Shown here one piece after another: positions 1-64,000 of a stretch of 64,000 bases of DNA. The notes under the pieces were generated by a model, which saw nothing but the letters and a program-made list of their open reading frames with translations, made no database searches and had not been told where the DNA came from. Made by a program: the position numbers and the translations under genes. This stretch comes from Microvenator marinus (GTDB lineage Bacteria; Myxococcota_A; Bradymonadia; Bradymonadales; Bradymonadaceae), in the NCBI RefSeq assembly GCF_007993755.1, contig NZ_CP042467.1, forward strand, positions 5,418,001-5,482,000. Reading direction: 5' to 3'. Positions within the stretch are counted from its first letter, which is position 1. Each line of letters starts with the position of its first letter.

Positions 1-2
1 AT

Positions 3-281
3 GCAAGTCAAACAGCGAAGTTGGCCGAACAACTTGAGTGCGATCGAACACAACTGCTTCGATTGCTCGCGGAAAACCTGCTGAAAAATCAGTACATTGT
101 ACGTGCGGAAACTCTTGACCAATCGATCCTGCGCTTGGACGAAGGAGAACTCCGGTGGTTGGTTTCCTTCACCCGTCAGCCGAGTGGGTGCATCAGCTTG
201 AGAGGCCGAATCGAAGAGTTTATCGAGGACACCGAGGCTCGGCGCAGGTTGAAAGCTGCGTCAGTAGAACTTGGCAGCTGA
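3..281 (+). CDS. Hypothetical protein, 5' end outside the window
   Basis: The reading frame is open back to the left edge, so this is the C-terminal part of a longer protein. A TTG at 21 could serve as a start but has no convincing ribosome binding site. The visible 92 or so residues are mixed charged and predicted helical, without signal peptide or membrane segment. The last residues read RLKAASVELGS before a TGA. It converges on the next gene with only 8 bases between the stops. I do not recognise the family and no function is assigned. Confidence 0.5.
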   Translation, partial: ASQTAKLAEQLECDRTQLLRLLAENLLKNQYIVRAETLDQSILRLDEGELRWLVSFTRQPSGCISLRGRIEEFIEDTEARRRLKAASVELGS

Positions 282-289
282 GATACTTC

Positions 290-1285
290 TCAAATGAGTG
301 ACAACGCCCGGTTGATGAGTTTTGTCCGTTCTCTATAGGTCAAAGATTCTTGAGGAGGCCCACGTTTCGCAGACTCATTAGCAACGGCTCCAATCTTCCA
401 CATAGTTTCAGTGAACCATTCCAGTGGATTATTCGGCTTCTTGCTCAGGCGCTCTAAGACGCGGACTCTAACGACCTCTTGCTCCTGCTCAGCCTTCTTC
501 CTGGGTATGAGAAGATTTGGCATTTCAGAGCCCGCCATTTGAAAGTGTTCGGCTGCCCCTGCAAGTACGATGTCCACGCGCCACTGAGGCCAAGCTCTTT
601 GGATGTGTTTTAGGTGCCGCGCAAAGAACATGTTGGGTGTATGGATGACCATCGACTTGTTTGAAGGCTCGAAGAAGATGTACGCGTCTATCCACGCGAG
701 ATCGACGTGGCTACTCACTTCAAGAACTTTTTCGAGTCGTGGGAAATTCTGAATATAGTCCAGTAGTCGTGGTCCGTTGGCGAGCAGGTTGAGACTAAAT
801 TCATTCGTGCCGTAGTCGGTGCCCGCCGCGGTAATCAGAGTGTAGATTTGGCGGTCTGAGTGCCACGCGTCTGTGATGCCGTGCAGCGCACAAGGCTCTT
901 CAGCTTCGGGCACCCAAAGGACATCTTCAGCCGCGTAACCCATGTGTACGGCTATGTCTTCCATCTTGCTGACACGCTGGACTTTCCACCCCCAAGATTT
1001 CCAAAGAGCACCCATCAACTCAAAGAAGTAGTCGGACTCGGCTTCGCTGAGATCACTGGAACGGTCGAGCACAAGGATTAGCTTTTCATCATGATCCAGA
1101 CCTACGCATCCTTCAGCCCATACATCGTCAAGCCACCAATCAACCTTCTCGTGTCCGCGGATATACTTTTCCACAAACTCCGGCCCCCAAAATATCTGGT
1201 CAGGGAGTTGTAGTGCGGACCAATGGCCGTAAAACAACTCTACGTTTCCCCGGTCCTTGATTGCAAAGCTACATCGATGCCCCAT
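290..1285 (-). CDS. Hypothetical 331-residue soluble protein
   Basis: A full-length ATG-started frame with no signal peptide, membrane span or recognised motif. The N-terminal half is rich in Trp and acidic residues (a WSALQLPDQIFWGPEF stretch, then DWWLDDVW), which suggests a compact globular domain. The C-terminal third is basic and helical. The codon pattern matches the neighbouring lipoprotein genes, and the shorter frames on the other strand look like shadows. It lies 21 bases downstream of the large Cys-rich lipoprotein gene on the same strand but does not look functionally related. Function unknown. Confidence 0.7.
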   Translation of the reverse strand: MGHRCSFAIKDRGNVELFYGHWSALQLPDQIFWGPEFVEKYIRGHEKVDWWLDDVWAEGCVGLDHDEKLILVLDRSSDLSEAESDYFFELMGALWKSWGWKVQRVSKMEDIAVHMGYAAEDVLWVPEAEEPCALHGITDAWHSDRQIYTLITAAGTDYGTNEFSLNLLANGPRLLDYIQNFPRLEKVLEVSSHVDLAWIDAYIFFEPSNKSMVIHTPNMFFARHLKHIQRAWPQWRVDIVLAGAAEHFQMAGSEMPNLLIPRKKAEQEQEVVRVRVLERLSKKPNNPLEWFTETMWKIGAVANESAKRGPPQESLTYRERTKLINRALSLI

Positions 1286-1306
1286 GCCTGAAAGAGTACT
1301 AAGTTA

Positions 1307-4300
1307 TCAGGGAAATTCCAGACAAACGCCCAGGTAGCGCACGCCGTTGGGGCCGATATCGTAGGAGTCGGTAGACGAGACGTAACCCGAATCTGACGAA
1401 GTCTCTCCCTTTCGATAGAGGATGTCGTAGACGCCAGGCATCAGGCGCTCCGCGTCTGTGCGGCGAAGGTTCGGGGTGTAGTACGAGTCCCAGTAGAAGC
1501 GTGAGAGTTGATGCCGCACACCTGTGTCACGCGAGACCGCGTAGACCATATGGCTCGTGGAGTCGCTGCCATCGTTCGATAGAGGTTGGTCGGCGAGCGT
1601 GATGTCGAATGTGATGGGAGTTTGGGGAATGTCGATGTCGATCATTTGCGACATACCCACCTGAACAACCACGTCGCGCGCCAGGTATCGCACGCCATTC
1701 GGCCCGATATCATAAGTGTCCGTGCTGCTTACAAAGCCAGAATCTGTGCTGGTTTCGCCCTTGCGGTAGAGGATGTCATAGGTGCCAGGCATCAGGCGGA
1801 GTGCGTCGGTGCGGCGAAGGTTCGGCGTGTAGTAGGAATCCCAATAAAATCTGGAAATTTGGTGTTTCACGCCCGTGTCTTTGGAGACGGCGTAGAGCAT
1901 GTGGCTTGTGGAATCGCTGCCGGCCGAGGGCAGTGGTTGGCCGTTCATCGTGATGTTGAGGGTGACCGGGCTTTGGTCGATGTTGATGTCGAGGGTTTGG
2001 GAAGTGCCGCTAACCTCGATGTCTCGTGCCAGATAGCGCACGCCATTCGGGCCGATATCATAAGTGTCTGTGCTGCTCACGTAACCCGAATCCGTGCTCG
2101 TCTCGCCTTTGCGATAGAGGATGTCATAGGTGCCGGGAATCAGCCTGAGACCGTCTGTGCGCCGCAGGTTCGGAGTGTAATACGAATCCCAATAGAACCG
2201 CGAAATCTGGTGGCGTGCGCCGGTATCTTTGGACACCGCGTAGAGCATGTGACTTGTGGAGTCGCTACCTGATGAGGGCAGGGGCTGCCCGTCGAGCGTG
2301 ATGTTGAGCGTGACCTCGGTCTGCGGGATATCCACGCTCAGATTTTGGGACGTGCCGCTGATTTGAACGCCATAAGCCAGGTATCTCAGACCGTTTGGAC
2401 CGATATCGTAGGTGTCCGTGCTGCTCACAAACTTCGAGTCCGTGCTCGTTTCGCCTTTGCGATAGAGGATGTCATACGTGCCGGGAATGAGTCGGATAGC
2501 GTCTGTCCGGCGCAAGTTTGGGGTGTAGTAGCTATCCCAATAGAAGCCTGAGATTTGATGACGCACGCCCGTATCGCGCGACACGGCGTAGAGGAAATGG
2601 CTTGTGGAATCGCTGCCGGACGAGGGCAGGGGCTGGCCGCCGAGCGTGATATCGAGCGTGATTTCCGTCTGCGGGATGTCCACATTGAGAGTGGCAGATG
2701 CGCCGGAAATCACCAAATCGCGCGCCAAAAAGCGCACGCTATTGGGGCCAATATCGTACGTGTCTGTGCGCGACACAAAGCCCGAGTCCGTGCTGGTTTC
2801 ACCTTTTCGGTAGAGAATATCATAGGTGCCGGGCAGCAAGCGCAAGGCGTCCGTGCGCCGCAGGTTTGGCGTATAGTAGCTGTCCCAGTAGAACCTCGAA
2901 ATCTGGTGTTTGGCGCCCGTGTCCTTGGACACCGCGTAGACCATATGACTTGTGGAATCGCTGCCGGACGAGGGCAGGGGTTGGCCGCCAAGAGTAAGAT
3001 TCACGGTCAGAGTGGTCTGAGGAATATCGATGTCGAGCGTGTTGTGGCCGGCGTAGACGGTGACACCCTCGGCTAGAATGCGCACGCCGTTCGGCCCGAT
3101 ATCGTAGGAGTCGGTTGAAGAGACATAGCCTGAATCGGTGCTGGTTTCACCCTTTCGGTAGAGTATGTCGTACGTACCAGGCATCAGCCGTTCGGCGTCT
3201 GTGCGGCGCAAATTGGGAGTGTAGTAGCTGTCCCAGTAAAACCGCGAAATCTGGTGTTTGGCGCCCGTGTCTCGGGCAACCGCGTAAATCATGTGGCTCG
3301 TGGAGTCGCTGCCAGACGCTGAGAGCGGCTGCCCGCCGAGCGTCACATTCAAAGTGATGGTCGCCTGCGGGATATCGATGGTGCCGCTGAAAGGACTGGA
3401 AGCGTCACAGGTGGTTGGGAGCGAACAATCGGAGACGAGTGTGCCACGGCAGGCCCCGGCGGCGTCACAGACGTCATTGACGGAACAGTAGATGCCGTCA
3501 TTGCATGAGGCCCCAGCCGCGCGTGTCATGAGCGGGAAGCTCTCTGAGCCCTCATCGCACACCCCATAGTAGCTGCAAGGGCCAGGCGAGGGCGGGGCAG
3601 TCGGGATGTTCTGGGTGATGCAGCCGCTGGTGTTCGCATTTGGGTCGGCCGGCGCGCAGAGTTCTTCGCCGTTGCAAAAGAGCGCGTCATCGCAGAGTCC
3701 GTCAGAAGGCGTGTTGCTTGAGAATCCACCCGAACACAGATCCTCAGTACAAGCGATGCCGTCGTCAGGCACATTCGAGTCGTCTACAGTAAAGACACAT
3801 CCAGATTGCTGGTCGCAGGTGTCGGTGGTGCAGGGGTTTGCGTCGTCACAAACGCGCGCCGAGCCGCCTCCGCATGAACCAGCACCGCAGACCTCATTGA
3901 CCTGACAGGCGCCGGTAGAACACGCGGTGCCGTCGGCCACGCTGTTGTAGACGCATTGACCGTTGACCAGAGTGTCTTCGGTGCAGGGGTTGTTGTCGTT
4001 GCATTCTGGGGTGTAGCACTCGGCCTGGCCAGCGGTGACACGGCAGGCCTGGTTGTTCGCCGCGCAGGTGTTGGGTGTACATGGGTCGTCGGTGCATCCG
4101 CCAAGGCCGTCAGGATGAAAGCCCGCGTCACATTCGCACATGTATCCGGTGCCCTGGGACACGCATTGCGTCTTGTTCGCCATCATCGAGCATGGATTGG
4201 GAAGACATGGGTCGGTGGTGCATCCACCCATCCCATCTAAGTGGTAGCCATTTGCGGAATCGCAGGAGTCGCAGGACTCGCCGGCGTAGCCAGCATCACA

Positions 4301-5233
4301 CGCACAGGTCACAACACCGCCCACGTCGCTACACGCGCCATTGCCGCTGCACGAGCCGTTTTCACAGACTTCGTCCACGACGCAGTTGTTGCCCTCGAGG
4401 TGGAATCCCGGGTTGCAGGAGCATGTGTAGGACGTGCCGTTCGCGGTGCAGGCGTTCTTGTTGGATTCAGAGCAAGGGTTTGGCAAGCAAGGGTCCGTGG
4501 TGCAACCGCCCGCGCCGTCCGGGTGGTAGCCACCGAGTGCGTCACATTCCGAGCACGACTCGCCTGCGAAGCCTTCGTCGCATTGGCACGCGACAACGCC
4601 GCCCGTGTCATCGCAGGTTCCGTGCATGTTGCAGGAGGTTGGCAAACACTCGCGGTCGGGCTCACAGCTCGTGCCTTCTTCGTGGGTTCCCGCAGGGCAA
4701 ACACACGCCGCCACCCCGTTCTCCACCTCACAGACTTTCTCGCCGCAGACGATGAGCGAACAAGGGTCGTCGGTGCATCCTCCCATGCCGTCTGGTTGCC
4801 AGCCGCCGGCGGCATCACAGCTATCGCAGAAATCACCGGCCCAGCCGGCCTCACACGTGCACGATGGCCCGTTCTCCGAGTCCTGACAGGTACCTTGGCC
4901 GCAGGTTGTGGCCGTGCACTCGGTGTCTTCCACGCAGGCGCCCTCAACTTCCGAGGTTCCGGCCGGGCACGCACAAACAGCGACTAGATCGGCGCCCGAA
5001 GTGCACACTTCGTCAGCCCGGCATGGGTTCAAGTCCTCGCTGCAAGGGTCTTGGGTCTCAGGTTGGTCCGGAGTGTCTTGGTCCGGCAATCCCTGGTCAG
5101 GCAGACCTTCGTCTGGGAGCTGCATGTCTGAATTTGTTGTGTCCGGAAGTTCCACCGAGTCGTCACAGGAACATGCCTGGAAACTACCGACCGAGAGAAC
5201 CAAGAAGTAGAGTAGAAGGGTACGAAGCGACAT
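1307..5233 (-). CDS. Large Cys-rich lipoprotein: EGF-like domains followed by six tandem 116-residue repeats
   Basis: A predicted surface lipoprotein of 1308 residues. Residues 1-23 form a signal peptide ending in a lipobox-like FQAC. An Asp/Pro/Gln-rich linker with repeated PDQGL-type units follows. Residues about 60-480 hold many EGF-like or disulfide-rich modules (CxCxxGxxGxxC patterns, repeated GYHPDG/GGCT units), and residues 480-610 are further Cys-rich. Residues about 618-1308 are six near-identical repeats, each containing FYWDSYYTPNLRRTD and LYRKGETSTDSG, and almost free of Cys. The organisation (lipid anchor, stalk of disulfide modules, repeated beta-rich head) suggests an adhesin or surface-display protein; that role is inferred. 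Start is the ATG just after the signal-less upstream region. The gene stands alone. Confidence 0.85.
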   Translation of the reverse strand: MSLRTLLLYFLVLSVGSFQACSCDDSVELPDTTNSDMQLPDEGLPDQGLPDQDTPDQPETQDPCSEDLNPCRADEVCTSGADLVAVCACPAGTSEVEGACVEDTECTATTCGQGTCQDSENGPSCTCEAGWAGDFCDSCDAAGGWQPDGMGGCTDDPCSLIVCGEKVCEVENGVAACVCPAGTHEEGTSCEPDRECLPTSCNMHGTCDDTGGVVACQCDEGFAGESCSECDALGGYHPDGAGGCTTDPCLPNPCSESNKNACTANGTSYTCSCNPGFHLEGNNCVVDEVCENGSCSGNGACSDVGGVVTCACDAGYAGESCDSCDSANGYHLDGMGGCTTDPCLPNPCSMMANKTQCVSQGTGYMCECDAGFHPDGLGGCTDDPCTPNTCAANNQACRVTAGQAECYTPECNDNNPCTEDTLVNGQCVYNSVADGTACSTGACQVNEVCGAGSCGGGSARVCDDANPCTTDTCDQQSGCVFTVDDSNVPDDGIACTEDLCSGGFSSNTPSDGLCDDALFCNGEELCAPADPNANTSGCITQNIPTAPPSPGPCSYYGVCDEGSESFPLMTRAAGASCNDGIYCSVNDVCDAAGACRGTLVSDCSLPTTCDASSPFSGTIDIPQATITLNVTLGGQPLSASGSDSTSHMIYAVARDTGAKHQISRFYWDSYYTPNLRRTDAERLMPGTYDILYRKGETSTDSGYVSSTDSYDIGPNGVRILAEGVTVYAGHNTLDIDIPQTTLTVNLTLGGQPLPSSGSDSTSHMVYAVSKDTGAKHQISRFYWDSYYTPNLRRTDALRLLPGTYDILYRKGETSTDSGFVSRTDTYDIGPNSVRFLARDLVISGASATLNVDIPQTEITLDITLGGQPLPSSGSDSTSHFLYAVSRDTGVRHQISGFYWDSYYTPNLRRTDAIRLIPGTYDILYRKGETSTDSKFVSSTDTYDIGPNGLRYLAYGVQISGTSQNLSVDIPQTEVTLNITLDGQPLPSSGSDSTSHMLYAVSKDTGARHQISRFYWDSYYTPNLRRTDGLRLIPGTYDILYRKGETSTDSGYVSSTDTYDIGPNGVRYLARDIEVSGTSQTLDINIDQSPVTLNITMNGQPLPSAGSDSTSHMLYAVSKDTGVKHQISRFYWDSYYTPNLRRTDALRLMPGTYDILYRKGETSTDSGFVSSTDTYDIGPNGVRYLARDVVVQVGMSQMIDIDIPQTPITFDITLADQPLSNDGSDSTSHMVYAVSRDTGVRHQLSRFYWDSYYTPNLRRTDAERLMPGVYDILYRKGETSSDSGYVSSTDSYDIGPNGVRYLGVCLEFP
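1312..3378 (-). repeat. Six direct repeats of about 348 bp inside the lipoprotein gene
   Basis: The 3' half of the Cys-rich lipoprotein gene consists of six head-to-tail units of about 348 bp (116 codons). Protein-level identity is very high in the central block (TDSGYVSSTD and YDIGPNGVRYL motifs) and lower at the unit joints (DIPQTxxTLNIT). Many differences between units are synonymous, so the repeats are not the result of a very recent expansion. The repeats are expected to be prone to copy-number change by recombination and to misassembly. Confidence 0.9.
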
Positions 5234-5314
5234 TTCAATAATCCTACACGTTATCCAATGCGTAGGAGTTTAGTCGCATCCCGAGGTGATTACATCTGAA
5301 GATCCCTTAAGATT

Positions 5315-5542
5315 TCATTGGGCCAAAACATGCAAGGTAGCGCGATAGCGATTCATGATGTCTTCTGCCTTCTTGAGCTTCTGCTCAAACTCAGGAGCAT
5401 ACGGCACTAGCTGGTATCCGCCGCCCGGGGACTCGGTGAGATATAGGGCAGCCCCTTCCTTGATATTCAGGTTCGCAATGACTTCCTGTGGGAGTACGAC
5501 CCCGAGCGATTTTCCGACCTTTCTAACTTTCAGCTCAAACAC
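5315..5542 (-). CDS. AbrB/MazE-like small DNA-binding protein (antitoxin-like)
   Basis: A 75-residue protein with a GTG start preceded by AAGG. The N-terminal half matches the swapped-hairpin AbrB fold of MazE-type antidotes: VRKVGKSLGVVLPQEVI followed by an acidic strand, the classic K/N-S-LG-hydrophobic-P pattern. The C-terminal half is helical (FEQKLKKAEDIMNRYR) and could bind a toxin or mediate oligomerisation. In this family, Doc/Fic or MazF/PIN toxins usually lie immediately downstream. Here the next gene on this strand is the giant lipoprotein, so no toxin is seen. It is divergent from a second AbrB-like gene. Confidence 0.75.
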   Translation of the reverse strand: MFELKVRKVGKSLGVVLPQEVIANLNIKEGAALYLTESPGGGYQLVPYAPEFEQKLKKAEDIMNRYRATLHVLAQ

Positions 5543-5634
5543 TTTTGCGCCTTATTGAGTCCGTTTTTGAACGTTCGACTGGTTTTGAGTATAGTTTGTT
5601 ATAACGGTGTTGCAACCACGTGCCGGAGGTTAAG
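5543..5634. promoter_or_regulatory. Divergent promoter region between two AbrB-like genes
   Basis: This 92-bp AT-rich gap is the only space from which both AbrB-like genes can be transcribed. It contains GAACGTTC near 5570, a perfect 8-bp palindrome, and a TATAGTTTGTTATAAC stretch near 5590-5606 that could hold a -10 element. AbrB/MazE-family proteins commonly autorepress, so cross-regulation from this gap is plausible but not shown. Confidence 0.4.
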
Positions 5635-5859
5635 GTGCAGAAAAAATTGAGCGTTGTGGGAAATAGTTTGGGGTTGATTATTGAGCGGCCCGTGTTGGAC
5701 TTACTTCGGATCGATAAAGACACCCCTCTAGAAATTACAACAGACGGAGATGTCCTGATTATTCGGCCGGTGCGCGACGAAAAAACAGAACGATTGCGAG
5801 AAGCTGCAATTCGAATGGCGCATGCTCACGCCTCCACGTTCGAAAAGCTGGCTAAGTGA
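5635..5859 (+). CDS. Second AbrB/MazE-like small DNA-binding protein
   Basis: The GTG at 5635 is chosen because a GGAGG box lies 5 bases upstream. The GTG at 5620 would overlap that box. The product has about 74 residues and starts with an AbrB-type hairpin (LSVVGNSLGLIIERPVLDLL), then acidic and hydrophobic strands (LEITTDGDVLIIRPV) and a helical tail ending in FEKLAK. The VGNSLG signature and the spacing match MazE-like antidotes. It differs clearly from the divergent neighbour, so the pair did not arise by a recent duplication. No toxin gene follows; the next gene downstream converges. Confidence 0.75.
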   Translation: MQKKLSVVGNSLGLIIERPVLDLLRIDKDTPLEITTDGDVLIIRPVRDEKTERLREAAIRMAHAHASTFEKLAK

Positions 5860-5880
5860 ATACTCCATACATTTCTGCGG

Positions 5881-7662
5881 CTAAAACATGCTGAGTGGTC
5901 CCGTCGTATCTGGAGGGACGTCGATTTCAATCGGGGTTCCCGCGATATCCGACTCATAGGCCCACTGCTGCGCGGGGCTCTCCATGATGCGACGAAGGCT
6001 CCCAGCTTCTCGCGTATCAATCGCGATAACTTCGACACCGCCATCCTCGTGCTCGAGGCGAACAAGGCGAGCTGGGCCAATTGCGGGGCCGTTGACGAGC
6101 ACCTCATCCGTTGTCTCGGGCAGGTCGCCCAAAATCACAACGCCGTCCTGGGGCCTTGCGGCTTCCACGGCACCCAATCGGTTGTCCGCGAGGTGTACTA
6201 GCACGGTCGCCAGCTCCTGCCTCGCAATCAGACCGGTTCGAATCTCCTCGCCCACTTCACTCACAAATGAGCCACCAATCCAAAGTGAGTTTGCGAGCTC
6301 CAGCGTATCTCCAGTCTTCACGTTGAGTGCCACGGCGGCATCGTCCGCACTTTGGTAGTAGACCCAGTCTCCGGCGCTACTAAAGATGGTGGACTCGTTC
6401 GGCTGCGGCGCATCCAGCGGCGTGCGAACCCAAGAAGATGGGTCATTGCCGTCCGGGTAGATGAGCTCCGGCTTATAGCCAGGCGCCCAGAAGAAGCCTC
6501 CGTCCACACGCACGAAGATGGGCGCGGAGAACGCGGCGAAATCGTCGAGCTCAATCTGCAGCGCGGTCCATCCGTCGGCGGTCACTCGCGTCAGCTGAGC
6601 GGGGATATCCGACGAGAAAATCCCAGGACCTTCAGCGAAATAGAAGGCCTCGGTATCATTCCACCGCGCCGCCTCTCCGGGAATTGTGCGCCCCAAAATC
6701 GACCCAGGCATCCCGAACTCAATCGGCTCACCGTCTCCATTCGTCAGAAGCTTGGCCACGCCTGGTCCTGCAAGCCCAGGACGAGTCACACGATAGACCA
6801 GGCCGAACTCGCCATTTTGAGTATCGGCGTCGGCGTCCATGAGCAGAACCAGTGCGTTGTCCACGCCCAGATAGGTGATGAACGAGCCGCGCGTCTTCAA
6901 GTTTGCGAGAGGCATGCCTGAATCCTCGTCATTGACCGGCGTGCTGGTCGCGAACTGAGTGTCGTAAAACTTAAGGCTTCCGTCGGCGTCTATGTAGAGC
7001 CAGTGGTCGTGCGTCTGACTTCCTTCCCCGAGCATCGAGGCCAAGAATCCACCGTCTTCCGGAAGTGTCAGAGGTGCCTCGTCTGCCGTCATGTTCAGAT
7101 CGATGCGCATGTTCAAGATTGAGACCCAGATCGAGCTGGTACTAAGGCTGTCGCCAAACGCGAGATACGCTGACGAGCCGATGAAGCTTCCGGGGTAATC
7201 GTGATTGGAGACCTGTTGAGGCGCCGAATCGAGCTGAGACGGGTCCGTCGTGACCAGGTAACTCTTGACCGACGGAATCTCTCCGGCAACCGGCGGGAAC
7301 GTCTCTCCAGCATTGTAGAATACGCCTTTGGGCCTCAGATGAAGGGTGTTTCCGCCCTCAGTCTCGGCAATGGGAAACGTCACGTTGAACGGGTTCTGAA
7401 TCGTGACGTTCGGGTCTATCAAAACCGGCGCTTCGTCAGGCGTAGCCGGCCGATACGCATAGAGCCCAGGCCCGTCCTCTTGGGTGCTGAGGTAGTAGTG
7501 CAAGAGGTCCACAAAATCGTCTGACTCGATTCCGTCGCGCTCAATCACCTCCACCGAGCCGTTGTTCCCGAGGTTGTTGAGGTCTGTCGGGTCGTCGCCG
7601 CCAGGGCCACATGCAACTCCAAAAAAGAGTGCTGAGAACGCAATGACTAACTTTCCATCCAT
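5881..7662 (-). CDS. Predicted lipoprotein of unknown function
   Basis: The start is set at the ATG at 7662, which follows a GAGGAG box by 6 bases. The longer in-frame start at 7686 has no such site. The 593-residue product begins with a short signal peptide ending in a lipobox (FFGVACGP), then a Gly/Asp-rich linker. The body is all-beta in character, with repeated W/Y-rich segments such as DHWLYIDADGSLKFYD, SDIPAQLTRVTADGW and GDWVYYQSADDAA, suggesting a propeller-like fold read by spaced Trp/Asp strands. It is probably anchored in the outer membrane facing the periplasm. No enzyme motif was recognised. Confidence 0.75.
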   Translation of the reverse strand: MDGKLVIAFSALFFGVACGPGGDDPTDLNNLGNNGSVEVIERDGIESDDFVDLLHYYLSTQEDGPGLYAYRPATPDEAPVLIDPNVTIQNPFNVTFPIAETEGGNTLHLRPKGVFYNAGETFPPVAGEIPSVKSYLVTTDPSQLDSAPQQVSNHDYPGSFIGSSAYLAFGDSLSTSSIWVSILNMRIDLNMTADEAPLTLPEDGGFLASMLGEGSQTHDHWLYIDADGSLKFYDTQFATSTPVNDEDSGMPLANLKTRGSFITYLGVDNALVLLMDADADTQNGEFGLVYRVTRPGLAGPGVAKLLTNGDGEPIEFGMPGSILGRTIPGEAARWNDTEAFYFAEGPGIFSSDIPAQLTRVTADGWTALQIELDDFAAFSAPIFVRVDGGFFWAPGYKPELIYPDGNDPSSWVRTPLDAPQPNESTIFSSAGDWVYYQSADDAAVALNVKTGDTLELANSLWIGGSFVSEVGEEIRTGLIARQELATVLVHLADNRLGAVEAARPQDGVVILGDLPETTDEVLVNGPAIGPARLVRLEHEDGGVEVIAIDTREAGSLRRIMESPAQQWAYESDIAGTPIEIDVPPDTTGPLSMF

Positions 7663-7829
7663 GATGGTCTCCTCAAAATGAAGCAAATTTCTGCCAATCT
7701 ATCGGGGCCGACAAGGGAACGCAAACTTTGAGCGTACCGTTCGATTGAAGAAGTAAAAAGACCAGCTATATTGGTGACGTGTGGTTCGTTCCACATTCCC
7801 AGCCTTGTATCGCCAACCAAGTTGCATTC

Positions 7830-9293
7830 ATGTTTCAGAAGATTCGAGTTCCCTTTCCAGTCCGGGTTTTCATCTCGTATTTTGCGGTGGTGGCTGCAGG
7901 GGCCGTGCCCGCACTCATATATCTCCAGGTCTCTTTTCACGACCAGATCATCGCGGACCGCGCCGAGGAGTTAGCTCGCCGCGGGAGTCTTCTGGCCGAG
8001 GAGCTTCGAGCACTCCCAGAGGACACGCGGCTTGGGATGATTCAAACCCATGCGCAGCTTGAACCTCTCCGAATCACCTATATCGGCCATACTGGCGTGG
8101 TGCGCTTTGACTCCGCGGGAAACCTGAGCGCGCTTGAAAATCACGGACAACGCCCCGAGGTTTTGGAGGCGCTTGGTAAAGGGGCAGGGGACGGGCCAAA
8201 GTTTGGGTTTCCGGGGGTAGGCGTCTCGCGGCGAGTGTCGAAGACGAACGGCGAAGAACATATCTACGTTGCGGTACGGGTGGATGAGGGCGCACGGGCT
8301 GAGGTGATTCGGCTCTCATATCCTATCGATAGAATCGAAGAGTTGACCGGAGGCATGAGTAACGCAATTCGCAACTCTCAGGCTGCCGCGCTCACGGTAG
8401 CGATTCTGCTCTCGCTCTTAGCTGCCTACCTTTACAGCCGGCCTCTGCAACGCCTGGTGCGCATGTCAAACCAGCTCGCGAGCGGAGACCTCACCCCCTC
8501 AGAGGTCTGGACGTCAGAGGACGAAATCGGCGATATCGGGCGAGCGTTGAACCGATTGGCGCTGGAATTTCGCACACGACTTGCTAACTCCGATTCGGGC
8601 ATGATGCTCTTTGAGCAACTCGTTGAAGACGTTGATTCGCCCATGGCTGTTCTAGCCGGGAACGACGCCGTTGCAGTCAATGCGGCCTTTAGAAGGGTGG
8701 TGGAGCACGATACTCGAGACGCCGAAGAGGTCCTCGCCGTTATCCTAAAGTCGCCGGCTTTCGCCAAAGCTAAGGCTGATGCGGAGAACAAGACCGACGG
8801 CGTAATCTTCGGATTCGCGCGCGAGAAGTTCGGTATCCCGATGAAGCTTTTTGCCCTCAAACGGGCAGGGCAGGAGTCTTTATTTGTGCTTCATTGTCAC
8901 GTGCCGGAAGGCTTCTTGACGAATTGGCATCCGTCACCCCAATACGTCACAACGCTGGATGTACTCGAGTCGGTCTCGGATGCGATTCGGCGCGCGAAGG
9001 CTGTCAATGCTGGCCTTGCAATCACCCTGGAAAACTCGGAGGAGTCCTTCGTGGCTGCCGACGTGGACCGGCGAGTGGACACGGCGCTTGACTTCGCCAT
9101 TGATGCCGCGGCGGACGAAGAGCCCGAAGGCTTTGTGATTCAGATTCGCCAGACCGATACCACTGTGATGATCACGCTCGAGGTCTCGCTCCCGCCTTGG
9201 ATTGGGAAGCTCGCAGGGTCCATGATTGGTGCGGTAGGCGGTTCGGTTGTGGACGATGGACGCACGCTCACATTCAATGTGCCGAGGGCGTGA
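7830..9293 (+). CDS. Membrane receptor resembling a PhoR-type sensor kinase but lacking catalytic motifs
   Basis: The start at MFQKIRVPFP is preferred because the first membrane helix follows directly; a GTG at 7779 is an alternative. Order: TM1 (VFISYFAVVAAGAVPALIYL), an extracytoplasmic sensor segment of about 150 residues, TM2 (AAALTVAILLSLLAAYLYS), a HAMP domain (SRPLQRLVRMSNQLASGDL through EDEIGDIGRALNRLA), a PAS-like region and a C-terminal alpha/beta domain. The position expected for the H-box has no His-Glu pair, and the C-terminal domain lacks the N, G1 and G2 boxes of a working kinase. It may act as a sensor or scaffold without kinase activity. The stop overlaps the start of the next gene. 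Confidence 0.75.
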   Translation: MFQKIRVPFPVRVFISYFAVVAAGAVPALIYLQVSFHDQIIADRAEELARRGSLLAEELRALPEDTRLGMIQTHAQLEPLRITYIGHTGVVRFDSAGNLSALENHGQRPEVLEALGKGAGDGPKFGFPGVGVSRRVSKTNGEEHIYVAVRVDEGARAEVIRLSYPIDRIEELTGGMSNAIRNSQAAALTVAILLSLLAAYLYSRPLQRLVRMSNQLASGDLTPSEVWTSEDEIGDIGRALNRLALEFRTRLANSDSGMMLFEQLVEDVDSPMAVLAGNDAVAVNAAFRRVVEHDTRDAEEVLAVILKSPAFAKAKADAENKTDGVIFGFAREKFGIPMKLFALKRAGQESLFVLHCHVPEGFLTNWHPSPQYVTTLDVLESVSDAIRRAKAVNAGLAITLENSEESFVAADVDRRVDTALDFAIDAAADEEPEGFVIQIRQTDTTVMITLEVSLPPWIGKLAGSMIGAVGGSVVDDGRTLTFNVPRA

Positions 9294-10795
9294 TGGACGG
9301 CGTTCAAGTTTTCAAAAAGGACCGTCGAAGCTTCGAGATTCGGCATTTTTTCGATCTGCCAGCCGCAGGCAACAAGGCGGCATGGTCAATCGAATATTTC
9401 TTCTTTTTTCCGCGCAATATCGGCATCACGCCCACCACCTGGGAGACCACGAATTTCTATCGCTCAACCCAGGTCTTGATGCGTTTGCAGAGCCACGGAT
9501 TGACGTTGCAAGAGCTGGCCGACCTGAGCGACCTGCACAATCCCGGGCATATCTTGTTGAGTCAGGTGCCGAGCTTGCTGAGCGATGAGCCCGCAAACGG
9601 CGCCGCGATGACCGCTATGGCGCAGCTCTTTGGTGCCGAGATTGCCGATGCACTTCAAGAGGAAATTCATTCGATTCGAAGACGGATGAGCGACCGGGCG
9701 AGCCTGAAGGCGCGCATCGAGCGACTTTGTGTGGGAACTGAAGCTGCGCTCTCCGCGCTCACCACACTCAGAAGGTCCGTAGAGCCCTACCGCACCGTGA
9801 CGCACCCTGACCTCATGCCGACCCTCTTCTTTGCCGAAGAGTACCTCTTGGCGCTCGCTGATGAGCGTTTTTCTGAGCTCGCGCTGACCATCAAGGAGGC
9901 ACCATCCATCTACGATGGTGACGGCCTCGCGCTTAAGCTCCAGCTCAGGCTAGCCCAGACTCTGAGACGCCTTCACGAGCGCCAACGAAGCCTCGGCTTC
10001 GTGACTGTGGGCCGACACGCCGGAGAGCACTATGGATATAGGTTGAGTCTGCTGAAGAAGGAGCTGCAAAAGTCACTCTATCTGGACATGCGTGCGTCCA
10101 CTAAGGACCCCTTTGTGGCCAATAGCGCGGCCATGGTGGCTGCCGGATTGGCGGCTACATGGGCCACGATTGCGCAAGTACCGCTGCTCACGGGAGCCCT
10201 CGGCTCGTCACAAGGCGCATTCTTCTTGGCGTTGGCGGTCGGCGCATATGTGCTCAAGGACCGTATCAAAGACCATGTGCGCCAACGGCTCATTAAACAG
10301 TGGTTGAAATGGGACCACAACGTCAGCCTTGGCGACCACCTTTTCCACCTGATGGGCCTCAGTGAGGTCAGTGGAAGGGCCATGGAAAAAGCCACGTGGA
10401 AAACCGTTCGTGAGGTGCCTCGCGACGTGGTCCGCCTAAGGCGTGCCGCCCGCACTGTGCGTGGCTCGTCCACGGAGCTTGAGAACGTCATCCACTACAA
10501 GCGCCGGATTGAACTCGATGGCATTGAGACTGCGTCCATGGACACACAATTCGGAATTCAGGAGATCGTGCGTGTGTCGCTCAACGACGTGATGTCCCGG
10601 CTAGATGATCAAATCGACTTGGTCTCCCATTGGGATGTGCGTACCGGCAGTTTCCAGAGAACCGAGCTTCCAAAAGTCTATCACCTGAACCTCGTTTACC
10701 AGGTTAAGCAAGAGGGTGCGGAAGAGACCGTGATGCGCCGCGCTCGAATTGTGTTAAACCGCGAAGAAATCTTGCGAATTGAGCATGTTGAATAG
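9293..10795 (+). CDS. Two-TM protein of unknown function, coupled to the upstream receptor
   Basis: The ATG at 9293 overlaps the TGA of the receptor gene (TGATG), so the two are translationally coupled and probably work together. The 500-residue product has a soluble helical N-terminal half and two adjacent hydrophobic segments around residues 285-325 (AAMVAAGLAATWATI and AFFLALAVGAYVL). A basic cytoplasmic-looking C-terminal domain follows and ends in REEILRIEHVE. No family was recognised. A diverged copy of its last 16 codons is found 4.8 kb downstream at 15587-15637. Confidence 0.75.
   Translation: MDGVQVFKKDRRSFEIRHFFDLPAAGNKAAWSIEYFFFFPRNIGITPTTWETTNFYRSTQVLMRLQSHGLTLQELADLSDLHNPGHILLSQVPSLLSDEPANGAAMTAMAQLFGAEIADALQEEIHSIRRRMSDRASLKARIERLCVGTEAALSALTTLRRSVEPYRTVTHPDLMPTLFFAEEYLLALADERFSELALTIKEAPSIYDGDGLALKLQLRLAQTLRRLHERQRSLGFVTVGRHAGEHYGYRLSLLKKELQKSLYLDMRASTKDPFVANSAAMVAAGLAATWATIAQVPLLTGALGSSQGAFFLALAVGAYVLKDRIKDHVRQRLIKQWLKWDHNVSLGDHLFHLMGLSEVSGRAMEKATWKTVREVPRDVVRLRRAARTVRGSSTELENVIHYKRRIELDGIETASMDTQFGIQEIVRVSLNDVMSRLDDQIDLVSHWDVRTGSFQRTELPKVYHLNLVYQVKQEGAEETVMRRARIVLNREEILRIEHVE
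10745..10795 (+). repeat. Left copy of 51-bp diverged direct repeat bounding an inserted block
   Basis: These are the last 16 codons plus stop of the preceding gene. The right copy at 15587-15637 encodes the same peptide with one conservative change (final Glu to Asp). About half of the codons differ only at silent positions. Such divergence fits recombination between related alleles rather than a target-site duplication made at insertion. Confidence 0.75.
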
Positions 10796-10801
10796 CTCAT
10801 T

Positions 10802-11194
10802 CTATTTTCCCTCTTCTCCCCACTCATAGCCATTGATCAGGATGCCCTCCACGTCTTCGGTTATCGGCCAGTTTCCGAACGTGTTCAGGTGTTGAATGAG
10901 CGCGGCGTTGGTGGTGTCGGAATTTGAGACTCCGACAAATTCAATATGCGAAAACGGTACGAACGAAATGCCACCGCATTCGCCGAAATGGTCTTCGAAC
11001 TCAAAAACGGGACCAGGCGTTGGTACGCCGAGTACCGTGCGTCCGACAAGTTTCAACCCAATCACCGAACAACCATTAGGCAGTTCATGCAAGGCGGCGA
11101 ATAGCTTTCGCCATTTGGCATTGCTCATATGCGTGGCTTTGGCCCGCGCAATCTTGCGGGCGACGCGCATGTCGTGATCAGAATTCGCGCTCAC
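10802..11194 (-). CDS. Small soluble protein, possibly DUF6678-like
   Basis: A 130-residue protein starting with GTG. The GTGA overlaps the stop of the upstream gene by 4 bases, so it is the last gene of a three-gene operon. The segment SNAKWRKLFAALH near residue 24 recalls small proteins annotated as DUF6678, from memory and not by search. The rest is a compact alpha/beta pattern (GRTVLGVPTPGPVFEFEDHF, FVPFSHIEFVGV). No signal peptide or catalytic motif. Comparable small proteins are common in immunity-gene arrays, which could be its role here. Confidence 0.65.
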   Translation of the reverse strand: MSANSDHDMRVARKIARAKATHMSNAKWRKLFAALHELPNGCSVIGLKLVGRTVLGVPTPGPVFEFEDHFGECGGISFVPFSHIEFVGVSNSDTTNAALIQHLNTFGNWPITEDVEGILINGYEWGEEGK

Positions 11195-11889
11195 CTTCCT
11201 TGTCCTCCGGTCTCTCTATCTGCCGGCTTGTCGGGCGATGTTCGCCGCTCACTTGCCTTCCGACTCTCTGCGCGATCTGGATAGAACTGATCCAGCCACT
11301 CCGTACACAACGGACAGCTCTCAACATGCCTTGCAGCCTCCTCGGCCACGCTGTTCTCAAGTACGCCATCTTCGATCTCGATCAGCCCCTCCAGGGCCAT
11401 TCGTAGCACGGAATCATCGCGCAAAGTGGGCCGAAGGGATTGCAAGACGTCCCTCGCCCTCACACAGTCATCGACAACGTCCAAACCGGGAAATGGAACG
11501 TCTTCGGAGGACCGGTGCCAGAAGGCGAGGTCTGCGCGGGCCAATTGATCCGCATAGCGCTCAATCAGGCGCTGGTATTCATCAAGCCTAACCGCCACGC
11601 CATCCCGTTCGAGCGCCTCTCCGCAATATGAATAGAGATAGAGCGCAGCAAGTTCAGCCAGCGGCGCCGAGTTCGACTTTATCTCAAATCGCGTCGGGTC
11701 GTCCGCCGCAGCATAAATCTCGACCGTTGACGCGTCACTTTCGCGGCCTGTGATGGAGAGTTCTCGCCAGTCCCGGCTCCAAACCGGATCGGCATCGCCA
11801 TCGGTGTCGACATTCCGGCCCGGCCCAAACAAGAGGTCAATGAAGACTCGGAAATCGGGCCGCGGCTTACGAATGGTGACAGTGAACAT
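11191..11889 (-). CDS. Hypothetical protein with a C-terminal HxxxCxxC motif
   Basis: The start is placed at the ATG at 11889, two bases after the stop of the upstream gene. A longer frame would run through that gene. The 232-residue product opens with a beta-rich segment (FTVTIRKPRPDFRVFIDLLF). Its middle is helical (ELAALYLYSYCGEAL). It ends with a short helix carrying HVESCPLC. The HxxxCxxC pattern resembles the zinc site of anti-sigma zinc fingers, but no membrane segment follows, so this is only a structural hint. It is the middle gene of a coupled three-gene operon. Confidence 0.65.
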   Translation of the reverse strand: MFTVTIRKPRPDFRVFIDLLFGPGRNVDTDGDADPVWSRDWRELSITGRESDASTVEIYAAADDPTRFEIKSNSAPLAELAALYLYSYCGEALERDGVAVRLDEYQRLIERYADQLARADLAFWHRSSEDVPFPGLDVVDDCVRARDVLQSLRPTLRDDSVLRMALEGLIEIEDGVLENSVAEEAARHVESCPLCTEWLDQFYPDRAESRKASERRTSPDKPADRETGGQGR

Positions 11890-11891
11890 CG

Positions 11892-12158
11892 TCAATTGTG
11901 TTCCCAGGCTGAAGATGCGTTTTTCTTCGAGGCAGACCGGCGGCTCAAGGCCCAAACGCCACAAAACAGGCTGGCAAGAAAGAAGATCAGGGTCAGCACT
12001 AGATAGACAAATGCGCCCTGTTCCTCATAAACAACCAGACCATCAAAGTAACGCCCCTCTTCATTGTACGGAAGGTTTTTGCGCTGCCACCAGAGCCATG
12101 CTGAAGCCAAAAAGCCGAAGGAGGACAATACAAACAAGATGAAAGAAAACATGCGCAT
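11892..12158 (-). CDS. Small membrane protein with two transmembrane helices
   Basis: The start is uncertain. The ATG at 12158 or 12152 places the first hydrophobic helix (MFSFILFVLSSFGFLASAWLWW) at the N-terminus; a frame from 12218 is also open. A second helix (FVYLVLTLIFFLASLFCGVWAL) ends in a basic tail. There is a short loop of about 25 residues between them. It heads a three-gene operon whose next start is two bases after its stop. The region upstream carries two direct repeats that may be its operator. Function unknown. Confidence 0.6.
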   Translation of the reverse strand: MRMFSFILFVLSSFGFLASAWLWWQRKNLPYNEEGRYFDGLVVYEEQGAFVYLVLTLIFFLASLFCGVWALSRRSASKKNASSAWEHN

Positions 12159-12247
12159 GAGATCAAACACACCACCGCCGGATTCATGTAGGCCCAGCTT
12201 CCGGAACTCCCTTCCCAAAGCTCTAACGGCCCCACCAGTATAGTATC

Positions 12248-12283
12248 ATGGACAATGTTTTCCATTTTATGGACAATGTTTTC
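12248..12283 (+). promoter_or_regulatory. Paired 15-bp direct repeats, probable regulator binding sites
   Basis: The sequence ATGGACAATGTTTTC occurs exactly at 12248-12262 and again at 12269-12283. Start-to-start spacing is 21 bp, two turns of the helix, so both copies face the same side. They sit between the divergent genes starting at 12158 (minus) and 12317 (plus), where a shared control region is expected. No regulator gene is seen next to them. Confidence 0.5.
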
Positions 12284-12316
12284 TAACTAGGGTCCCTGCG
12301 GCTTCCAGATTGCGAT

Positions 12317-13002
12317 TTGAAACAGATGAAGATTGATGATGCGCTCGCCCTGATTAATCATGAACATGAGGCAGACGATGGTCTGCTCATCAAGTTCCGC
12401 ATGAGCGATGATGTCAATACCGAGCGACTGGAACGGTTTCTAGAGGCCCTAGTGGCACTCTCGGGACATTGCGACCAGCAATCGCATGTCGAAAAAGACT
12501 TGGCCTACAAGATCATGTCCTTCCGTGACACGTTGTCAGCGAGCGCCGGACATTGGAAAGTGTCCCGGCCCAAGGGCCTGACGATTCAGATGACGGACAA
12601 ATCGTGTTTGCGAACGCCTATAGCGCCTATGATCCGAACACGCATGAAACGACGCTCTACTGGTCGCCCATGTGCGATACGACCCTCGCATCGCTTCTCA
12701 AGTACAATGACGACGTGTGGACCCAGGTCGATATCTTCCGCCATCCATTTGAATTCGAGGGACAGAAGATCGTCTTCGGTGACGGGGGCATGGGCAATGA
12801 GGGCTATATTGCGTCTGTCACGCCGGAGAACGATCTCAACTGGAGCCTGTTCTTCACCAATTCGAACCCGATCATGCGGGCCGAAATGCAAAATCGCACG
12901 CTCCTTGCTTATGGCGAGACCGGCTTTATAGCCCGCATCAATATCGACAATCCTGCAGATATCTCCGTCACCCACGCGAATTCGGGACCGGCTGGCGTTT
13001 GA
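12317..13002 (+). pseudogene. Hypothetical gene interrupted by a frameshift near 12565-12585
   Basis: Two good coding segments lie in different frames. Residues from 12317 run MKQMKIDDALALINHEHEAD to about GHWKVSRP. A second frame then carries DSDDGQIVFANAYSAYDP through to 13002, ending NSGPAGV. Neither frame alone has normal composition beyond the switch point. A change of one base in the CCCGGCCCAAGGGCC stretch would rejoin them into about 228 residues. It may be a true mutation or a sequencing error. The second half is rich in aromatic and acidic residues, typical of small globular orphan or immunity proteins, but the family is not recognised. Confidence 0.5.
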
Positions 13003-13054
13003 CTGCGAATTCATCCAGATTGAGATCGGCTGGCAGGCATTGGAAGGCCCCCGA

Positions 13055-13297
13055 ATGAAGTTTCAGTTTCGCCCAAAGTGGAAAGAAGAACTCGTTGTCA
13101 TTGCGGAAGAAGGCAGCTTCAAGCTCGACTTGGCCATGGGCGTCCTTACCGCCTTCTTGCCGACTGAAGACGACTGGCCAGACAAGGCACCTGCCTGGGC
13201 CAGAGACCTCTACCCCGTATTAAAAGAGGAGTTGGAAGCTTGGTGCGCTGAGAACAAGGCAAAGCTCGTGATCGATAGCACCGGCGTTGTCTTCTGA
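13055..13297 (+). CDS. Small hypothetical protein, 80 residues
   Basis: The start is set at the ATG at 13055, which follows GGAAGG by several bases; an earlier TTG would overlap that site. The protein begins MKFQFRPKWKEELVVIAEEG and contains FLPTEDDWPDKAPAWARDLY, a Trp/Pro-rich motif, before a Cys and a beta-strand end. It lies 50 bases after the frameshifted gene on the same strand. Composition fits small orphan immunity-type proteins, but I cannot name a family. Confidence 0.6.
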   Translation: MKFQFRPKWKEELVVIAEEGSFKLDLAMGVLTAFLPTEDDWPDKAPAWARDLYPVLKEELEAWCAENKAKLVIDSTGVVF

Positions 13298-13385
13298 TCG
13301 GACGCACCACTGGAATTCATGAATAATTGAGGATATTATCTCAAATCGATCAGCTTGGATCGTCAAATGTTCTCATGAGTATCCA

Positions 13386-13853
13386 GTGAGCCTTTCACAA
13401 CGTCACCTCGCCAAAATCAAGACTGGCTTCCCTGCTGGCGAAGTCGCGGACGTCATCGCGGAGCTGGGACGGATTTCGACAAGTGAGACGATGGATTCGC
13501 AAGGCAATCTCGACAACGCTATCGGCGCCATTCTCGAATTGAGCAAGGGCAATTTCGTGGAGCTCAAGGGCCTCGTCGATGCCGCGAAAATCGACTTCCG
13601 GGATGTGATTTACTGGTGGTATCTCGAAACCAATAGAGCGACGCATCCGATGGCTGACGAGATCAAGACTGTACACGAAGGTCGCGGCGGCTATGTCGAG
13701 ATTGAAGGCATCCGCTACACCATCGATCATGTTGCAGAAGGAAGTTTCTGTATTCAATTTCCTGGGGGAAAGGCGCGCAAGGATCGCCAACGTCATTTCG
13801 AAGCCCTGACGGCCTTTGCCGAGAGCAAGAGCCCCAAATGGTCTATCGGATGA
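13386..13853 (+). CDS. Hypothetical soluble protein, 155 residues
   Basis: GTG start. The product is helical in the first half (QRHLAKIKTGFPAGEVADVIAE, LDNAIGAILELSKGNFVEL) and ends with a beta-rich segment (YVEIEGIRYTIDH, FCIQFPG) and a basic tail. There is no signal peptide, membrane helix or metal motif. It converges with the next gene with two bases between the stops. It is part of the inserted block of small genes, and the family is not recognised. Confidence 0.6.
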   Translation: MSLSQRHLAKIKTGFPAGEVADVIAELGRISTSETMDSQGNLDNAIGAILELSKGNFVELKGLVDAAKIDFRDVIYWWYLETNRATHPMADEIKTVHEGRGGYVEIEGIRYTIDHVAEGSFCIQFPGGKARKDRQRHFEALTAFAESKSPKWSIG

Positions 13854-13855
13854 CG

Positions 13856-14116
13856 CTAGCGCGGCCTTGTATTGAACCGGCAGGCGAGCACTTCTGCGCC
13901 GCCATCCGCCACATACTCGGAAAACCAGTAGTGTGGATCATTGACCTCACGAAATTCCAGCGCGGCAGCGTCATGGGCACGGGAAAACCGGTATTCAAGA
14001 ATGACTAGTTTCCTGCACGCCGGCGGCCACTCTGAAACCTCGGCAATCCGATTGCCGGATGCCAGCTCCTCAGCCAGCAAGGCATTCAGGGCAGATGAGA
14101 CGAAGGCTACATCCAT
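13856..14116 (-). CDS. Small hypothetical protein, overlaps the upstream gene by 10 bases
   Basis: The start at ATG 14116 is preferred because it lies inside the last codons of the upstream gene (ten-base overlap), a typical coupled arrangement. A longer frame would cover far more of that gene. The 86-residue product begins MDVAFVSSALNALLAEELAS and has a beta-rich second half (KLVILEYRFSRAHD, DPHYWFSEYVADGG). No motif of known function. Its tight coupling with its upstream neighbour suggests the two act as a pair. Confidence 0.6.
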   Translation of the reverse strand: MDVAFVSSALNALLAEELASGNRIAEVSEWPPACRKLVILEYRFSRAHDAAALEFREVNDPHYWFSEYVADGGAEVLACRFNTRPR

Positions 14117-14403
14117 CGCGCAAGGGCCGAATTCTGGGTGATCTGCTTGAAATCTTCCTCGGTCAAGACCTCCGGCATATATCGCTCCAGCACTTCGAGA
14201 TCGAGATGTGTCCCACATATCCTGTAAAGCGCTTCCAAGACGGACGATTTCAACGCCAGCAGGTCCGGCTCAGTCAGCATCGTCTGCGCTTCCTTTAGGA
14301 GGTCCAGGATGTCTGACCGTATGCGCTGGTACCGCGCATCACTGTCACAGTCTTCCAACGCCGCTGTTTCGAGCGATGCGAGTTTATCCAAAAAGTTTTT
14401 CAT
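14107..14403 (-). CDS. Small helical hypothetical protein, 98 residues
   Basis: An almost entirely helical, acidic protein (MKNFLDKLASLETAALED, ILDLLKEAQTMLTEPDLLAL, LDLEVLERYMPEVLTEEDFK) with no membrane segment. The last codons overlap the next gene's start. The upstream gene ends 33 bases earlier, so these are probably one transcript with the 336-residue protein. Function unknown. Confidence 0.6.
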   Translation of the reverse strand: MKNFLDKLASLETAALEDCDSDARYQRIRSDILDLLKEAQTMLTEPDLLALKSSVLEALYRICGTHLDLEVLERYMPEVLTEEDFKQITQNSALARWM

Positions 14404-14436
14404 TGCTCAGCCTCATTGGAAAGTACGGCATCCGCT

Positions 14437-15447
14437 TCATGACTGCACCCGCGCCTTCCAGGCCTGGAGCAGGATCTCCCGTTCAGCCTCGTCAAACAAG
14501 TCCGGCACGCCAAGTGCCCAGCCCGCATCCATCAGGGCCCCGGCCGCGTCCGACCAGGGCGCGACCAGCCACCGCTCCTCTTCATCCTCATCAAATGCGG
14601 CATCTCCGGCCGCATGTTGGGCAGACTCCCAGACCCCCCCGTGGATGAGCGACAGGCCGTAACCGATGGGAGATCGCGATCGCCCTTGCCCTGCCGCAAC
14701 CACACCGCTCATGTCCCGTCCCTCCGCAACTTTCTGCCCTTCCTGTTCGAGCCAGCGGTGATAGCCCGCGCTTTGCAGCGCCTTGGCATCAGGGTGCCGG
14801 TGGGATCTCAGCGTTTGTGCCTGGACTTCCGTCAACACAGTCGCGACGCGCAGAATGTCTTCAACCGCCTCGCCATGACGGCCGAAAAGCCAGTGTGTAT
14901 CGACGCGGTCCAGCAGCTTCACAGACCGGCTGCGCGTATAGTTCCCGCGATGACCCTGAGGCTCGATAGCCTCTATGACCTGCACGCGCCACAGCTGCCC
15001 CGGCCAACGCGCGACCACCACATCCGCTAGAGTTTCATCGACAATGATATAAGGCGGCTCGGCGTCAGGATTGGAGATGACATCTCCCGGCTCGGCATCA
15101 GCAAAACGACCAGGTTTGTCCGCTGATGCGAAAATATAGCCGGTGATGACTTTTCTCATTCCGTAGGCGAACCAAGCCACGTCCGGGTTGGGAAAATGTG
15201 CCGCCACCTGAGGCATCCGGTTGTCGAGGTATTCCATGTCCAGAACCCGTCCATCCGGCAGGACGATCTCCACAATCCCGGCAAACTCGCCGCTCCAGTT
15301 CGAGACTTCGATCTTCCAACCATTTGAGGCGGAAAAGAGAACATCGCCCTTGATATGTTCCTGCGGATCGCGGTCTGGCGTGAGCGTGATCTCGCCTGTC
15401 TCGATCGCGCGCAGAACCTCGAGTACATCGCTCTCCGTCACATTCAT
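14437..15447 (-). CDS. Two-domain hypothetical protein, possibly immunity-like
   Basis: The ATG at 15447 is chosen; a GTG at 15462 overlaps the stop of the preceding gene fragment and cannot be excluded. Residues 1-100 form an N-terminal domain (SDVLEVLRAIETGEITL, NGWKIEVSNWSGEFAGIVEI, DGRVLDMEYLDNR) that recalls small domains found in immunity arrays. Residues 100-336 form a second, longer domain with RWPGQLWRVQVIEAIEP and an acidic end. No signal peptide. The gene follows a truncated coding sequence whose stop lies just ahead, indicating a former operon. Confidence 0.6.
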   Translation of the reverse strand: MNVTESDVLEVLRAIETGEITLTPDRDPQEHIKGDVLFSASNGWKIEVSNWSGEFAGIVEIVLPDGRVLDMEYLDNRMPQVAAHFPNPDVAWFAYGMRKVITGYIFASADKPGRFADAEPGDVISNPDAEPPYIIVDETLADVVVARWPGQLWRVQVIEAIEPQGHRGNYTRSRSVKLLDRVDTHWLFGRHGEAVEDILRVATVLTEVQAQTLRSHRHPDAKALQSAGYHRWLEQEGQKVAEGRDMSGVVAAGQGRSRSPIGYGLSLIHGGVWESAQHAAGDAAFDEDEEERWLVAPWSDAAGALMDAGWALGVPDLFDEAEREILLQAWKARVQS

Positions 15448-15462
15448 TTCAAGGCAATCCAC

Positions 15463-15586
15463 TCAGGCCCGGCACAGCATCAATTCCAGTTCCTCCTGAG
15501 CGGCGACCCCGTCCGGGAAACGCTCATAGAGATCGCCGATGTTACGGTCTTCTCCGTCGGAACTCAAGCGAACGAACTGGTTGTCC
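15463..15586 (-). pseudogene. C-terminal fragment of a gene cut off at the island edge
   Basis: On the minus strand the frame reads DNQFVRLSSDGEDRNIGDLY and ends AAQEELELMLCRA before a TGA at 15463. It has no start codon context. Its 5' part ends abruptly where the remnant of the 9293 gene begins at 15587. Composition and codon use look coding. It was probably the first gene of the operon now headed by the 336-residue protein, truncated by the recombination that created the right junction. Confidence 0.55.
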
Positions 15587-15637
15587 CGAATCGTGTTGAA
15601 CCGTGAAGAGATTCTGCGAATTGAGCATGTGGATTAA
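15587..15637 (+). pseudogene. Right copy of the 51-bp repeat: 3' end remnant of the 9293-10795 gene
   Basis: Reads CGA through TAA as RIVLNREEILRIEHVD plus stop, against RIVLNREEILRIEHVE at 10745-10795. About eight of the sixteen codons differ by silent changes and only the last residue differs. The remainder of that gene is absent here. This is the right boundary of the inserted block and implies an allele of the same gene from another lineage. Confidence 0.75.
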
Positions 15638-15652
15638 TCTGTCGAGAACATC

Positions 15653-16963
15653 TCAGCGATGACGGAGGAATTTCGCAATCTCCTCGCGTGGCCAAGCACT
15701 TAAGGACTGGGCATTCAGCGCGAGCACATCTTCCATGCTAAACCCCGAAATCGAAGGCACGTCATCGTCAGGGAAGGGTTCAACCACGATTTCGAAACGA
15801 CCATTATCAAACGGCTTCCCCGGGGCGGCCTCCACCTTAACCACGGTTTCGCGCAGTCCCATCTTTTCGAACTCGGTGGCGCGATGGATGCAGTACGGGT
15901 TGTTCCCCGAGCGACCAAGCAGGCAATAGGATGTCCACGTACATCCGGCCTTGCAGATATCGGCGTAGTAGCACTCTTTGCAATAGCCCCAGAGATCGTC
16001 GACACCACGTTGTCCAATATGGTTAATCTGCTCGGAGTTCGAGACCGCGTCGGCGATCTTCATGTCTCGAATATTTCCGCCGGTAAATGCTGTGGATGGT
16101 AGGGAAGGGCAACCCTTAATCTTGCCGTCCGCTTCCAACCCGAGCGTATAGGTGCCAGCCCCGCAACCGTTCCAGTGGGCCCCAGAGTCGCCGCCAAAGC
16201 GGAGGTATTTTTCCCATGGCCCGAAATAACCCACGTTGTTGCCCGGATAGAGCCCGACCCCTCCGGGTTCAAGGATGGTCTTTTTGATCCAGACCAACAT
16301 CGGGAATAGCTCCAAGAGCTCGTAAGGCTGGAGCAATAGCTCAGGCCGGTCCGCCGCCCGTCCCATGGCCACCGTGATCTGAATTTGCCACGCCTTGGAG
16401 CCAATATCCGCGAGTATCTGGGCCAGAGCGGGGAGTTCTGGCATGGACATGCGATTGATTTGGGTATTGTTGGCCAGGCGAATCGGGCTTGCTGCCACGC
16501 GCTCAGCAGCTTCGATAGCGGCTCGGAAGGACCCTTTGCGACCGCGTTGGGCGTCGTGGGTCTTCTCCAGACCATCTATGGAAACCGAGATCGTGCGCAC
16601 GCCGGCATCCGCGGCGCGGTCAACGCGCTCCTGGGTGAGATTTCTAGCGCCGGTCGTGATGCCGCATGCCATCCCCCGCCGCGTGATCTCACGGGCGATG
16701 ATGTCCCAGTCTTCACGCAGGTAGGCCTCGCCTCCAATCAGCGTCACCTCGCGCAGGCCCATGTCTGCAAGCTGGGCGACGACCTCCAGGCATTCATCGG
16801 TGCTCAACTCGTCGGGGCGGACATCCCCAGCGCGCGAGCCACAATGACGACATCCCAGATCGCACGCCAGCGTAATTTCCCACACGCAGTAGATGGGTGT
16901 CTTTCTTTCGAAATCCTCCGCCCTGAGCTGACGAACACCTTTGCCTGCTGGCTCGCCTGCCAT
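15653..16963 (-). CDS. Radical SAM/SPASM enzyme, probable modifier of the adjacent YGxP-repeat protein
   Basis: The start is the ATG at 16963, one base after the stop of the upstream gene; the open frame further upstream only reads through that gene out of phase. The 436-residue product has the 4Fe-4S motif CDLGCRHC (Cys 34, 38, 41), a GG-E-like motif (LIGGEAYLR), and a SPASM-type C-terminal region with many Cys (CGAGTYTLG, GCPSLP, YCKECYYADICKAGCTW, NNPYC). Radical SAM/SPASM proteins often modify ribosomal peptides through carbon-centred radicals. The tight coupling to a repeat-bearing lipoprotein makes that protein the likely substrate (inference). Confidence 0.88.
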   Translation of the reverse strand: MAGEPAGKGVRQLRAEDFERKTPIYCVWEITLACDLGCRHCGSRAGDVRPDELSTDECLEVVAQLADMGLREVTLIGGEAYLREDWDIIAREITRRGMACGITTGARNLTQERVDRAADAGVRTISVSIDGLEKTHDAQRGRKGSFRAAIEAAERVAASPIRLANNTQINRMSMPELPALAQILADIGSKAWQIQITVAMGRAADRPELLLQPYELLELFPMLVWIKKTILEPGGVGLYPGNNVGYFGPWEKYLRFGGDSGAHWNGCGAGTYTLGLEADGKIKGCPSLPSTAFTGGNIRDMKIADAVSNSEQINHIGQRGVDDLWGYCKECYYADICKAGCTWTSYCLLGRSGNNPYCIHRATEFEKMGLRETVVKVEAAPGKPFDNGRFEIVVEPFPDDDVPSISGFSMEDVLALNAQSLSAWPREEIAKFLRHR

Positions 16964-16964
16964 T

Positions 16965-17459
16965 TTAACCGCCGTCCATGTCGGTTTCGCCCATATCCGG
17001 GTCGAAGGGTAGGCCATACTCCGGCATTGGGAGCGGCTCATCGGCCATGTCGACTTCCATGTCCGCGTCGCCCATATCAGGATCGAAGGGTAGGCCATAC
17101 TCCGGCATTGGGAGCGGCTCATCGGCCATGTCGACTTCCATATCCTCGTTCATATCCGCGCCCATATCCGGGTCTATCGGCACGCCATAAACAGGGGCGA
17201 CGGTATTGTTCGGGGTGTTGTTCTCTGGTGGTGGATCCTCAATACACCCCGCAGAGAGCGCAATACCCACAAGTGAGGCAGCGAAGAGCGAGCGATTACT
17301 ACGAAGTGCTGAAAGCCCGTCATCACTTTCTGCAACTGCCAGAGGCGTGCCGCAAAACGGACACACTGTTTCCACCACCTTGGGTTCAATCCGAATATGC
17401 TGCTCGCAAGCAGAACATTCTGTAAGGCCGCTCCGAGACACCTTGATTCGTCGTTTCAT
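16965..17459 (-). CDS. Zinc-ribbon lipoprotein with three YGxPxDPDMG motifs, candidate radical SAM substrate
   Basis: The ATG at 17459 follows an AGGAG box by 6 bases. The 164-residue product has a Cys4 zinc-ribbon-like N-terminus (CSAC at 15-18, CPFC at 33-36), a hydrophobic helix ending in a lipobox (LSAGC, Cys 72), an Asn/Pro-rich linker, and a C-terminal tail with YGVP or YGLP followed by DPDMG at residues 91, 121 and 148. The last two are part of an exact 27-residue tandem repeat. Families of lipoproteins with YGxP motifs paired with radical SAM enzymes are known in Bacteroidetes (lipo_with_rSAM type, from memory). The enzyme gene starts one base after this stop. Confidence 0.85.
   Translation of the reverse strand: MKRRIKVSRSGLTECSACEQHIRIEPKVVETVCPFCGTPLAVAESDDGLSALRSNRSLFAASLVGIALSAGCIEDPPPENNTPNNTVAPVYGVPIDPDMGADMNEDMEVDMADEPLPMPEYGLPFDPDMGDADMEVDMADEPLPMPEYGLPFDPDMGETDMDGG
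16990..17150 (-). repeat. 81-bp tandem repeat within the YGxP protein gene
   Basis: A unit of 81 bp (27 codons: YGLPFDPDMG, then DADMEVDMAD, then EPLPMPE) is repeated almost exactly, and a third, less regular copy lies upstream in the gene. The phase is kept, so copy number could change without breaking the frame. Confidence 0.8.
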
Positions 17460-17524
17460 CACCGCTCCTCTTACCTAAGGCCTCGAATTTAATTCATTTA
17501 TCGACTGATTTCAAACTCGAAGAA

Positions 17525-19564
17525 TTATTGAGCATCGAGGTCGACGCGTCTGAGAAGTTGGGCGTTGATTGCCACGATGACGGTGCTCGCAGACATCAGG
17601 ACCGCTCCGACCGCTGGTGTGAGCAAAACTCCCCAAGAGTATCCGACGCCTGCGGCCAACGGCAGGGCGAGGATGTTGTAGCCTGCGGCCCACCATAAGT
17701 TCTGAATCATCTTTCGTCGTGTCGCTTTCGAGAGGCTGACGATGCGTGAAATGTCTCGTGGATCCGAACGAACGAGCACAATATGGCCAGCCTCCACGGC
17801 TACATCTGTGCCTGCGCCAACGGCGATTCCAATATCCGAAGTGGCGAGCGCTGGAGCGTCGTTGACGCCATCTCCCACCATAGCCACGGTCTTGCCCTGA
17901 CTCTGCAATTCTTTGACTTTTTTGGCTTTGTCTTCGGGGAGGACCTGGGCAAAAACTGTGTCGATGCCGAGCTTTTTAGCCACCGAATCGGCAACGGCCT
18001 GAGAGTCGCCCGTGAGCATTGCGACTTCGATTCCGCGATCGTGCAGGGCCTTTACGGCCTCAAAACTCTCTTCTCGAATGGCATCCGCTACAGCGAAGAC
18101 GGCCAACGCCGAATCCTCTTTGATGAGGTAGATTGCGGACTGTGCGTTCTCACCCGCTTTCTTTGCCGCATCTTTCAGGTTTTCCGGAACATCAACCCCT
18201 TCGACCATTGCAGGACCACCCATCCTGTATTCCTCGCCGTCAAGTGTGGCGACAACTCCTTTACCCGTAATATTCTTGAAGTCCCGAGCCTCGGGATAGT
18301 CGATCTCGCGTTCGTCTGCGCTCTTGACGATGCCCTGGGCGATGGGATGTTCTGATTCAGACTCGATTCCAGCGGCGATGCGAAGGGCATCTTGTTCGGA
18401 CAAATCTTCTGCAGTTTCGATGGCGACCACGCGGAATTCCCCGATGGTCAAGGTCCCAGTCTTGTCGAAGATAACGGCGTCTAGATTGCGAGCTTCCTCA
18501 AGACCACGACGGTCTCGAATCAAGAGTCCGGAGCGCGCGCCCATCGTCGTGGAAATCGCCACCACCAACGGGACCGCTAGTCCCAATGCGTGAGGGCAGG
18601 CGATCACGAGCACGGTCACAACGCGAACCACCGTGAAGTCGATCGGCTTGCCCAGCAATTGCCAGACGACAAACGTAATCAGGGCTGAGGCGATGGCCAC
18701 ACCCGTGAGGAGTTGCGCCGCGCGGTCGGCCAAAACTTGTGAACGCGATTTTGACTCCTGAGCCTGGGCTACGAGTCGCATGATGCCGGAGAGCTTCGTC
18801 TTGTCGCCAACACCTTTGACTTCGACTCGAAGCGTGCCCTCGCCATTGACGGTTCCGGCGATGACCTCGTCATCCTCACCTCTGCCTACCGGCTCAGACT
18901 CTCCCGTAATCATCGACTCGTTGAGGCTGCTTTTTCCCTCGCGAATTAGGCCGTCGACGGGCATGCGCTCGCCAGGACGAACAAGAATCAAGTCACCTTC
19001 GGCCAGCTCATCGACACCCACCTCTTTGTTTTCGCCATCGACGATAAGTGTGGCTTTATCGGGCAAGAGTTTGGCCAGTTCCTTTAGCGCGCCTTGGGCG
19101 CTCGAGATCGAGCGCATCTCGATCCAGTGGCCGAGAAGCATGATCGTCACGAGGGTGGCCAACTCCCACCAGAGGGGCGAAGCGTCAAACCCAAGTTCGA
19201 CAGCGACGCTGAAGACGAATGCCACTGTGATGGCCAGTGATATTAGGGTCATCATTCCGGGCATACGATCCTTGATCTCGCCCCAACCGCTCTTCAAAAA
19301 TACCAGCCCACCATAGAAGAAGATGAATGTCCCCAAGGCGGGTTCGATGTACCCAGAGCCCGGAAAGCTCGGCGCCGTGAAGCCCAGAAGCTCTTGTATG
19401 TGTTCCGACCAGATTAGGACTGGGAAAGTGAGCACAAGGCTCAACCAAAACTTGGATCGAAACTTAGCCACGCTATGACCTGCGTGCTTGTCGTGATTCT
19501 TGTGTTCTTCGTGATTTTTGTGTTTGTCGTGACTCTCGTGTGTGTCTTCCTCGTCTTTGCTCAT
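17525..19564 (-). CDS. copB: CopB-type copper-exporting P1B ATPase
   Basis: The ATG at 19564 is preceded by GAGGA. The 679-residue pump has a His-rich N-terminus (alternating DKHKNHEEHKNH units to residue 30) as metal-binding tail, paired membrane helices, the TGES actuator motif (ITGESEPVGRG), the metal site CPH near residue 320 (CPHALGLAVPL), the phosphorylation motif DKTGTLT near 366, an HP motif (SEHPIAQGI) and the hinge GDGVNDAPAL. CPH rather than CPC in the metal helix together with a His-rich N-terminus is typical of CopB-like pumps, which export copper or silver. No copper regulator is seen beside it. Confidence 0.93.
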   Translation of the reverse strand: MSKDEEDTHESHDKHKNHEEHKNHDKHAGHSVAKFRSKFWLSLVLTFPVLIWSEHIQELLGFTAPSFPGSGYIEPALGTFIFFYGGLVFLKSGWGEIKDRMPGMMTLISLAITVAFVFSVAVELGFDASPLWWELATLVTIMLLGHWIEMRSISSAQGALKELAKLLPDKATLIVDGENKEVGVDELAEGDLILVRPGERMPVDGLIREGKSSLNESMITGESEPVGRGEDDEVIAGTVNGEGTLRVEVKGVGDKTKLSGIMRLVAQAQESKSRSQVLADRAAQLLTGVAIASALITFVVWQLLGKPIDFTVVRVVTVLVIACPHALGLAVPLVVAISTTMGARSGLLIRDRRGLEEARNLDAVIFDKTGTLTIGEFRVVAIETAEDLSEQDALRIAAGIESESEHPIAQGIVKSADEREIDYPEARDFKNITGKGVVATLDGEEYRMGGPAMVEGVDVPENLKDAAKKAGENAQSAIYLIKEDSALAVFAVADAIREESFEAVKALHDRGIEVAMLTGDSQAVADSVAKKLGIDTVFAQVLPEDKAKKVKELQSQGKTVAMVGDGVNDAPALATSDIGIAVGAGTDVAVEAGHIVLVRSDPRDISRIVSLSKATRRKMIQNLWWAAGYNILALPLAAGVGYSWGVLLTPAVGAVLMSASTVIVAINAQLLRRVDLDAQ

Positions 19565-19670
19565 CAAGTCCTCATTCGTTCTAAATCGTGACCTTTTCAG
19601 GAATGCAGGACTTAAAGCTAATCACACCAGGGATTTAGCAAGTATGGTGGGACTATGCCGAATTTTAGCT

Positions 19671-19717
19671 TTGACAATGCACTCATCACTTTACAACATA
19701 CCAACCGTTCGGTATGT
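19671..19717 (+). promoter_or_regulatory. Promoter and TetR operator for the VOC-TetR operon
   Basis: TTGACA at 19671-19676 is a perfect -35 box; a weak -10 (CAACAT) lies 17 bp later at 19694. A 22-bp inverted repeat at 19696-19717 (ACATACC with mirror GGTATGT, 9 of 11 pairs matching) overlaps the -10 region. ACATACCxxxx-type palindromes are common operators of TetR regulators, and a tetR gene is the second gene of the downstream operon. Autorepression is inferred. Confidence 0.6.
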
Positions 19718-19783
19718 ATATGTTCAAGACGGAAACGCTGTCGCCGCCAAACCCAAAGAGGCGACCCAAGAGGGAGACGAGTT

Positions 19784-20257
19784 ATGACTTTTCGATCAAA
19801 GGTGCGAACTTGTTTATGGTTCGAAAAACACGGTCTAAAGGCGGCTGAGTTCTACGTGTCACTCCTGCCTAATAGCGAGATTGACGCCGTGTATGCGCAT
19901 GGAAATCCAGACGACCCGATGGTCGTGGAATTCACCCTGCACGGCTGCCCGATGATGATTTTGACCGGAGGGCCACACTACGAGCTCTCGCCGGCTGCCT
20001 CGATCAGCGTGTTGACCAAAGACCAAGAAGAGACGGACCACCTCTGGTCGTCGCTGATTGCTGACGGAGGCGCCGAAAGTCGTTGTGGTTGGCTCGTGGA
20101 CCGGTTCGGTGTGTCGTGGCAGATCGTGCCTGAAGTGCTTCCGCAACTACTTGGCTCTGAGGATCGTGAGGCAGCCAGCCGAGCTCAAGCCGCGATGATG
20201 GAGATGGGCAAGTTTGATATCGCCGCCCTTGAGGCAGCTTTTAACAACACACCATGA
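19784..20257 (+). CDS. VOC/PhnB-like protein (glyoxalase fold)
   Basis: The start is the ATG at 19784 after a GGGAGACGAG stretch. A longer open frame passes through the operator and is rejected. The 157-residue product shows the 3-demethylubiquinone/PhnB-like VOC pattern: CLWFEKHGLKAAEFYVSLLP at the N-terminus, a beta strand DDPMVVEFTLHG, and the second half-domain with GWLVDRFGVSWQIVPEVL. Proteins of this family are small metal-dependent or orphan VOC enzymes; the substrate cannot be told. The stop overlaps the tetR start by 4 bases. Confidence 0.88.
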   Translation: MTFRSKVRTCLWFEKHGLKAAEFYVSLLPNSEIDAVYAHGNPDDPMVVEFTLHGCPMMILTGGPHYELSPAASISVLTKDQEETDHLWSSLIADGGAESRCGWLVDRFGVSWQIVPEVLPQLLGSEDREAASRAQAAMMEMGKFDIAALEAAFNNTP

Positions 20258-20892
20258 CACCACGACCCACCAAAAAATCGCCCGACCGCGGTGACGCACG
20301 AATACGCCTCCTTGAGGCGGCGCGCGATATCATCCGCGCCAAGGGGTTCGCGGCGACCAGCGTTGACGACCTCTGCAAAGCCGCAGAGGTCACCAAAGGG
20401 GCGTTCTTCCATCACTTTAAGAGCAAAGAAGACCTAGGCGTTGCTGCGGCCGAATTCTGGGCAGAAACGACCTCATCGCTCTTTGTAAACGCCCCCTATC
20501 ACCAGCCCGCAGACCCACTCGACCGAGTGCTCGCCTACATCGCTTTTCGCAAGGCCATCATTCAAGGCGACCTCGCTGAGTTCACCTGCCTGGCTGGAAC
20601 TATGATCCAGGAAGTGCACGCGTCGTCTGACCCCATCCGTGAGGCGTGTGGTCGCGCGATTTTGGGGCATGCCGATACGCTGGTGGCTGATATCGAGGCG
20701 GCGCGGCAGGCGCATGACATAGAGGGCGATTGGACGGCAGAAAGCCTCGCGCGGCACACACAGACCGTTCTGCAGGGCGCGTTCATTCTGGCCAAGGCAG
20801 GTAACGATCCAGAAATCGCCCGAGAAAGTCTCGATCACTTGGATCGCTATGTCCGGCAACTCTTCAAATTGACCGAGGAAAACAAATGTTAG
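20254..20892 (+). CDS. TetR-family transcriptional regulator
   Basis: A 212-residue regulator overlapping its upstream neighbour by ATGA. The N-terminal helix-turn-helix is canonical: ARIRLLEAARDIIRAKGFAA, then TSVDDLCKAAEVTKGAFFHH and FKSKEDL. The C-terminal ligand domain is helical (AEFTCLAGTMIQEVHASSDP). It probably represses its own operon through the palindrome at 19696-19717. The ligand is unknown. Its stop overlaps the next start by 7 bases. Confidence 0.93.
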   Translation: MTPRPTKKSPDRGDARIRLLEAARDIIRAKGFAATSVDDLCKAAEVTKGAFFHHFKSKEDLGVAAAEFWAETTSSLFVNAPYHQPADPLDRVLAYIAFRKAIIQGDLAEFTCLAGTMIQEVHASSDPIREACGRAILGHADTLVADIEAARQAHDIEGDWTAESLARHTQTVLQGAFILAKAGNDPEIARESLDHLDRYVRQLFKLTEENKC

Positions 20893-21422
20893 AGACCACT
20901 GAAATCGGATGTTCGTGCGGACACACGCGGCTGGAAGTTCAAGGCGAGCCATTCCTCGTGGTGGAGTGCCTCTGCGAAAGCTGTCGTGCTGCGGCGGCGC
21001 GACTGGCGACCCTGCCAGACGCCGACAATATCCTCACCTCATATGGCGCAACGCCTTCTGCCGACTATCGCAAAGACCGAGTCCGAATCACGTCGGGTCA
21101 GGACACTTTGAAGGAGTTCCGGCTCAAGTCTGATGCCGGAACGAGGCGCGTGGTAGCCACGTGTTGCAATACGCCCGTGTTTCTTGAACTGAATGGCGCC
21201 CACTGGCTATGCCTCTATCTGCACCTCTGGCCCGAAGAGAGGCGGCCCAAGCCCGAGCTTCGAACCATGACGGGTGACCTCGCCGATCAGTCCGCCTTGC
21301 CAACGGATATCCCCAACCTTAAGACCCACTCGATTGCCTTTTTCGCAAAGTTGTTCGCAGCCTGGGTTGCAATGGGATTTCGAAATCCGAAATTTGAGGT
21401 GAATGGGAAGCTCATTTGCTGA
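20886..21422 (+). CDS. GFA/DUF6151-like cysteine-rich protein
   Basis: The third gene of the TetR-controlled operon, overlapping tetR. The 178-residue product has Cys clusters expected of the GFA (glutathione-dependent formaldehyde-activating-like) fold: CSCGHTRLEV near residue 9, CLCESC near 29, and the paired cysteines TCCNTPVFLEL near 97. These usually bind structural and catalytic zinc. Such genes often sit with VOC and TetR genes in aldehyde or xenobiotic stress operons. The exact reaction is unknown. Confidence 0.75.
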   Translation: MLETTEIGCSCGHTRLEVQGEPFLVVECLCESCRAAAARLATLPDADNILTSYGATPSADYRKDRVRITSGQDTLKEFRLKSDAGTRRVVATCCNTPVFLELNGAHWLCLYLHLWPEERRPKPELRTMTGDLADQSALPTDIPNLKTHSIAFFAKLFAAWVAMGFRNPKFEVNGKLIC

Positions 21423-21490
21423 CGAACGCATGCGACATAGTCTTGTTTGAGGTATAGAAGGGAGGTACTCAAGACTAGCGAGAGAACAGT

Positions 21491-22336
21491 ATGGCTATGA
21501 TCGGACAGACAAATCGACTCAAAATCAGCAGACTTTCCGAGCACGGAGTCTACTTGGACGGCGGGTCTCTGGGCGACATCCTACTTCCCAAGAACGGGGT
21601 GCCCGCCGGCGCAGCCATTGGCCAAAGTATTGAGGCGTTCATCTATCCTGACTCGTCGGGCCGTCCTATCGCTACAACCGAAAAGCCATATGCCGAAGTC
21701 GGCGAGTGTGCGTTTTTGGAAGTAGTCGAAGTAAACGATATTGGGGCTTTTTTGGAGTGGGGACTGGACAAGAACTTGTTCGTACCTTTTTCAGAACAGC
21801 AGCGCGAAATGAGGCCCGGGAAACGTTATGTGGTCTACGTTTACGTTGATAATACGGGCCGAATTGCTGCTAGCACCAAGATTAAAAAGTTCATGGGCAA
21901 AGTTTCGAAAGACGCAAAAATAGGTGACGAGGTCACGCTCTATGTGCTGCGTCAAACGGACCTTGGTTGGGAATGTGCCGTCAATGATGAGTTCTTAGGA
22001 ATGGTTTTTAACAACGATTCGCTTGGCCAGCTCGAGCCAGGCATTGAAATCGATGGGTTTATCAAGGAGATTCGTGAAGGCGGGCTTGTCGACCTCTGCC
22101 TGCAGCCTCCCAACATGACGAGCTCCGACTTGGGTGACCAGATTTTGGCTGAGTTGCGGCGCGGTGGCGGGAGCTCGACATTGACCGACAAGAGCTCGCC
22201 CGACGAAATCTTCGAAGCGTACGGCGTGAGCAAAAGGGCTTATAAAGAAGCTCTCGGCGGCCTCTACCGCAAGAAGTTGGTAGACCTTAGTCCGGGCCAT
22301 GTGAAGCTCGTGCACTACGTTCAAACAGACACTTAA
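21491..22336 (+). CDS. CvfB-like S1-domain RNA-binding protein
   Basis: A 281-residue protein with the layout of CvfB/YitL: two S1-like domains at the N-terminus (TNRLKISRLSEHGVYLDG; GECAFLEVVEVNDIGAFLEW), a third S1-like region (LGWECAVNDEFLGMVFNND) and a winged-helix end (PDEIFEAYGVSKRAYKEAL, GGLYRKKLVDLSP). CvfB proteins bind RNA or ribosomes and modulate gene expression. The start is the ATG at 21491; a second ATG two codons later is possible. Its 3' half has a near-identical partial copy at 23018-23268 and another at 24337-24446. Confidence 0.85.
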   Translation: MAMIGQTNRLKISRLSEHGVYLDGGSLGDILLPKNGVPAGAAIGQSIEAFIYPDSSGRPIATTEKPYAEVGECAFLEVVEVNDIGAFLEWGLDKNLFVPFSEQQREMRPGKRYVVYVYVDNTGRIAASTKIKKFMGKVSKDAKIGDEVTLYVLRQTDLGWECAVNDEFLGMVFNNDSLGQLEPGIEIDGFIKEIREGGLVDLCLQPPNMTSSDLGDQILAELRRGGGSSTLTDKSSPDEIFEAYGVSKRAYKEALGGLYRKKLVDLSPGHVKLVHYVQTDT

Positions 22337-22351
22337 GAGTTGGAGACTTAT

Positions 22352-22810
22352 ATGGGTTACGAGATGCAAATGATAGAAAGCCCCACCAAGGTGCCGGATG
22401 GAATGATTCTGCAGAATCCGTCGACTCCCGGACATCATCAGTATACTAGCAGGGCGATGCCAGTCACCGTGCTGGCGATGCAATCGGCGAACGTCCTCGG
22501 ATTGGATGCACCACCCGACTTTCCGAAACCTACCGAGACCGACTACGAGGCGAAAGTGCGCCTAATCTTAGACGCTCCCGGCCACAACAACAACCCACCT
22601 ACGTACAAGTTCCAGTCAAATTCAGGCTGGCTGGTTACCCCCGCCGAATGTCTGAAGATTGCTGATGGGATTGATCGACAAAAAGAGATGCTCGCCCTCC
22701 ATCTGTTTCCAGACGAGGGCTATTCGGCTGAAGAAGGCCGCCTCTGGCTAACGTGCTGGGCGAACTTCAATCGGTTGGCGGCTACGCATGGCGGATACAG
22801 GGTTCTTTGA
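22352..22810 (+). CDS. Hypothetical protein, 152 residues
   Basis: The ATG at 22352 follows GGAG by 6 bases. It starts 15 bases after the cvfB-like stop and is probably cotranscribed. The product has a disordered-looking N-terminal part and then a compact region (NNPPTYKFQSNSGWLVTPAE, ADGIDRQKEMLALHLFPDEG, EEGRLWLTCWANFNRLAATH). No signal or membrane segment. It seems intact, while the DNA immediately downstream is a mosaic of broken genes. Family unknown. Confidence 0.65.
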   Translation: MGYEMQMIESPTKVPDGMILQNPSTPGHHQYTSRAMPVTVLAMQSANVLGLDAPPDFPKPTETDYEAKVRLILDAPGHNNNPPTYKFQSNSGWLVTPAECLKIADGIDRQKEMLALHLFPDEGYSAEEGRLWLTCWANFNRLAATHGGYRVL

Positions 22811-22811
22811 C

Positions 22812-23012
22812 ATATCGTACGTTGGCCTATCCCAAGTTCATTGGCCACGTCCAATATCAGCGTGCGTCCGCTTGGGAGTAGTTCAAAGAGGGCGGTCTCG
22901 ACCTGTTCGCTTACCGAGCGGTTCTCGTCGGCCTCAGCCTTGCGTCGACGGAGACTTGGGCCGTGGCAGACCGCGACAAGGTATCGGTCTGAGCTGTGGA
23001 CCCAACGGATCA
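22812..23012 (-). pseudogene. Fragment of an AraC-family regulator
   Basis: Minus-strand frame reading RWVHSSDRYLVAVCHGP, then RSVSEQVETALFELLPSGRT and LDVANELGIGQRTICQRTL. The end is the first helix-turn-helix of an AraC domain with its usual preceding ELLPSGR segment. Both the N-terminal sensor domain and the second helix-turn-helix are missing. Boundaries are approximate: one end abuts the hypothetical gene and the other the cvfB fragment. Confidence 0.55.
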
Positions 23013-23017
23013 GTTCT

Positions 23018-23268
23018 CCCTCTTTGTGCTGCGTCAAACGGAGCTCGGTTGGGAATGTGCCGTCAATGATGAGTATCTGGGCATGGTCTTTAACAACGAT
23101 TCGCTTGGCCAGCTCGAGCCAGGCATTGAAATCGATGGGTTTATCAAGGAGATTCGTGAAGGCGGGCTTGTCGACCTCTGCCTGCAGCCTCCCAACATGA
23201 CGAGCTCCGACTTGAGTGACCAGATTTTGGCTGAGTTGCGGCGCGGTGGCGGGAGCTCGACCTCGTGA
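23018..23268 (+). pseudogene. Partial second copy of the cvfB-like gene (middle part)
   Basis: Encodes VLRQTELGWECAVNDEYLGM through LAELRRGGGSSTS and a premature stop. The first 75 bases differ from the parent gene by several silent changes, while the next 185 or so bases (parent 22007-22190) are identical but for one or two changes. This abrupt change in divergence suggests gene conversion or recombination of two alleles. The remaining 3' end of the same copy lies at 24337-24446, about 1.07 kb further on. Confidence 0.8.
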
Positions 23269-23324
23269 AGGGCTAGCCCGGTCACGGCTGGCTGACACCG
23301 CTTTGTGGCAAGAGCTGGGTTCCA

Positions 23325-23564
23325 CTAGGACCAGGGGTTTACAACTCTGACCAACTGCGAATTGAAGTCGGACACATTCCGTGTCGCGACTTCCAATCTA
23401 TGCGTAATTGCGCATCCAGCGATGATGCTGTCGGCGAGGTGATGTGTGGGGTGGAGGTTTGACGAGCGGACCATGTATCTGGCTGTGTTCTCTGCGCATT
23501 CTCGGTCGAATGCAATGACTCTATCCTGAAAAAGCTTGTCCAAAAGTTGTGTTTCGCGGTTCAA
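23325..23564 (-). pseudogene. Truncated PIN-domain (FitB/VapC-like) toxin
   Basis: Encodes only the C-terminal half of a PIN domain: VIAFDRECAENTARYMVRSS, then HLADSIIAGCAITHRLEVAT and RNVSDFNSQLVRVVNPW. The D-IAG-A-TRNVxDF pattern is typical of FitB/VapC toxins. The first half, with the initial catalytic Asp and the conserved Glu, is missing, and the frame starts inside the overlapping antitoxin-like gene. Toxin activity is therefore unlikely. Ribonuclease toxins of this type normally have about 130 residues; this has 79. Confidence 0.7.
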
Positions 23565-23751
23565 GATTGAGCTCTACGCCATGTGCCTCGCCGAAACATT
23601 CACGCACGATTTCAGAAGGTTTCTTCATGTTCTGGGTCCGTCGTTCACGGATCAAGCGGCGCACAAACTCTTCCATGGAGATTCCGGCGTTCGATGCCTG
23701 TTCGCGCAACCACTCTTTGTCTCTCTGGTCTAATTGTCGAACTGTAATCAT
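23521..23751 (-). CDS. FitA/VapB-like antitoxin, C-terminus altered by deletion
   Basis: The start is set at the ATG at 23751, which follows AGAGGTGG by 9 bases; the ATG at 23757 is too close. The product begins MITVRQLDQRDKEWLREQAS and has a ribbon-helix-helix with GISMEEFVRRLIRERR, as in FitA-type antitoxins. Residues after VELNLEPR read NTTFGQAFSG, which look out of frame relative to the downstream PIN gene. This suggests a deletion joined the two genes. It may still bind DNA but has lost a full partner toxin. Confidence 0.65.
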   Translation of the reverse strand: MITVRQLDQRDKEWLREQASNAGISMEEFVRRLIRERRTQNMKKPSEIVRECFGEAHGVELNLEPRNTTFGQAFSG

Positions 23752-23873
23752 GGACATGGGCCACCTCTTCTGGAGGAATCCGAGTGCATGCACCATGTGC
23801 AGTCAAATCTGCACCATCTGGTTTCTGGGGTCGATACACGCTTTTTCAAACTCCTCCCAACGGATAGTTAAGA

Positions 23874-23983
23874 TCAACTTCCTTTCAGCTTTTTCCCCTG
23901 TGCTGAATGGGTAGCAATCTCGCAAACGCGAGCTGCTCGGGTCTTCTCGGTCTTGGCTAGCTTAATCCAGCGCAAAACAAATC
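23874..23983 (-). pseudogene. C-terminal scrap of a YdeI/OmpD-associated-like gene
   Basis: Minus-strand frame reading VLRWIKLAKTEKTRAARVCE then IATHSAQGKKLKGS and a stop. The AKxxxTRxxR motif with its flanking helices is the usual C-terminus of YdeI-type (OmpD-associated) proteins. Only about 35 residues remain and there is no start. The right edge is the junction with a beta-propeller gene fragment. Confidence 0.45.
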
Positions 23984-24145
23984 CGAGGACGCGTGGCCGC
24001 CGGGCATTGAGACTCGTCCTACCCAATTGAAGGGCGCACCGCGTGTCTCCGGGCTTTCTGAGGTTGGGGCAGTCAAAGGTTTTAGAAGCTTTTTGACCGC
24101 GATTACGGCCACACCGGACGGCCGGTTTATCACGGCACATGGGAG
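23984..24145 (+). pseudogene. 162-bp fragment of the beta-propeller gene at 25763-27064
   Basis: Matches 26104-26265 over exactly 162 bp with roughly a dozen changes; the first and last parts are identical (EDAWPPGIETRPTQLKGAPR and LTAITATPDGRFITAHG). It has no start and no continuation. It lies amid other broken genes and shows that pieces of the downstream gene were copied upstream. Confidence 0.8.
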
Positions 24146-24336
24146 ATGCAGTTGCGGGCCTCAAAGGTTGTTAGGCTCTCGAGATCGACGCCGTAGTCGG
24201 CGCGCGCCGCCGCCGGTGTCAACGAACGGGCACTGAAAAGTTCCTGGTATGCAGGTCCCGGAGGAACACCCTCCGCAGTCTTTGCTGCCTCTGATGCTTC
24301 GGGCTGTCTCATCGCCACATCCGAAAAGCCAAACGG
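24146..24336 (-). pseudogene. Fragment of an unrecognised coding sequence
   Basis: The minus-strand frame reads FGFSDVAMRQPEASEAAKTA, then VPPGPAYQELFSARSLTPAA and ARADYGVDLESLTTFEARN. It is open across the whole segment, has coding-like composition and ends at the junctions with the propeller and cvfB fragments. The original gene is not recognised. Confidence 0.3.
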
Positions 24337-24446
24337 GTGGGAGCTCGACATTGACCGACAAAAGCTCACTAGAGGCGCTTGGCGGCCTCTACCGCAAAAC
24401 GTTGGTAGACCTTAGTCCGGGACTTGTGAAGCTAGTGAAGGGGTAA
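24337..24446 (+). pseudogene. 3' end fragment of the duplicated cvfB-like gene
   Basis: Encodes GGSSTLTDKSSLEALGGLYR then KTLVDLSPGLVKLVKG. It aligns to the end of the parent gene but lacks about 45 bases (the PDEIFEAYGVSKRAYK segment), a deletion in frame. With the fragment at 23018-23268 it would form a second partial gene, split by the 1.07-kb block of scraps between them. Confidence 0.75.
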
Positions 24447-24545
24447 TCCTTGAAAATTCGATCTTCGGCTTCGGAGTTTCAAGGAACTTGACGATTTTTT
24501 GCAGTTATCCTAGAAATGTCGATCTCTTAGATCGAGTTTTCGAGA

Positions 24546-25688
24546 ATGATTGACCACATAAAGAGAGAGGAAGAGTTCTTGCGGGTGAAAAGACTGCTGG
24601 AGCAATTCCCGGTGGTCGCTTTGATTGGACCGCGACAAGTTGGGAAGACGACTCTCGCGCTCCAGATTGCTGAGCTCGAACCTCAGTGGCATCACTTTGA
24701 TCTGGAAGACCCTCGCGACAAGGCTCGCCTGGCAGAACCCAGCCTCGCCTTGCGACCACTTGAGGGCCTCGTGATCATTGACGAGATCCAACTCAAGCCA
24801 GACTTGTTTCCATTGCTCCGTGTGCTTGCCGATCGCAAGTCCAAGACAACCCGATTCCTGGTCTTGGGTAGTGCGTCACCCGCACTGATTCAGGATGGTT
24901 CGGAGTCTCTTGCTGGCCGAATTGCATTCCATCAACTTCGGGGTTTCTCCCTGGCCGAAATTGGCGAATCCCACCTTCAGGACCTCTGGCTCCGCGGAGG
25001 ATTCCCGCGTTCCACATTGGCTACAGATGATGACGCCAGTGCCGAGTGGCGAGAGCAATTCATTCAGACGTTTGTCCAGCGTGACCTTCCACAACTGGGT
25101 TTTACGCAATCGTCTGCGACCATCAGCCGGTTCTGGGCGATGTTGGCGCACTATCACGGCCAAACGCTGAATTATTCGGAGCTGGGGCGCTCGTTGGGGC
25201 TCGCCGATAACACTGTCCGTAGTTACATCGATATTCTTGAGTCAACCTTCATGGTGCGTCTGCTTCAGCCTTGGTTTGAAAATATCTCGAAACGACAGGT
25301 GAAGTCGCCAAAGCTCTACGTGTCCGATTCAGGGATTTTTCACACACTCATGGGTATTGATAGCTGGTTAGGGCTGCAACGCCATCCGAAGCTCGGAGCA
25401 TCTTGGGAGGGGTTTACTTTGATGGAGGTATTGCGCGCGTATCCAAGGCATCAAGCCTACTTCTGGGCTACTCATGCAGGGGCCGAGTTGGATCTGCTCT
25501 TGGTCCGTGGAGAAGAGCGGTTGGGCTTTGAGTTTAAACGCTCCGATAGTCCCTCGACCTCAAAGTCAATGCACATCGCAATTGAGGATTTGCAACTCGA
25601 TCATCTCACCGTTGTACACGCTGGTGAGGCAACGTTTCCCCTAGCAGAGAAAATTACGGCGAAGTCTCTACGAGAGTTCGCAGTTTAG
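24546..25688 (+). CDS. AAA_14/DUF4143 ATPase
   Basis: A 380-residue protein with Walker A GPRQVGKTT (residues 28-36), Walker B LVIIDEIQ, a sensor-like GSASP, a specificity motif (FSLAEIGE, WLRGGFPRSTLA) and the DUF4143 nuclease-like C-terminal part (WEGFTLMEVLRAY, AYFWATHAGAELDLLLVRGE, LGFEFKRSDSP). The last region (E-x-D-x16-ExK-like: ELDLLL then EFK) is a PD-(D/E)xK-like arrangement. Proteins of this group are widespread, often mobile, and of unsettled function. It is intact and stands alone between the scrap region and the propeller gene. Confidence 0.9.
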   Translation: MIDHIKREEEFLRVKRLLEQFPVVALIGPRQVGKTTLALQIAELEPQWHHFDLEDPRDKARLAEPSLALRPLEGLVIIDEIQLKPDLFPLLRVLADRKSKTTRFLVLGSASPALIQDGSESLAGRIAFHQLRGFSLAEIGESHLQDLWLRGGFPRSTLATDDDASAEWREQFIQTFVQRDLPQLGFTQSSATISRFWAMLAHYHGQTLNYSELGRSLGLADNTVRSYIDILESTFMVRLLQPWFENISKRQVKSPKLYVSDSGIFHTLMGIDSWLGLQRHPKLGASWEGFTLMEVLRAYPRHQAYFWATHAGAELDLLLVRGEERLGFEFKRSDSPSTSKSMHIAIEDLQLDHLTVVHAGEATFPLAEKITAKSLREFAV

Positions 25689-25762
25689 GCTCAGTCAACT
25701 TCCTTTCAGCAGCTCGAAATTCTCGGTTTTAATCATGGCATCACCTGCAAAGCCCCTCTAAG

Positions 25763-27064
25763 ATGCGCGATTGGGAGTCAGAGTTCGTGAGAGATAAGAT
25801 GGGCAAAATTGAAGTGTCGATGGGCGAGGATGGGACGGTTTTTGTGGAGCTGGAGAAATCCGTTTTGCTCGAGATTCCGACGTGGATTACCGACTCCAGC
25901 AATCCCGACGAAGCGGTCTTGATTTGTGAGTTTCACAGGCGTCAGAAGCTGACGGACGAAGAGCTCTACGACTTGATTCTCTATGTGTTGGAAGATTTCT
26001 TTCGACAAGCTGACCAGCATCTCTGCTGGGAATTCGTGGACTTGGACCGCGAAAGCTGGGCGCGTGGACCTATGGGTGTGCCTCTGGTTTCGTGGACAAG
26101 CATCGAGGACGCGTGGCCGCCAGGCATTGAGACTCGTCCTACCCAACTGAAGGGCGCACCGCGTGTCTCCGGGCTTCAAGAGGTTGGGGCGGTCAAGGGT
26201 TTCAGAAGCATTTTGACCGCGATTACGGCCACACCGGACGGCCGGTTTATCACGGCACATGGGAGCGGCGATATTCAGCTCGTGGACCCAAAGACTGGCA
26301 AGAAGGAGAAGGTCACCAAGCTTGAAACGCCGATGGGGCTCGGCAGTGTCTGGATTACTCAAGCGGGCGTTGTGGTGGCGCACTCGCGGAACAAGGTCTT
26401 TGCTCTGGCGGATGGAAAGCTGAGTGAGCTCGATTTCTTAGGTCTTGCGTGCATGCCTTCACCGGATGGCACTCGGGTAGCGATTGGTGATGATGAAGGC
26501 GATGTCCGGATTTGTTCGTTGCCAGATCTCAAGGAAATAGGGCGGTTTCAGGCGGCACACGGCGTGCCGTGGCAGGAGGGGTGGAGCCGTTCCAAAAGCT
26601 ATTGGCCATGCATTTGGAACCTGAGCTTCATTGATGAGACGCACATTGTGGTGAGCCACACATTTCCGATTATCTCTTTCTGGAATATCGACACCCACGA
26701 GCGCCTCAATGTCATGATTGATTATGAAATTCCAAGGCCTTCGATAGCCCAAACTGGTCGAATCATTGCTCACGCAGGGCAGGGCCTAATCAGGGTGATT
26801 TCTGCCGAAGGAGATGTTTGCGGCGAGCATCGACACGCAGAGACTACGTTTCGGATGAGTTGCGCGGGACTTGGCAGAGGAGGGCGCGTGGCGTGCACGC
26901 AGTACTCGGGCTCCACCATTCGTGTTTGGGACGCAGAAACAGGCAATCTTTTTGCCGAAGTACCGTGCCGCAAGAACGAGCCTTTTGCTGTCAGCGATTC
27001 AATGCTCGCCTGCGTTCACCCGGAGACGCGCCAGCTGACGTTCTACGAACTCCCAATCACCTAA
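25763..27064 (+). CDS. Beta-propeller (WD40-like) protein with an N-terminal helical domain
   Basis: A 433-residue protein. Residues 1-130 are an acidic domain with alternating strands and helices (FVELEKSVLLEIPTWITDSS; EELYDLILYVLEDFFRQADQ). Residues 150-433 hold spaced propeller motifs with WD-like ends (FRSILTAITATPDGRFITAH, SIDETHIVVSHTFPI-like units, STIRVWDAETGNLFAEV). No signal peptide or protease motif. The fold is usually a binding platform. Short copied pieces of this gene occur at 23984-24145 and 28781-28828. Function unknown. Confidence 0.75.
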   Translation: MRDWESEFVRDKMGKIEVSMGEDGTVFVELEKSVLLEIPTWITDSSNPDEAVLICEFHRRQKLTDEELYDLILYVLEDFFRQADQHLCWEFVDLDRESWARGPMGVPLVSWTSIEDAWPPGIETRPTQLKGAPRVSGLQEVGAVKGFRSILTAITATPDGRFITAHGSGDIQLVDPKTGKKEKVTKLETPMGLGSVWITQAGVVVAHSRNKVFALADGKLSELDFLGLACMPSPDGTRVAIGDDEGDVRICSLPDLKEIGRFQAAHGVPWQEGWSRSKSYWPCIWNLSFIDETHIVVSHTFPIISFWNIDTHERLNVMIDYEIPRPSIAQTGRIIAHAGQGLIRVISAEGDVCGEHRHAETTFRMSCAGLGRGGRVACTQYSGSTIRVWDAETGNLFAEVPCRKNEPFAVSDSMLACVHPETRQLTFYELPIT

Positions 27065-27131
27065 CGGCACCGTCGTTGAGCTGGCCGAGCGTTGCGTTTG
27101 CGGTCAATCCTAACCGCGCGTCACCATGTGG

Positions 27132-28133
27132 CTAGAGCTGTCCTTTGAACCAAATCGCACTGCTCCCAGATACGGGTAAGCGACGCCATTCACCTGATTC
27201 AACGTGTATGGCGAAAGCCTCATAATCAGGTTTGTGACCCACAAAGAAGTTGACGTATTTCCGTCCACTGTACCGAGTGGAGCGCACCAGGAGATGTTGG
27301 CTGTCCGGCGAAAAGGCGAGGATATCTATCAACTCAGGTCTCGAGGTGCTGGCATCGGCCGTCTGCCACGGAAGCAGTGGGGGCTCGAAGACGTGTTCCG
27401 TCAGCCGGCGCTTCATCCCATCTTGCCACACCCAGATCTCGCCATCATAACGTACCGCCAGAGTCTTTCCGTTGGGGCTCCACAGAAGATCGTGTCCACC
27501 CTCGTAGATGGTATCAAGTCCCATTCGGTCTGATCTGGGACCGAGAGCGAAACGGTCAACTAGGGTCTGCTCTCGAGTCACAATGGAGATTTGGAGCCGT
27601 GAATCGTACGTCATCAGGGCAAACCGGTCTAAAACCGGGTTGTAGTCAACATGTCCGAAACTGCCTTCGACGGGCAGGTTTCGGATAACACCGAGGGGCT
27701 CATTATGGGAAAGGGAGAAACCCAAAGAGTCCTCATCGGAGGACCACCACTCTCCGTTTGGTCCCAGACCTAAGTAGTCCGACCCAAGCCATTTTTTGAA
27801 TTCGGACTCCGGAATCTCTCGGGGGGTTCCTTGCCCCAAGTACCAGCAGCTGTGGCCGGTGCCTCCCATCAGGTGTCCGCACATCAGGTTTCTCCCGTCG
27901 TTGAGCCGGTAGAACTTGGGTTGGCTCCCTACATTCAGTTGCCAATCCAACGTCTCAGTCTTTTGCGAAGTTACCCGTTGATACCTATGAGGTTCGCGAT
28001 CCTCTTTTTGAAAAAAGACGATAGACTCATCTGCAGGGAGGACGTAGAGCGCCACCGGATGGGGCGTCTCGCCTCGACAGCTGAGCCCCAAAGCTCCTAA
28101 AAGAAACGTCAAATTCACGAGTCTGTTGCGCAT
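27132..28133 (-). CDS. Predicted lipoprotein with beta-propeller-like strands
   Basis: The ATG at 28133 follows AAGGA by 5 bases and opens a signal peptide ending in a lipobox (LGALGLSCRG); the longer frame would bury it. The 333-residue mature protein contains repeats of W/Y with Asp-rich turns (NPVLDRFALMTYDSRLQISI, GHDLLWSPNGKTLAVRYDGE, IWVWQDGMKRRLTEH, DILAFSPDSQHLLVRSTRY) as in TolB or YncE-type propellers. Likely periplasmic or surface bound. Its start lies only 11 bases from the next gene, which points the other way. Confidence 0.75.
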   Translation of the reverse strand: MRNRLVNLTFLLGALGLSCRGETPHPVALYVLPADESIVFFQKEDREPHRYQRVTSQKTETLDWQLNVGSQPKFYRLNDGRNLMCGHLMGGTGHSCWYLGQGTPREIPESEFKKWLGSDYLGLGPNGEWWSSDEDSLGFSLSHNEPLGVIRNLPVEGSFGHVDYNPVLDRFALMTYDSRLQISIVTREQTLVDRFALGPRSDRMGLDTIYEGGHDLLWSPNGKTLAVRYDGEIWVWQDGMKRRLTEHVFEPPLLPWQTADASTSRPELIDILAFSPDSQHLLVRSTRYSGRKYVNFFVGHKPDYEAFAIHVESGEWRRLPVSGSSAIWFKGQL

Positions 28134-28144
28134 CCGAATCCTTA

Positions 28145-28765
28145 ATGTCCACGACCTTCCAAATCTATCCTCGTTCGTCTCGGATTCCAACTTATTCGGA
28201 AGTTGTCGACGTGACGACACACGAGATGAGCCTCCGTCTTGAAGAGCTCCAAATTTACCAAACAATTCAAATGACATACCCTGTCCGTTCCATGGACGAG
28301 AGGTCCGTCACTATGCCAGACCCCAACGAAAACTTCGTCTGGGCGAATGGCTCATACTTGTGGTTTGGAATTTGCGGCTTGGAAGGCGGGATCGACGGCT
28401 ATTGTCGGAAAACAACGGGGCTCACGCGAGAGCTTTGGGACGAGTTTTTTGAGTTGCCGCAGTTCGCCAGGCGCAGGGAATTGGCGCTGGAGTGTTTGGC
28501 AACGGGTCACTCTTGGGCATTTCGACGTTCCATGGGACAATTGGGAATCACAAACCTTCTGCACGGCATTCTTGCTGGCTCAATTGCAAAGCTTACAGAC
28601 GGCTTGATCTTGTCGGATGATTCTGCCTGGGAGTGGGAAAAGATGCCTTATACGACTGATGAGTTCCTTGCTGAGTTTTTCGTGCCCGAACGAACTGCGG
28701 ATCCGAGACATCGTGGGTGGGCTGAAGAATGCCTGAAAAATATAGCAAGAGAGTTAACCGGATGA
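28145..28765 (+). CDS. Hypothetical soluble protein, 206 residues
   Basis: The ATG at 28145 is within the promoter of the divergent lipoprotein gene, so the true start may lie further in; MSLRLEEL and MTYPVRS at later codons are alternatives. The protein has helical segments (RLEELQIYQTIQM, TRELWDEFFELPQFARRREL) and an acidic end (TTDEFLAEFFVPERTAD). No motif known. The 3' flank carries a small scrap of the propeller gene. Confidence 0.55.
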   Translation: MSTTFQIYPRSSRIPTYSEVVDVTTHEMSLRLEELQIYQTIQMTYPVRSMDERSVTMPDPNENFVWANGSYLWFGICGLEGGIDGYCRKTTGLTRELWDEFFELPQFARRRELALECLATGHSWAFRRSMGQLGITNLLHGILAGSIAKLTDGLILSDDSAWEWEKMPYTTDEFLAEFFVPERTADPRHRGWAEECLKNIARELTG

Positions 28766-28780
28766 ACAAAGTTCCGCGAG

Positions 28781-28828
28781 AGGAGGGTGGAGCCGTTCCA
28801 AAAGCTATTTGCCATGCATTTGGAGCCT
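28781..28828 (+). pseudogene. 48-bp scrap of the beta-propeller gene
   Basis: Matches 26575-26623 with one indel and two or three substitutions (GWSRSKSYLPCIW-type codons). It is not coding in this setting. It shows another copied fragment of the same gene. Confidence 0.6.
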
Positions 28829-28976
28829 CCTGACAACCAAATCCACATACTCACCATGCTTCATATTCTTGACGCTCGATGATCTTGTCGCGAGCGAATA
28901 TGTCCAAAGCGTTCGGCTGGACCTCGATCATCTTTCATTGACCCATGAGGATACATGAATCTCTTCGTTGGGTGAT

Positions 28977-29870
28977 TTAGTTTGAACTTTCAGGATTTAA
29001 GGCCTTGATGCGCGCGTAGAACGTGGAGGGTTCGAGCTGGGCTGGAAGCCCAGCGACCTGACCATCACCAAGCTCAATGACGACCCATCGGCCGGTTTCA
29101 AGGCGAGCAATATCCATAGTGAAAAATCGACTTTGGATGTGCTTTGCGAGTTCTTCGAATTCGTGCAGTGGCGGGGCAATGGTGCTTATTTGTTCGTCCC
29201 AGTAGGGGGTGCATGTCACGAGTTTAAGGTCCAAGAAGAAGAGTCGAAACTCCACGAACTGCGGCATCCCACTTTGAGGATGAGGGCCGATGGGATCGAG
29301 GTCCAGAAACTCACGGAATACCAGGCCTCCTGCCAGCGATTCACCTCGCAATTCGAGAAATCGGTCTATCACGCGTCGCGCGTGTTCTGTCTTGGAGGCG
29401 TCGGGTATGAAACACGCCTCATTCCAGTAGTGTTTCTCAGATTTTACGTAGTCTTTAATGATGACAGGCTTTGAACCAAAGACTTGGAGAGCGTTTTCAA
29501 TCTGGCTGTCTAGATCGTGGGCTGAGAGCTCAAACCACACGGTTTTGGCGGTGTTGTCCGCAATAATCGAGTAGCTCGACGGAAGGTGATGGCAATGGAC
29601 ATATTGCTCTGGAGAGTTGATGAGTCTTATGCCGTGTGAAGCGCACTGGGAGTAGAGTTGCCGATACTCCTCGGCATGTAGCATCCAGCCCCGATACAGG
29701 GCCTGAGATGGCTTTGCGGTAGGCTTTAATAGGGGATTGCCATGTGAGACGAGGGACTCGTAATCCATAAGTTCGATGGGGCAACCAGCCGCCTTTGCAG
29801 CGTTGGCTTCCATCTCGTAACTTGAGTCGACCTTGTGTCGTGCGAAAGGTTCGCTACAGAAAATAATCAT
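28977..29870 (-). CDS. ATP-grasp protein, R2K family
   Basis: A 297-residue protein with the ATP-grasp pattern of the R2K clade: SKPVIIKDYVKSEKHYWNEA (nucleotide-binding lysines), then the acidic metal-binding end MPQFVEFRLFFLDLKLVTCT and FTMDIARLETGRWVVIELGD. R2K proteins were described in families of peptide-ligase-like enzymes linked with conflict and phage contexts, where they form amide bonds with unknown partners. No neighbouring acceptor protein is obvious. No signal peptide. Confidence 0.85.
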   Translation of the reverse strand: MIIFCSEPFARHKVDSSYEMEANAAKAAGCPIELMDYESLVSHGNPLLKPTAKPSQALYRGWMLHAEEYRQLYSQCASHGIRLINSPEQYVHCHHLPSSYSIIADNTAKTVWFELSAHDLDSQIENALQVFGSKPVIIKDYVKSEKHYWNEACFIPDASKTEHARRVIDRFLELRGESLAGGLVFREFLDLDPIGPHPQSGMPQFVEFRLFFLDLKLVTCTPYWDEQISTIAPPLHEFEELAKHIQSRFFTMDIARLETGRWVVIELGDGQVAGLPAQLEPSTFYARIKALNPESSN

Positions 29871-29959
29871 CGGTCCATGCTACACGTCTGTTTGGCACAT
29901 TACGTGCCGAAGACTACGATTAACGCAAAAAAGAGAAGCGACATTGAGGTACTCTCATC

Positions 29960-30595
29960 CTAGCTGAGTTCCGCGAGTACCTCATGGATCTCCGCCCTTG
30001 AGGTTTGACCGCGCGCAAGTTCGTCATCTTCCATGTGGAGGAGTTCGGAAAAGAAGAGGTGACCTGCCTCGACGACCTCGGGGTTCGCGCCCAGCGAAAT
30101 TGCCGCGAACAACGCGTCTTCAGCCTGAGTGATTCGGCGATTGCGCCGCGCAAAGTCAAAGAGTGCCTCGTAGGAAGGCAAGGCGAGCGCTGATGCGTGG
30201 GTTTGGGCGACGTCGTGACGCAAAAACGTCGTGAGTTCGCTTTCGGCAATCAGCGCTGAAGTTGTATCAATCTGGCCCAGCGCGTGCTTAAGGCAGCGGA
30301 TGGCCCAGGGTGTTGATAGGCGAGCCAAGTCGTCGCGATTGGCCGCGAAGGATGTACGCGCATGCAGTGCGAACAAGCGTCCAAGTTCGGCCGCCAAACG
30401 TGGATCAAACTCGTCAACACTCTCGATATCTTCCGAAAAAATGAACTCAGGACGGGTGTTGAACGCATCGGCGATAGCGGCTTGAATCCGGTCTAGAGTG
30501 TGCTCAGGGGACTCGATATCCTTGCCCGCCAGAATCTGCCCAAAGGCCTGACTCAGTTGCTGGATGGAACGCATCAGGTAGTCGTTTCGAATCAT
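29960..30595 (-). CDS. DUF6483-like protein
   Basis: The start at ATG 30595 (MIRNDYLMRSIQQL) is chosen because this motif begins the family, as I recall it, in which DUF6483 proteins start with MIRNDYI. The 211-residue helical protein has no signal peptide; TPR-like helix pairs are visible (LARLSTPWAIRCLKHALGQI and EALFDFARRNRRITQAEDAL). Twelve bases separate it from the rhuM stop. Function unknown. Confidence 0.6.
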   Translation of the reverse strand: MIRNDYLMRSIQQLSQAFGQILAGKDIESPEHTLDRIQAAIADAFNTRPEFIFSEDIESVDEFDPRLAAELGRLFALHARTSFAANRDDLARLSTPWAIRCLKHALGQIDTTSALIAESELTTFLRHDVAQTHASALALPSYEALFDFARRNRRITQAEDALFAAISLGANPEVVEAGHLFFSELLHMEDDELARGQTSRAEIHEVLAELS

Positions 30596-30607
30596 GAAAA
30601 ACACCAG

Positions 30608-31642
30608 TCAAGTGGATGAACTGTCTTTTCGTTTTGGGACGTTCTGTAACACGATGTCGAAGTCACTTGGCTTCGAATCTGATTCGAGCACGCGTCTTTG
30701 ATGAAACTTCTCATATTCAGCTTCTGCCAGTTTTTTGGCCATCTCATGAGAGATTTTGCCTGCATGATTGAGGATGTCCCGGTCGTTGATTGCGAGAAAG
30801 CCATCTAGCTTTTTGATCCAGTCCTTCATGTACATCGGAATTCGACGCATCGCCTGACCTTGAGCGAAGATTAGGTACTGCTCCACAAGGTTGTTGAGCG
30901 CCGCCAATTCGTCTTCTGTCAGGTAGTTCTTGGCCGTCGCAATATCCTGTTTCCGAACCTTCGGCCCACGATAACTTGTCAGGCCCATATTGGGCTTGTC
31001 CGCATCAACTCGAGAATGAACGATCTCGGCTGCGGTCTGGCCAGTGATGGCCCAATGCATCTTGTTTTGCACTGTCTTGAAAAACTCAATGCTCAGGTCC
31101 AACGTTGGGTCATAGTCGATACTCGTGGCATAGATGTCCGTGATCTTCTGGTAGAACCTGCGCTCCGACGTCCTGATGTCCTGAATGCGCCGTTCAAGTT
31201 CTTCAAAATAATCGAACGGGTGGTCGGGATTCTTCAGACGTTCGTCGTCCAGTAAGAATCCTTTTCGGATGAACTCAGTGAGTTGTTGCGTCGCCCAGAT
31301 CCGAAAACGAGTCGCCACGTGGCTTTTGACTCGGTACCCAACCGAGATAATCATGTCCAAATTGTAGTAGTCGAGAAGCCGTTTGACCTCTCTTTTTCCT
31401 TCTAAACGAACTGACAAGTATTTCTTGTGAGTTGCCTCGGGTGAGAGCTCAAGTTCTTCATAAACATTAAGAATGTGCAGGCTGATGTTTTGCTGTGTTG
31501 TCTGAAAAAGCTCCGCCATTAGCTGTTGAGTCAACCAGACCGTCTCGCCCTCAAGCCGAACATCAAGCTTGAGCTTGCCGTCTTCGGATTGATAGACCAG
31601 AAACTGCCCCTTCCCATGCTCCTTGTCTTCTTCGACTGTCAT
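30608..31642 (-). CDS. rhuM: RhuM-family virulence/defence-associated protein
   Basis: The ATG at 31642 follows GGAGAAGG. The 344-residue product matches RhuM: a DNA-binding N-terminus (TVWLTQQLMAELFQTTQQNI, SVRLEGKREVKRLLDYYNLD), the MIISVGYRVKSHVATRFRIW motif and a helical C-terminus with QNKMHWAITGQTAAEIV and LNHAGKISHEMAKKLAEAEY. RhuM was named in a Salmonella pathogenicity island. Homologues (virulence_RhuM/KilA-N relatives) frequently lie next to restriction and defence genes, as here. The molecular role is not established. Confidence 0.9.
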   Translation of the reverse strand: MTVEEDKEHGKGQFLVYQSEDGKLKLDVRLEGETVWLTQQLMAELFQTTQQNISLHILNVYEELELSPEATHKKYLSVRLEGKREVKRLLDYYNLDMIISVGYRVKSHVATRFRIWATQQLTEFIRKGFLLDDERLKNPDHPFDYFEELERRIQDIRTSERRFYQKITDIYATSIDYDPTLDLSIEFFKTVQNKMHWAITGQTAAEIVHSRVDADKPNMGLTSYRGPKVRKQDIATAKNYLTEDELAALNNLVEQYLIFAQGQAMRRIPMYMKDWIKKLDGFLAINDRDILNHAGKISHEMAKKLAEAEYEKFHQRRVLESDSKPSDFDIVLQNVPKRKDSSST

Positions 31643-31865
31643 CCTTCTCCTTCAGTCCACTAGACGTGCATTGCACTAGAATGACGCGAGGTGGTCAACC
31701 GAAAGAATCTGTAGGCGGAGGGTAGGTCAGCAAGTGACATGAACGTCCTTGCGAAACTTCATTCTAATCGATGGCGCGGCATCGAGATTTCGATATTCCA
31801 AGCGAGACGCTCGACGACGTCAATCGAGTCGTTGTTGAAATACGGAACAATTCAACTTGCTGCGC

Positions 31866-33817
31866 TCAGAGAGCGGTGGATAGGAACTCATAGACGGAGG
31901 GGAGGGTGGCAAAGGAAGTGGCGGTCCAGATGTTTGGGAGGGACACGAACTTCAGGTGGTGGCCACGCTGAGGGAAGTTCGCAAGAGGGTTGGGCAACGG
32001 CTGGGGTGGGCCGAGCTCGAAGAGCCAGTAGTCAGCGGTGGACGTACTCATCCCGCCGGCTTGTTCCGCTCTCAGAGTGTTGCGCGGCTTGAGCTCTACA
32101 TTCAGAACCGGCCACACCCAGTAGGCTTGATGCGGTACGGTGCGGTCCGAAATCACCAGGAATCGGACTTCGCGGATGATGTAGGGGTCAATGCCTTCGC
32201 GCTCGGATGCCTCAAAACGCATATGAAACCAGCGCGCGGCACCGCTCCTAAAGCCTTCCAGATAGTCTTGGCTGCGCGGGTTCGCGTCGTCCTGACCGAT
32301 GCGCTGAGGAGGACCGGTCACGACCATGGTCAGGTTTGTATAACGTTCGTGACGCATTCCGGCCGTGGGGATTCGCGCCGACTTCCACGCAAAAACACGG
32401 TCATCCACCACCCCAAATCGTTCTTTGAAATAGCGCGTGAGCCAGGCGCGGCCGTCAGGGGAGGGGAGTAGCGGGAACGCGCCGATGCCCACCTCATCTA
32501 CCTCCTGAAAGTACGGGTGCACGGCCTCCATGTTCTCAGCGGACTGATGGAAGAAGCCCGGATAGAGCGCGAACGCGCCCACCACCGGCCGCACCCGCTC
32601 ACCCGGCCCGACCTGCCGTGTAATCGCATCGCGGAATCGATGCATCTGGTTGATGGCATCGTCTGGAACTCGGTCGGGCTCCATGTCCGGATTCAGGCGG
32701 TACTTCGCGTCGAAGAGCCAGAAGAGGCAGCCCACGCGCTGCCGAGTCTCCACAAACCCGAGCTCGTCCACGAGTAGGCGTTTGACCTCCAGCAGGCACC
32801 AGACCTCGTAGAGTTGCGCAATAGTCTTGGTGCCCACGGCAACGCCCTGGTCGAGCACGTTGAAGTAGAGTTTGAGCTCCTCCCAACACCTGTAAACCTC
32901 CGAATAACCTGCGCGCCCTTGGAGCGTGAGCGACTCCTGCATCATGCCGCGAAAATCCCCGACCTCGCGGAATAGCGGGTGATTGAGATTCGTCTCGAAA
33001 GGCTCCTTCCATCGCACAATCTGATTCACGAATGCCTCGGAGAACGTCTCATGCTCGCCGTCCACGCGCGAAAGCTCGGACGCGAAGCGTTTGAGGTTCC
33101 GGCAAACTTCGGCGACCACCATCTTCACAAAGCGGTTCTCCATGGTGTCCACGTGGAGGCGTTTTTCTGTGATGGCGTAGCGGCGCTCAAAGTGCCCGGC
33201 CTGAAGGCCTTCCTTGATGCGTTCTTCCTGCCGAGGACTGAGCGCACCTTTGATTTGCGCCGGCTTCTTCCAACGCACAGTCTCAGTGAGACGATTATGC
33301 GGCGCGTTCAGTACTCGCCGCACTCCATCCGCCAACTCATGGTGCAAGGACTCAAAGCGCTTTAACCACAACAACGGGAAGTGCGGGCCCTGCCGCCCTT
33401 TGCCCTCCGAGCCGTCCGTCAAAGCATTCAACGAGTAGCGCCAGAGCGGAAAGGCGCGGTCAATCTCGGCGCTCAGGTCGCGGTAGTCCGTCTGAATATC
33501 AAGCTTCGTCGCGTGGACCTCGCACTCGAAGACTTCGTCCACCATTTGGCCGCTACGGAGTTTGTAGCGAATAGGCAGGGTCCGACGCCCAACATGGTTC
33601 TGAAAGTCCACCTGGCCCCTCAGAAGCGCCTTCTGATAGCGATTATGGAAAAGGAACTGGGTGTTGATGCGCGTGAGCGGATGTTGGGGGGCGGCTCGAA
33701 GCTTAGGTCCACCAAAGCGACGAGCGTCCGCTCCAACATCTTCAGACTGCGCTCAACGTTGCGAGTGCTTATCCAAAGAACCCAGGCATCGGTGCGTATC
33801 GGCTCGAATTCATGCAT
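31866..33817 (-). pseudogene. McrC-like DUF2357/PD-(D/E)xK nuclease gene with a frameshift at a G6 tract
   Basis: The downstream part (31866-33611, 581 residues) resembles DUF2357 proteins: VGRRTLPIRYKLRSGQ, then KLDIQTDYRDLSAEIDRAFP, a segment DTMENRFVKMVVAEVCRNLK and a nuclease end with CLFWLFDAKYRLNPDMEPDR. The open frame also runs upstream of 33611 without a start (LTRINTQFLFHNRYQKAL). At the GGGGGG run near 33685-33690 it must change frame to join MHEFEPIRTDAWVLWISTRN, whose ATG is at 33817. A one-base change in that run restores one frame. McrB-type partner ATPase is absent. It may be decayed, phase variable or a sequencing error. Confidence 0.55.
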
Positions 33818-33959
33818 CGGATCAGGGCCAGAATGTTTTGAAGCCTTGGTCTGGTAGTGGATATCGAACTGGTTTGCGGCAGTCTCTTAGGCTAAGATTA
33901 CTCAAGACAACAAGACAACACGAGATGGACCAAAGAAAAGGTTTGAATTAGATTCGAGT

Positions 33960-35177
33960 GTGGAACACTTGTGGATTGTTTTTGTTAGGGAGACACCTTT
34001 TGGTATGACAAGCGATGAATTCAAAGAGTTGGTGGAATGGGTTGTCAACGGTTTGAACAACGAAGTCTTCGCAACTATAAGCGACGCTTTGAAGTCGACC
34101 CCAAGCATCCGTGGGCATCTAAACCCAGCTTTTCCTTATCCCCGGAAACTTCGAATCGCAGTCTTGGGTTCCCACCTAGTTGTTGAGTATGTTGGCCCTG
34201 AGGACCCAAGAACCGAAACTGTCGACATTGAGGCCGTTATTCGCCCAGATTGGACGGTCTTAGATTTCCTTGGGATCGATATCTCTCACTTGTCTAGCTT
34301 CCACTTCCCGATGACAACAGCCGTCAAGAACTCCCAAGTGTTCCTTGGCGATGCGATCAACCTCTTGGGCGACTACATGTACGATGTGGTCAGCAACCCA
34401 AACGATTTAATACTAAACGCCTTTCCTGACTTTACGACTCAGGCTGAGCCGACCTACGTTTCGAACACCACGTTCTTGTGGTCGGACTCCAAAGGTGCGT
34501 TGCGGATTCGCCGAATTGACTTCCTTGAAGTGTTCCCAATTCAGGAAGGAGAATGGTCCTTTCACTCTGAGGAGGGTTTTAGGCATCTGGCACAATTCCT
34601 CTTGAATCATCGAGTCCCCGCGTATGAAGTGGCTCTTCATAAACAACTCAATGAATTTATCGAGTTGGTTGGTCAAAAAGATGTACCTGAACCAAAGATT
34701 ACCGGTTTTCTTGCGAAACACCCGGAATTCCTCCAACTCGCGTTCGGGGCGCACGCCGTCTACCCCGAAACTCTGCTGGAGTGGCAATATGCTACGGGCA
34801 AACAGAATCTCAAACCTGACTTCTTGATAGTAAAGATGGATGGTTACGCTGATATCTTTGAATTCAAGCTGCCACGTTTGAAAGGCTCTGCGATGGTTGG
34901 GAAGAAGACCCGCAGTCGTCCATCAGCGGAAGTTGATAGCGCACTCGCGCAGATCGATGAGTATGAAGAGTGGTCATCACAGGAGGTAAATCGCCAGTGG
35001 CTGGAAAAAACCAAGGGAATCAAAATCTACACGCCACACACTTACTTAGTTATGGGACATCGTGACGACTTCACGTCGGAAGACCGTCAGAGACTCCGCA
35101 AACGGAGGAACGCCACGATATTTACCTACGACGAGTTCATTGAGATGACACGTATGCAGTTGTATCGGGTAAGATGA
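33960..35177 (+). CDS. sduA: Shedu defence nuclease (SduA)
   Basis: The 405-residue product starts with GTG (alternative ATG at 34005). The C-terminal domain carries the Shedu PD-(D/E)xK pattern: FLAKHPEFLQLAFG, then KPDFLIVKMDGYADIFEFKL (D and ExK), the SAEVDSALAQIDEYEEW helix and the RNATIFTYDEFIEMTR end. Shedu proteins (DUF4263) protect against phage and act as oligomeric nucleases. Residues 1-220 form a separate N-terminal domain that probably senses infection. It is followed after 13 bases by a short coupled pair of genes on the same strand. Confidence 0.9.
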   Translation: MEHLWIVFVRETPFGMTSDEFKELVEWVVNGLNNEVFATISDALKSTPSIRGHLNPAFPYPRKLRIAVLGSHLVVEYVGPEDPRTETVDIEAVIRPDWTVLDFLGIDISHLSSFHFPMTTAVKNSQVFLGDAINLLGDYMYDVVSNPNDLILNAFPDFTTQAEPTYVSNTTFLWSDSKGALRIRRIDFLEVFPIQEGEWSFHSEEGFRHLAQFLLNHRVPAYEVALHKQLNEFIELVGQKDVPEPKITGFLAKHPEFLQLAFGAHAVYPETLLEWQYATGKQNLKPDFLIVKMDGYADIFEFKLPRLKGSAMVGKKTRSRPSAEVDSALAQIDEYEEWSSQEVNRQWLEKTKGIKIYTPHTYLVMGHRDDFTSEDRQRLRKRRNATIFTYDEFIEMTRMQLYRVR

Positions 35178-35190
35178 GAAAAGGATGAAC

Positions 35191-35259
35191 ATGAGGACAT
35201 GCGAGAAATGTAGAGAGGTGATGCACCTCGTCAATAAATGTGACCTGCCTGCGGAATGA
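35191..35259 (+). CDS. Short Cys-pair ORF coupled to the following gene
   Basis: A 22-residue frame, MRTCEKCREVMHLVNKCDLP then AE, with AAGG 6 bases ahead of the ATG. Its TGA overlaps the next ATG. The CxxC here and CxxC (QCDNCGG) at the start of the next protein together would make one zinc ribbon. A single missing base at GGAATG could have split one gene into two, or it may be a coupled leader. Real expression is uncertain. Confidence 0.4.
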   Translation: MRTCEKCREVMHLVNKCDLPAE

Positions 35260-35783
35260 CAGATGAGTACCCGACCTATCAGTGTGATAATTGCGGGGGG
35301 ATGGAAATCGTCGTTCATTTCGAAGACCATATGGACACCATTACTGACTCAATGCGTGCTGACGGTGGGTCGGCAGATGGCGAGTATGAAGTGGCGTTGC
35401 TGGTTCGCGAGGATGGTGCCCAGAGTAGCCGTGAGCGACGACCGAGGCTGACCGGGGATGCTGGGTTGGTGAGCAATGCCAGCAACCCTGAGAGATTCCG
35501 GTCATCGAAGTCTGACGAGGAATTAGCGGCGGTCGAAAAGGTGAGGATGGTCTACAATGCGGTGCACGGGAAGTCATTCACCAAAGTAGAGGCAGAACTC
35601 AACGTTGATCATGAGGTTGACGTATGGCTCGTTGATGGTTTCTCCAAGGTCGGCTTTCAGGTAACAAAGCTCGATGCGGCGCCATGGGCCGATCTGGCGA
35701 AGAGTGGCTCGTTCGTGGCCGATGGCCCGCTGGAAGACGAGTTGCATAGGCTAATGCAGACGATCAAGAAAAAGCAAAGCTAG
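35256..35783 (+). CDS. Shedu-neighbour protein with N-terminal CxxC and a nuclease-like end
   Basis: A 175-residue protein overlapping the short Cys ORF by ATGA. The N-terminus shows a half zinc ribbon (YQCDNCGGMEIVVHFE). The middle is charged and probably unstructured. The C-terminal 75 residues (YNAVHGKSFTKVEAELNVDH then EVDVWLVDGFSKVGFQVTKL) could be a small PD-(D/E)xK-like fold with a Q-x-T-K last motif. It is in the Shedu transcription unit. Function not established. Confidence 0.6.
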   Translation: MTDEYPTYQCDNCGGMEIVVHFEDHMDTITDSMRADGGSADGEYEVALLVREDGAQSSRERRPRLTGDAGLVSNASNPERFRSSKSDEELAAVEKVRMVYNAVHGKSFTKVEAELNVDHEVDVWLVDGFSKVGFQVTKLDAAPWADLAKSGSFVADGPLEDELHRLMQTIKKKQS

Positions 35784-35795
35784 GCAGGCAAAGGC

Positions 35796-35981
35796 GTGAA
35801 CTTGGTGCTCGATGCTTGGCCTGTAGTCCCAATGGGAGTTCTCGACACATTCGTGAGGTATGCACAGCGTGAACTGGAAACTCTAAGCTACGACGAGATA
35901 TGGTACGCTGAACCAGGCGGATTAGGGAGAGTTCGGCGGCTCTATCCTCCTCATGCGGAGTCTGACGATTTTGAAGAATAG
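35796..35981 (+). CDS. Small hypothetical protein, 61 residues
   Basis: GTG start preceded by AAAGG and 12 bases after the previous stop, in line with an operon. Contains LDTFVRYAQRELETLSYDEI and an acidic end. No motif known. Coding is plausible because it continues the operon, but the frame is short. Confidence 0.4.
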   Translation: MNLVLDAWPVVPMGVLDTFVRYAQRELETLSYDEIWYAEPGGLGRVRRLYPPHAESDDFEE

Positions 35982-36278
35982 TCGTGCACTGGCACCCGGT
36001 GAACGTGCTTCTGTAAAAACGCAAGTACCTCTCATCAAACGACTCATTCCAATCAGTTTGAAGATTTGATGTCTATAAAAGACGGCCAATGCAGAGGGTT
36101 TGAAATCACCGTAGTCCGAAGTTGTGCAGTCAGGTTTTGCTGTGCCTTCAGTAGACTGTGGAAGGAGTGCCGAATCGATATCTCCTTTCTTGGAAAGATG
36201 GCTTAGATGTTGCGACTGACCATCTGAAAGGTTGTAAGTAGTGTTCTTGTGTTTTTGGAATGAGGCTTAGGAAGACCA

Positions 36279-37208
36279 ATGATTGACCCCACCCACTACT
36301 TTGCCTCCAACGACTCAATTGCTAAGTCGATGTCGGAGGTGTTGCGAAGTATTGAAGCGGTGAATCACTACGCCCAAGCGCGTCTTCTTAGGGTTTTCTG
36401 GCGCGGCCAAGCTCACCATGAATGGGGACTTCTTTCTTCACTGGTCCGTAGTCTTGCCGCATCGGGTCCTGTTGAGGATAAGACTCTGAATCTGATCGAG
36501 GAAAGACTCTTGGGAGAAGCGACCGAATGGATCAAAGAGTTGTCGGATCAGAAATACTCAGATCCACTTGCCAAACTCGCCTATCTTCAGCATCACGGGG
36601 TTCCCACCCGTCTTTTGGACTTTACTTCCTGTCCTTGGACTGCCCTGTTTTTCGCTACAGAGGACTACGACATAGTGGATGGACGATTGTTTGCTATTCT
36701 AGTGGAAGAGGCCGACGTATTGTCGAAAACGCCAGAGGGCAGGCCGTGGATAAAGTACAGCACCAAGGAAATTAAAGTGTTTGATGCAGTAAGAGCCGGC
36801 GTATCGTTTCCTCGACTGGAATCGCAACGTGGAGTATTGGTGTTTGGGCGTCTACCAAGTACTACACCTTATCGAAAGGCTCATGACGTTTTGCTGGGAG
36901 AGGAACGAAGCCTGTTGGCGGAAGAAGTTCGCAGGATACTTTCTATTCCGATCAAGATTAGCCATTTTGACCCGTCGAAGGGAGCAGATTCAATTTCTCA
37001 ACGGGTGAAGCCACCTATCGCCGTCACTTTTCGGATCCACGTCGACAAGGAATCCGTCCGTCGAGATTTGGCGGGACGTGGATCAGGGAAGAAGATATCG
37101 CCTTCTAACCTCAAAATAACGCACCAACACGTTTATCCTGATGTGGGAGGTATGGTAGGCCACTCCAAGACGCTGACAGGTCTTCGTCGACAACTAATGA
37201 TCCTCTAG
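36279..37208 (+). CDS. FRG-domain protein
   Basis: A 309-residue protein with the FRG signature: FWRGQAHHEWGLLSSLVRSL at residues 40-60, then LAYLQHHGVPTRLLDFTSCP and WTALFFATEDY, and a strand-rich C-terminal part. FRG domains are named after the conserved F/W-R-G motif. They occur in prophages and defence islands and their enzymatic activity is unknown. The gene stands alone between the Shedu unit and the IS66 remnant. No signal peptide. Confidence 0.88.
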   Translation: MIDPTHYFASNDSIAKSMSEVLRSIEAVNHYAQARLLRVFWRGQAHHEWGLLSSLVRSLAASGPVEDKTLNLIEERLLGEATEWIKELSDQKYSDPLAKLAYLQHHGVPTRLLDFTSCPWTALFFATEDYDIVDGRLFAILVEEADVLSKTPEGRPWIKYSTKEIKVFDAVRAGVSFPRLESQRGVLVFGRLPSTTPYRKAHDVLLGEERSLLAEEVRRILSIPIKISHFDPSKGADSISQRVKPPIAVTFRIHVDKESVRRDLAGRGSGKKISPSNLKITHQHVYPDVGGMVGHSKTLTGLRRQLMIL

Positions 37209-37652
37209 AGATTCAGAAGCAGACGGGTAATCTGATTCAGCGATGAATGAATCGTGTAGGTATCAACATGTCAACATGGCTGTTGTGTCTTCGCTGATTG
37301 TGACCGCGAGGAAACCAATAGCCCATGCCTGCTCAAGTAATAAACAGTTTCGAACACGATTAGAATCAACGTGGAACACCCCTCGTTAAGAATCCCCTAC
37401 TTAGCCAGAAACCGTGTTTCAACTTCGAGATAGTCTACGTCTAAGCCCTGCCGATACACGCGGAATTGTTCTGCACTGCGAAAATCACCTGCGTTCAGCT
37501 CCAACGCGAAGGGGAAAAGAGCAGGATGCGAGACAAGTTGATTTAGTGGGGCCGAACCTCCTTCAGAGTCGTAACCGTCCGACAGACCACGTTCTTGTCC
37601 GCATGATGAGGCAGGCGTAGGTCAAGCTCTCAATCCTAACGGAGAGGAGAGT
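37209..37652. other. 444-bp stretch without a supported gene
   Basis: Lies between the FRG gene and the IS66 element. A weak open frame at 37414-37620 has low-complexity composition and no ribosome binding site and is rejected. The last 30 bases before the tnpA start carry GGAGAGGAGAG as its ribosome binding site. I see no tRNA, terminator or repeat, and the IS left end is not identifiable. Confidence 0.5.
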
Positions 37653-38000
37653 ATGTCAGGAAAACGGTCAAAACCCAAAAATGCATCGTGGTGGTCGGCT
37701 CAGATCGGAGCCTGGGAGCGCAGCGGACTCACTCAGGCTGATTTCTGCAGGGCTCGTGGGCTGAGTATTTCGTCGTTCTCAAACTGGCGAAGCAAGTTGT
37801 TGAAAGAAGAGCGGCCCGAGACTTCGACGCAGACCGCGCTCGTGAGAAAGCATCCCACGGCATCTAAGTTCATCACAGTGGATATTCCGGTGGCCCCAGC
37901 ACCTCTGGTGCGTGTTTCAGTCGGGTCGGTGACGGTGGATTTCGACACGTTACCACCACCTGTCTGGGTTGCTGAGCTTGGGTCGTTTGGAGGTCGATGA
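37653..38000 (+). CDS. tnpA: IS66 accessory protein TnpA
   Basis: A 115-residue protein with the IS66 TnpA pattern: WWSAQIGAWERSGLTQADFC then RARGLSISSFSNWRSKL, a helix-turn-helix, and a strand-rich end. The start follows GGAGAGGAGAG. The stop overlaps the tnpB start, so the genes are coupled. It appears intact, but its partners are broken. Confidence 0.85.
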   Translation: MSGKRSKPKNASWWSAQIGAWERSGLTQADFCRARGLSISSFSNWRSKLLKEERPETSTQTALVRKHPTASKFITVDIPVAPAPLVRVSVGSVTVDFDTLPPPVWVAELGSFGGR

Positions 38001-38356
38001 TGCTGAGTTTTGCCTCGTCTGTACGCATCTTGATTGGCATCAAACCGGTGGACATGCGCAAGGGTGTCGACGGTTTGTGCCAGCTCGCTGAGGCAGAACT
38101 CGGTGGGGATATCTACTCCGGCGCAGTGTTCGTGTTTCTGTCGCGACCCCGTGACAAGATTAAGATTCTGACCTGGGATACGGGTGGATTTGTGGTGCTC
38201 TACTAGTGGCTTGAGGCCGGTCAATTCAAGATGCCGAGAGTGGGCGACTTCGATAAGGTCTGCCGCCTTGAGGCGACTCAGCTGACGATGCTACTTCGCG
38301 GCATCGACTTAAGTCGTGTTCGAAAACCGGTCTTGTGGGAGCCTCCACCGAGCTAA
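38000..38356 (+). pseudogene. tnpB: IS66 TnpB, interrupted by a TAG
   Basis: Encodes LIGIKPVDMRKGVDGLCQLA and VFVFLSRPRDKIKILTWDTG, the IS66 Orf2 motifs. Codon 69 (38204-38206) is TAG; the frame resumes as WLEAGQFKMPRVGDFD to a normal stop at 38356 (118 codons). The ribosome site GGAGG lies just upstream of the tandem ATG codons. Confidence 0.85.
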
Positions 38357-38402
38357 AGAAAATGGATCGACATAAGCTCGGAACTATGATCAAAAATCAT
38401 CG

Positions 38403-39766
38403 ATGGATGAGGTCATTGAAATCCCAGATCTGGAAGAAATCAAGGATCTTGGCACAGCCAAGCTCTTATTGAAGTACATCAGCCAGGCAGCCGATCAGCA
38501 GGCCAGAACCAACCAACACCTGCTCGAGACGATCGAGGCACTACGCCACGAAATCTCAGAATTGAAACGTGCACTTTTTGGTCAGAAGTCCGAGCGTGTC
38601 CCCGACCAATGGCGAAACAGCCACACTTGCAGACCTTACGCTCGCGGTGGTGCTCTCGGCGGATCACCCGGGCTGGCACGTATTCGTATTCTTCGCTGAC
38701 TTCGGGACTTAGGTCGTCAGCAGCTTCAAGACTACCGCCACATTGCGCACATTCGGTCTCGACAATCGCGTGTTCAACGATCTCTGTCGGTGTTTCATCG
38801 CGTCGACTTTGTCGGGTTTTCTCGCGCTTCTCTTTTGAGCGCTCCAGACGCTTGGCACGCTCTTCAGGCGTCTCTTTCTTCTTTTGAGAGGCGTTCAGGT
38901 CGCGCTTGAGCAGCGCCGAGGTGCTTTCGCCACTGAGCCAACGCATTCTGGAGCTCATCGCGTCCTCTTCCCACGTCAACGCGGATGAAACCTCTTTGAA
39001 GGTCCAGGCCACCGGTGAATGCCGCCGTGCCTTTGTCTGGGACTTCATTGCGACCAACGACAACCACACGATGGTCGCATATCTCTTCAGCGCCGACCGC
39101 AGCGGACAGACGCCCATCAAGGTGCTTGGCGACTCCACCGGCGTGCTCCAGGTCGATGGTTTTACCGGCTACAATCAGGTCACAACCCCTGACAAACGCG
39201 AACGCGCAGGGTGCTGGGCTCATGCGCGGCGCAAGTATTTTGGGGCATTGGACTCCGCGCCAGACGAGGCGCAGTGGGCTATCGACAAGATCCGCGAGAT
39301 CTATGAAGTCGAGTATCTGGCGGCCGAGAAGAAGGTGCTGGGCAGGCCCCAACACCTGACCCTGCGAAAGGCGAAAAGCAAAGGACTCGTCTAAGAATTG
39401 ATGACGTGGGCTGACGACGAAAAGCCGAAACATCGGCCCAAAAGTCCGCTCGGTGCTGCACTGACCTATACGCTCAACCAGCGAAAATCTCTCGAGCGTT
39501 TCCTCACGGACCCAAAGATCTGACTCGACAACAATATCGCCGAGCAATACCTCCGACTCATCGCGCTTGGCCGCAAAAACTTTCTCTTTGTGGGCCACGA
39601 CGAGGCCGGCATGAACCTGGCTACTTTGCAAACTCTGGTGTCAACCTGCTTGGCCAACAAGGTCAACCCGCAGACCTATCTCACCGATGTCCTGCTGCGA
39701 ATTGGGAGTCATCCCCACCAACAAATCGATGACTTGTTGCCATGGAACTGGCATCCTGATTCCTGA
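38403..39766 (+). pseudogene. tnpC: IS66 transposase TnpC with internal inversion and two stops
   Basis: The N-terminal coiled coil and linker (KLLLKYISQAADQQARTNQH, RALFGQKSERV) and the catalytic end (HVNADETSLKV, LQVDGFTGYN, LDNNIAEQYLRLIALGRKNF) read on the plus strand. The middle, about 38600-38905, reads only on the minus strand (KKKETPEERAKRLERSKEKR and VPARVIRREHHRERKVCKCG, the zinc-finger part), so it has been inverted. The helical part before the DDE domain is also missing. TAA at 39392 and TGA at 39521 interrupt the catalytic half. Decayed. Confidence 0.8.
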
Positions 39767-40112
39767 TGACGGGGTGTATCGGACGGATACGCTCTTGCTC
39801 ACAGCACTCAAGAAATCTTCGCGGCGTAACTCTAAAGCCTCACAGAACGGTACGTTTTATGACGCAAGTGATAGAGTGGGTTTGACACTATTGTGAAGGT
39901 TCTGTCATTCTCAGACGAGACGAAGTTACTGCTCTTAATACCCGTGTTTGAGTCGCGGGTACCACTGGTGAACAGTAACTCGTTGGAACTTGACTCAACA
40001 CAAACCTACTACGACGGCTCCTGCACTAATGTGCATGCTCGCTCCAGCAGCCTCCATACTCAAGGGAGGTGTTGCCCGTCTCAAGTAGGTTCTATCAAGA
40101 CAGGAGCATTTT
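39767..40112. other. Leader and intergenic region upstream of the 61-residue peptide
   Basis: This 346-bp region follows the IS66 remnant and precedes the small peptide gene. TTGACA at about 39882 could be a -35 box, but no convincing -10 was found. CCTCC at 40051-40055 and GGAGG at 40065-40069 could pair in the leader RNA. A separate AGGAG sits 7 bases ahead of the peptide ATG. No gene of normal composition was found. Confidence 0.35.
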
Positions 40113-40298
40113 ATGTCGAAGCAATCTAAAGCCGCACGGGATAACCGTGCCAATCAACTTAATCCCCAGCATTCTGCGTATCATCAGTCGCGGGGAGTCA
40201 CTGGACCTTTCCTGGAAAAACGGTTGGAAGAACACCGCCAAGTTCCAGATTTGGGGCCCGTGAATCCCAAATCTAAAGACGATTCAGAAAAGGGTTAA
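40113..40298 (+). CDS. 61-residue peptide with NQLNP/AYHQSRG motif, possible precursor peptide
   Basis: ATG after AGGAG with good spacing. The peptide is basic at the start (MSKQSKAARDNRANQLNPQH), then has SAYHQSRGVTGPFLEKRLEE and an acidic end (SKDDSEKG). Small proteins with the DNRANQLNPxxxAYxxSRG motif occur in many bacteria, from memory, with unknown function. It lies ahead of the epimerase/GT-radical SAM/methyltransferase/phosphatase operon and is separated from it by a terminator-like hairpin, as is common between peptide precursors and their enzymes. The precursor role is a hypothesis. Confidence 0.65.
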   Translation: MSKQSKAARDNRANQLNPQHSAYHQSRGVTGPFLEKRLEEHRQVPDLGPVNPKSKDDSEKG

Positions 40299-40309
40299 GT
40301 GGAATCAAC

Positions 40310-40337
40310 AGCCCCAACTCCGCGAGGAGTTGGGGCT
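40310..40337 (+). terminator. Hairpin with 12-bp stem, terminator or attenuator
   Basis: Perfect 12-bp inverted repeat AGCCCCAACTCC and GGAGTTGGGGCT with a GCGA loop, followed by a weak CTCTT tract. It lies 12 bases after the peptide stop and 12 bases before the chosen epimerase start. The short U tract suggests partial termination, which would give more peptide mRNA than enzyme mRNA. Confidence 0.75.
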
Positions 40338-40349
40338 CTTACGTTGGAC

Positions 40350-41279
40350 ATGAAAATGGTTGGAAAAGTCTTGATTACCGGTTCTTCCGGTCTGGTCGGA
40401 AGTGTGCTCCGTCACACGCTCGAATCAAAAGGAATTGAAGTCGTAGGGTTTGATTTGCGGGCAGCCGGGCGCGAACATGGGGATGTGTGCGACGCTAGTA
40501 GTCTGTACCATGCTATCTCAACGTGTGATGGAGTAATTCATCTGGCGGCGGTCTCGCGCGTAATCTGGGGAGAAGAAGATCCTGCTCGCTGCAAACAGGT
40601 GAATCTAGGCGGACTGAGGAATGTTCTGACGCACGCCAAAGACTCAACAAATGATCCGTGGGTGGTCTTTGCCAGCAGCAGGGAAGTCTATGGGCAACCA
40701 CAAACGCTCCCGACTTCGGAAAACGAACCGCTGGCTCCAGTCAACGTCTATGGGCACACAAAGGTTGAAGGTGAAAACCTTGTCCAGTCGGCCCGTGCAT
40801 GCGGACTCAAAGCCAGCGTGATTCGTTTGTCCAACGTCTTCGGCAGAAGGTCAGATCATCACGATCGTGTTGTACCTGCTTTCGCAAGGCAAGCGGTAGC
40901 GGGTGAGACCCTACGCGTGGATGGTGCAAGTCATACCTTTGATTTCACCTATGTTGATGACGTTGCGGACGGCATCGCAACGTTGGTTGACCTGATGGGT
41001 TCCAAGGAGGGCGCACCACCCCCCATTCACTTTGTTTCCGGCGTACCCACGACCCTTGGGCAATTGGCGAATATGGCTATCGAACTGGCCGAAAGCCACG
41101 CTCGTGTCCAGTTGAGCGCACCAAGGAACTTTGACGTGGCGCAATTCTACGGCAACCCCAGCCGCGCAATTCAGATCCTTGGCTGGCGAGCAGAGACAAG
41201 CGTCAGAGAGGGTCTGGAAAGACTCATTGACGCGTATCGAAACGAACAGACTCTAAACAAAATCGAGGAGCAAGCATGA
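40350..41279 (+). CDS. NAD-dependent epimerase/dehydratase (extended SDR)
   Basis: The start is taken at MKMVGKVLITG; an earlier in-frame GTG at 40299 would put the hairpin inside the gene. The 309-residue product has the Rossmann motif GSSGLVGS, then DASSLYHAISTCDGVIHLAA, the catalytic region FASSREVYG with YGHTK (YxxxK), and the sugar-binding FTYVDDVADGI. Such enzymes epimerise or dehydrate nucleotide sugars. The gene overlaps the next by ATGA, so it supplies a sugar donor for the fused glycosyltransferase (inference). Confidence 0.88.
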   Translation: MKMVGKVLITGSSGLVGSVLRHTLESKGIEVVGFDLRAAGREHGDVCDASSLYHAISTCDGVIHLAAVSRVIWGEEDPARCKQVNLGGLRNVLTHAKDSTNDPWVVFASSREVYGQPQTLPTSENEPLAPVNVYGHTKVEGENLVQSARACGLKASVIRLSNVFGRRSDHHDRVVPAFARQAVAGETLRVDGASHTFDFTYVDDVADGIATLVDLMGSKEGAPPPIHFVSGVPTTLGQLANMAIELAESHARVQLSAPRNFDVAQFYGNPSRAIQILGWRAETSVREGLERLIDAYRNEQTLNKIEEQA

Positions 41280-43624
41280 AGATCTTGAAAGTCATTCATG
41301 GCTACCCAATGAGATACAACGCAGGGTCAGAGGTTTATAGCCAGACGCTTTGCCATGGACTTGCGGACCGGCATGAAGTTCATGTGTTTACCCGTGAAGA
41401 AGATGCTTTCGCGCCTGACTTCCGGTTGCGAGAAGAAAAGGATCTCGACGACCCCAGAATTACACTTCACCTGGTCAATAATCCCCGTCTAAAAGACCGG
41501 TACAGGGCAACCGGAATCGACGCACGCTTCGCCGAAGTTCTGGATCAGCTAGGCCCCGATATCTGCCATGTCGGACACCTCAATCACCTCTCGACATCAA
41601 TGCTCAAAGAGGCTTCCAAACGTGAGATTCCCATCGTGTACACACTACACGATTACTGGCTCATGTGCCCTCGTGGGCAGTTCATGCAAATGTTTCCTGA
41701 GGACTCAAATGAGCTCTGGAGTGCTTGTGATGGTCAGGAGGACCGGAAATGTGCCGAACGCTGTTACGCCCGTTACTTCAGTGGTTCTCAGGAGGAACAC
41801 GAACAAGACGTTCAGTTCTGGACTGATTGGGTGAAGCGGCGGATGGAACACATTAGGGAGGTGGTGCAGCTAGTTGATCTCTTCATTGCGCCAGCGAAAT
41901 ACCTTCTGAACCGTTATCGGGATGATTTTGGAATTCCGGAGCGCAAGTTAGTCTATCTGGACTACGGTTTTGACAAGACCCGAATGTCTGGGCGATCGCG
42001 CTCGGCAAGTGAACCGTTCACATTTGGATATATTGGCACGCACATTCCGGCAAAAGGCATTCACGATTTGATCCGTGCTTTTGGCCAGCTCGAGGGAGAC
42101 GCACGACTGCGAATCTGGGGCCGTCCACGAGGTCAGGATACCGACGCGCTCAAGAAGATTGCCCTGGAGGTTCCAGGCGACATCGGTACGCGCGTGGAAT
42201 GGCGACCGGAGTACCGAAATCAAAACATTGTGGAGGACGTGTTTGAGCACTGCGATGCGATTGTCGTCCCATCTATCTGGGTCGAGAATTCGCCCTTGGT
42301 GATTCACGAAGCGCAACAGGCAAGAGTTCCAGTGATTACCGCAAATGCGGGAGGTATGGCCGAGTACGTTCATCATGAAGTTAACGGACTCCTCTTTGAA
42401 CATCGATCTGTGGACTCTCTCACGCAGCAAATGCAGAGGTTTGTCGTTGACCCAGATTTAGCCAACCGTTTGGGTGGTCGTGGGTATCTCTACTCAGAAG
42501 ATGGAGAAATCCCGTCCGTTGAGGAACACGTCGCTGAAATCGAGACCCTTTACCAGCAAGTCCTCGGCCGTCGTAACTCGGCACGCATCATGCCAACAAA
42601 AGGTCCCTGGAGGATTACTTTTGATACCAACCCAGATCTCTGCAATCTGCGTTGCATCATGTGTGAAGAGCACTCGCCACACAGTACGCTCCAAACTCAG
42701 CGCGAAAAAGAGGGGCGTCCCAGAAGGGAAATGCCATTTGAGCTGATCGAGAGGATCGTCAAGGATGCCGTACCGATGGGACTGCGTGAAATCATCCCGT
42801 CAACGATGGGCGAACCGCTGCTTTACGATGATTTCGACAAGATTCTGGCTCTTTGTGAGGAGCAGTCTCTGATGCTGAATTTGACGACCAATGGAACTTT
42901 TCCACGGCGAGGGGCTGAGGAATGGGCTCGGCGAATCGTTCCTGTCACGTCGGATGTGAAAATCTCTTGGAACGGCGCCTCGAAGAAGACACACGAAAAC
43001 ATCATGTTGGGGTCAAAATGGGAAAAAGTTCTTCAGAACGTTAAGACCTTCATTGGTGTGCGGGATGCCCATGCAGATGCCGGCGGAAATCGCTGTCGCG
43101 TGACCTTCCAACTGACCTTCCTGGAGTCCAATGCAGATGAGTTGGCTGACATTGTGCGACTGGCCATATCACTTGGGGTTGACCGGGTTAAGGGCCACCA
43201 CCTCTGGGCTCACTTTGAGGAGATCAAGGACCAGTCGATGCGACGTAATCCTGCGGCTATCAAAAGATGGAATTTGGCAGTCCAAGAGGCGCAGAAAGTC
43301 GCGGCAGAAAACAAACTACCAAACGGAAAATCGGTCCTTCTAGAAAACATCTTTGAGCTGGATGAGAACGCAAGCGACGACCTCGCCCCGGGTGGGCCAT
43401 GTCCATTCCTTGGGCAAGAGGCGTGGGTGAGTGCACTGGGACGATTTGATCCCTGCTGCGCTCCTGACGCGCAACGACGCACTCTGGGCGAATTTGGCAA
43501 TCTACACGCGTCCGACTTCTCCGAAATCTGGAACGGTGAGGAGTACAACGACTTGCGCAAGACGTATCGCAATCGCAACCTGTGTCTTAGCTGCAACATG
43601 AGAAAACCGGTGGAGGAGGTATGA
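41276..43624 (+). CDS. GT4-family glycosyltransferase fused to a radical SAM/SPASM domain
   Basis: A 782-residue fusion. Residues 1-430 are a GT-B fold glycosyltransferase of GT4 type: VIHGYPMRYNAGSEVYSQTL, FTFGYIGTHIPAKGIHDLIR, VPSIWVENSPLVIHEAQQAR and the nucleotide-sugar region NAGGMAEYVHHEVNGLLFEH. From residue 440 a radical SAM domain begins (WRITFDTNPDLCNLRCIMCE, CxxxCxxC at about 455, 459, 462) with EIIPSTMGEPLLY, and a SPASM-like end with CPFLGQEAWVSALGRFDPCC and LCLSCNMRK. A fused transferase and radical SAM enzyme implies that one substrate is glycosylated and radically modified. Overlaps both neighbours by 4 bases. Confidence 0.87.
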   Translation: MKILKVIHGYPMRYNAGSEVYSQTLCHGLADRHEVHVFTREEDAFAPDFRLREEKDLDDPRITLHLVNNPRLKDRYRATGIDARFAEVLDQLGPDICHVGHLNHLSTSMLKEASKREIPIVYTLHDYWLMCPRGQFMQMFPEDSNELWSACDGQEDRKCAERCYARYFSGSQEEHEQDVQFWTDWVKRRMEHIREVVQLVDLFIAPAKYLLNRYRDDFGIPERKLVYLDYGFDKTRMSGRSRSASEPFTFGYIGTHIPAKGIHDLIRAFGQLEGDARLRIWGRPRGQDTDALKKIALEVPGDIGTRVEWRPEYRNQNIVEDVFEHCDAIVVPSIWVENSPLVIHEAQQARVPVITANAGGMAEYVHHEVNGLLFEHRSVDSLTQQMQRFVVDPDLANRLGGRGYLYSEDGEIPSVEEHVAEIETLYQQVLGRRNSARIMPTKGPWRITFDTNPDLCNLRCIMCEEHSPHSTLQTQREKEGRPRREMPFELIERIVKDAVPMGLREIIPSTMGEPLLYDDFDKILALCEEQSLMLNLTTNGTFPRRGAEEWARRIVPVTSDVKISWNGASKKTHENIMLGSKWEKVLQNVKTFIGVRDAHADAGGNRCRVTFQLTFLESNADELADIVRLAISLGVDRVKGHHLWAHFEEIKDQSMRRNPAAIKRWNLAVQEAQKVAAENKLPNGKSVLLENIFELDENASDDLAPGGPCPFLGQEAWVSALGRFDPCCAPDAQRRTLGEFGNLHASDFSEIWNGEEYNDLRKTYRNRNLCLSCNMRKPVEEV

Positions 43625-45273
43625 AGACTCCACAACCAGCGCCATGCCGCACCTACCATGTGCTTGATTCGGGTGAGCCAGCTTACACCGAGCGATTTGA
43701 TGACATCCTGAAGTTTCACCCACCTGGACTTGCCGCTGTCCAAAAAGGTGACCAAGCGTGGCACATTCGACCAGATGGCTCAGCGGCGTATTCGGCCCGT
43801 TTTGAGCGGACTTTTGGCTTCTACGATGGTCGGGCAACCGTGGTCGATATTGAAGGTTGGTATCATATCGAAACGTCGGGTGAGGCGGTCTACTCGGATC
43901 GCTACACTTGGTGCGGGAACTTTCAGGATGGACTCTGCACCGTACGTGAGGGGGTAGAGTATTTTCACATCAAACGTGATGGACGACCTCTCTACGAAAG
44001 GCGATGGCGATACGCCGGAGACTATCGTGACAAGATCTCGGTGGTTCAAAACGAGGCGGGACTCTCCACACATATCGACGCATCAGGCCAACTTCTTCAC
44101 AACGTGTTTTTTGTGGACCTGGACGTCTTCCATAAGGGCTTTGCCAGGGCACGTGATGAAGAAGGTTGGACACACATCGATTCCCGCGGTCAGGCAATCT
44201 ATCAACGGCGCTTCGCGAATGTTGAGCCTTTCTACAATGGCCAAGCTCGAGTCGAGCGATTTGATGGTGGGTTAGAAATCATTGATGAGGCTGGGAATTG
44301 CATGCTGGAGCTTCGACCTTCCCGTCGCTCAGAATTTGCAGAACTATCCGGAGATCTAGTTGGGTTTTGGCGTACCCAGACTCTGGGTTCCGCTGCAACA
44401 CTGGGAATCATTGACGTCTTGCCAGGCACCGTTTCGGCGAGCAGCGAACGATGCAATATCACTGAAGATGCAGCGTTTCGAATTCTTCGTGCGCTTGGGG
44501 AACTTCAAGTTGTGGAGCGTTGTGGTGATGAATGGAAGGCCACGTCACGGGGAGAATACCTCAAGAAAGACCATCCACTTACGCTCGCTGATGCCGCGGT
44601 AGAGTATGCCACACGCTTTTCCAAGATGTGGCAGGTGCTACCAGACGTGTTGAGGGGTGAGGACCAATGGAAACCAGCGATTTTTGAGGATGTGTTCTTG
44701 GGCCCTGACAAGGGTACTGGCCATCATCGTATGTTACGAAGTTACGCGCGCCACGATTACGAAGCAGTCGCAGAGATCCTTCCTCTAAAGGGTGACGAGT
44801 CTATCGTGGACGCAGGTGGCGGACTTGGGACCTTTGCCTCGTGCATTCAGGCCAGATTTCCCGATGTACAGATCACCGTTCTAGAAAAGCCAGGCGTTTT
44901 GGAGTTCACACAACTTCGCGAACCTGGGTTGAATTGGCTGGCGGGTGACTTCTTTCAGGACTGGGGTGTTGAGGTGGATGTTGTTCTGCTAGCGCGCGTA
45001 CTTCACGACTGGGAAGACGAGGATGCTCGGCGGATACTGTCGCGTGCGAAGAAAAGCTTGAAGGAAGGTGGGCGAGTGTGTGTGGTTGAGATTCTTCTGC
45101 CTGAAGAAGGGGTATCTGGAGGGCTGTGCGACCTGCATTTGTGGATGGCAACCGGCGGCCGAGAGCGGAAACGAACTGAGTACGAGACGCTTCTGACAGA
45201 GGCGGGGTTCAGGGTTGATGAAATCATTCACGTGGCAGCGCTGCCGAGCGTCATTGTAGGAGTTGTACCATGA
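43621..45273 (+). CDS. WG-repeat protein fused to an O-methyltransferase
   Basis: A 550-residue fusion. Residues 1-245 are WG-type repeats (QAWHIRPDGSAAYSARFERT, EGWYHIETSGEAVYSDRYTW, GWTHIDSRGQAIYQRRF), each a W-HI-x3-G-x-AxYxxRF unit, usually binding platforms. Residues 265-550 are a class I SAM methyltransferase related to Methyltransf_2: a winged-helix start (ITEDAAFRILRALGELQVVE), SAM-binding VDAGGGLGTFA near 395, VTVLEKPGVLEF-type acidic loop, and the catalytic His region ARVLHDWEDEDARRIL. The repeats probably grip the target. Overlaps both neighbours by 4 bases. Confidence 0.87.
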   Translation: MKTPQPAPCRTYHVLDSGEPAYTERFDDILKFHPPGLAAVQKGDQAWHIRPDGSAAYSARFERTFGFYDGRATVVDIEGWYHIETSGEAVYSDRYTWCGNFQDGLCTVREGVEYFHIKRDGRPLYERRWRYAGDYRDKISVVQNEAGLSTHIDASGQLLHNVFFVDLDVFHKGFARARDEEGWTHIDSRGQAIYQRRFANVEPFYNGQARVERFDGGLEIIDEAGNCMLELRPSRRSEFAELSGDLVGFWRTQTLGSAATLGIIDVLPGTVSASSERCNITEDAAFRILRALGELQVVERCGDEWKATSRGEYLKKDHPLTLADAAVEYATRFSKMWQVLPDVLRGEDQWKPAIFEDVFLGPDKGTGHHRMLRSYARHDYEAVAEILPLKGDESIVDAGGGLGTFASCIQARFPDVQITVLEKPGVLEFTQLREPGLNWLAGDFFQDWGVEVDVVLLARVLHDWEDEDARRILSRAKKSLKEGGRVCVVEILLPEEGVSGGLCDLHLWMATGGRERKRTEYETLLTEAGFRVDEIIHVAALPSVIVGVVP

Positions 45274-45956
45274 GCCAATTCGCGATTCTTGAATGGATGT
45301 TGCGCCACTTGAATGAGATTCCAGAAGACCGTTCAGTGTGCTTGCTGATCCGTCACTCAGTCCGGGACCCTCTCCCACCTGATGATGTGGGGTACGCTCT
45401 GCCAATCACAGAAGAAGGTCGTCGGCTCGCTAGGAACCTTGGAGAAGTGATCGGTTCAAGACTCAAAACCTTGCATTCTAGTCCGCTGGATAGGTGCACA
45501 CAGACGGCTGATGAGATTATGGTTGGAGCAGGCAAGACTCTACCTGTAGTCCCAGATAAATTGCTCGGGGACCCAGGTGTGTTCGTACTCGACGGGGAGG
45601 TCGCCTGGCCGAACTGGCAGCGTCTCGGAAACGATGGGGTGATTGCGAAGATGGTGGAAGGTGGTGAGCCTTTGCAAGGTCTAGCAAGGGCCGAGCTCGC
45701 CGCAGGTCTGTTGGTTGATCACATGTTGAAGGTCGCAGACCAACAACCTGGAATTCATGTATTTGTCACCCATGACTCGATTGCCGCTCCGACCATCGCG
45801 CATATTCATGGGTATAGGTTTGACTTTGGAGACTGGCCAGCATTCTTGGAGGGTGCCTTCTTCTGGGCGGCAAGAGATGGCGTGCGGGTCCATTTCCGCG
45901 CCTCCGAAGGTGAACTTACCGGTTTGTGGCTGAATGGAGCGCGAGCCAGTCTTTAA
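45270..45956 (+). CDS. Histidine phosphatase (phosphoglycerate-mutase-like)
   Basis: A 228-residue protein with the RHx motif (LLIRHSVRD, catalytic His near 28), an SSPLDRCTQTAD loop and the second His in VFVTHDSIAAPTIAHIHG. Proteins of this superfamily hydrolyse phosphoesters through a phospho-His intermediate. It overlaps the methyltransferase fusion by ATGA. Within the operon it may remove a phosphate from a phosphorylated intermediate. Its 3' end overlaps the stop region of the convergent vWA gene by 41 bases. Confidence 0.85.
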   Translation: MSQFAILEWMLRHLNEIPEDRSVCLLIRHSVRDPLPPDDVGYALPITEEGRRLARNLGEVIGSRLKTLHSSPLDRCTQTADEIMVGAGKTLPVVPDKLLGDPGVFVLDGEVAWPNWQRLGNDGVIAKMVEGGEPLQGLARAELAAGLLVDHMLKVADQQPGIHVFVTHDSIAAPTIAHIHGYRFDFGDWPAFLEGAFFWAARDGVRVHFRASEGELTGLWLNGARASL

Positions 45957-47403
45957 AGATATGCACAGGATCACAAATGGTGTGCATGCCGGATTGTAGG
46001 CTGCTGCCCACCTGAACGCCATGGAATCGGTGATTTTCCTCCTTTGCGATCTGCACGGCGCTTGACAGGTCTGCGGGAGCGCGCCATTCCCCATCACTAA
46101 CAATGAGCACATCCGCCTTTGTCCACGCGTCGTCTTCTAAACGTTCAAGAACTCGATGAACGGCTCCAATGTCCGTGCCTCCGTGAAAGGAGAACCCAAG
46201 GAATTGCAGCAGCCGGCCAATACCTTCATCACTGACTGCTAGCTCATGCTCAACCACATCGTTTGGACCGCCATATGCGTACACATAACATCGGCGCTTC
46301 TCCAGATTCGCACGTCGCAACGCCTCCAAAACGAGTGCCTTGGCGACCAGTTCGGGCGCACCAGCCATTGAACCAGATGTGTCCAGCGCAACAATGATTG
46401 GCCCGCGCTGAGGCCTGGAGACTTCGCGTTCCATCTCTTCTTGAACCTCCACCTCTACGGCGTGTCGTTCCAGCTCAATTCCTTCAACACGGTAGGTAAT
46501 CAAAGCACGCTCCGCACGGCGAGCGTGCCACAAAAGGCGCAAAGTTGGGTGGCCCAAATATGCGGCTTCTGAAGGCAACATTCGCGCGATATCACCGCTT
46601 CGCTCCACGCCACGAGTTTGCGCTGGCACCCATGGCGTTCGGATTTCGCGCAGTTCTTCCTCCAATCGAGACACCGGAGCAAAGATGGTTTCCATCGTTT
46701 TTTCTTCGTCATCAGACGCTTGCATACGCCCAAGAGTTAGGACGATTTCCTCTAGCTGTGGGAGCTCAGCCACAATCCTCCGCAACTTCGCAATCTCGGT
46801 CCATCCCGTCTGCCTGATGATTCCCCTCGACAAGTCCCAGCCTCGCCCGAGCATGTTTCCAAGGCTACCAAACGCATCCATGATCTCGGACCACACACGC
46901 TCGCGCTCCTGCCATTTCTCCATGATTTGGGTGTCAGGCTCATTCCCCAAACTCTCGCGCGCAACTTCCTCAGCAAGTTGACGAACCAACTCAAGATCCT
47001 CGTCAGTCACCCCGTCCTCATCGTCTTCCAACTCTCTTCGCTGCAACTCTTCAAGTTCTTGCAAAGCAGCCAAAATTGCGCTTGTGAAGTCCTGTTCACG
47101 GCGTTCAAACGCCTCCAAGGCTTGAATCAAAAACTCGTCAACAAGTTCTGCCTCATTCCGAAAAAAACGCTGCAACTGAAGAACTTCAAGGGCGGCAATA
47201 ACGGGTCTCGCACTAACCTCACCAGGCCATGGTTCACACTCAGGAACCTCACCTTTCAAGAGCGCGTTGCGCCATGAAACCACACCCCTGACACGGTCCT
47301 CGATACTTCCAAGCGTTGAACCGAAGATGTGTTTAACGAGGTGTAGGGGGCAATCTTCAAGGTATGAGTAGTGTCGTAAAAAACTTCCCGCGTCGGCGTT
47401 CAT
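45916..47403 (-). CDS. vWA-domain protein of ViaA type
   Basis: A 495-residue protein: a helical N-terminal half rich in acidic pairs (LQELEELQRRELEDDEDG) and a C-terminal vWA domain with an intact MIDAS (IIVALDTSGSMAG near residue 340, VSDGEW near 455, and a Thr loop in FHGGTDIGAV). ViaA proteins partner MoxR/RavA ATPases and help them engage substrates with metal-dependent binding. It overlaps the MoxR gene by 4 bases, so the two are translated together. It converges with the histidine phosphatase gene. Confidence 0.9.
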   Translation of the reverse strand: MNADAGSFLRHYSYLEDCPLHLVKHIFGSTLGSIEDRVRGVVSWRNALLKGEVPECEPWPGEVSARPVIAALEVLQLQRFFRNEAELVDEFLIQALEAFERREQDFTSAILAALQELEELQRRELEDDEDGVTDEDLELVRQLAEEVARESLGNEPDTQIMEKWQERERVWSEIMDAFGSLGNMLGRGWDLSRGIIRQTGWTEIAKLRRIVAELPQLEEIVLTLGRMQASDDEEKTMETIFAPVSRLEEELREIRTPWVPAQTRGVERSGDIARMLPSEAAYLGHPTLRLLWHARRAERALITYRVEGIELERHAVEVEVQEEMEREVSRPQRGPIIVALDTSGSMAGAPELVAKALVLEALRRANLEKRRCYVYAYGGPNDVVEHELAVSDEGIGRLLQFLGFSFHGGTDIGAVHRVLERLEDDAWTKADVLIVSDGEWRAPADLSSAVQIAKEENHRFHGVQVGSSLQSGMHTICDPVHIFKDWLALHSATNR

Positions 47404-49076
47404 TTGGCCCCCTTCTTTCTCTTAGTCCGAGTCTTTTTCCCGTTGGCGCTCTTGGGAGGTGAGGCGATCAGGTCGACCAACTCTTCCTCGGGATCGCCCC
47501 ACACCTGCACTGGCAAGTTTGCGTAGCCTTCGCGAACTTTGTCCAATCGGGCGGTGATGACTTTCGTTGCACTGAGCGCCTCATCGAGGCTTTTCAGCGC
47601 TGGTTTAAGGAAATCAGCAGTGACCCAAAGATGTGCGTTGACGAGGACTTCGAGTTCTTTAACACGATCCTCAATGAGTGCCTGATGTTTAGTGACACGG
47701 TCCAACTCCACGGAAGCATCCTTGAGTCGTGCATCTCGGTATTGTGGAGCGAAGCGCTTGGCTACCATCACTGGCCTCAAGTCAGTATCTTTGCGATAGA
47801 AGTTATCCTCGTTTGCCAGATATGCCCACTTGCCGCCCCAATGATCGAATCGGTGCCAATTGTCGATTTGCAAATGGGAGAGTTCCCCTATCGTGAATCC
47901 GTGCCCTTTGTTCGTGCGGTCGTGGACTTTGCTGTCATTCGCATAGGCATTGGGCGGAGCCAGATAGGTTGTCTCGCCATCACGAACTACGGGAAGAACG
48001 GCGCTTGACTCGAGGACTTCTCTTCCATTCATCCTATAAAGGAGTTCGCCGTCTTCATTGCATTTTTGTTCTTTCGCCTTTTGATCAAACTTCAGTTGTT
48101 CTTCTAGGTGAGCAACCACTGTCGATACTCGCGAATATGCCCCTGCCTCGGCGGCCCCAATGCGCTCGACATACCAGTTGAACAGGGTTGCGCGCTGCTC
48201 TGGAGTGTTCCACAGGCAGTGCTGAAGAATCCAACAATCCCAGACCGTGACCTCATCCTTGATGTGTGTATACGCAGACACCTTCAGGAATTTGACGATC
48301 TTTCGCCACCTGCGGTCGGACACGAAGATCTCTTCGGCGATGCAGAACTTTCGCAATTCGCAGAGCAGTTCCTCCACCTCGGCGCTAAGTGTAACGACGG
48401 TTTCGGCAGCCTTTCTCAGTTCTTCAAGTTCTTGCGGGCTGAACGGAAGTTCTGCGTCCAGCACTAGAGCCGTCTCTCCAGTCAACGCCAGAAGTTTTCT
48501 GAATCCTTCCGCGGAGGCAGAATTGACTTCAAGCCGAACCAGGAAACGGTCATAGAGCGCATCCAACTCTTGTCCCTCGGGGAGTTCATTACTCGCCCCA
48601 ATCGCACTGATCAACGGTACGAATTGGCGCTGCGTCCCATTGTCAAACTTTCGTTCATTGAGCACGGTGAGCAGCGAATTCAGAATTGCGCTATTTGCCT
48701 TGAAGATCTCATCCAAAAACGCCACGGATGCGCTCGGCATGTACGACTCCGTCAAGCGCTCGTAGCGACCTTCCTCCAGTCCCGGAATGGAGTACGGTCC
48801 AAACACTTCTTCCGGCACGGTAAATCGTGTCAGCAGCCTTTCAAAGTAGCTTGCATCGTTGAACGCCAGTTGGATCCGCTTTGCGATCATGCTCTTTGCC
48901 GTTCCGGGCGGTCCGATAAGGAGCGCGTGCTCACCCGCGAGAGCGGCGAGCAGGACCATGCGAACCTCCACGTCTCGCTCGATGAGGTCGGTCAGTAGCA
49001 AATCTCTTATCTTTGCAATTCTTTGGGTCAAGTTGAGTTTCTTTCGGGTCAAAATACTTGTGGGTTCTGAAGTCAT
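47400..49076 (-). CDS. MoxR/RavA-type AAA+ ATPase
   Basis: A 558-residue protein with Walker A GPPGTAKS (55-62), Walker B VAFLDEIF (about 118-125), the sensor motif ISAIGASNELP, and a sensor-2 region (LYDRFLVRLEV). After the AAA+ core the C-terminal part is helical and of RavA type (VSDRRWRKIVKFLKVSAY, LKFDQKAKEQK). These ATPases act as chaperones for protein activation with a vWA partner. The vWA gene follows with a 4-base overlap, and a divergent CHAT protease gene lies across a 139-bp promoter gap. Confidence 0.92.
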   Translation of the reverse strand: MTSEPTSILTRKKLNLTQRIAKIRDLLLTDLIERDVEVRMVLLAALAGEHALLIGPPGTAKSMIAKRIQLAFNDASYFERLLTRFTVPEEVFGPYSIPGLEEGRYERLTESYMPSASVAFLDEIFKANSAILNSLLTVLNERKFDNGTQRQFVPLISAIGASNELPEGQELDALYDRFLVRLEVNSASAEGFRKLLALTGETALVLDAELPFSPQELEELRKAAETVVTLSAEVEELLCELRKFCIAEEIFVSDRRWRKIVKFLKVSAYTHIKDEVTVWDCWILQHCLWNTPEQRATLFNWYVERIGAAEAGAYSRVSTVVAHLEEQLKFDQKAKEQKCNEDGELLYRMNGREVLESSAVLPVVRDGETTYLAPPNAYANDSKVHDRTNKGHGFTIGELSHLQIDNWHRFDHWGGKWAYLANEDNFYRKDTDLRPVMVAKRFAPQYRDARLKDASVELDRVTKHQALIEDRVKELEVLVNAHLWVTADFLKPALKSLDEALSATKVITARLDKVREGYANLPVQVWGDPEEELVDLIASPPKSANGKKTRTKRKKGAK

Positions 49077-49215
49077 CGTTTCTCCTTTGTTGGGGACTCA
49101 CAGATAAGACGACGCCAAATCCCCAATCCGGAAATCCAATCGAACTTTTTTCCGCTAGGCAGGATTTTCTCCATCCCCTAGTCTGAGCTTTCACCAAGAA
49201 CCTCGTGGCGGGAAA
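49077..49215. promoter_or_regulatory. Divergent promoter region between the MoxR and CHAT genes
   Basis: A 139-bp gap between opposite starts. Because both genes begin here, coordinated control is expected, though I could not identify clear -35/-10 boxes. The region is AT-rich near 49150 (TTTTTTCCGC). Confidence 0.4.
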
Positions 49216-52200
49216 ATGCCTGAAATCAATGAACTACTGGAAAAGCTCGACAAAGGTTCTGACAGGTTCGAGTGGGAGCGAATCTATGGAAATTGGGAGG
49301 GTAGCTGTACGCGCGATGAGGCGTATGAGGTATTTGCTTCCGGGCGTCCTTATAGAGAGTGGTTCGGATTTCGCTTTGACGCAGGCCCTCCTGGGACACG
49401 ATTGCCAAACCCTGCCGATGCCTTTCTAGCGATCACCGGCGAATCCGGAGGATCACCGTTGGATGCGTATTCGGTGGTGTTCTACGGCCCGGTGTTTCCC
49501 GCAAGCCAACTTAGTTCCGATTGGTGTCCTTTTTTCTGGCGAGTCACCTTAGCAGCAGCGAAGTCTGATGGAACATGGTTCGCTCGTTGGCTGGCTGCAC
49601 GTGCATGCCTCGCCCAATTCGCGTTCGGATGTATCGAAGGAGCGTTCGCTCTGGCGGATATGTTTGGCCAATCGGAAGGAGGACGCCGACACCTAAGACT
49701 TGTCTCTGAGTTTGAGCTTGTTCGAGACTCTCCAGAATCCCTGAAGAGTCCTTGGATTCGGCAAGCGGCAACAGAACTGTGGCGTCATGCAGCCTTGCCA
49801 ATCATGCCCGAACTGCCAGGCCCTGTTGAGTTTGACGATGACCGTGATTCAATCCTTCAGCTCTTACGAGAACGTGGAGCGAAGGCATTGCTGGAATTGA
49901 TAGAGGGCTTTGTTTCAAGAACGGCCACTGTGAGTGCACACCTTCTGCGCGGGGAAGAGACACTGAGAGCCACTGAGGACTACATCCCAAACCCAACCCC
50001 CTCCAGATTAGAGGAGGCATCAAAAAAAATCCCTTCAGTGGAGCTGTCGGGATTATTGTTCCGGTTCCTGAATAGTATCGCAATGAAGGTTGTAGGACCG
50101 CATACTGTTGTCGTTTTTGCGGCATTGCGTGACCAATTGGCAGGGCATTGGCTGGAAGGGTACTGGCGACCCATTATCACGATGGCACTCTGCGATTTCC
50201 TCGGGGACAATCCTGCTTTCACTGAGCAACGAGGGGTTTGGCTTACAGAGATCTGCGAGTCGGCCGAATCATCGCTACTTCTGGGTGATTGTCTCTACAA
50301 TCTGGCTCTACTCAAACATTCAAACGGTGTGAATGGAGCAGCGGAATTGTTGTGCCGCGCTGCAGATGTAGCAATCGAAATCTCATATCCAGACCTTCTT
50401 CTCGCTACAGCTGAAACGTTGGCCCGAATGGGGGAGACGTCGCTTGAGCTGTCTCTTGTTCAGGGCTGGTACAGCTGGCTCTCTGAAATCGATGTCTTGA
50501 CCGCGGTGGAGCTAGAAAGGGCAAACGCCGCATTTAGCCATTTGTTCTACTTGTGTGGGTTGTCGGGGACTGCAGACCCTGTTTCTGAAACTTCAGATGG
50601 CAAATTCGAACACAAGTACTTCTATGTTTTCAAGATGCCTTGGTCGTTTTCAGGCGAGTCAAATCAGAGTCTAGTTAGGAAAATTTCTGAGGTGAAAGAG
50701 GGTACGATCGAACACGCCGAAATCTTGGCCGAACTTGCCAGACGGGGCCTGAGAGAGGTTTCTGAAGCCCGTGCCGCGAGTGAGTCAACACGTGTTGCAA
50801 TACGGAGGCAGACCGCATTTGAGGGGATTTTGGGCTGGATGCGACTCGCTCAAATCTGGGGACCAGAGGACCATCGCAATGACCCTGTCCGAGACTTTGC
50901 CTTTACTGCGGAGATTGCACGTGAAGCACTTGCAGGGGTATCCGGGACCGAACTGTCCATTGTGTTTGAAGTGTCTCTGAAGATCCTGCTCGCAAGGAGT
51001 CTTCGATATTCACAGGCAGGTAACCGAGACGAGAATTTCACTGAAGCAAAGGAGAGCTATCTCAAAATTTCCGAGATGCCGACAGCCACCAATGCTGACC
51101 GTGGAAACGCACTCTTCAACGTAGCTGAACTCGTTATGGACTGGGCGAATGCACCGCTAAATGAACGACTTCAGTGGTCAATCGACACGGCGAAACGCGC
51201 AATCGAAATCACTGACGATGTGCCGTTGGCCAATCGCTACAAGTCTATCTTATTAAATTGGCTAGCTATTTCAGCCGATAAAGGGAATGAGGAGGCTCTT
51301 GAGGAAGCGCAAGCCTTGATGAGCAAGATGGACTTTGATGTGCTTCCGAAAAGCCATTGGGGAACGGTGTTCCTTCACTTTGGGAACGTACAAGCATCGG
51401 TTGCCAGAAGGAAAGGCCCAAAGGACGAGGCGGAGGTTTGGCAAAAGGTGATTCGAGAGCATGGCGAGCACTTTTCGCCATCCCAATTTAGCTCGGCACA
51501 TCACAACCTTGGCGCCGCCTTGCGCCGGGCTGGCCAATTCGGGGACGCAAGAGTTTCCCTTGAGAAAGCATCGGTCGTCAGGTCAACAGGCACCGATCCG
51601 CGCCACTATTACGAGACAGAGCTGGAGCTGGCGCTTCTGGAAACAGAGAGATTGCCAAACGGCGTGCTGCTTGAACGTCCTGCCCTAGAGCGTGCGTTAG
51701 ACCACTATCGTTCTGCGCGGAATGCTGCCCAACGCTTGGGGCCAAGCGAAGAGTTGGTGCAGGTGGCATTGTTTCAGGGGCGTTTCCTCGGCCAACTTGA
51801 TAACAATCCGTGGGTGGGTGAAATGTCAGATGAAGTGTGGGAAATTGTGGATGAATCACTACCCTTCATCATACTCAATACCGACCTGCGTGAGCAGGTA
51901 GCTTGGATGATTCTTGGGCTTGGTATCAGGGTTGTGATCGCCCACGCCGCTCGAACACGACACCTAAAGCGGCACGGGTTCAGGCTTGGCGGCCGCGAAG
52001 CTCAGCAGGTCCTGAAATGGTGGATTCGCTCCCAGCATGCCTACCTGAGGCCTATCGAGGCGCGTTTGTTACCATCGCAACTGGCGGGCTTGCCACTCGC
52101 GGCCGAATGGGGCGAAGCCGTCGATAGCGAGAACAGTTTGCGTCTAGCGGAGCTTCTTCCGGCGCTTCGAGCAGTCGACCCAAGCTTTTTGGATGACGAT

Positions 52201-53256
52201 GTTCAGAATGAACGTATCTGGCGGTGGCTGGAAATGCAGCCCGGAGCAGTCGCCATCCATCTCACGTTGGCTACGCCAGAGTCGATTGCCCTGGTGCTCT
52301 CAATTGAAGATGACGAGCGGACGATAGAGGTGTTTGGTCTCGATACGACCCGCGAGAATCTGGAGAGAACGTCTCAGCCCACAGCCGTTCAAATTCAGCG
52401 GATATGTCAGCGGATCTTGGCAGAACTTCCAGAAACACCAAGTGCTGTTCTCTGGCAGCCCGGGCCAACGATGCGATATATTCCGACCCGAGAAGTGTGG
52501 GGAAAACTTCCTGTGGCGGTCGCTTCGTCGTTGGTAAACACCCTTCCAAAGAATGAGGAGCAAGCGAGGCAAGGTGTGCTCATTGTTCTTGCCGACCCTG
52601 GTCAAGGCAGAGAGCACGCGGAGCTTGATGAGTTCGGCTTAGACGCGATCAGAGCCATCGAGCCTCTCGCCAACAAATTCGGCCCCGTTCGAATCCTCGC
52701 GAGCCGAGGTGCGACGTTTGGGAGAGCGCTACACGACATTGACAGGGTCTTGCCTGAACCGGCTTCGGCGGAAAACGTTTTGAAGCATGCCAGAACAAGT
52801 GAGTTTGTGATTTTCATTGCGCATGGGGATGTCCCAAATCCAGATGATGCGGCGCTTGTATGCATTGGAGAAGATGGGGAGTGCGAGCCGTTGGATGTAA
52901 AGCGACTTCAGCAGTCTCGTCGCGCTTTCGCGGGGTCCAAGCTTATCCTACTTTCCTGCGAGACTGGCAGGACCACCGATTCGCTCGCACGGGAAGGTGG
53001 GATTGCAGGCGTTCTCATCGCGGCGGGAGCCGAATTTGTTGTAGCACCATTGGCACCTGTCTATATCGGAGTGGCAACGAGGGTTTGTGTGGATGTGTTA
53101 AGCGGGCTATTGAAGGGAATTCCGCCGTGGAGAGTGTTACCAAACGGAGACCCGATTGAGGCTGGTGGACCAACTCTGGGCCCAGTGCGCTCGTCGAAAG
53201 CGAAGGCCGCTGAGGAAGCGCAACACTATTCAAGCTACGTGGTCTGGGTTGCGTGA
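49216..53256 (+). CDS. Large helical-repeat protein with a C-terminal CHAT protease domain
   Basis: A 1346-residue protein. Residues 1-900 are mostly helical, with TPR-like repeats in the second half (AHHNLGAALRRAGQFGDARV; AVELERANAAFSHLFYLCGL). The last 350 residues form a CHAT (caspase-like) domain: an AVLWQPGPTMRYIPTREVWG strand, the catalytic His in FVIFIAHGDVPN (about 1200), and the Cys in LILLSCETGRTTDS (about 1245). CHAT proteases are effectors in several conflict systems and are activated by infection sensors. It is transcribed away from MoxR-vWA and its end overlaps the convergent operon by 27 bases. Confidence 0.88.
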   Translation: MPEINELLEKLDKGSDRFEWERIYGNWEGSCTRDEAYEVFASGRPYREWFGFRFDAGPPGTRLPNPADAFLAITGESGGSPLDAYSVVFYGPVFPASQLSSDWCPFFWRVTLAAAKSDGTWFARWLAARACLAQFAFGCIEGAFALADMFGQSEGGRRHLRLVSEFELVRDSPESLKSPWIRQAATELWRHAALPIMPELPGPVEFDDDRDSILQLLRERGAKALLELIEGFVSRTATVSAHLLRGEETLRATEDYIPNPTPSRLEEASKKIPSVELSGLLFRFLNSIAMKVVGPHTVVVFAALRDQLAGHWLEGYWRPIITMALCDFLGDNPAFTEQRGVWLTEICESAESSLLLGDCLYNLALLKHSNGVNGAAELLCRAADVAIEISYPDLLLATAETLARMGETSLELSLVQGWYSWLSEIDVLTAVELERANAAFSHLFYLCGLSGTADPVSETSDGKFEHKYFYVFKMPWSFSGESNQSLVRKISEVKEGTIEHAEILAELARRGLREVSEARAASESTRVAIRRQTAFEGILGWMRLAQIWGPEDHRNDPVRDFAFTAEIAREALAGVSGTELSIVFEVSLKILLARSLRYSQAGNRDENFTEAKESYLKISEMPTATNADRGNALFNVAELVMDWANAPLNERLQWSIDTAKRAIEITDDVPLANRYKSILLNWLAISADKGNEEALEEAQALMSKMDFDVLPKSHWGTVFLHFGNVQASVARRKGPKDEAEVWQKVIREHGEHFSPSQFSSAHHNLGAALRRAGQFGDARVSLEKASVVRSTGTDPRHYYETELELALLETERLPNGVLLERPALERALDHYRSARNAAQRLGPSEELVQVALFQGRFLGQLDNNPWVGEMSDEVWEIVDESLPFIILNTDLREQVAWMILGLGIRVVIAHAARTRHLKRHGFRLGGREAQQVLKWWIRSQHAYLRPIEARLLPSQLAGLPLAAEWGEAVDSENSLRLAELLPALRAVDPSFLDDDVQNERIWRWLEMQPGAVAIHLTLATPESIALVLSIEDDERTIEVFGLDTTRENLERTSQPTAVQIQRICQRILAELPETPSAVLWQPGPTMRYIPTREVWGKLPVAVASSLVNTLPKNEEQARQGVLIVLADPGQGREHAELDEFGLDAIRAIEPLANKFGPVRILASRGATFGRALHDIDRVLPEPASAENVLKHARTSEFVIFIAHGDVPNPDDAALVCIGEDGECEPLDVKRLQQSRRAFAGSKLILLSCETGRTTDSLAREGGIAGVLIAAGAEFVVAPLAPVYIGVATRVCVDVLSGLLKGIPPWRVLPNGDPIEAGGPTLGPVRSSKAKAAEEAQHYSSYVVWVA

Positions 53257-54711
53257 CATATGACGGTATTGAACCCAGATGTCCTCTCGCTGGCTCGCGT
53301 AGCTAAGGCAATCCACCAGTTTTTCGCCTGGAATGGGGGAAGTCCCGACGAGGAGCACCAAATCAAGGTCGCTTTCGTATTCCCAGATGGTCGGGCCATT
53401 GAGCCAATCATCTGTAACCTCGTAGCCCTCCGGGTAACCTGCATCGACAACGAAGAGCCGGGCATGATGTGACTGGTCGTGCCACTGTCTCATTTTGATT
53501 GCGAACTTTGTGCTGACTCCCAATTTAGGTTGTAGCGGCAAGAACGAGGCCGATTTGACGGTTTTCTCCAGTTCGGACAGAACAGTTTTCGCAACATCTG
53601 TTGCCCTAGCTCGGATCTGGTTCGCTAGTCGAATGTACCAGGGTTCCGAAAACATCGAGGCCATGAATGCTTCTGCGGAAGCATCGACTGGTGCGGTGGT
53701 TTGTAGAATGGAACGCCAGGCATGCCCTTGAAGGTTGCGCCAGAGCCTGCCCAACGGTACGTTTTCAACGTACCGCTCAAGATTCGCATCTACAAAAGGT
53801 ATCAGGGCTGGAAACATCTCGGCAGAAATCCAAGCCAACACGGGGTCGAGTTCTTCAACAAAGTGGTCGACCTGTTCCCTCAAGTCTAGTGCGCGAGCAA
53901 CCGCCAAGAGGTCCTCAACGTGATCTAAGGCTTCATTGAGATCGTTTGGGTCTTCATCCTCGATGGCCTTGATGACGGCTTGCTTTCGTCCGTCCCATAC
54001 CAAAGACTCGACCACTTGGGCTCGCAAAGCCTGAGGTATGGTTTCTAGCCGTTCGCGTGCTTCTAAGAGCGCACGTGTGAGACTCTCATCGGGAAGAAGG
54101 GCTTCGCCGTAGCCGATCGCATACGCCAATAGCCAGACATCTGCAGCCGTTGAGATAGGGGTCTCTGTCTTGAGATCGTGTAGAATCGTTTCTCTAAAAT
54201 TCATCCTATGTCCCTTCGACTTCTTTCCGAAATACCTATTTGCATGTTTACGACGCCGTGATTCGTCGAACTTAAGACAGTCTTTCGGAGTCGGTCGATA
54301 GGCTGTCAATACACAATCAGCGTCTGGATTTCTCCCTTTAGTGTCTTTGCCGACCAACAAGAAGACGAAGTCTGGGGAAAGGCAAATCGGCTTTCCGTCC
54401 ACTTGTCTCGCCCAATGACTTCCTGAGTTCAAAAGGGCATTCGTATATGCTGGACGATATCCCTCTTCATGATGCCTATCCAGAAGTTCAGACGTGTTCG
54501 TCAAAATGACGCCATACAAGGTTGGTAACTCCCTGACCACCATCCACTTTTGGCCTGAGACGCGCTCGGCGTCGTGTCGCGCAGCATCTATGTCGAGCTC
54601 ACAGAGCACATCCCATCGCTCCTGTGGGTCGTAAAAATGTTTCCACACCTTATGCCGCGCAAGCTTGACGGGGATGGGTAGAATCTCAGACGGCTTCGGT
54701 AAATCGCTCAT
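53230..54711 (-). CDS. Hypothetical protein of the sigma-like operon, 493 residues
   Basis: The start is set at ATG 54711, overlapping the upstream gene's stop by ATGA. The N-terminal 150 residues are alpha/beta with a beta-hairpin (MVVRELPTLYGVILTNTSEL, PICLSPDFVFLLVGKDTKGR then NPDADCVLTAYRPTPKD). The middle is helical and acidic (AIEDEDPNDLNEALDHVEDL), and the C-terminus ends in an aromatic-rich strand region (DLVLLVGTSPIPGEKLVD). No known catalytic motif. It follows the sigma-like gene and probably acts with it. The family is not recognised. Confidence 0.7.
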   Translation of the reverse strand: MSDLPKPSEILPIPVKLARHKVWKHFYDPQERWDVLCELDIDAARHDAERVSGQKWMVVRELPTLYGVILTNTSELLDRHHEEGYRPAYTNALLNSGSHWARQVDGKPICLSPDFVFLLVGKDTKGRNPDADCVLTAYRPTPKDCLKFDESRRRKHANRYFGKKSKGHRMNFRETILHDLKTETPISTAADVWLLAYAIGYGEALLPDESLTRALLEARERLETIPQALRAQVVESLVWDGRKQAVIKAIEDEDPNDLNEALDHVEDLLAVARALDLREQVDHFVEELDPVLAWISAEMFPALIPFVDANLERYVENVPLGRLWRNLQGHAWRSILQTTAPVDASAEAFMASMFSEPWYIRLANQIRARATDVAKTVLSELEKTVKSASFLPLQPKLGVSTKFAIKMRQWHDQSHHARLFVVDAGYPEGYEVTDDWLNGPTIWEYESDLDLVLLVGTSPIPGEKLVDCLSYASQREDIWVQYRHMSRNPDHVA

Positions 54712-55385
54712 ACTTGAACTCCCAAACATGCCTTCAACTCATTCTCCGCGGTTTTGCGAGCCTTTCTAAATCGATCGAGTCGTCGTTCTCGTGCTTCTGC
54801 ATCCGACGAGCCCTTATCGGGCTCAATAATGAGTGAGAGTTGATAACTCCGATTCAGGGAATCTTCAGCATCCACAACACCATCTATTCGGCTTCGAATC
54901 ACATTCTGGTCACATTCATGCACCTGACCCAAGTAAGAAATTTCTTCACCGGTGATGGCTGAGTCCAAGTAGTAGAGCTTCAGGACCAGGCGTCGTTTCA
55001 AAGTCAGCTTTTCAAGACAGTCACGAACAGGGAGCATCGCATTGGAAATCGACCTCTGATCCTCGATGTCGGTCAAATGAGTCGTTAGCCAATTCTCTTC
55101 TCGCTCGCGTCCAGCGATCGTGGCCTTTTGTTCATCAAGGACTTTGTTCCGAACAGCTTTTCGGAGCCAGGCCTTCGGTGACTTAACAGCTGCGCCCAGT
55201 TTGGTCGGACAAGTGTGCAGTTTCAGAAGCACAGTCTGCAGAGCATCATGGTTGTGCTCTGGCACAACGCGGGCAAGCTCGACATATAGAAAACGGAAAG
55301 TCCGTTCTCCCAAGACTCGATCCCGTGTCACACCGTACCTGTGCAAGCAGTCCACGACGTTCGTCCAGTTTATCTCTTCTGGCAC
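54708..55385 (-). CDS. Sigma-70-like factor (ECF-type layout), divergent
   Basis: A 225-residue protein that recalls sigma-70 family factors. A region 2-like helix (VVPEHNHDALQTVLLKLHTC then KSPKAWLRKAVRNKVLDE, with the AWLRKAVRN pattern of region 2) and a region 4-like segment (CLEKLTLKRRLVLKLYYLDS then TGEEISYLGQVHECDQNVIR) are seen; the latter has the RLVLKLYYL helix and a helix-turn-helix. Sequences are far from typical ECF factors. The C-terminal tail is long and charged. It is placed in a conflict operon, so it may switch gene expression in response. Confidence 0.7.
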   Translation of the reverse strand: MPEEINWTNVVDCLHRYGVTRDRVLGERTFRFLYVELARVVPEHNHDALQTVLLKLHTCPTKLGAAVKSPKAWLRKAVRNKVLDEQKATIAGREREENWLTTHLTDIEDQRSISNAMLPVRDCLEKLTLKRRLVLKLYYLDSAITGEEISYLGQVHECDQNVIRSRIDGVVDAEDSLNRSYQLSLIIEPDKGSSDAEARERRLDRFRKARKTAENELKACLGVQV

Positions 55386-55451
55386 TTAACACTCCTTAAA
55401 TGCAGAGTATGACTTGGTCGTTCGTGGCAGACAATAGATCCACCTGAGAGC

Positions 55452-55751
55452 TCAATTGAGGAAAGGACTCAAACGTCCGAAAAATCTACGGGACCCGACG
55501 CTCATTGCTGTGAGAGAGTATCTGTCCCTACCAGATTTCCGGATTCTGAATTTAACCAAATCAACGTTGACGTTTTGAATGTGTAGGGTTTCACATTCAC
55601 CTGAATCTAGAAAAATCGTACCTTTAGCAGACACAATCCAAATTCCGACTCCGTGCAGATACGCGTCAAATATAGCGTCCATACAGATGCTGAATTTCTT
55701 ATGCGTGGTAAGCCAAACATAAGGCTTTAAACGCCCATTCTTCCGTGACAT
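55452..55751 (-). CDS. Small hypothetical protein, 99 residues
   Basis: The ATG at 55751 overlaps the previous stop (TGATG), with a GGGGGTG ribosome site. The product is beta-rich and FecR-like or PilZ-like at a glance (KKFSICMDAIFDAYLHGVGI, SAKGTIFLDSGECETLHIQN), but no family is assigned. It lies between a 138-residue protein and the sigma-like gene and is likely co-transcribed. Function unknown. Confidence 0.6.
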   Translation of the reverse strand: MSRKNGRLKPYVWLTTHKKFSICMDAIFDAYLHGVGIWIVSAKGTIFLDSGECETLHIQNVNVDLVKFRIRKSGRDRYSLTAMSVGSRRFFGRLSPFLN

Positions 55752-56164
55752 CACTCACCCCCTTGAACTGTTAACGTTGACAAGAAGGACTGTAAGCGGG
55801 AAACCTCGGATGAATTCAAGTCCGCGGGTAGAGGTAGGGTTACAACCAATCCAGGTCTCAGCGGGAATCTGAAATCGATCAGATCAATTTTCTCCAGTCC
55901 AATAGTCACTGTTTCAAGTCGAGGTTGCGAAGGTCCGCCATTCTCTTGATCAGGTTCTGGCTCAGGATGGAACGCTAGTCGCGTTTCGTGACCCTTCCGG
56001 CCCACAATGTATTTCCCCAGACCACCGGCCCCCTCCTTCAGGTACGACCGCAATTCGTCTTCTGGGTGAAACACCTGCCGTAGTTCATCGAACGTCACTT
56101 CCTGCACTTCAGATTGTCGCCTTCTTAAGTATCGATCCAGTTCTTTTCTTGCCAGACTTACCAT
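55751..56164 (-). CDS. Small hypothetical protein, 137 residues
   Basis: The start at ATG 56164 (MVSLARKELDRYLRRRQSEV) is preferred over longer starts because it begins a helix and has AGGTCAAG just upstream. The body includes VTFDELRQVFHPEDELRSYL, GAGGLGKYIVGRKGHETRLA, and an Ile/Pro strand end. It heads the operon with the sigma-like gene. No family recognised. Confidence 0.6.
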   Translation of the reverse strand: MVSLARKELDRYLRRRQSEVQEVTFDELRQVFHPEDELRSYLKEGAGGLGKYIVGRKGHETRLAFHPEPEPDQENGGPSQPRLETVTIGLEKIDLIDFRFPLRPGLVVTLPLPADLNSSEVSRLQSFLSTLTVQGGE

Positions 56165-56605
56165 CTTGACCTCCGTATATCTTGGCAAGCTAGACACCGG
56201 GCGGAATAGAGTCAAGTCTTATTTTGTGTATGGCGTAAAAAACCACATAAGACATAAGTGGGTTGGCAAGTATACGGCATTTCGATGGAGACCCAGTGAG
56301 CGCTGCAGCGAGTCGATCATGCTTAAGTTAACTAAATATGGGGTGGGCCAGATACTCGCGAGAAAGTTTTTTCTGGAAACAGTGGGTCCTCGCCTCTGCG
56401 ATTTCTATTTCCTTTTTTTCAGTTCTTGAATTTATGTGGATGTAACTGACATTGGGATGTTTTGAATTTAGCCAAAAAATCATCAAAATGAGTGGCTTTT
56501 AATTTCATAGAGTTTTAGGGATTTCATTTATATTAGTATCTGAGATCATCTGTTTCGTGAAGCCGAGCAAGGCACTCGCGCCTGTGAAGGCCGCCGAAGA
56601 GGGAT
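56165..56605. other. 441-bp AT-rich region, no supported gene
   Basis: Lies upstream of the sigma-like operon and downstream of the helicase pair. The stretch is notably AT-rich (about 56300-56540, with TTTCATTTATATTAG and TCATAGAGTTTTAGG), unlike the flanking coding DNA. No gene with normal composition was found. The strong AT content fits a promoter region for the minus-strand operon; no -35/-10 pair is claimed. An 87-codon frame at 56166-56429 is rejected as non-coding. Confidence 0.5.
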
Positions 56606-58651
56606 TCATATGAATTCGCTAGGCTCGCCAACATAGGTGACAACCAAGTCCTGCCGAGCCCGCGTGGTCGCGACGTAGAGGAGGTTGCGTTCGCGGGCCA
56701 TAGCTTCGTCGCGCTCCGCATCATCCGAGGCATTTGAAAGCACCCAGGTAAGGGGAACAGTACCGCGCTCGCAACCCATCACCACCACTGCTTTGAACTC
56801 GAGGCCCTTCGCGTTATGCATGGTGCCTAGGCTTATAGCCTCCGGAATGACGGTCTCTTCGCTCTTAAGCCAATGGTATGGAACATTTAGTTGGCTTAAA
56901 GCCTGTTCTGCGCGTTCCACCAACACCTTCTTCTTCACTCGGCCCAAAATTGCGATGTCTTTCGGCTGCATACCCTCATCAAGCCAAGTCTTGATCTGGG
57001 TCACCACGAATCGGATCTCGTCGTCGGCTGAGGGAAAGCCTTTGATTACGGGCGCTTCGCCCTGAAGCAAAGAGACCGTCCCCCGAGATAGCTCCTGACC
57101 TCCATGCTCACGCATGTTGGGTGGCATCAGTCCATCGGCAAACCGACGAATCTGTTCCGTAGTTCGGTAGTTCACCTTCAGATTGGTAGAACGTCCGACC
57201 ACCTCTATCCCAACGTCTCGCCACGAGAACGGGCGTTGATAAAGCTGTTGACCACTATCTCCGACCAAGAAGACATCGTTTGTGCCTGTCCCCACAAGGG
57301 CACGCACCAACCTGAGCTCGGCAGGGCCAAAGTCCTGGCTTTCATCCACGATGATATGGTCCCAGCGATGAGTTCCGTCATCCAGCGCCTCAATGCATGA
57401 GTAGCAGAGCTGGTTCCACGTAGATTTGCCCTGGGAACTCAGCAGCTCTCGTACGCGCTCAAAAACCCTCCAAACGGCAAGTCGAGTTCTCGCATCCAGA
57501 GGCGTGCCACGACCTTTACGGGGAAATCCACGATAGTCATCCCAAGTCTCAATCCCCCAACTGTCAACCACACTCTCCCATTCGGACATGAGGAATCCCA
57601 AACTCATTCCACTGGAATCCAGAGAACTCTTCGCTTGAGCCATCAGGTCACTCAAGCCATCTCGATCGACAGCCTGAAATCTTCGCCCCAAATCATCCAC
57701 CCATATCTGACGTGCCAAGGCATGTAGATTGGTGATCCGCAGCCTTTGGCGCTCCTCTGTGTCCCTTCCCATCAGAATATTTGCGCTGAGCTCCAAGCGG
57801 CTTGCCAATGTGCTCGAGAACGTGGTGAAGAGCACACGGCCCTCAGGAGCCTCCCTGAGCAATTTGTAGGCGCGATGCAGGGCAACTACCGTCTTTCCCG
57901 TTCCTGCCCCTCCTGAGACGTATGCAGGCCCATTATAGGTCCTTTGGAGAGCACGCTCTTGTGTTGGATGTAAAAAGGTCGTCCAGCGCTCCCAGGGCCA
58001 CTCCAGCGCGCGATAAAGCTCCGTCTGATTCTCCACCACCCGGAAACGCCTCTGCGTATCGGGATGGGCAAACGGATCGACCGTCGGCAAGACATTGGGA
58101 ATCTCGACCACCTCACCAGCAGCAAGCCGCATCAAGCGCTCAGCCGCCTCTTGTGGCAGGCGTTCGAGCGTATCAAGGAGGTTCGAGTCCGTAACGTACT
58201 TCAGAGGCTCGAGCCAGCTTTCAGGCACCCCAAGCTTATGAAGATAGCTGGGCTCAAATCGCCCAAAGATGGGTGGTTCCACAACTTGCTGACGGACAAC
58301 CTGCTGAACGATTTCTTCACGTCGTTCAATCAGTTCCACCAGCTGGGTCGCGCCAGTCTCAGGGTGCACTTCAATTTGTCGCCCCTTGGCCCACTCATAC
58401 GCAGCGTCATGATGGTCCGTGTAGCAAAGCATCATAAGATCGCCGTCCTTGTAGACGATGATGCGAATGTCCATGTTGACATAGACAGTCCAGAAACGCT
58501 TTTCCTTCAACCCCTGGAGCCTGTGAAATTGATGGCTTGGGTTTTGGTGGTCCGTCTGAAAGTCAAAGGCCCGCTGCTTCACCAGGGTCTGGTCCCCTTT
58601 GCTCAGCTTGTCGAGACCTTTCTGGAAGGTGTCGGCGATCGCGAATCTCAT
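56606..58651 (-). CDS. RelE/ParE-like domain fused to a UvrD-type superfamily 1 helicase
   Basis: A 681-residue fusion. Residues 1-90 match a RelE/ParE fold: FAIADTFQKGLDKLSKGDQT, LQGLKEKRFWTVYVNMDIRI and IIVYKDGDLMMLCYTDHHDA. The rest is a UvrD/PcrA-like helicase: Walker A GGAGTGKT near 250, Walker B HIIVDESQDF, motif III GDSGQQLYQ, motif V GTMHNAKGLEFKAVVVMG and motif VI LLYVATTRARQDLVV. RelE-helicase fusions occur in defence islands. It overlaps the large DUF1998 helicase gene by 4 bases, so both are made together. Confidence 0.9.
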   Translation of the reverse strand: MRFAIADTFQKGLDKLSKGDQTLVKQRAFDFQTDHQNPSHQFHRLQGLKEKRFWTVYVNMDIRIIVYKDGDLMMLCYTDHHDAAYEWAKGRQIEVHPETGATQLVELIERREEIVQQVVRQQVVEPPIFGRFEPSYLHKLGVPESWLEPLKYVTDSNLLDTLERLPQEAAERLMRLAAGEVVEIPNVLPTVDPFAHPDTQRRFRVVENQTELYRALEWPWERWTTFLHPTQERALQRTYNGPAYVSGGAGTGKTVVALHRAYKLLREAPEGRVLFTTFSSTLASRLELSANILMGRDTEERQRLRITNLHALARQIWVDDLGRRFQAVDRDGLSDLMAQAKSSLDSSGMSLGFLMSEWESVVDSWGIETWDDYRGFPRKGRGTPLDARTRLAVWRVFERVRELLSSQGKSTWNQLCYSCIEALDDGTHRWDHIIVDESQDFGPAELRLVRALVGTGTNDVFLVGDSGQQLYQRPFSWRDVGIEVVGRSTNLKVNYRTTEQIRRFADGLMPPNMREHGGQELSRGTVSLLQGEAPVIKGFPSADDEIRFVVTQIKTWLDEGMQPKDIAILGRVKKKVLVERAEQALSQLNVPYHWLKSEETVIPEAISLGTMHNAKGLEFKAVVVMGCERGTVPLTWVLSNASDDAERDEAMARERNLLYVATTRARQDLVVTYVGEPSEFI

Positions 58652-61600
58652 TCCACCTCCAAATGCCTGCGCAAAAAGTCCTTAACTCCATTCACATCCG
58701 TGTCCGGTGTGATTACCAAAGCATCACCAGAGTCTGGACCGCCATCCCGAAGCTCAATCCGACGATTCTCATTGAACCAGGCCATCAACACTCGCGCGCC
58801 AGTCGCCCGGGAACCCTCCATGATGTCTTCGCCTACAATCTGAGGACCGGGAAAGTCGTTCCTCAATGCACTCACAAGGGGGGCCCACTCGCTTCCAATC
58901 AGATAAGCGACGTCAACCCAAGCGTCTGTTCCCGCTGCAGGGGCAGTGGGGGCCATCTCTTCAAACCACGACAAGTCACCTCTGATTCGATCGGCCGCAT
59001 CCCGTCCCATCAACAAACGCGCCAACATTTGGAAAGTCCTACCCATCGCTGTTTGGTCGGTAAGTGCGCTGAACTCAATCTCCAAAACCCGATATCCACG
59101 CGCCTCAAGTTCCTGACGGATTCCAAGCTCGCGTTGACGCTCCTGCACAGGATCTGGGCCATACTTGGTCTGTCCATCTAGGTAGATACAGATCCCGTCA
59201 AACATCTCATTTGGGTCGTCAAAGTAGAAGTCTGGGAACGTCCTGCCAAGAGGATGACCAAGGTCGATCTCCTTTTGTGCAATGGGCTCGGGGAATCCTG
59301 CACGCTTCATCATATGAGCCAGAATTTCTTCAGCGCGATTCGTGATTTCCCCGGACTGAGATTCTGTCGGAAGCCGGGCAGGAATGTCATGCTTGAATTC
59401 AATATGCGCCCCTTCGCGGTCAAAGAACTCAATTGCAGAATGGCGATTCAAGTGCCTGTGATAATGGGCGTTGCGATAGGTCAACAAACAATCCACGCAG
59501 GCAGAGCCACAGTCCGAAGCGCAAGTTTCCAAGAGCTCCTTCGCAGCTTCGATTACCTCCGGCCACCGCGCCAACATCTGTTCGAGCAAGCCCGAACCAC
59601 CTGGCATCGGATCGTAAAGAACCATGTCCACATGGGTGCCGCCCGCATATCCCATTGCCAGGAGTTGTAGATCATCAATCTCCATTTCGAGGACCTGTGA
59701 AGCCCCCTGTCGTAGCGCCTCAAGCACGCTATGGCCGACCTTCCGATCTGCAACATGTTGGAAGGTCAAAGCATCAGCGATGACATCTGCAAAGATCCCT
59801 ATCTTGTACGGTGTCTGTCCACAGCGCTCTCTATGAGCCTCCTGAAACTTCTTCAGATGCTCGTCTGGAATGAACGGAGAACGGCTCTGTCCACACACCG
59901 TGCAAATTGGGAAACCAAGTTGCTGGGTCGCAACCATTCCGGAAGGGCCTACATTTACCAGCCGCATATGGACGGAACGTCGCCATAGAATCTCTGAGCG
60001 ACCCCAATCAAACGCACGGCCTTCTTCGTGGCGTTCCAGCTCATAACCATAGACCGCCGATGGAAGTTGGAACCGATAATCTTCATCATCGGAGATACTT
60101 GCGAAATGAGGAAGCTGCACATCACAAACGGGCACAGCGGCGAGGTGTGATTCGCTAACACGTTGCGCGTCTTGGGGGCGTCCGGCACCACGCTCAACTA
60201 CTGCCTCGTTCGCAATATCCACTTGGAACACAGTGGGATCTTCCGGTGAGAGTTGAAAATACCGAGGCGCAAACCGGTGTCCATTTGCATAAATCAGGTT
60301 TCCTGGGATGTACTCTCGAAGGGCCATCGCCGGTGCACGCCGGATGATCCAATCGCGCATTCGATATTCATTCTCAGGCGCGATATGCGTCGCAGCAATT
60401 GCACCGTTATCAAGACCATAACCCGGCAGATAGCCTTCAGCGGCCAAGACTGCGTAGGTGTAAGTATCGTCGAACCCTTCGGCCTGATTTCCTCGTCTTG
60501 TCACCTCGCCTTTGAGCTTCTTTACAAGCTTGTCGCACCGACGCCAGAGCTCTTGATCCTCTTCTACCAGAGTCCCTTGCTCCCTACGGCGCACGTCCAA
60601 TCTATCCAATTGTCCAAGTGCCCAACGAAGACGTCGGTCCAATCGTCGAATGACCGACTCCAATTCTTCTGGCATCTCGGAAATAGCGGTGCGCAAGGTT
60701 GCCTCACTCACCACAACCTCATCTGTTTCCGGCCAACCTTGAGCAAAAGCTTCCACCACATGTGCCAGAAGACCTTCTAAGTGCTTGCTCGTCAGCGTCC
60801 GCAAAGGACTCACATCAAAGAGACTCAAGAGCACTCGGCCTTGCTCATCAAAGAGGTACCCGCGAATCTGATGGGGAAAGGTGCGGCCAAGCGCCTCTTT
60901 GATTTCCGCACGATCGAACTCACTTAAATCCGACGATCGCGCCCATTTATGCAAGAGCCCGAGAACCGCTGAATGAACATGCTTCTTGACCATTACGGCA
61001 TTCTTCAGGTTGAAGCTCGGTGGCGTTATCAAGCCCCCCAACATCTTCAAAGGATCCGCAAAATAGGCGCGGTCGTGGCTCGCTGGGCGCGCGTACGTGA
61101 GGTTCACGGCCATTCTGTGACGTCGACCCGCGCGACCTGCACGCTGCCAGTAATTGGCAGGCAAAGGCGGTACATTGCGCATCAACACAGAGTCCAAGGC
61201 CCCAATATCAACCCCCAACTCGAGCGTCGGTGTGGACACAACCACGTTTACCCGCTCTCCGCTTCCCTTAAAGAGTCGCTCAATCACCTCACGATCCTCC
61301 GCCGGGACCTGAGCGGAGTGCTCACGCGGACGCACCATCACGAAATTCTCTTTCAAGAGCGTAAGGTCGTAGTCATCATCGTTATCGGGCTTGAATTCTA
61401 GGGTGCCGTCGCAATGCCATCCCATACACACACTATGTGGCGCGGACCGAGCATAACCCCGCCGGCATTTCCTACATTGCCAAACACCAGTATGTGGCAC
61501 GAGAAGGAGGCTATCCGAATCTATCTGATGGGTGCCAGCACTCCCAACCAGCGCTTCGCCACGTCCTCCAAGAAGAGTAACTTGTTTCAAGATTGCAGTT

Positions 61601-64000
61601 TCTTCTGTCAAAAACCTCCAAAGTTCTTCCAGGAAAGAAACGCTGCGCTCCGGGTCGAGTCCCCACTTCTTTACGGCTTGAGCCGGCGCTGATTGACCAT
61701 TTTGAGCGATGAACTGGCCCACCCAACGTTTATCGTCATTATCACCACGACGCAGTTTTAGTCCCTTGGGTGGGCTTTGCATCAACGGGATGTACCCACG
61801 TTCGACCTCGCGTGCATTTTCATACCAATACCGCGAGTAAAGCCCGGTCTCAGGATCCCAGAGAATATTCTTCCGACGCTCTACGTCGAGCATGGAGGCT
61901 ACGCCGTCCACCAACTCAATTGGCTCGATTCCAAACTCCGGTGCCCAGTTTTTAAAGAAAACATGGTCCGGGTTTAAAGAGGCGTAATCCACACGCATCC
62001 GACCCCAGGGTTCGAGACCGAGCCGCTGTCTATTTCCAGTCGCCAGCTCACGCATCACCTGAAGTCGCAAAAACTTCTTTCGCTCTTGTTGGTGTTGATT
62101 TCCGGAACGTTCCTTTCGTGCCACACGCCAGACTTCCGGGATCAGAGCACGGGACAGGTCCTCATCGTTTTCTAAGAGTTCATCCAGAGCAAAGACCAAA
62201 TCGCCGGGCGAGGTCGCTCCCGCCTGAATGATTTCATCCATCACGGCACGTAGTCGAAAACGCCGCGCGTGATCCTGCATCCATCCAGCTTGGAAGGCTG
62301 CATCCTGTCGGTTATCGGCAAAGATCAAAAGGCGTCTTCGCTCCGCGTGTTGAAGCATACTCTGCGCGAGCACGTGGACATCAGAAACGTTCACAGCTTT
62401 CACGGGACGCGCAGGTTCGCGGTGCCGTCCATGGCGTGTTCTGGAGGGCTGCTTACAGGCTACGCATGAGCTCAGCCTACCCGGAGCGTCGCGCTTTTGT
62501 TGAACGGCAAAGAGTTCAATCAATGCGTCAGAGTTCCCACATGAACCACATCGTTCACGCGACGTAGAATGTAAGCCACCACAGAATCGACAATAGAAGA
62601 TGGCCGAAAGTCGGTTGTGTTTGCCAAGGTCCGTCTCATCTTCCTCGTCCATGAATGCAAAACGATTCAGCAATACAACGCGGTTCGCGCCTTCCGAATT
62701 CGACTCCAAGGCCGGCCACAAACGCATGCCGTCCAAGAGCTCGCCCCCGCCAGGTGATGCGCCCATGAATTCAAAGTCGGCCACAAAATGTTCAAAATAA
62801 TGCTGTCCGCAAGTTGTGCAGGTCATCACATGAAGGCGATGAAGTTCCTCGGCTTCTTCAACTGCATCTTCCGCGGCGAGCCAGAGCTTGGGATCTGGAA
62901 CTTGGGCAGGGAAGGTCACGACCGCACCATCCACACCTCGCACAAAAGCGTGAACCACGGGTCTTAGGAGCGGCCGCTCATTCTTTCGAGCGGCGGCTCC
63001 CAATGCCAACCACATGAGGAGTTCGGCCTCGTGAACGTTTCGTCCAAGCTTTTCTGCAACGGTCTCACAGAGCACCTTTAACGACGCAGGTTTATTGAGC
63101 TCGCTCGCGATATGAAAGACGGTCTCGTTGCATCCGAGCAAATCATAGAGACTTCGCCGCCAATCATTCATGTCCACTCGTGCACCGAGTAGGGTTTGAA
63201 GATAGGTCTTAAGCTGACTTAATGCGCGGTCGTCGGGACTATCCACGTCTGCATCGCGCAGAATGGTCAGGACCATTTCTAGCTGGACAAGCGGGTCGCC
63301 TGAAGGAGGCGCGCACGGAACAAGCTCATCTGCCCAGGTCTCTTCTTGATATTCCTCGCTGACGAGTTCGACATTTTCGGCACGAATTCCAAAGAAACGC
63401 GACGCAAACTCACGAGCAGCATGCACACCCGACTTTGGGTCGGCGATGGTCGCGGATGTAGCAATACACACTGTGTCATCAGGCGTATGGCCGCAGAACG
63501 CTCGGAGACGGCGAATCAAGCAGGCAGTCTCAGCACCCATCGCACCACTAAATGTGTGGGCTTCGTCCACCGCCAAAAACTCAAGCCTCGCCGCATCAAA
63601 AAGTTCCACGTCGCGTTGACGCGTGAGCAAAAGCTCGAGCTGTTTCACGTTGGTCAAGAGGATGCGTGGCTGCTTGCCAGAAGCACGCATTTCCTCGCGG
63701 CTAGCGCGCTCTTCCGGTGGATGAACGGCACGTGGCTCAGACGATTGGCGCTCGGTCTCCAAAGCCGCCAGATACGTCTCGCGAGACGCATTCTGTGGCA
63801 GTCTGATACCTGAGACATCAGCAGCACGTTCCGGCGTTGAGCCTACGTAGATTCCAAAACTGATCCCCGTTCCGCACAAAAGTTCTCTCAAACGTCCGAG
63901 TTGGTCTTCTGCGAGTGCATTCATCGGATAAACGATGACAGCTGTGATTCCAGCCGCTGTATTCTGATCTCTTAGCGCCAGACAACGGCTGATGATGGGA
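58648..64000 (-). CDS. Giant DEAD/DEAH helicase with DUF1998 domain, 5' end outside the window (DruE/MrfA-like)
   Basis: The frame is open to the right edge and continues beyond it (upstream codons read ITAVIVYP before the first internal ATG at 63924), so at least 1780 residues are encoded. It shows helicase motifs (TNVKQLELLL, AVDEAHTFSGAMGAET, CIATSATIADP; RTVPLPANYWQRAGRAGRR in the second RecA domain), a DUF1998 region (LREYIPGNLIYANGHRFAPR), the four-Cys zinc cluster CASDCGSACVDC, and a C-terminal nuclease-like part (RTFPDFYFDDPNE, ICIYLDGQTKYG, RGYRVLEIEFSAL). This layout occurs in Druantia DruE and in MrfA repair helicases. Confidence 0.88.
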   Translation of the reverse strand, partial: PIISRCLALRDQNTAAGITAVIVYPMNALAEDQLGRLRELLCGTGISFGIYVGSTPERAADVSGIRLPQNASRETYLAALETERQSSEPRAVHPPEERASREEMRASGKQPRILLTNVKQLELLLTRQRDVELFDAARLEFLAVDEAHTFSGAMGAETACLIRRLRAFCGHTPDDTVCIATSATIADPKSGVHAAREFASRFFGIRAENVELVSEEYQEETWADELVPCAPPSGDPLVQLEMVLTILRDADVDSPDDRALSQLKTYLQTLLGARVDMNDWRRSLYDLLGCNETVFHIASELNKPASLKVLCETVAEKLGRNVHEAELLMWLALGAAARKNERPLLRPVVHAFVRGVDGAVVTFPAQVPDPKLWLAAEDAVEEAEELHRLHVMTCTTCGQHYFEHFVADFEFMGASPGGGELLDGMRLWPALESNSEGANRVVLLNRFAFMDEEDETDLGKHNRLSAIFYCRFCGGLHSTSRERCGSCGNSDALIELFAVQQKRDAPGRLSSCVACKQPSRTRHGRHREPARPVKAVNVSDVHVLAQSMLQHAERRRLLIFADNRQDAAFQAGWMQDHARRFRLRAVMDEIIQAGATSPGDLVFALDELLENDEDLSRALIPEVWRVARKERSGNQHQQERKKFLRLQVMRELATGNRQRLGLEPWGRMRVDYASLNPDHVFFKNWAPEFGIEPIELVDGVASMLDVERRKNILWDPETGLYSRYWYENAREVERGYIPLMQSPPKGLKLRRGDNDDKRWVGQFIAQNGQSAPAQAVKKWGLDPERSVSFLEELWRFLTEETAILKQVTLLGGRGEALVGSAGTHQIDSDSLLLVPHTGVWQCRKCRRGYARSAPHSVCMGWHCDGTLEFKPDNDDDYDLTLLKENFVMVRPREHSAQVPAEDREVIERLFKGSGERVNVVVSTPTLELGVDIGALDSVLMRNVPPLPANYWQRAGRAGRRHRMAVNLTYARPASHDRAYFADPLKMLGGLITPPSFNLKNAVMVKKHVHSAVLGLLHKWARSSDLSEFDRAEIKEALGRTFPHQIRGYLFDEQGRVLLSLFDVSPLRTLTSKHLEGLLAHVVEAFAQGWPETDEVVVSEATLRTAISEMPEELESVIRRLDRRLRWALGQLDRLDVRRREQGTLVEEDQELWRRCDKLVKKLKGEVTRRGNQAEGFDDTYTYAVLAAEGYLPGYGLDNGAIAATHIAPENEYRMRDWIIRRAPAMALREYIPGNLIYANGHRFAPRYFQLSPEDPTVFQVDIANEAVVERGAGRPQDAQRVSESHLAAVPVCDVQLPHFASISDDEDYRFQLPSAVYGYELERHEEGRAFDWGRSEILWRRSVHMRLVNVGPSGMVATQQLGFPICTVCGQSRSPFIPDEHLKKFQEAHRERCGQTPYKIGIFADVIADALTFQHVADRKVGHSVLEALRQGASQVLEMEIDDLQLLAMGYAGGTHVDMVLYDPMPGGSGLLEQMLARWPEVIEAAKELLETCASDCGSACVDCLLTYRNAHYHRHLNRHSAIEFFDREGAHIEFKHDIPARLPTESQSGEITNRAEEILAHMMKRAGFPEPIAQKEIDLGHPLGRTFPDFYFDDPNEMFDGICIYLDGQTKYGPDPVQERQRELGIRQELEARGYRVLEIEFSALTDQTAMGRTFQMLARLLMGRDAADRIRGDLSWFEEMAPTAPAAGTDAWVDVAYLIGSEWAPLVSALRNDFPGPQIVGEDIMEGSRATGARVLMAWFNENRRIELRDGGPDSGDALVITPDTDVNGVKDFLRRHLEVE

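Follow-up and report, generated by a model that had tools for sequence, protein, structure and literature searches.

Our results suggest that four enzyme genes of Microvenator marinus form a horizontally mobile, self-contained cassette for the biosynthesis of a small decorated glycoside or glycoconjugate, a reading to which we assign a probability of about 0.5. The genes lie in the stretch of 64,000 nucleotides that we analysed (the window; Table 1), and three of them form the same core as in the Undecim Cluster of the Wolbachia phage WO.

Table 1. Features of the cassette, in positions of the window.
Feature	Position	Strand	Description
Peptide gene	40113..40298	+	61 aa, hydrophilic; GGAG 5' of its ATG, a good Shine-Dalgarno
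Hairpin	40310..40337	+	12-bp stem without mismatch, 3' of the peptide stop; terminator or attenuator
NAD-dependent sugar epimerase/dehydratase (SDR)	40350..41279	+	309 aa; Pfam Epimerase, E 4e-44; homologs in cassettes
GT4–radical SAM/SPASM fusion	41276..43624	+	782 aa; GT4 (~1-435), radical SAM/SPASM (~436-782); Pfam GT4, Radical_SAM, SPASM
WG repeat–O-methyltransferase fusion	43621..45273	+	550 aa; WG repeat (~1-238), class I O-methyltransferase (~239-550); Pfam WG repeat, Methyltransf_2
Histidine phosphatase	45270..45956	+	228 aa; Pfam His_Phos_1

An earlier note on this DNA had described the layout correctly. The coordinates of the open reading frames confirm a 4-bp overlap at all three junctions of the enzyme genes, the domains of both fusions are found by Pfam, and the small peptide and the hairpin do lie ahead of the enzymes. 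The reading frames of the two fusions and the phosphatase are intact. The epimerase is likely to start at ATG 40350, 3' of the hairpin, where the region shared with its homologs begins; a start at GTG 40299, from which the frame would cross the hairpin, is less likely. Hence, the peptide would have a small gene of its own ahead of the hairpin. This genome holds no second full-length copy of the fusion of GT4 and radical SAM or of the peptide, and a scan of positions 39800-46100 for sigma-70 promoters gave no match.

Directly upstream of the peptide is a frame-broken transposase remnant (37653-39870), which we take to be IS66-like. On the other side, positions 45916-49076 on the minus strand and 49216-53256 on the plus strand cover a RavA/ViaA-like pair of a MoxR ATPase (bpMoxR) and a vWA protein, which converges on the cassette, and an adjoining ORF of 1346 aa without a Pfam family above the cut-off. 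Annotation with Pfam covered the neighbours between 37.6 and 53.3 kb and found no phage structural genes among them.

The Undecim Cluster of phage WO comprises WD0611-WD0621. Our epimerase corresponds to UC2 (WD0612), the GT4–radical SAM fusion to UC3 (WD0613) and the WG–O-methyltransferase to UC4 (WD0614), and the three stand in the same order in both. HMM matches in the WO locus (L117) reach 330 bits for the epimerase, 619 for GT4, 512 for radical SAM, 291 for WG and 117 for the methyltransferase, and the WO fusion of GT4 and radical SAM/SPASM is 53% identical to that of the window over its full length. In contrast to the Undecim Cluster, the window's cassette is chromosomal and free-standing, and it includes a histidine phosphatase and the peptide. 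It is not the complete eleven-gene cluster: UC1 and UC5-UC11 (a PhyH oxygenase, an ABC transporter, threonine aldolases, a UDP-glucose dehydrogenase and others) are missing here, and the flanks are the transposase remnant and the MoxR/vWA pair.

The earlier note did not know of this exact fusion set, but both fusions had already been described in the Wolbachia and Rickettsia literature. WD0613 has been called a glycosyltransferase–radical SAM fusion (PMC9203015) and WD0614 an unusual KWG–O-methyltransferase fusion, with possibly syntenic homologs in Desulfovibrio hydrothermalis, Haliangium, Capnocytophaga and Saprospira (PMC4701759); those in Desulfovibrio and Haliangium have been on record since 2015. 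Homologs of the core also occur on pREIS2 and other Rickettsia plasmids (PMC9203015, PMC4701759). Among arthropod Wolbachia, the Undecim Cluster is common and strongly expressed, and the obligate strain wPau carries it in duplicate (PMC9203015, PMC12801941); its functions are stated to be unknown (PMC12801941). We found no literature on the gene set outside the work on Wolbachia and Rickettsia. As far as our literature search shows, the fusions were known, and what we add is the peptide, the phosphatase slot, the swapping of WG partners and the breadth of the distribution.

A plasmid of the insect symbiont Arsenophonus (CP132904) carries a similar cassette with an epimerase, GT4, radical SAM and a WG–methyltransferase. 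There, however, GT4 and radical SAM are not fused but encoded by individual ORFs, a PhyH and a threonine aldolase gene follow, and neither a phosphatase nor the peptide was detected. A block on a Brachyspira plasmid (rSAM, GT, epimerase, rfbC; PMC4267127) is alike by gene names only.

One scan of genome contigs yielded 130 loci with homologs of the GT4–radical SAM fusion, and most of the best 80 are 60-76% identical to it over essentially all 782 residues. The carriers of these 80 span nine phylum-level groups (Pseudomonadota, Myxococcota, Chloroflexota, Planctomycetota, Verrucomicrobiota, Bacteroidota, Nitrospinota, Thermodesulfobacteriota and one archaeal bin). Since bins may contain foreign contigs, an individual case carries little weight, but the same picture emerges from named isolates with this core (Myxococcus, Corallococcus, Halomonas, Marinobacter, Pseudoalteromonas). 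A quick tree of the enzyme mixes phyla, placing Ramlibacter beside Myxococcus and grouping Halomonas with Pseudodesulfovibrio. The cassette is present in 24 of 331 genomes (~7%) of the window's phylum and in 3 of 321 (~1%) of the class of Ramlibacter, the Ramlibacter genome itself being one of the three. Flanks vary between loci, and no gene family beyond the cassette is common to more than 8 of 81 loci; hence, the cassette behaves as a self-contained unit. Judging by these sequence comparisons, it has evidently been passed horizontally between unrelated bacteria and a Wolbachia phage.

Cassette genes also turn up in the bryozoan symbiont Endobugula sertula and in Glomeribacter gigasporarum (L032, L055). 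A contig from a metagenomic viral collection (L176) encodes the full fusion at 60% identity, with no match to WG, methyltransferase or phosphatase nearby.

The enzymes keep their active sites across homologs. Conserved are the catalytic residues S109/S110, Y134 and K138 and the GxxGxxG of the SDR, the E337/E345 pair of GT4, the CxxxCxxC of radical SAM, and R28-H29, R75 and H168 of the histidine phosphatase; the catalytic His462 of the O-methyltransferase is invariant. Structure models of the GT4–radical SAM fusion (pLDDT 89.5) and of the WG–O-methyltransferase (pLDDT 93.9) are both confident. The GT4 half, predicted to be a retaining glycosyltransferase, is nearest in fold to sucrose-phosphate synthase, MshA and BshA, all of them glycosyltransferases of small molecules. 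Sucrose-phosphate synthase and MshA use phosphorylated acceptors. The radical SAM half matches the folds of SuiB, SkfB and DesII, and with these two sets of matches both a peptide and a sugar are possible as the substrate. The O-methyltransferase half is nearest to natural-product O-methyltransferases (MmcR, DnrK, CalO6, DtpM).

We scored the anatomy of the loci with HMMs built from the window's own domains. GT4, radical SAM and the WG domain occur in nearly all loci, the epimerase in about half, and the O-methyltransferase as partner of WG in about 55. Where it is absent, WG either has an AAA_33 (P-loop) kinase as its fusion partner (L038) or occurs on its own. Separate genes encode GT4 and radical SAM in marine gammaproteobacteria, in Chloroflexota and in an apparent prophage from a viral collection (L177); in this prophage, five single genes for GT4, radical SAM, a Tyr-phosphatase, the O-methyltransferase and WG lie side by side. 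Two phosphatase folds turn up repeatedly, HP and Y_phosphatase3 (the latter in L035, L045 and L177). The histidine phosphatase is elsewhere often fused to a nucleotidyltransferase-like domain with the signature LAGGAFK..L..G..PRDLDL, which is missing in the window's phosphatase. This domain has no Pfam match and occurs, fused to HP or alone, in 18 of 81 loci (L011, L013-L016, L018, L021, L026, L031 and others).

Recurrent accessory genes of related cassettes encode a carbamoyltransferase, a class II aldolase, a PhyH oxygenase, a threonine aldolase and a second radical SAM/SPASM protein. They are mostly sugar and phosphate enzymes, which does not sit well with the modified peptide that the earlier note put first. 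GT4, radical SAM and WG are thus nearly constant, and phosphoryl, methyl, carbamoyl and aldol chemistry is variable; a variably decorated glycoside or glycoconjugate fits this pattern better than a peptide does.

For such a product, we infer the order of the steps, the acceptor and other substrates, and the roles of WG and the peptide as follows. The epimerase would prepare an NDP-sugar, which the GT4 half would join to an acceptor that may be phosphorylated, and the radical SAM/SPASM half would carry out a radical-based modification. As the constant domain, WG could hold the intermediate or its carrier and present it to a swappable tailoring domain, the O-methyltransferase here and a kinase elsewhere. 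The phosphatase would remove a phosphate, or it may serve self-protection instead of biosynthesis. The peptide, found with a minority of cassettes, would be an accessory that serves as another carrier or substrate or has a regulatory role. By analogy only, tunicamycin-type clusters combine the same enzyme classes (SDR, radical SAM, GT and histidine phosphatase; tunA/B/D/G), but tunC, tunE and tunH, which are essential there (PMC6965331), have no counterpart: the window's cassette contains no TunE deacetylase, TunC acyltransferase or TunH pyrophosphatase.

One could also argue that the cassette modifies a surface glycan, since SDR and GT4 genes are common in such loci and LPS/EPS roles have been proposed for the Undecim Cluster (PMC9203015, PMC4701759). 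We consider this quite unlikely: the window's cassette lacks a flippase, a polymerase and a lipid-carrier transferase, the flanking genes change from one locus to the next, and the O-methyltransferase is of the natural-product type. An anti-phage or conflict system seems very improbable. Copies of the cassette are found in DNA of phages or prophages, some loci lie beside restriction-like genes or integrases (an MmeI-like gene in L025; L067, L069), and GT4 has a secondary match to the Pfam family GT4-conflict. However, no PADLOC family fits, with weak and partial matches to mad2 and to viperin (pVip), the latter of 24 bits and confined to a section of the rSAM domain, and several of the genes encode biosynthetic enzymes with conserved active sites.

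The peptide presents the strongest case for a different product. According to the earlier note it may be the substrate of the enzymes, with a lipid or glycan as the alternative; read as a RiPP precursor, the peptide would have NQLNP...AYxxSRG as a leader or a repeated core and would be glycosylated, radically modified and methylated by the fusions. The note had staked this on the peptide and the cassette occurring together in other genomes, and they do: in the 331 genomes of the phylum, the cassette is found in 24, the peptide in 17 and both in 10 (Fisher p = 8e-9, which is optimistic because the genomes are related). In all 10 the peptide lies within ~1.3 kb upstream of the cassette, where a precursor would be expected. 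Among the best 80 of the 130 loci, the motif DNRANQLNPxHxAYxxSRG has matches at 20, a few of them weak, all directly upstream of the cassette and on the same strand. The motif is under purifying selection (pN/pS 0.25) and is doubled in several homologs, for example L012, L014, L023, L026 and L007. The radical SAM/SPASM half, as modelled, also resembles the maturases SuiB and SkfB, and this fold counts against a glycoside, as does a peptide linkage far above chance and too strong to dismiss.

The hairpin recurs as well, and in the window none of 200 mononucleotide shuffles gave one as good. A strong hairpin follows 17 of 26 cassette-linked peptides vs 6 of 15 orphans. We therefore rejected the idea that it is special to cassette peptides; it could be no more than the terminator of the peptide gene itself.

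Nevertheless, about 60 of the best 80 of the 130 loci (~three quarters) have no peptide beside the cassette, which is not expected of a precursor, and these include cassettes 74-75% identical to the window's, in Halomonas, Pseudodesulfovibrio and Myxococcus. A genome-wide search found no good copy elsewhere in most of the peptide-less carriers, and no peptide was found in the WO and Arsenophonus loci. Conversely, six genomes have relatives of the peptide but no detected cassette (G001, G010, G109, G134, G176, G300), and on the tree of the enzyme the peptide's presence takes no fewer than 15 changes to explain. The cassette has no RRE/PqqD, peptidase or exporter by Pfam, although the part of the first could be played by the WG domain or by an RRE that has diverged; compared with SuiB and SkfB, its radical SAM enzyme is fused to GT4, without an RRE found and without a constant precursor. 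Because most cassettes are without the peptide, relatives occur without a cassette, and no RRE, protease or exporter was seen, we regard the RiPP reading as possible but rather doubtful and do not favour it. The linkage and the hairpin thus stood up to comparison with other genomes, and a peptide substrate common to all cassettes did not; the peptide is a linked accessory gene or a possible substrate.

The peptide has no match in Pfam, NCBIfam or PHROGs. One genome of the BD1-7 clade has three copies, each adjoining cassette genes (L073, L074, L101). A looser Asn-rich family (NDQRSNxKNPNNP...DNRSNQMNPN) is found at a distance from the cassette, chiefly in myxobacteria (L104-L107, L113), and by its sequences is possibly a new family of small proteins.

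The decorated glycoside or glycoconjugate hence remains our preferred reading. A bolder one, which we think unlikely, is a new biosynthetic class in which WG is a universal module for binding substrates or carriers and the motif peptide, where present, a ribosomal scaffold glycosylated and radically modified by the GT4–rSAM enzyme. If so, the Undecim core of Wolbachia would represent a branch of this pathway that works without the peptide. The enzyme logic our results point to is that of a WG domain that stays constant and can be combined with different catalytic partners. Genetic manipulation of Wolbachia is difficult. The presence of the same core in culturable free-living genera makes the function of the Undecim core testable outside Wolbachia.
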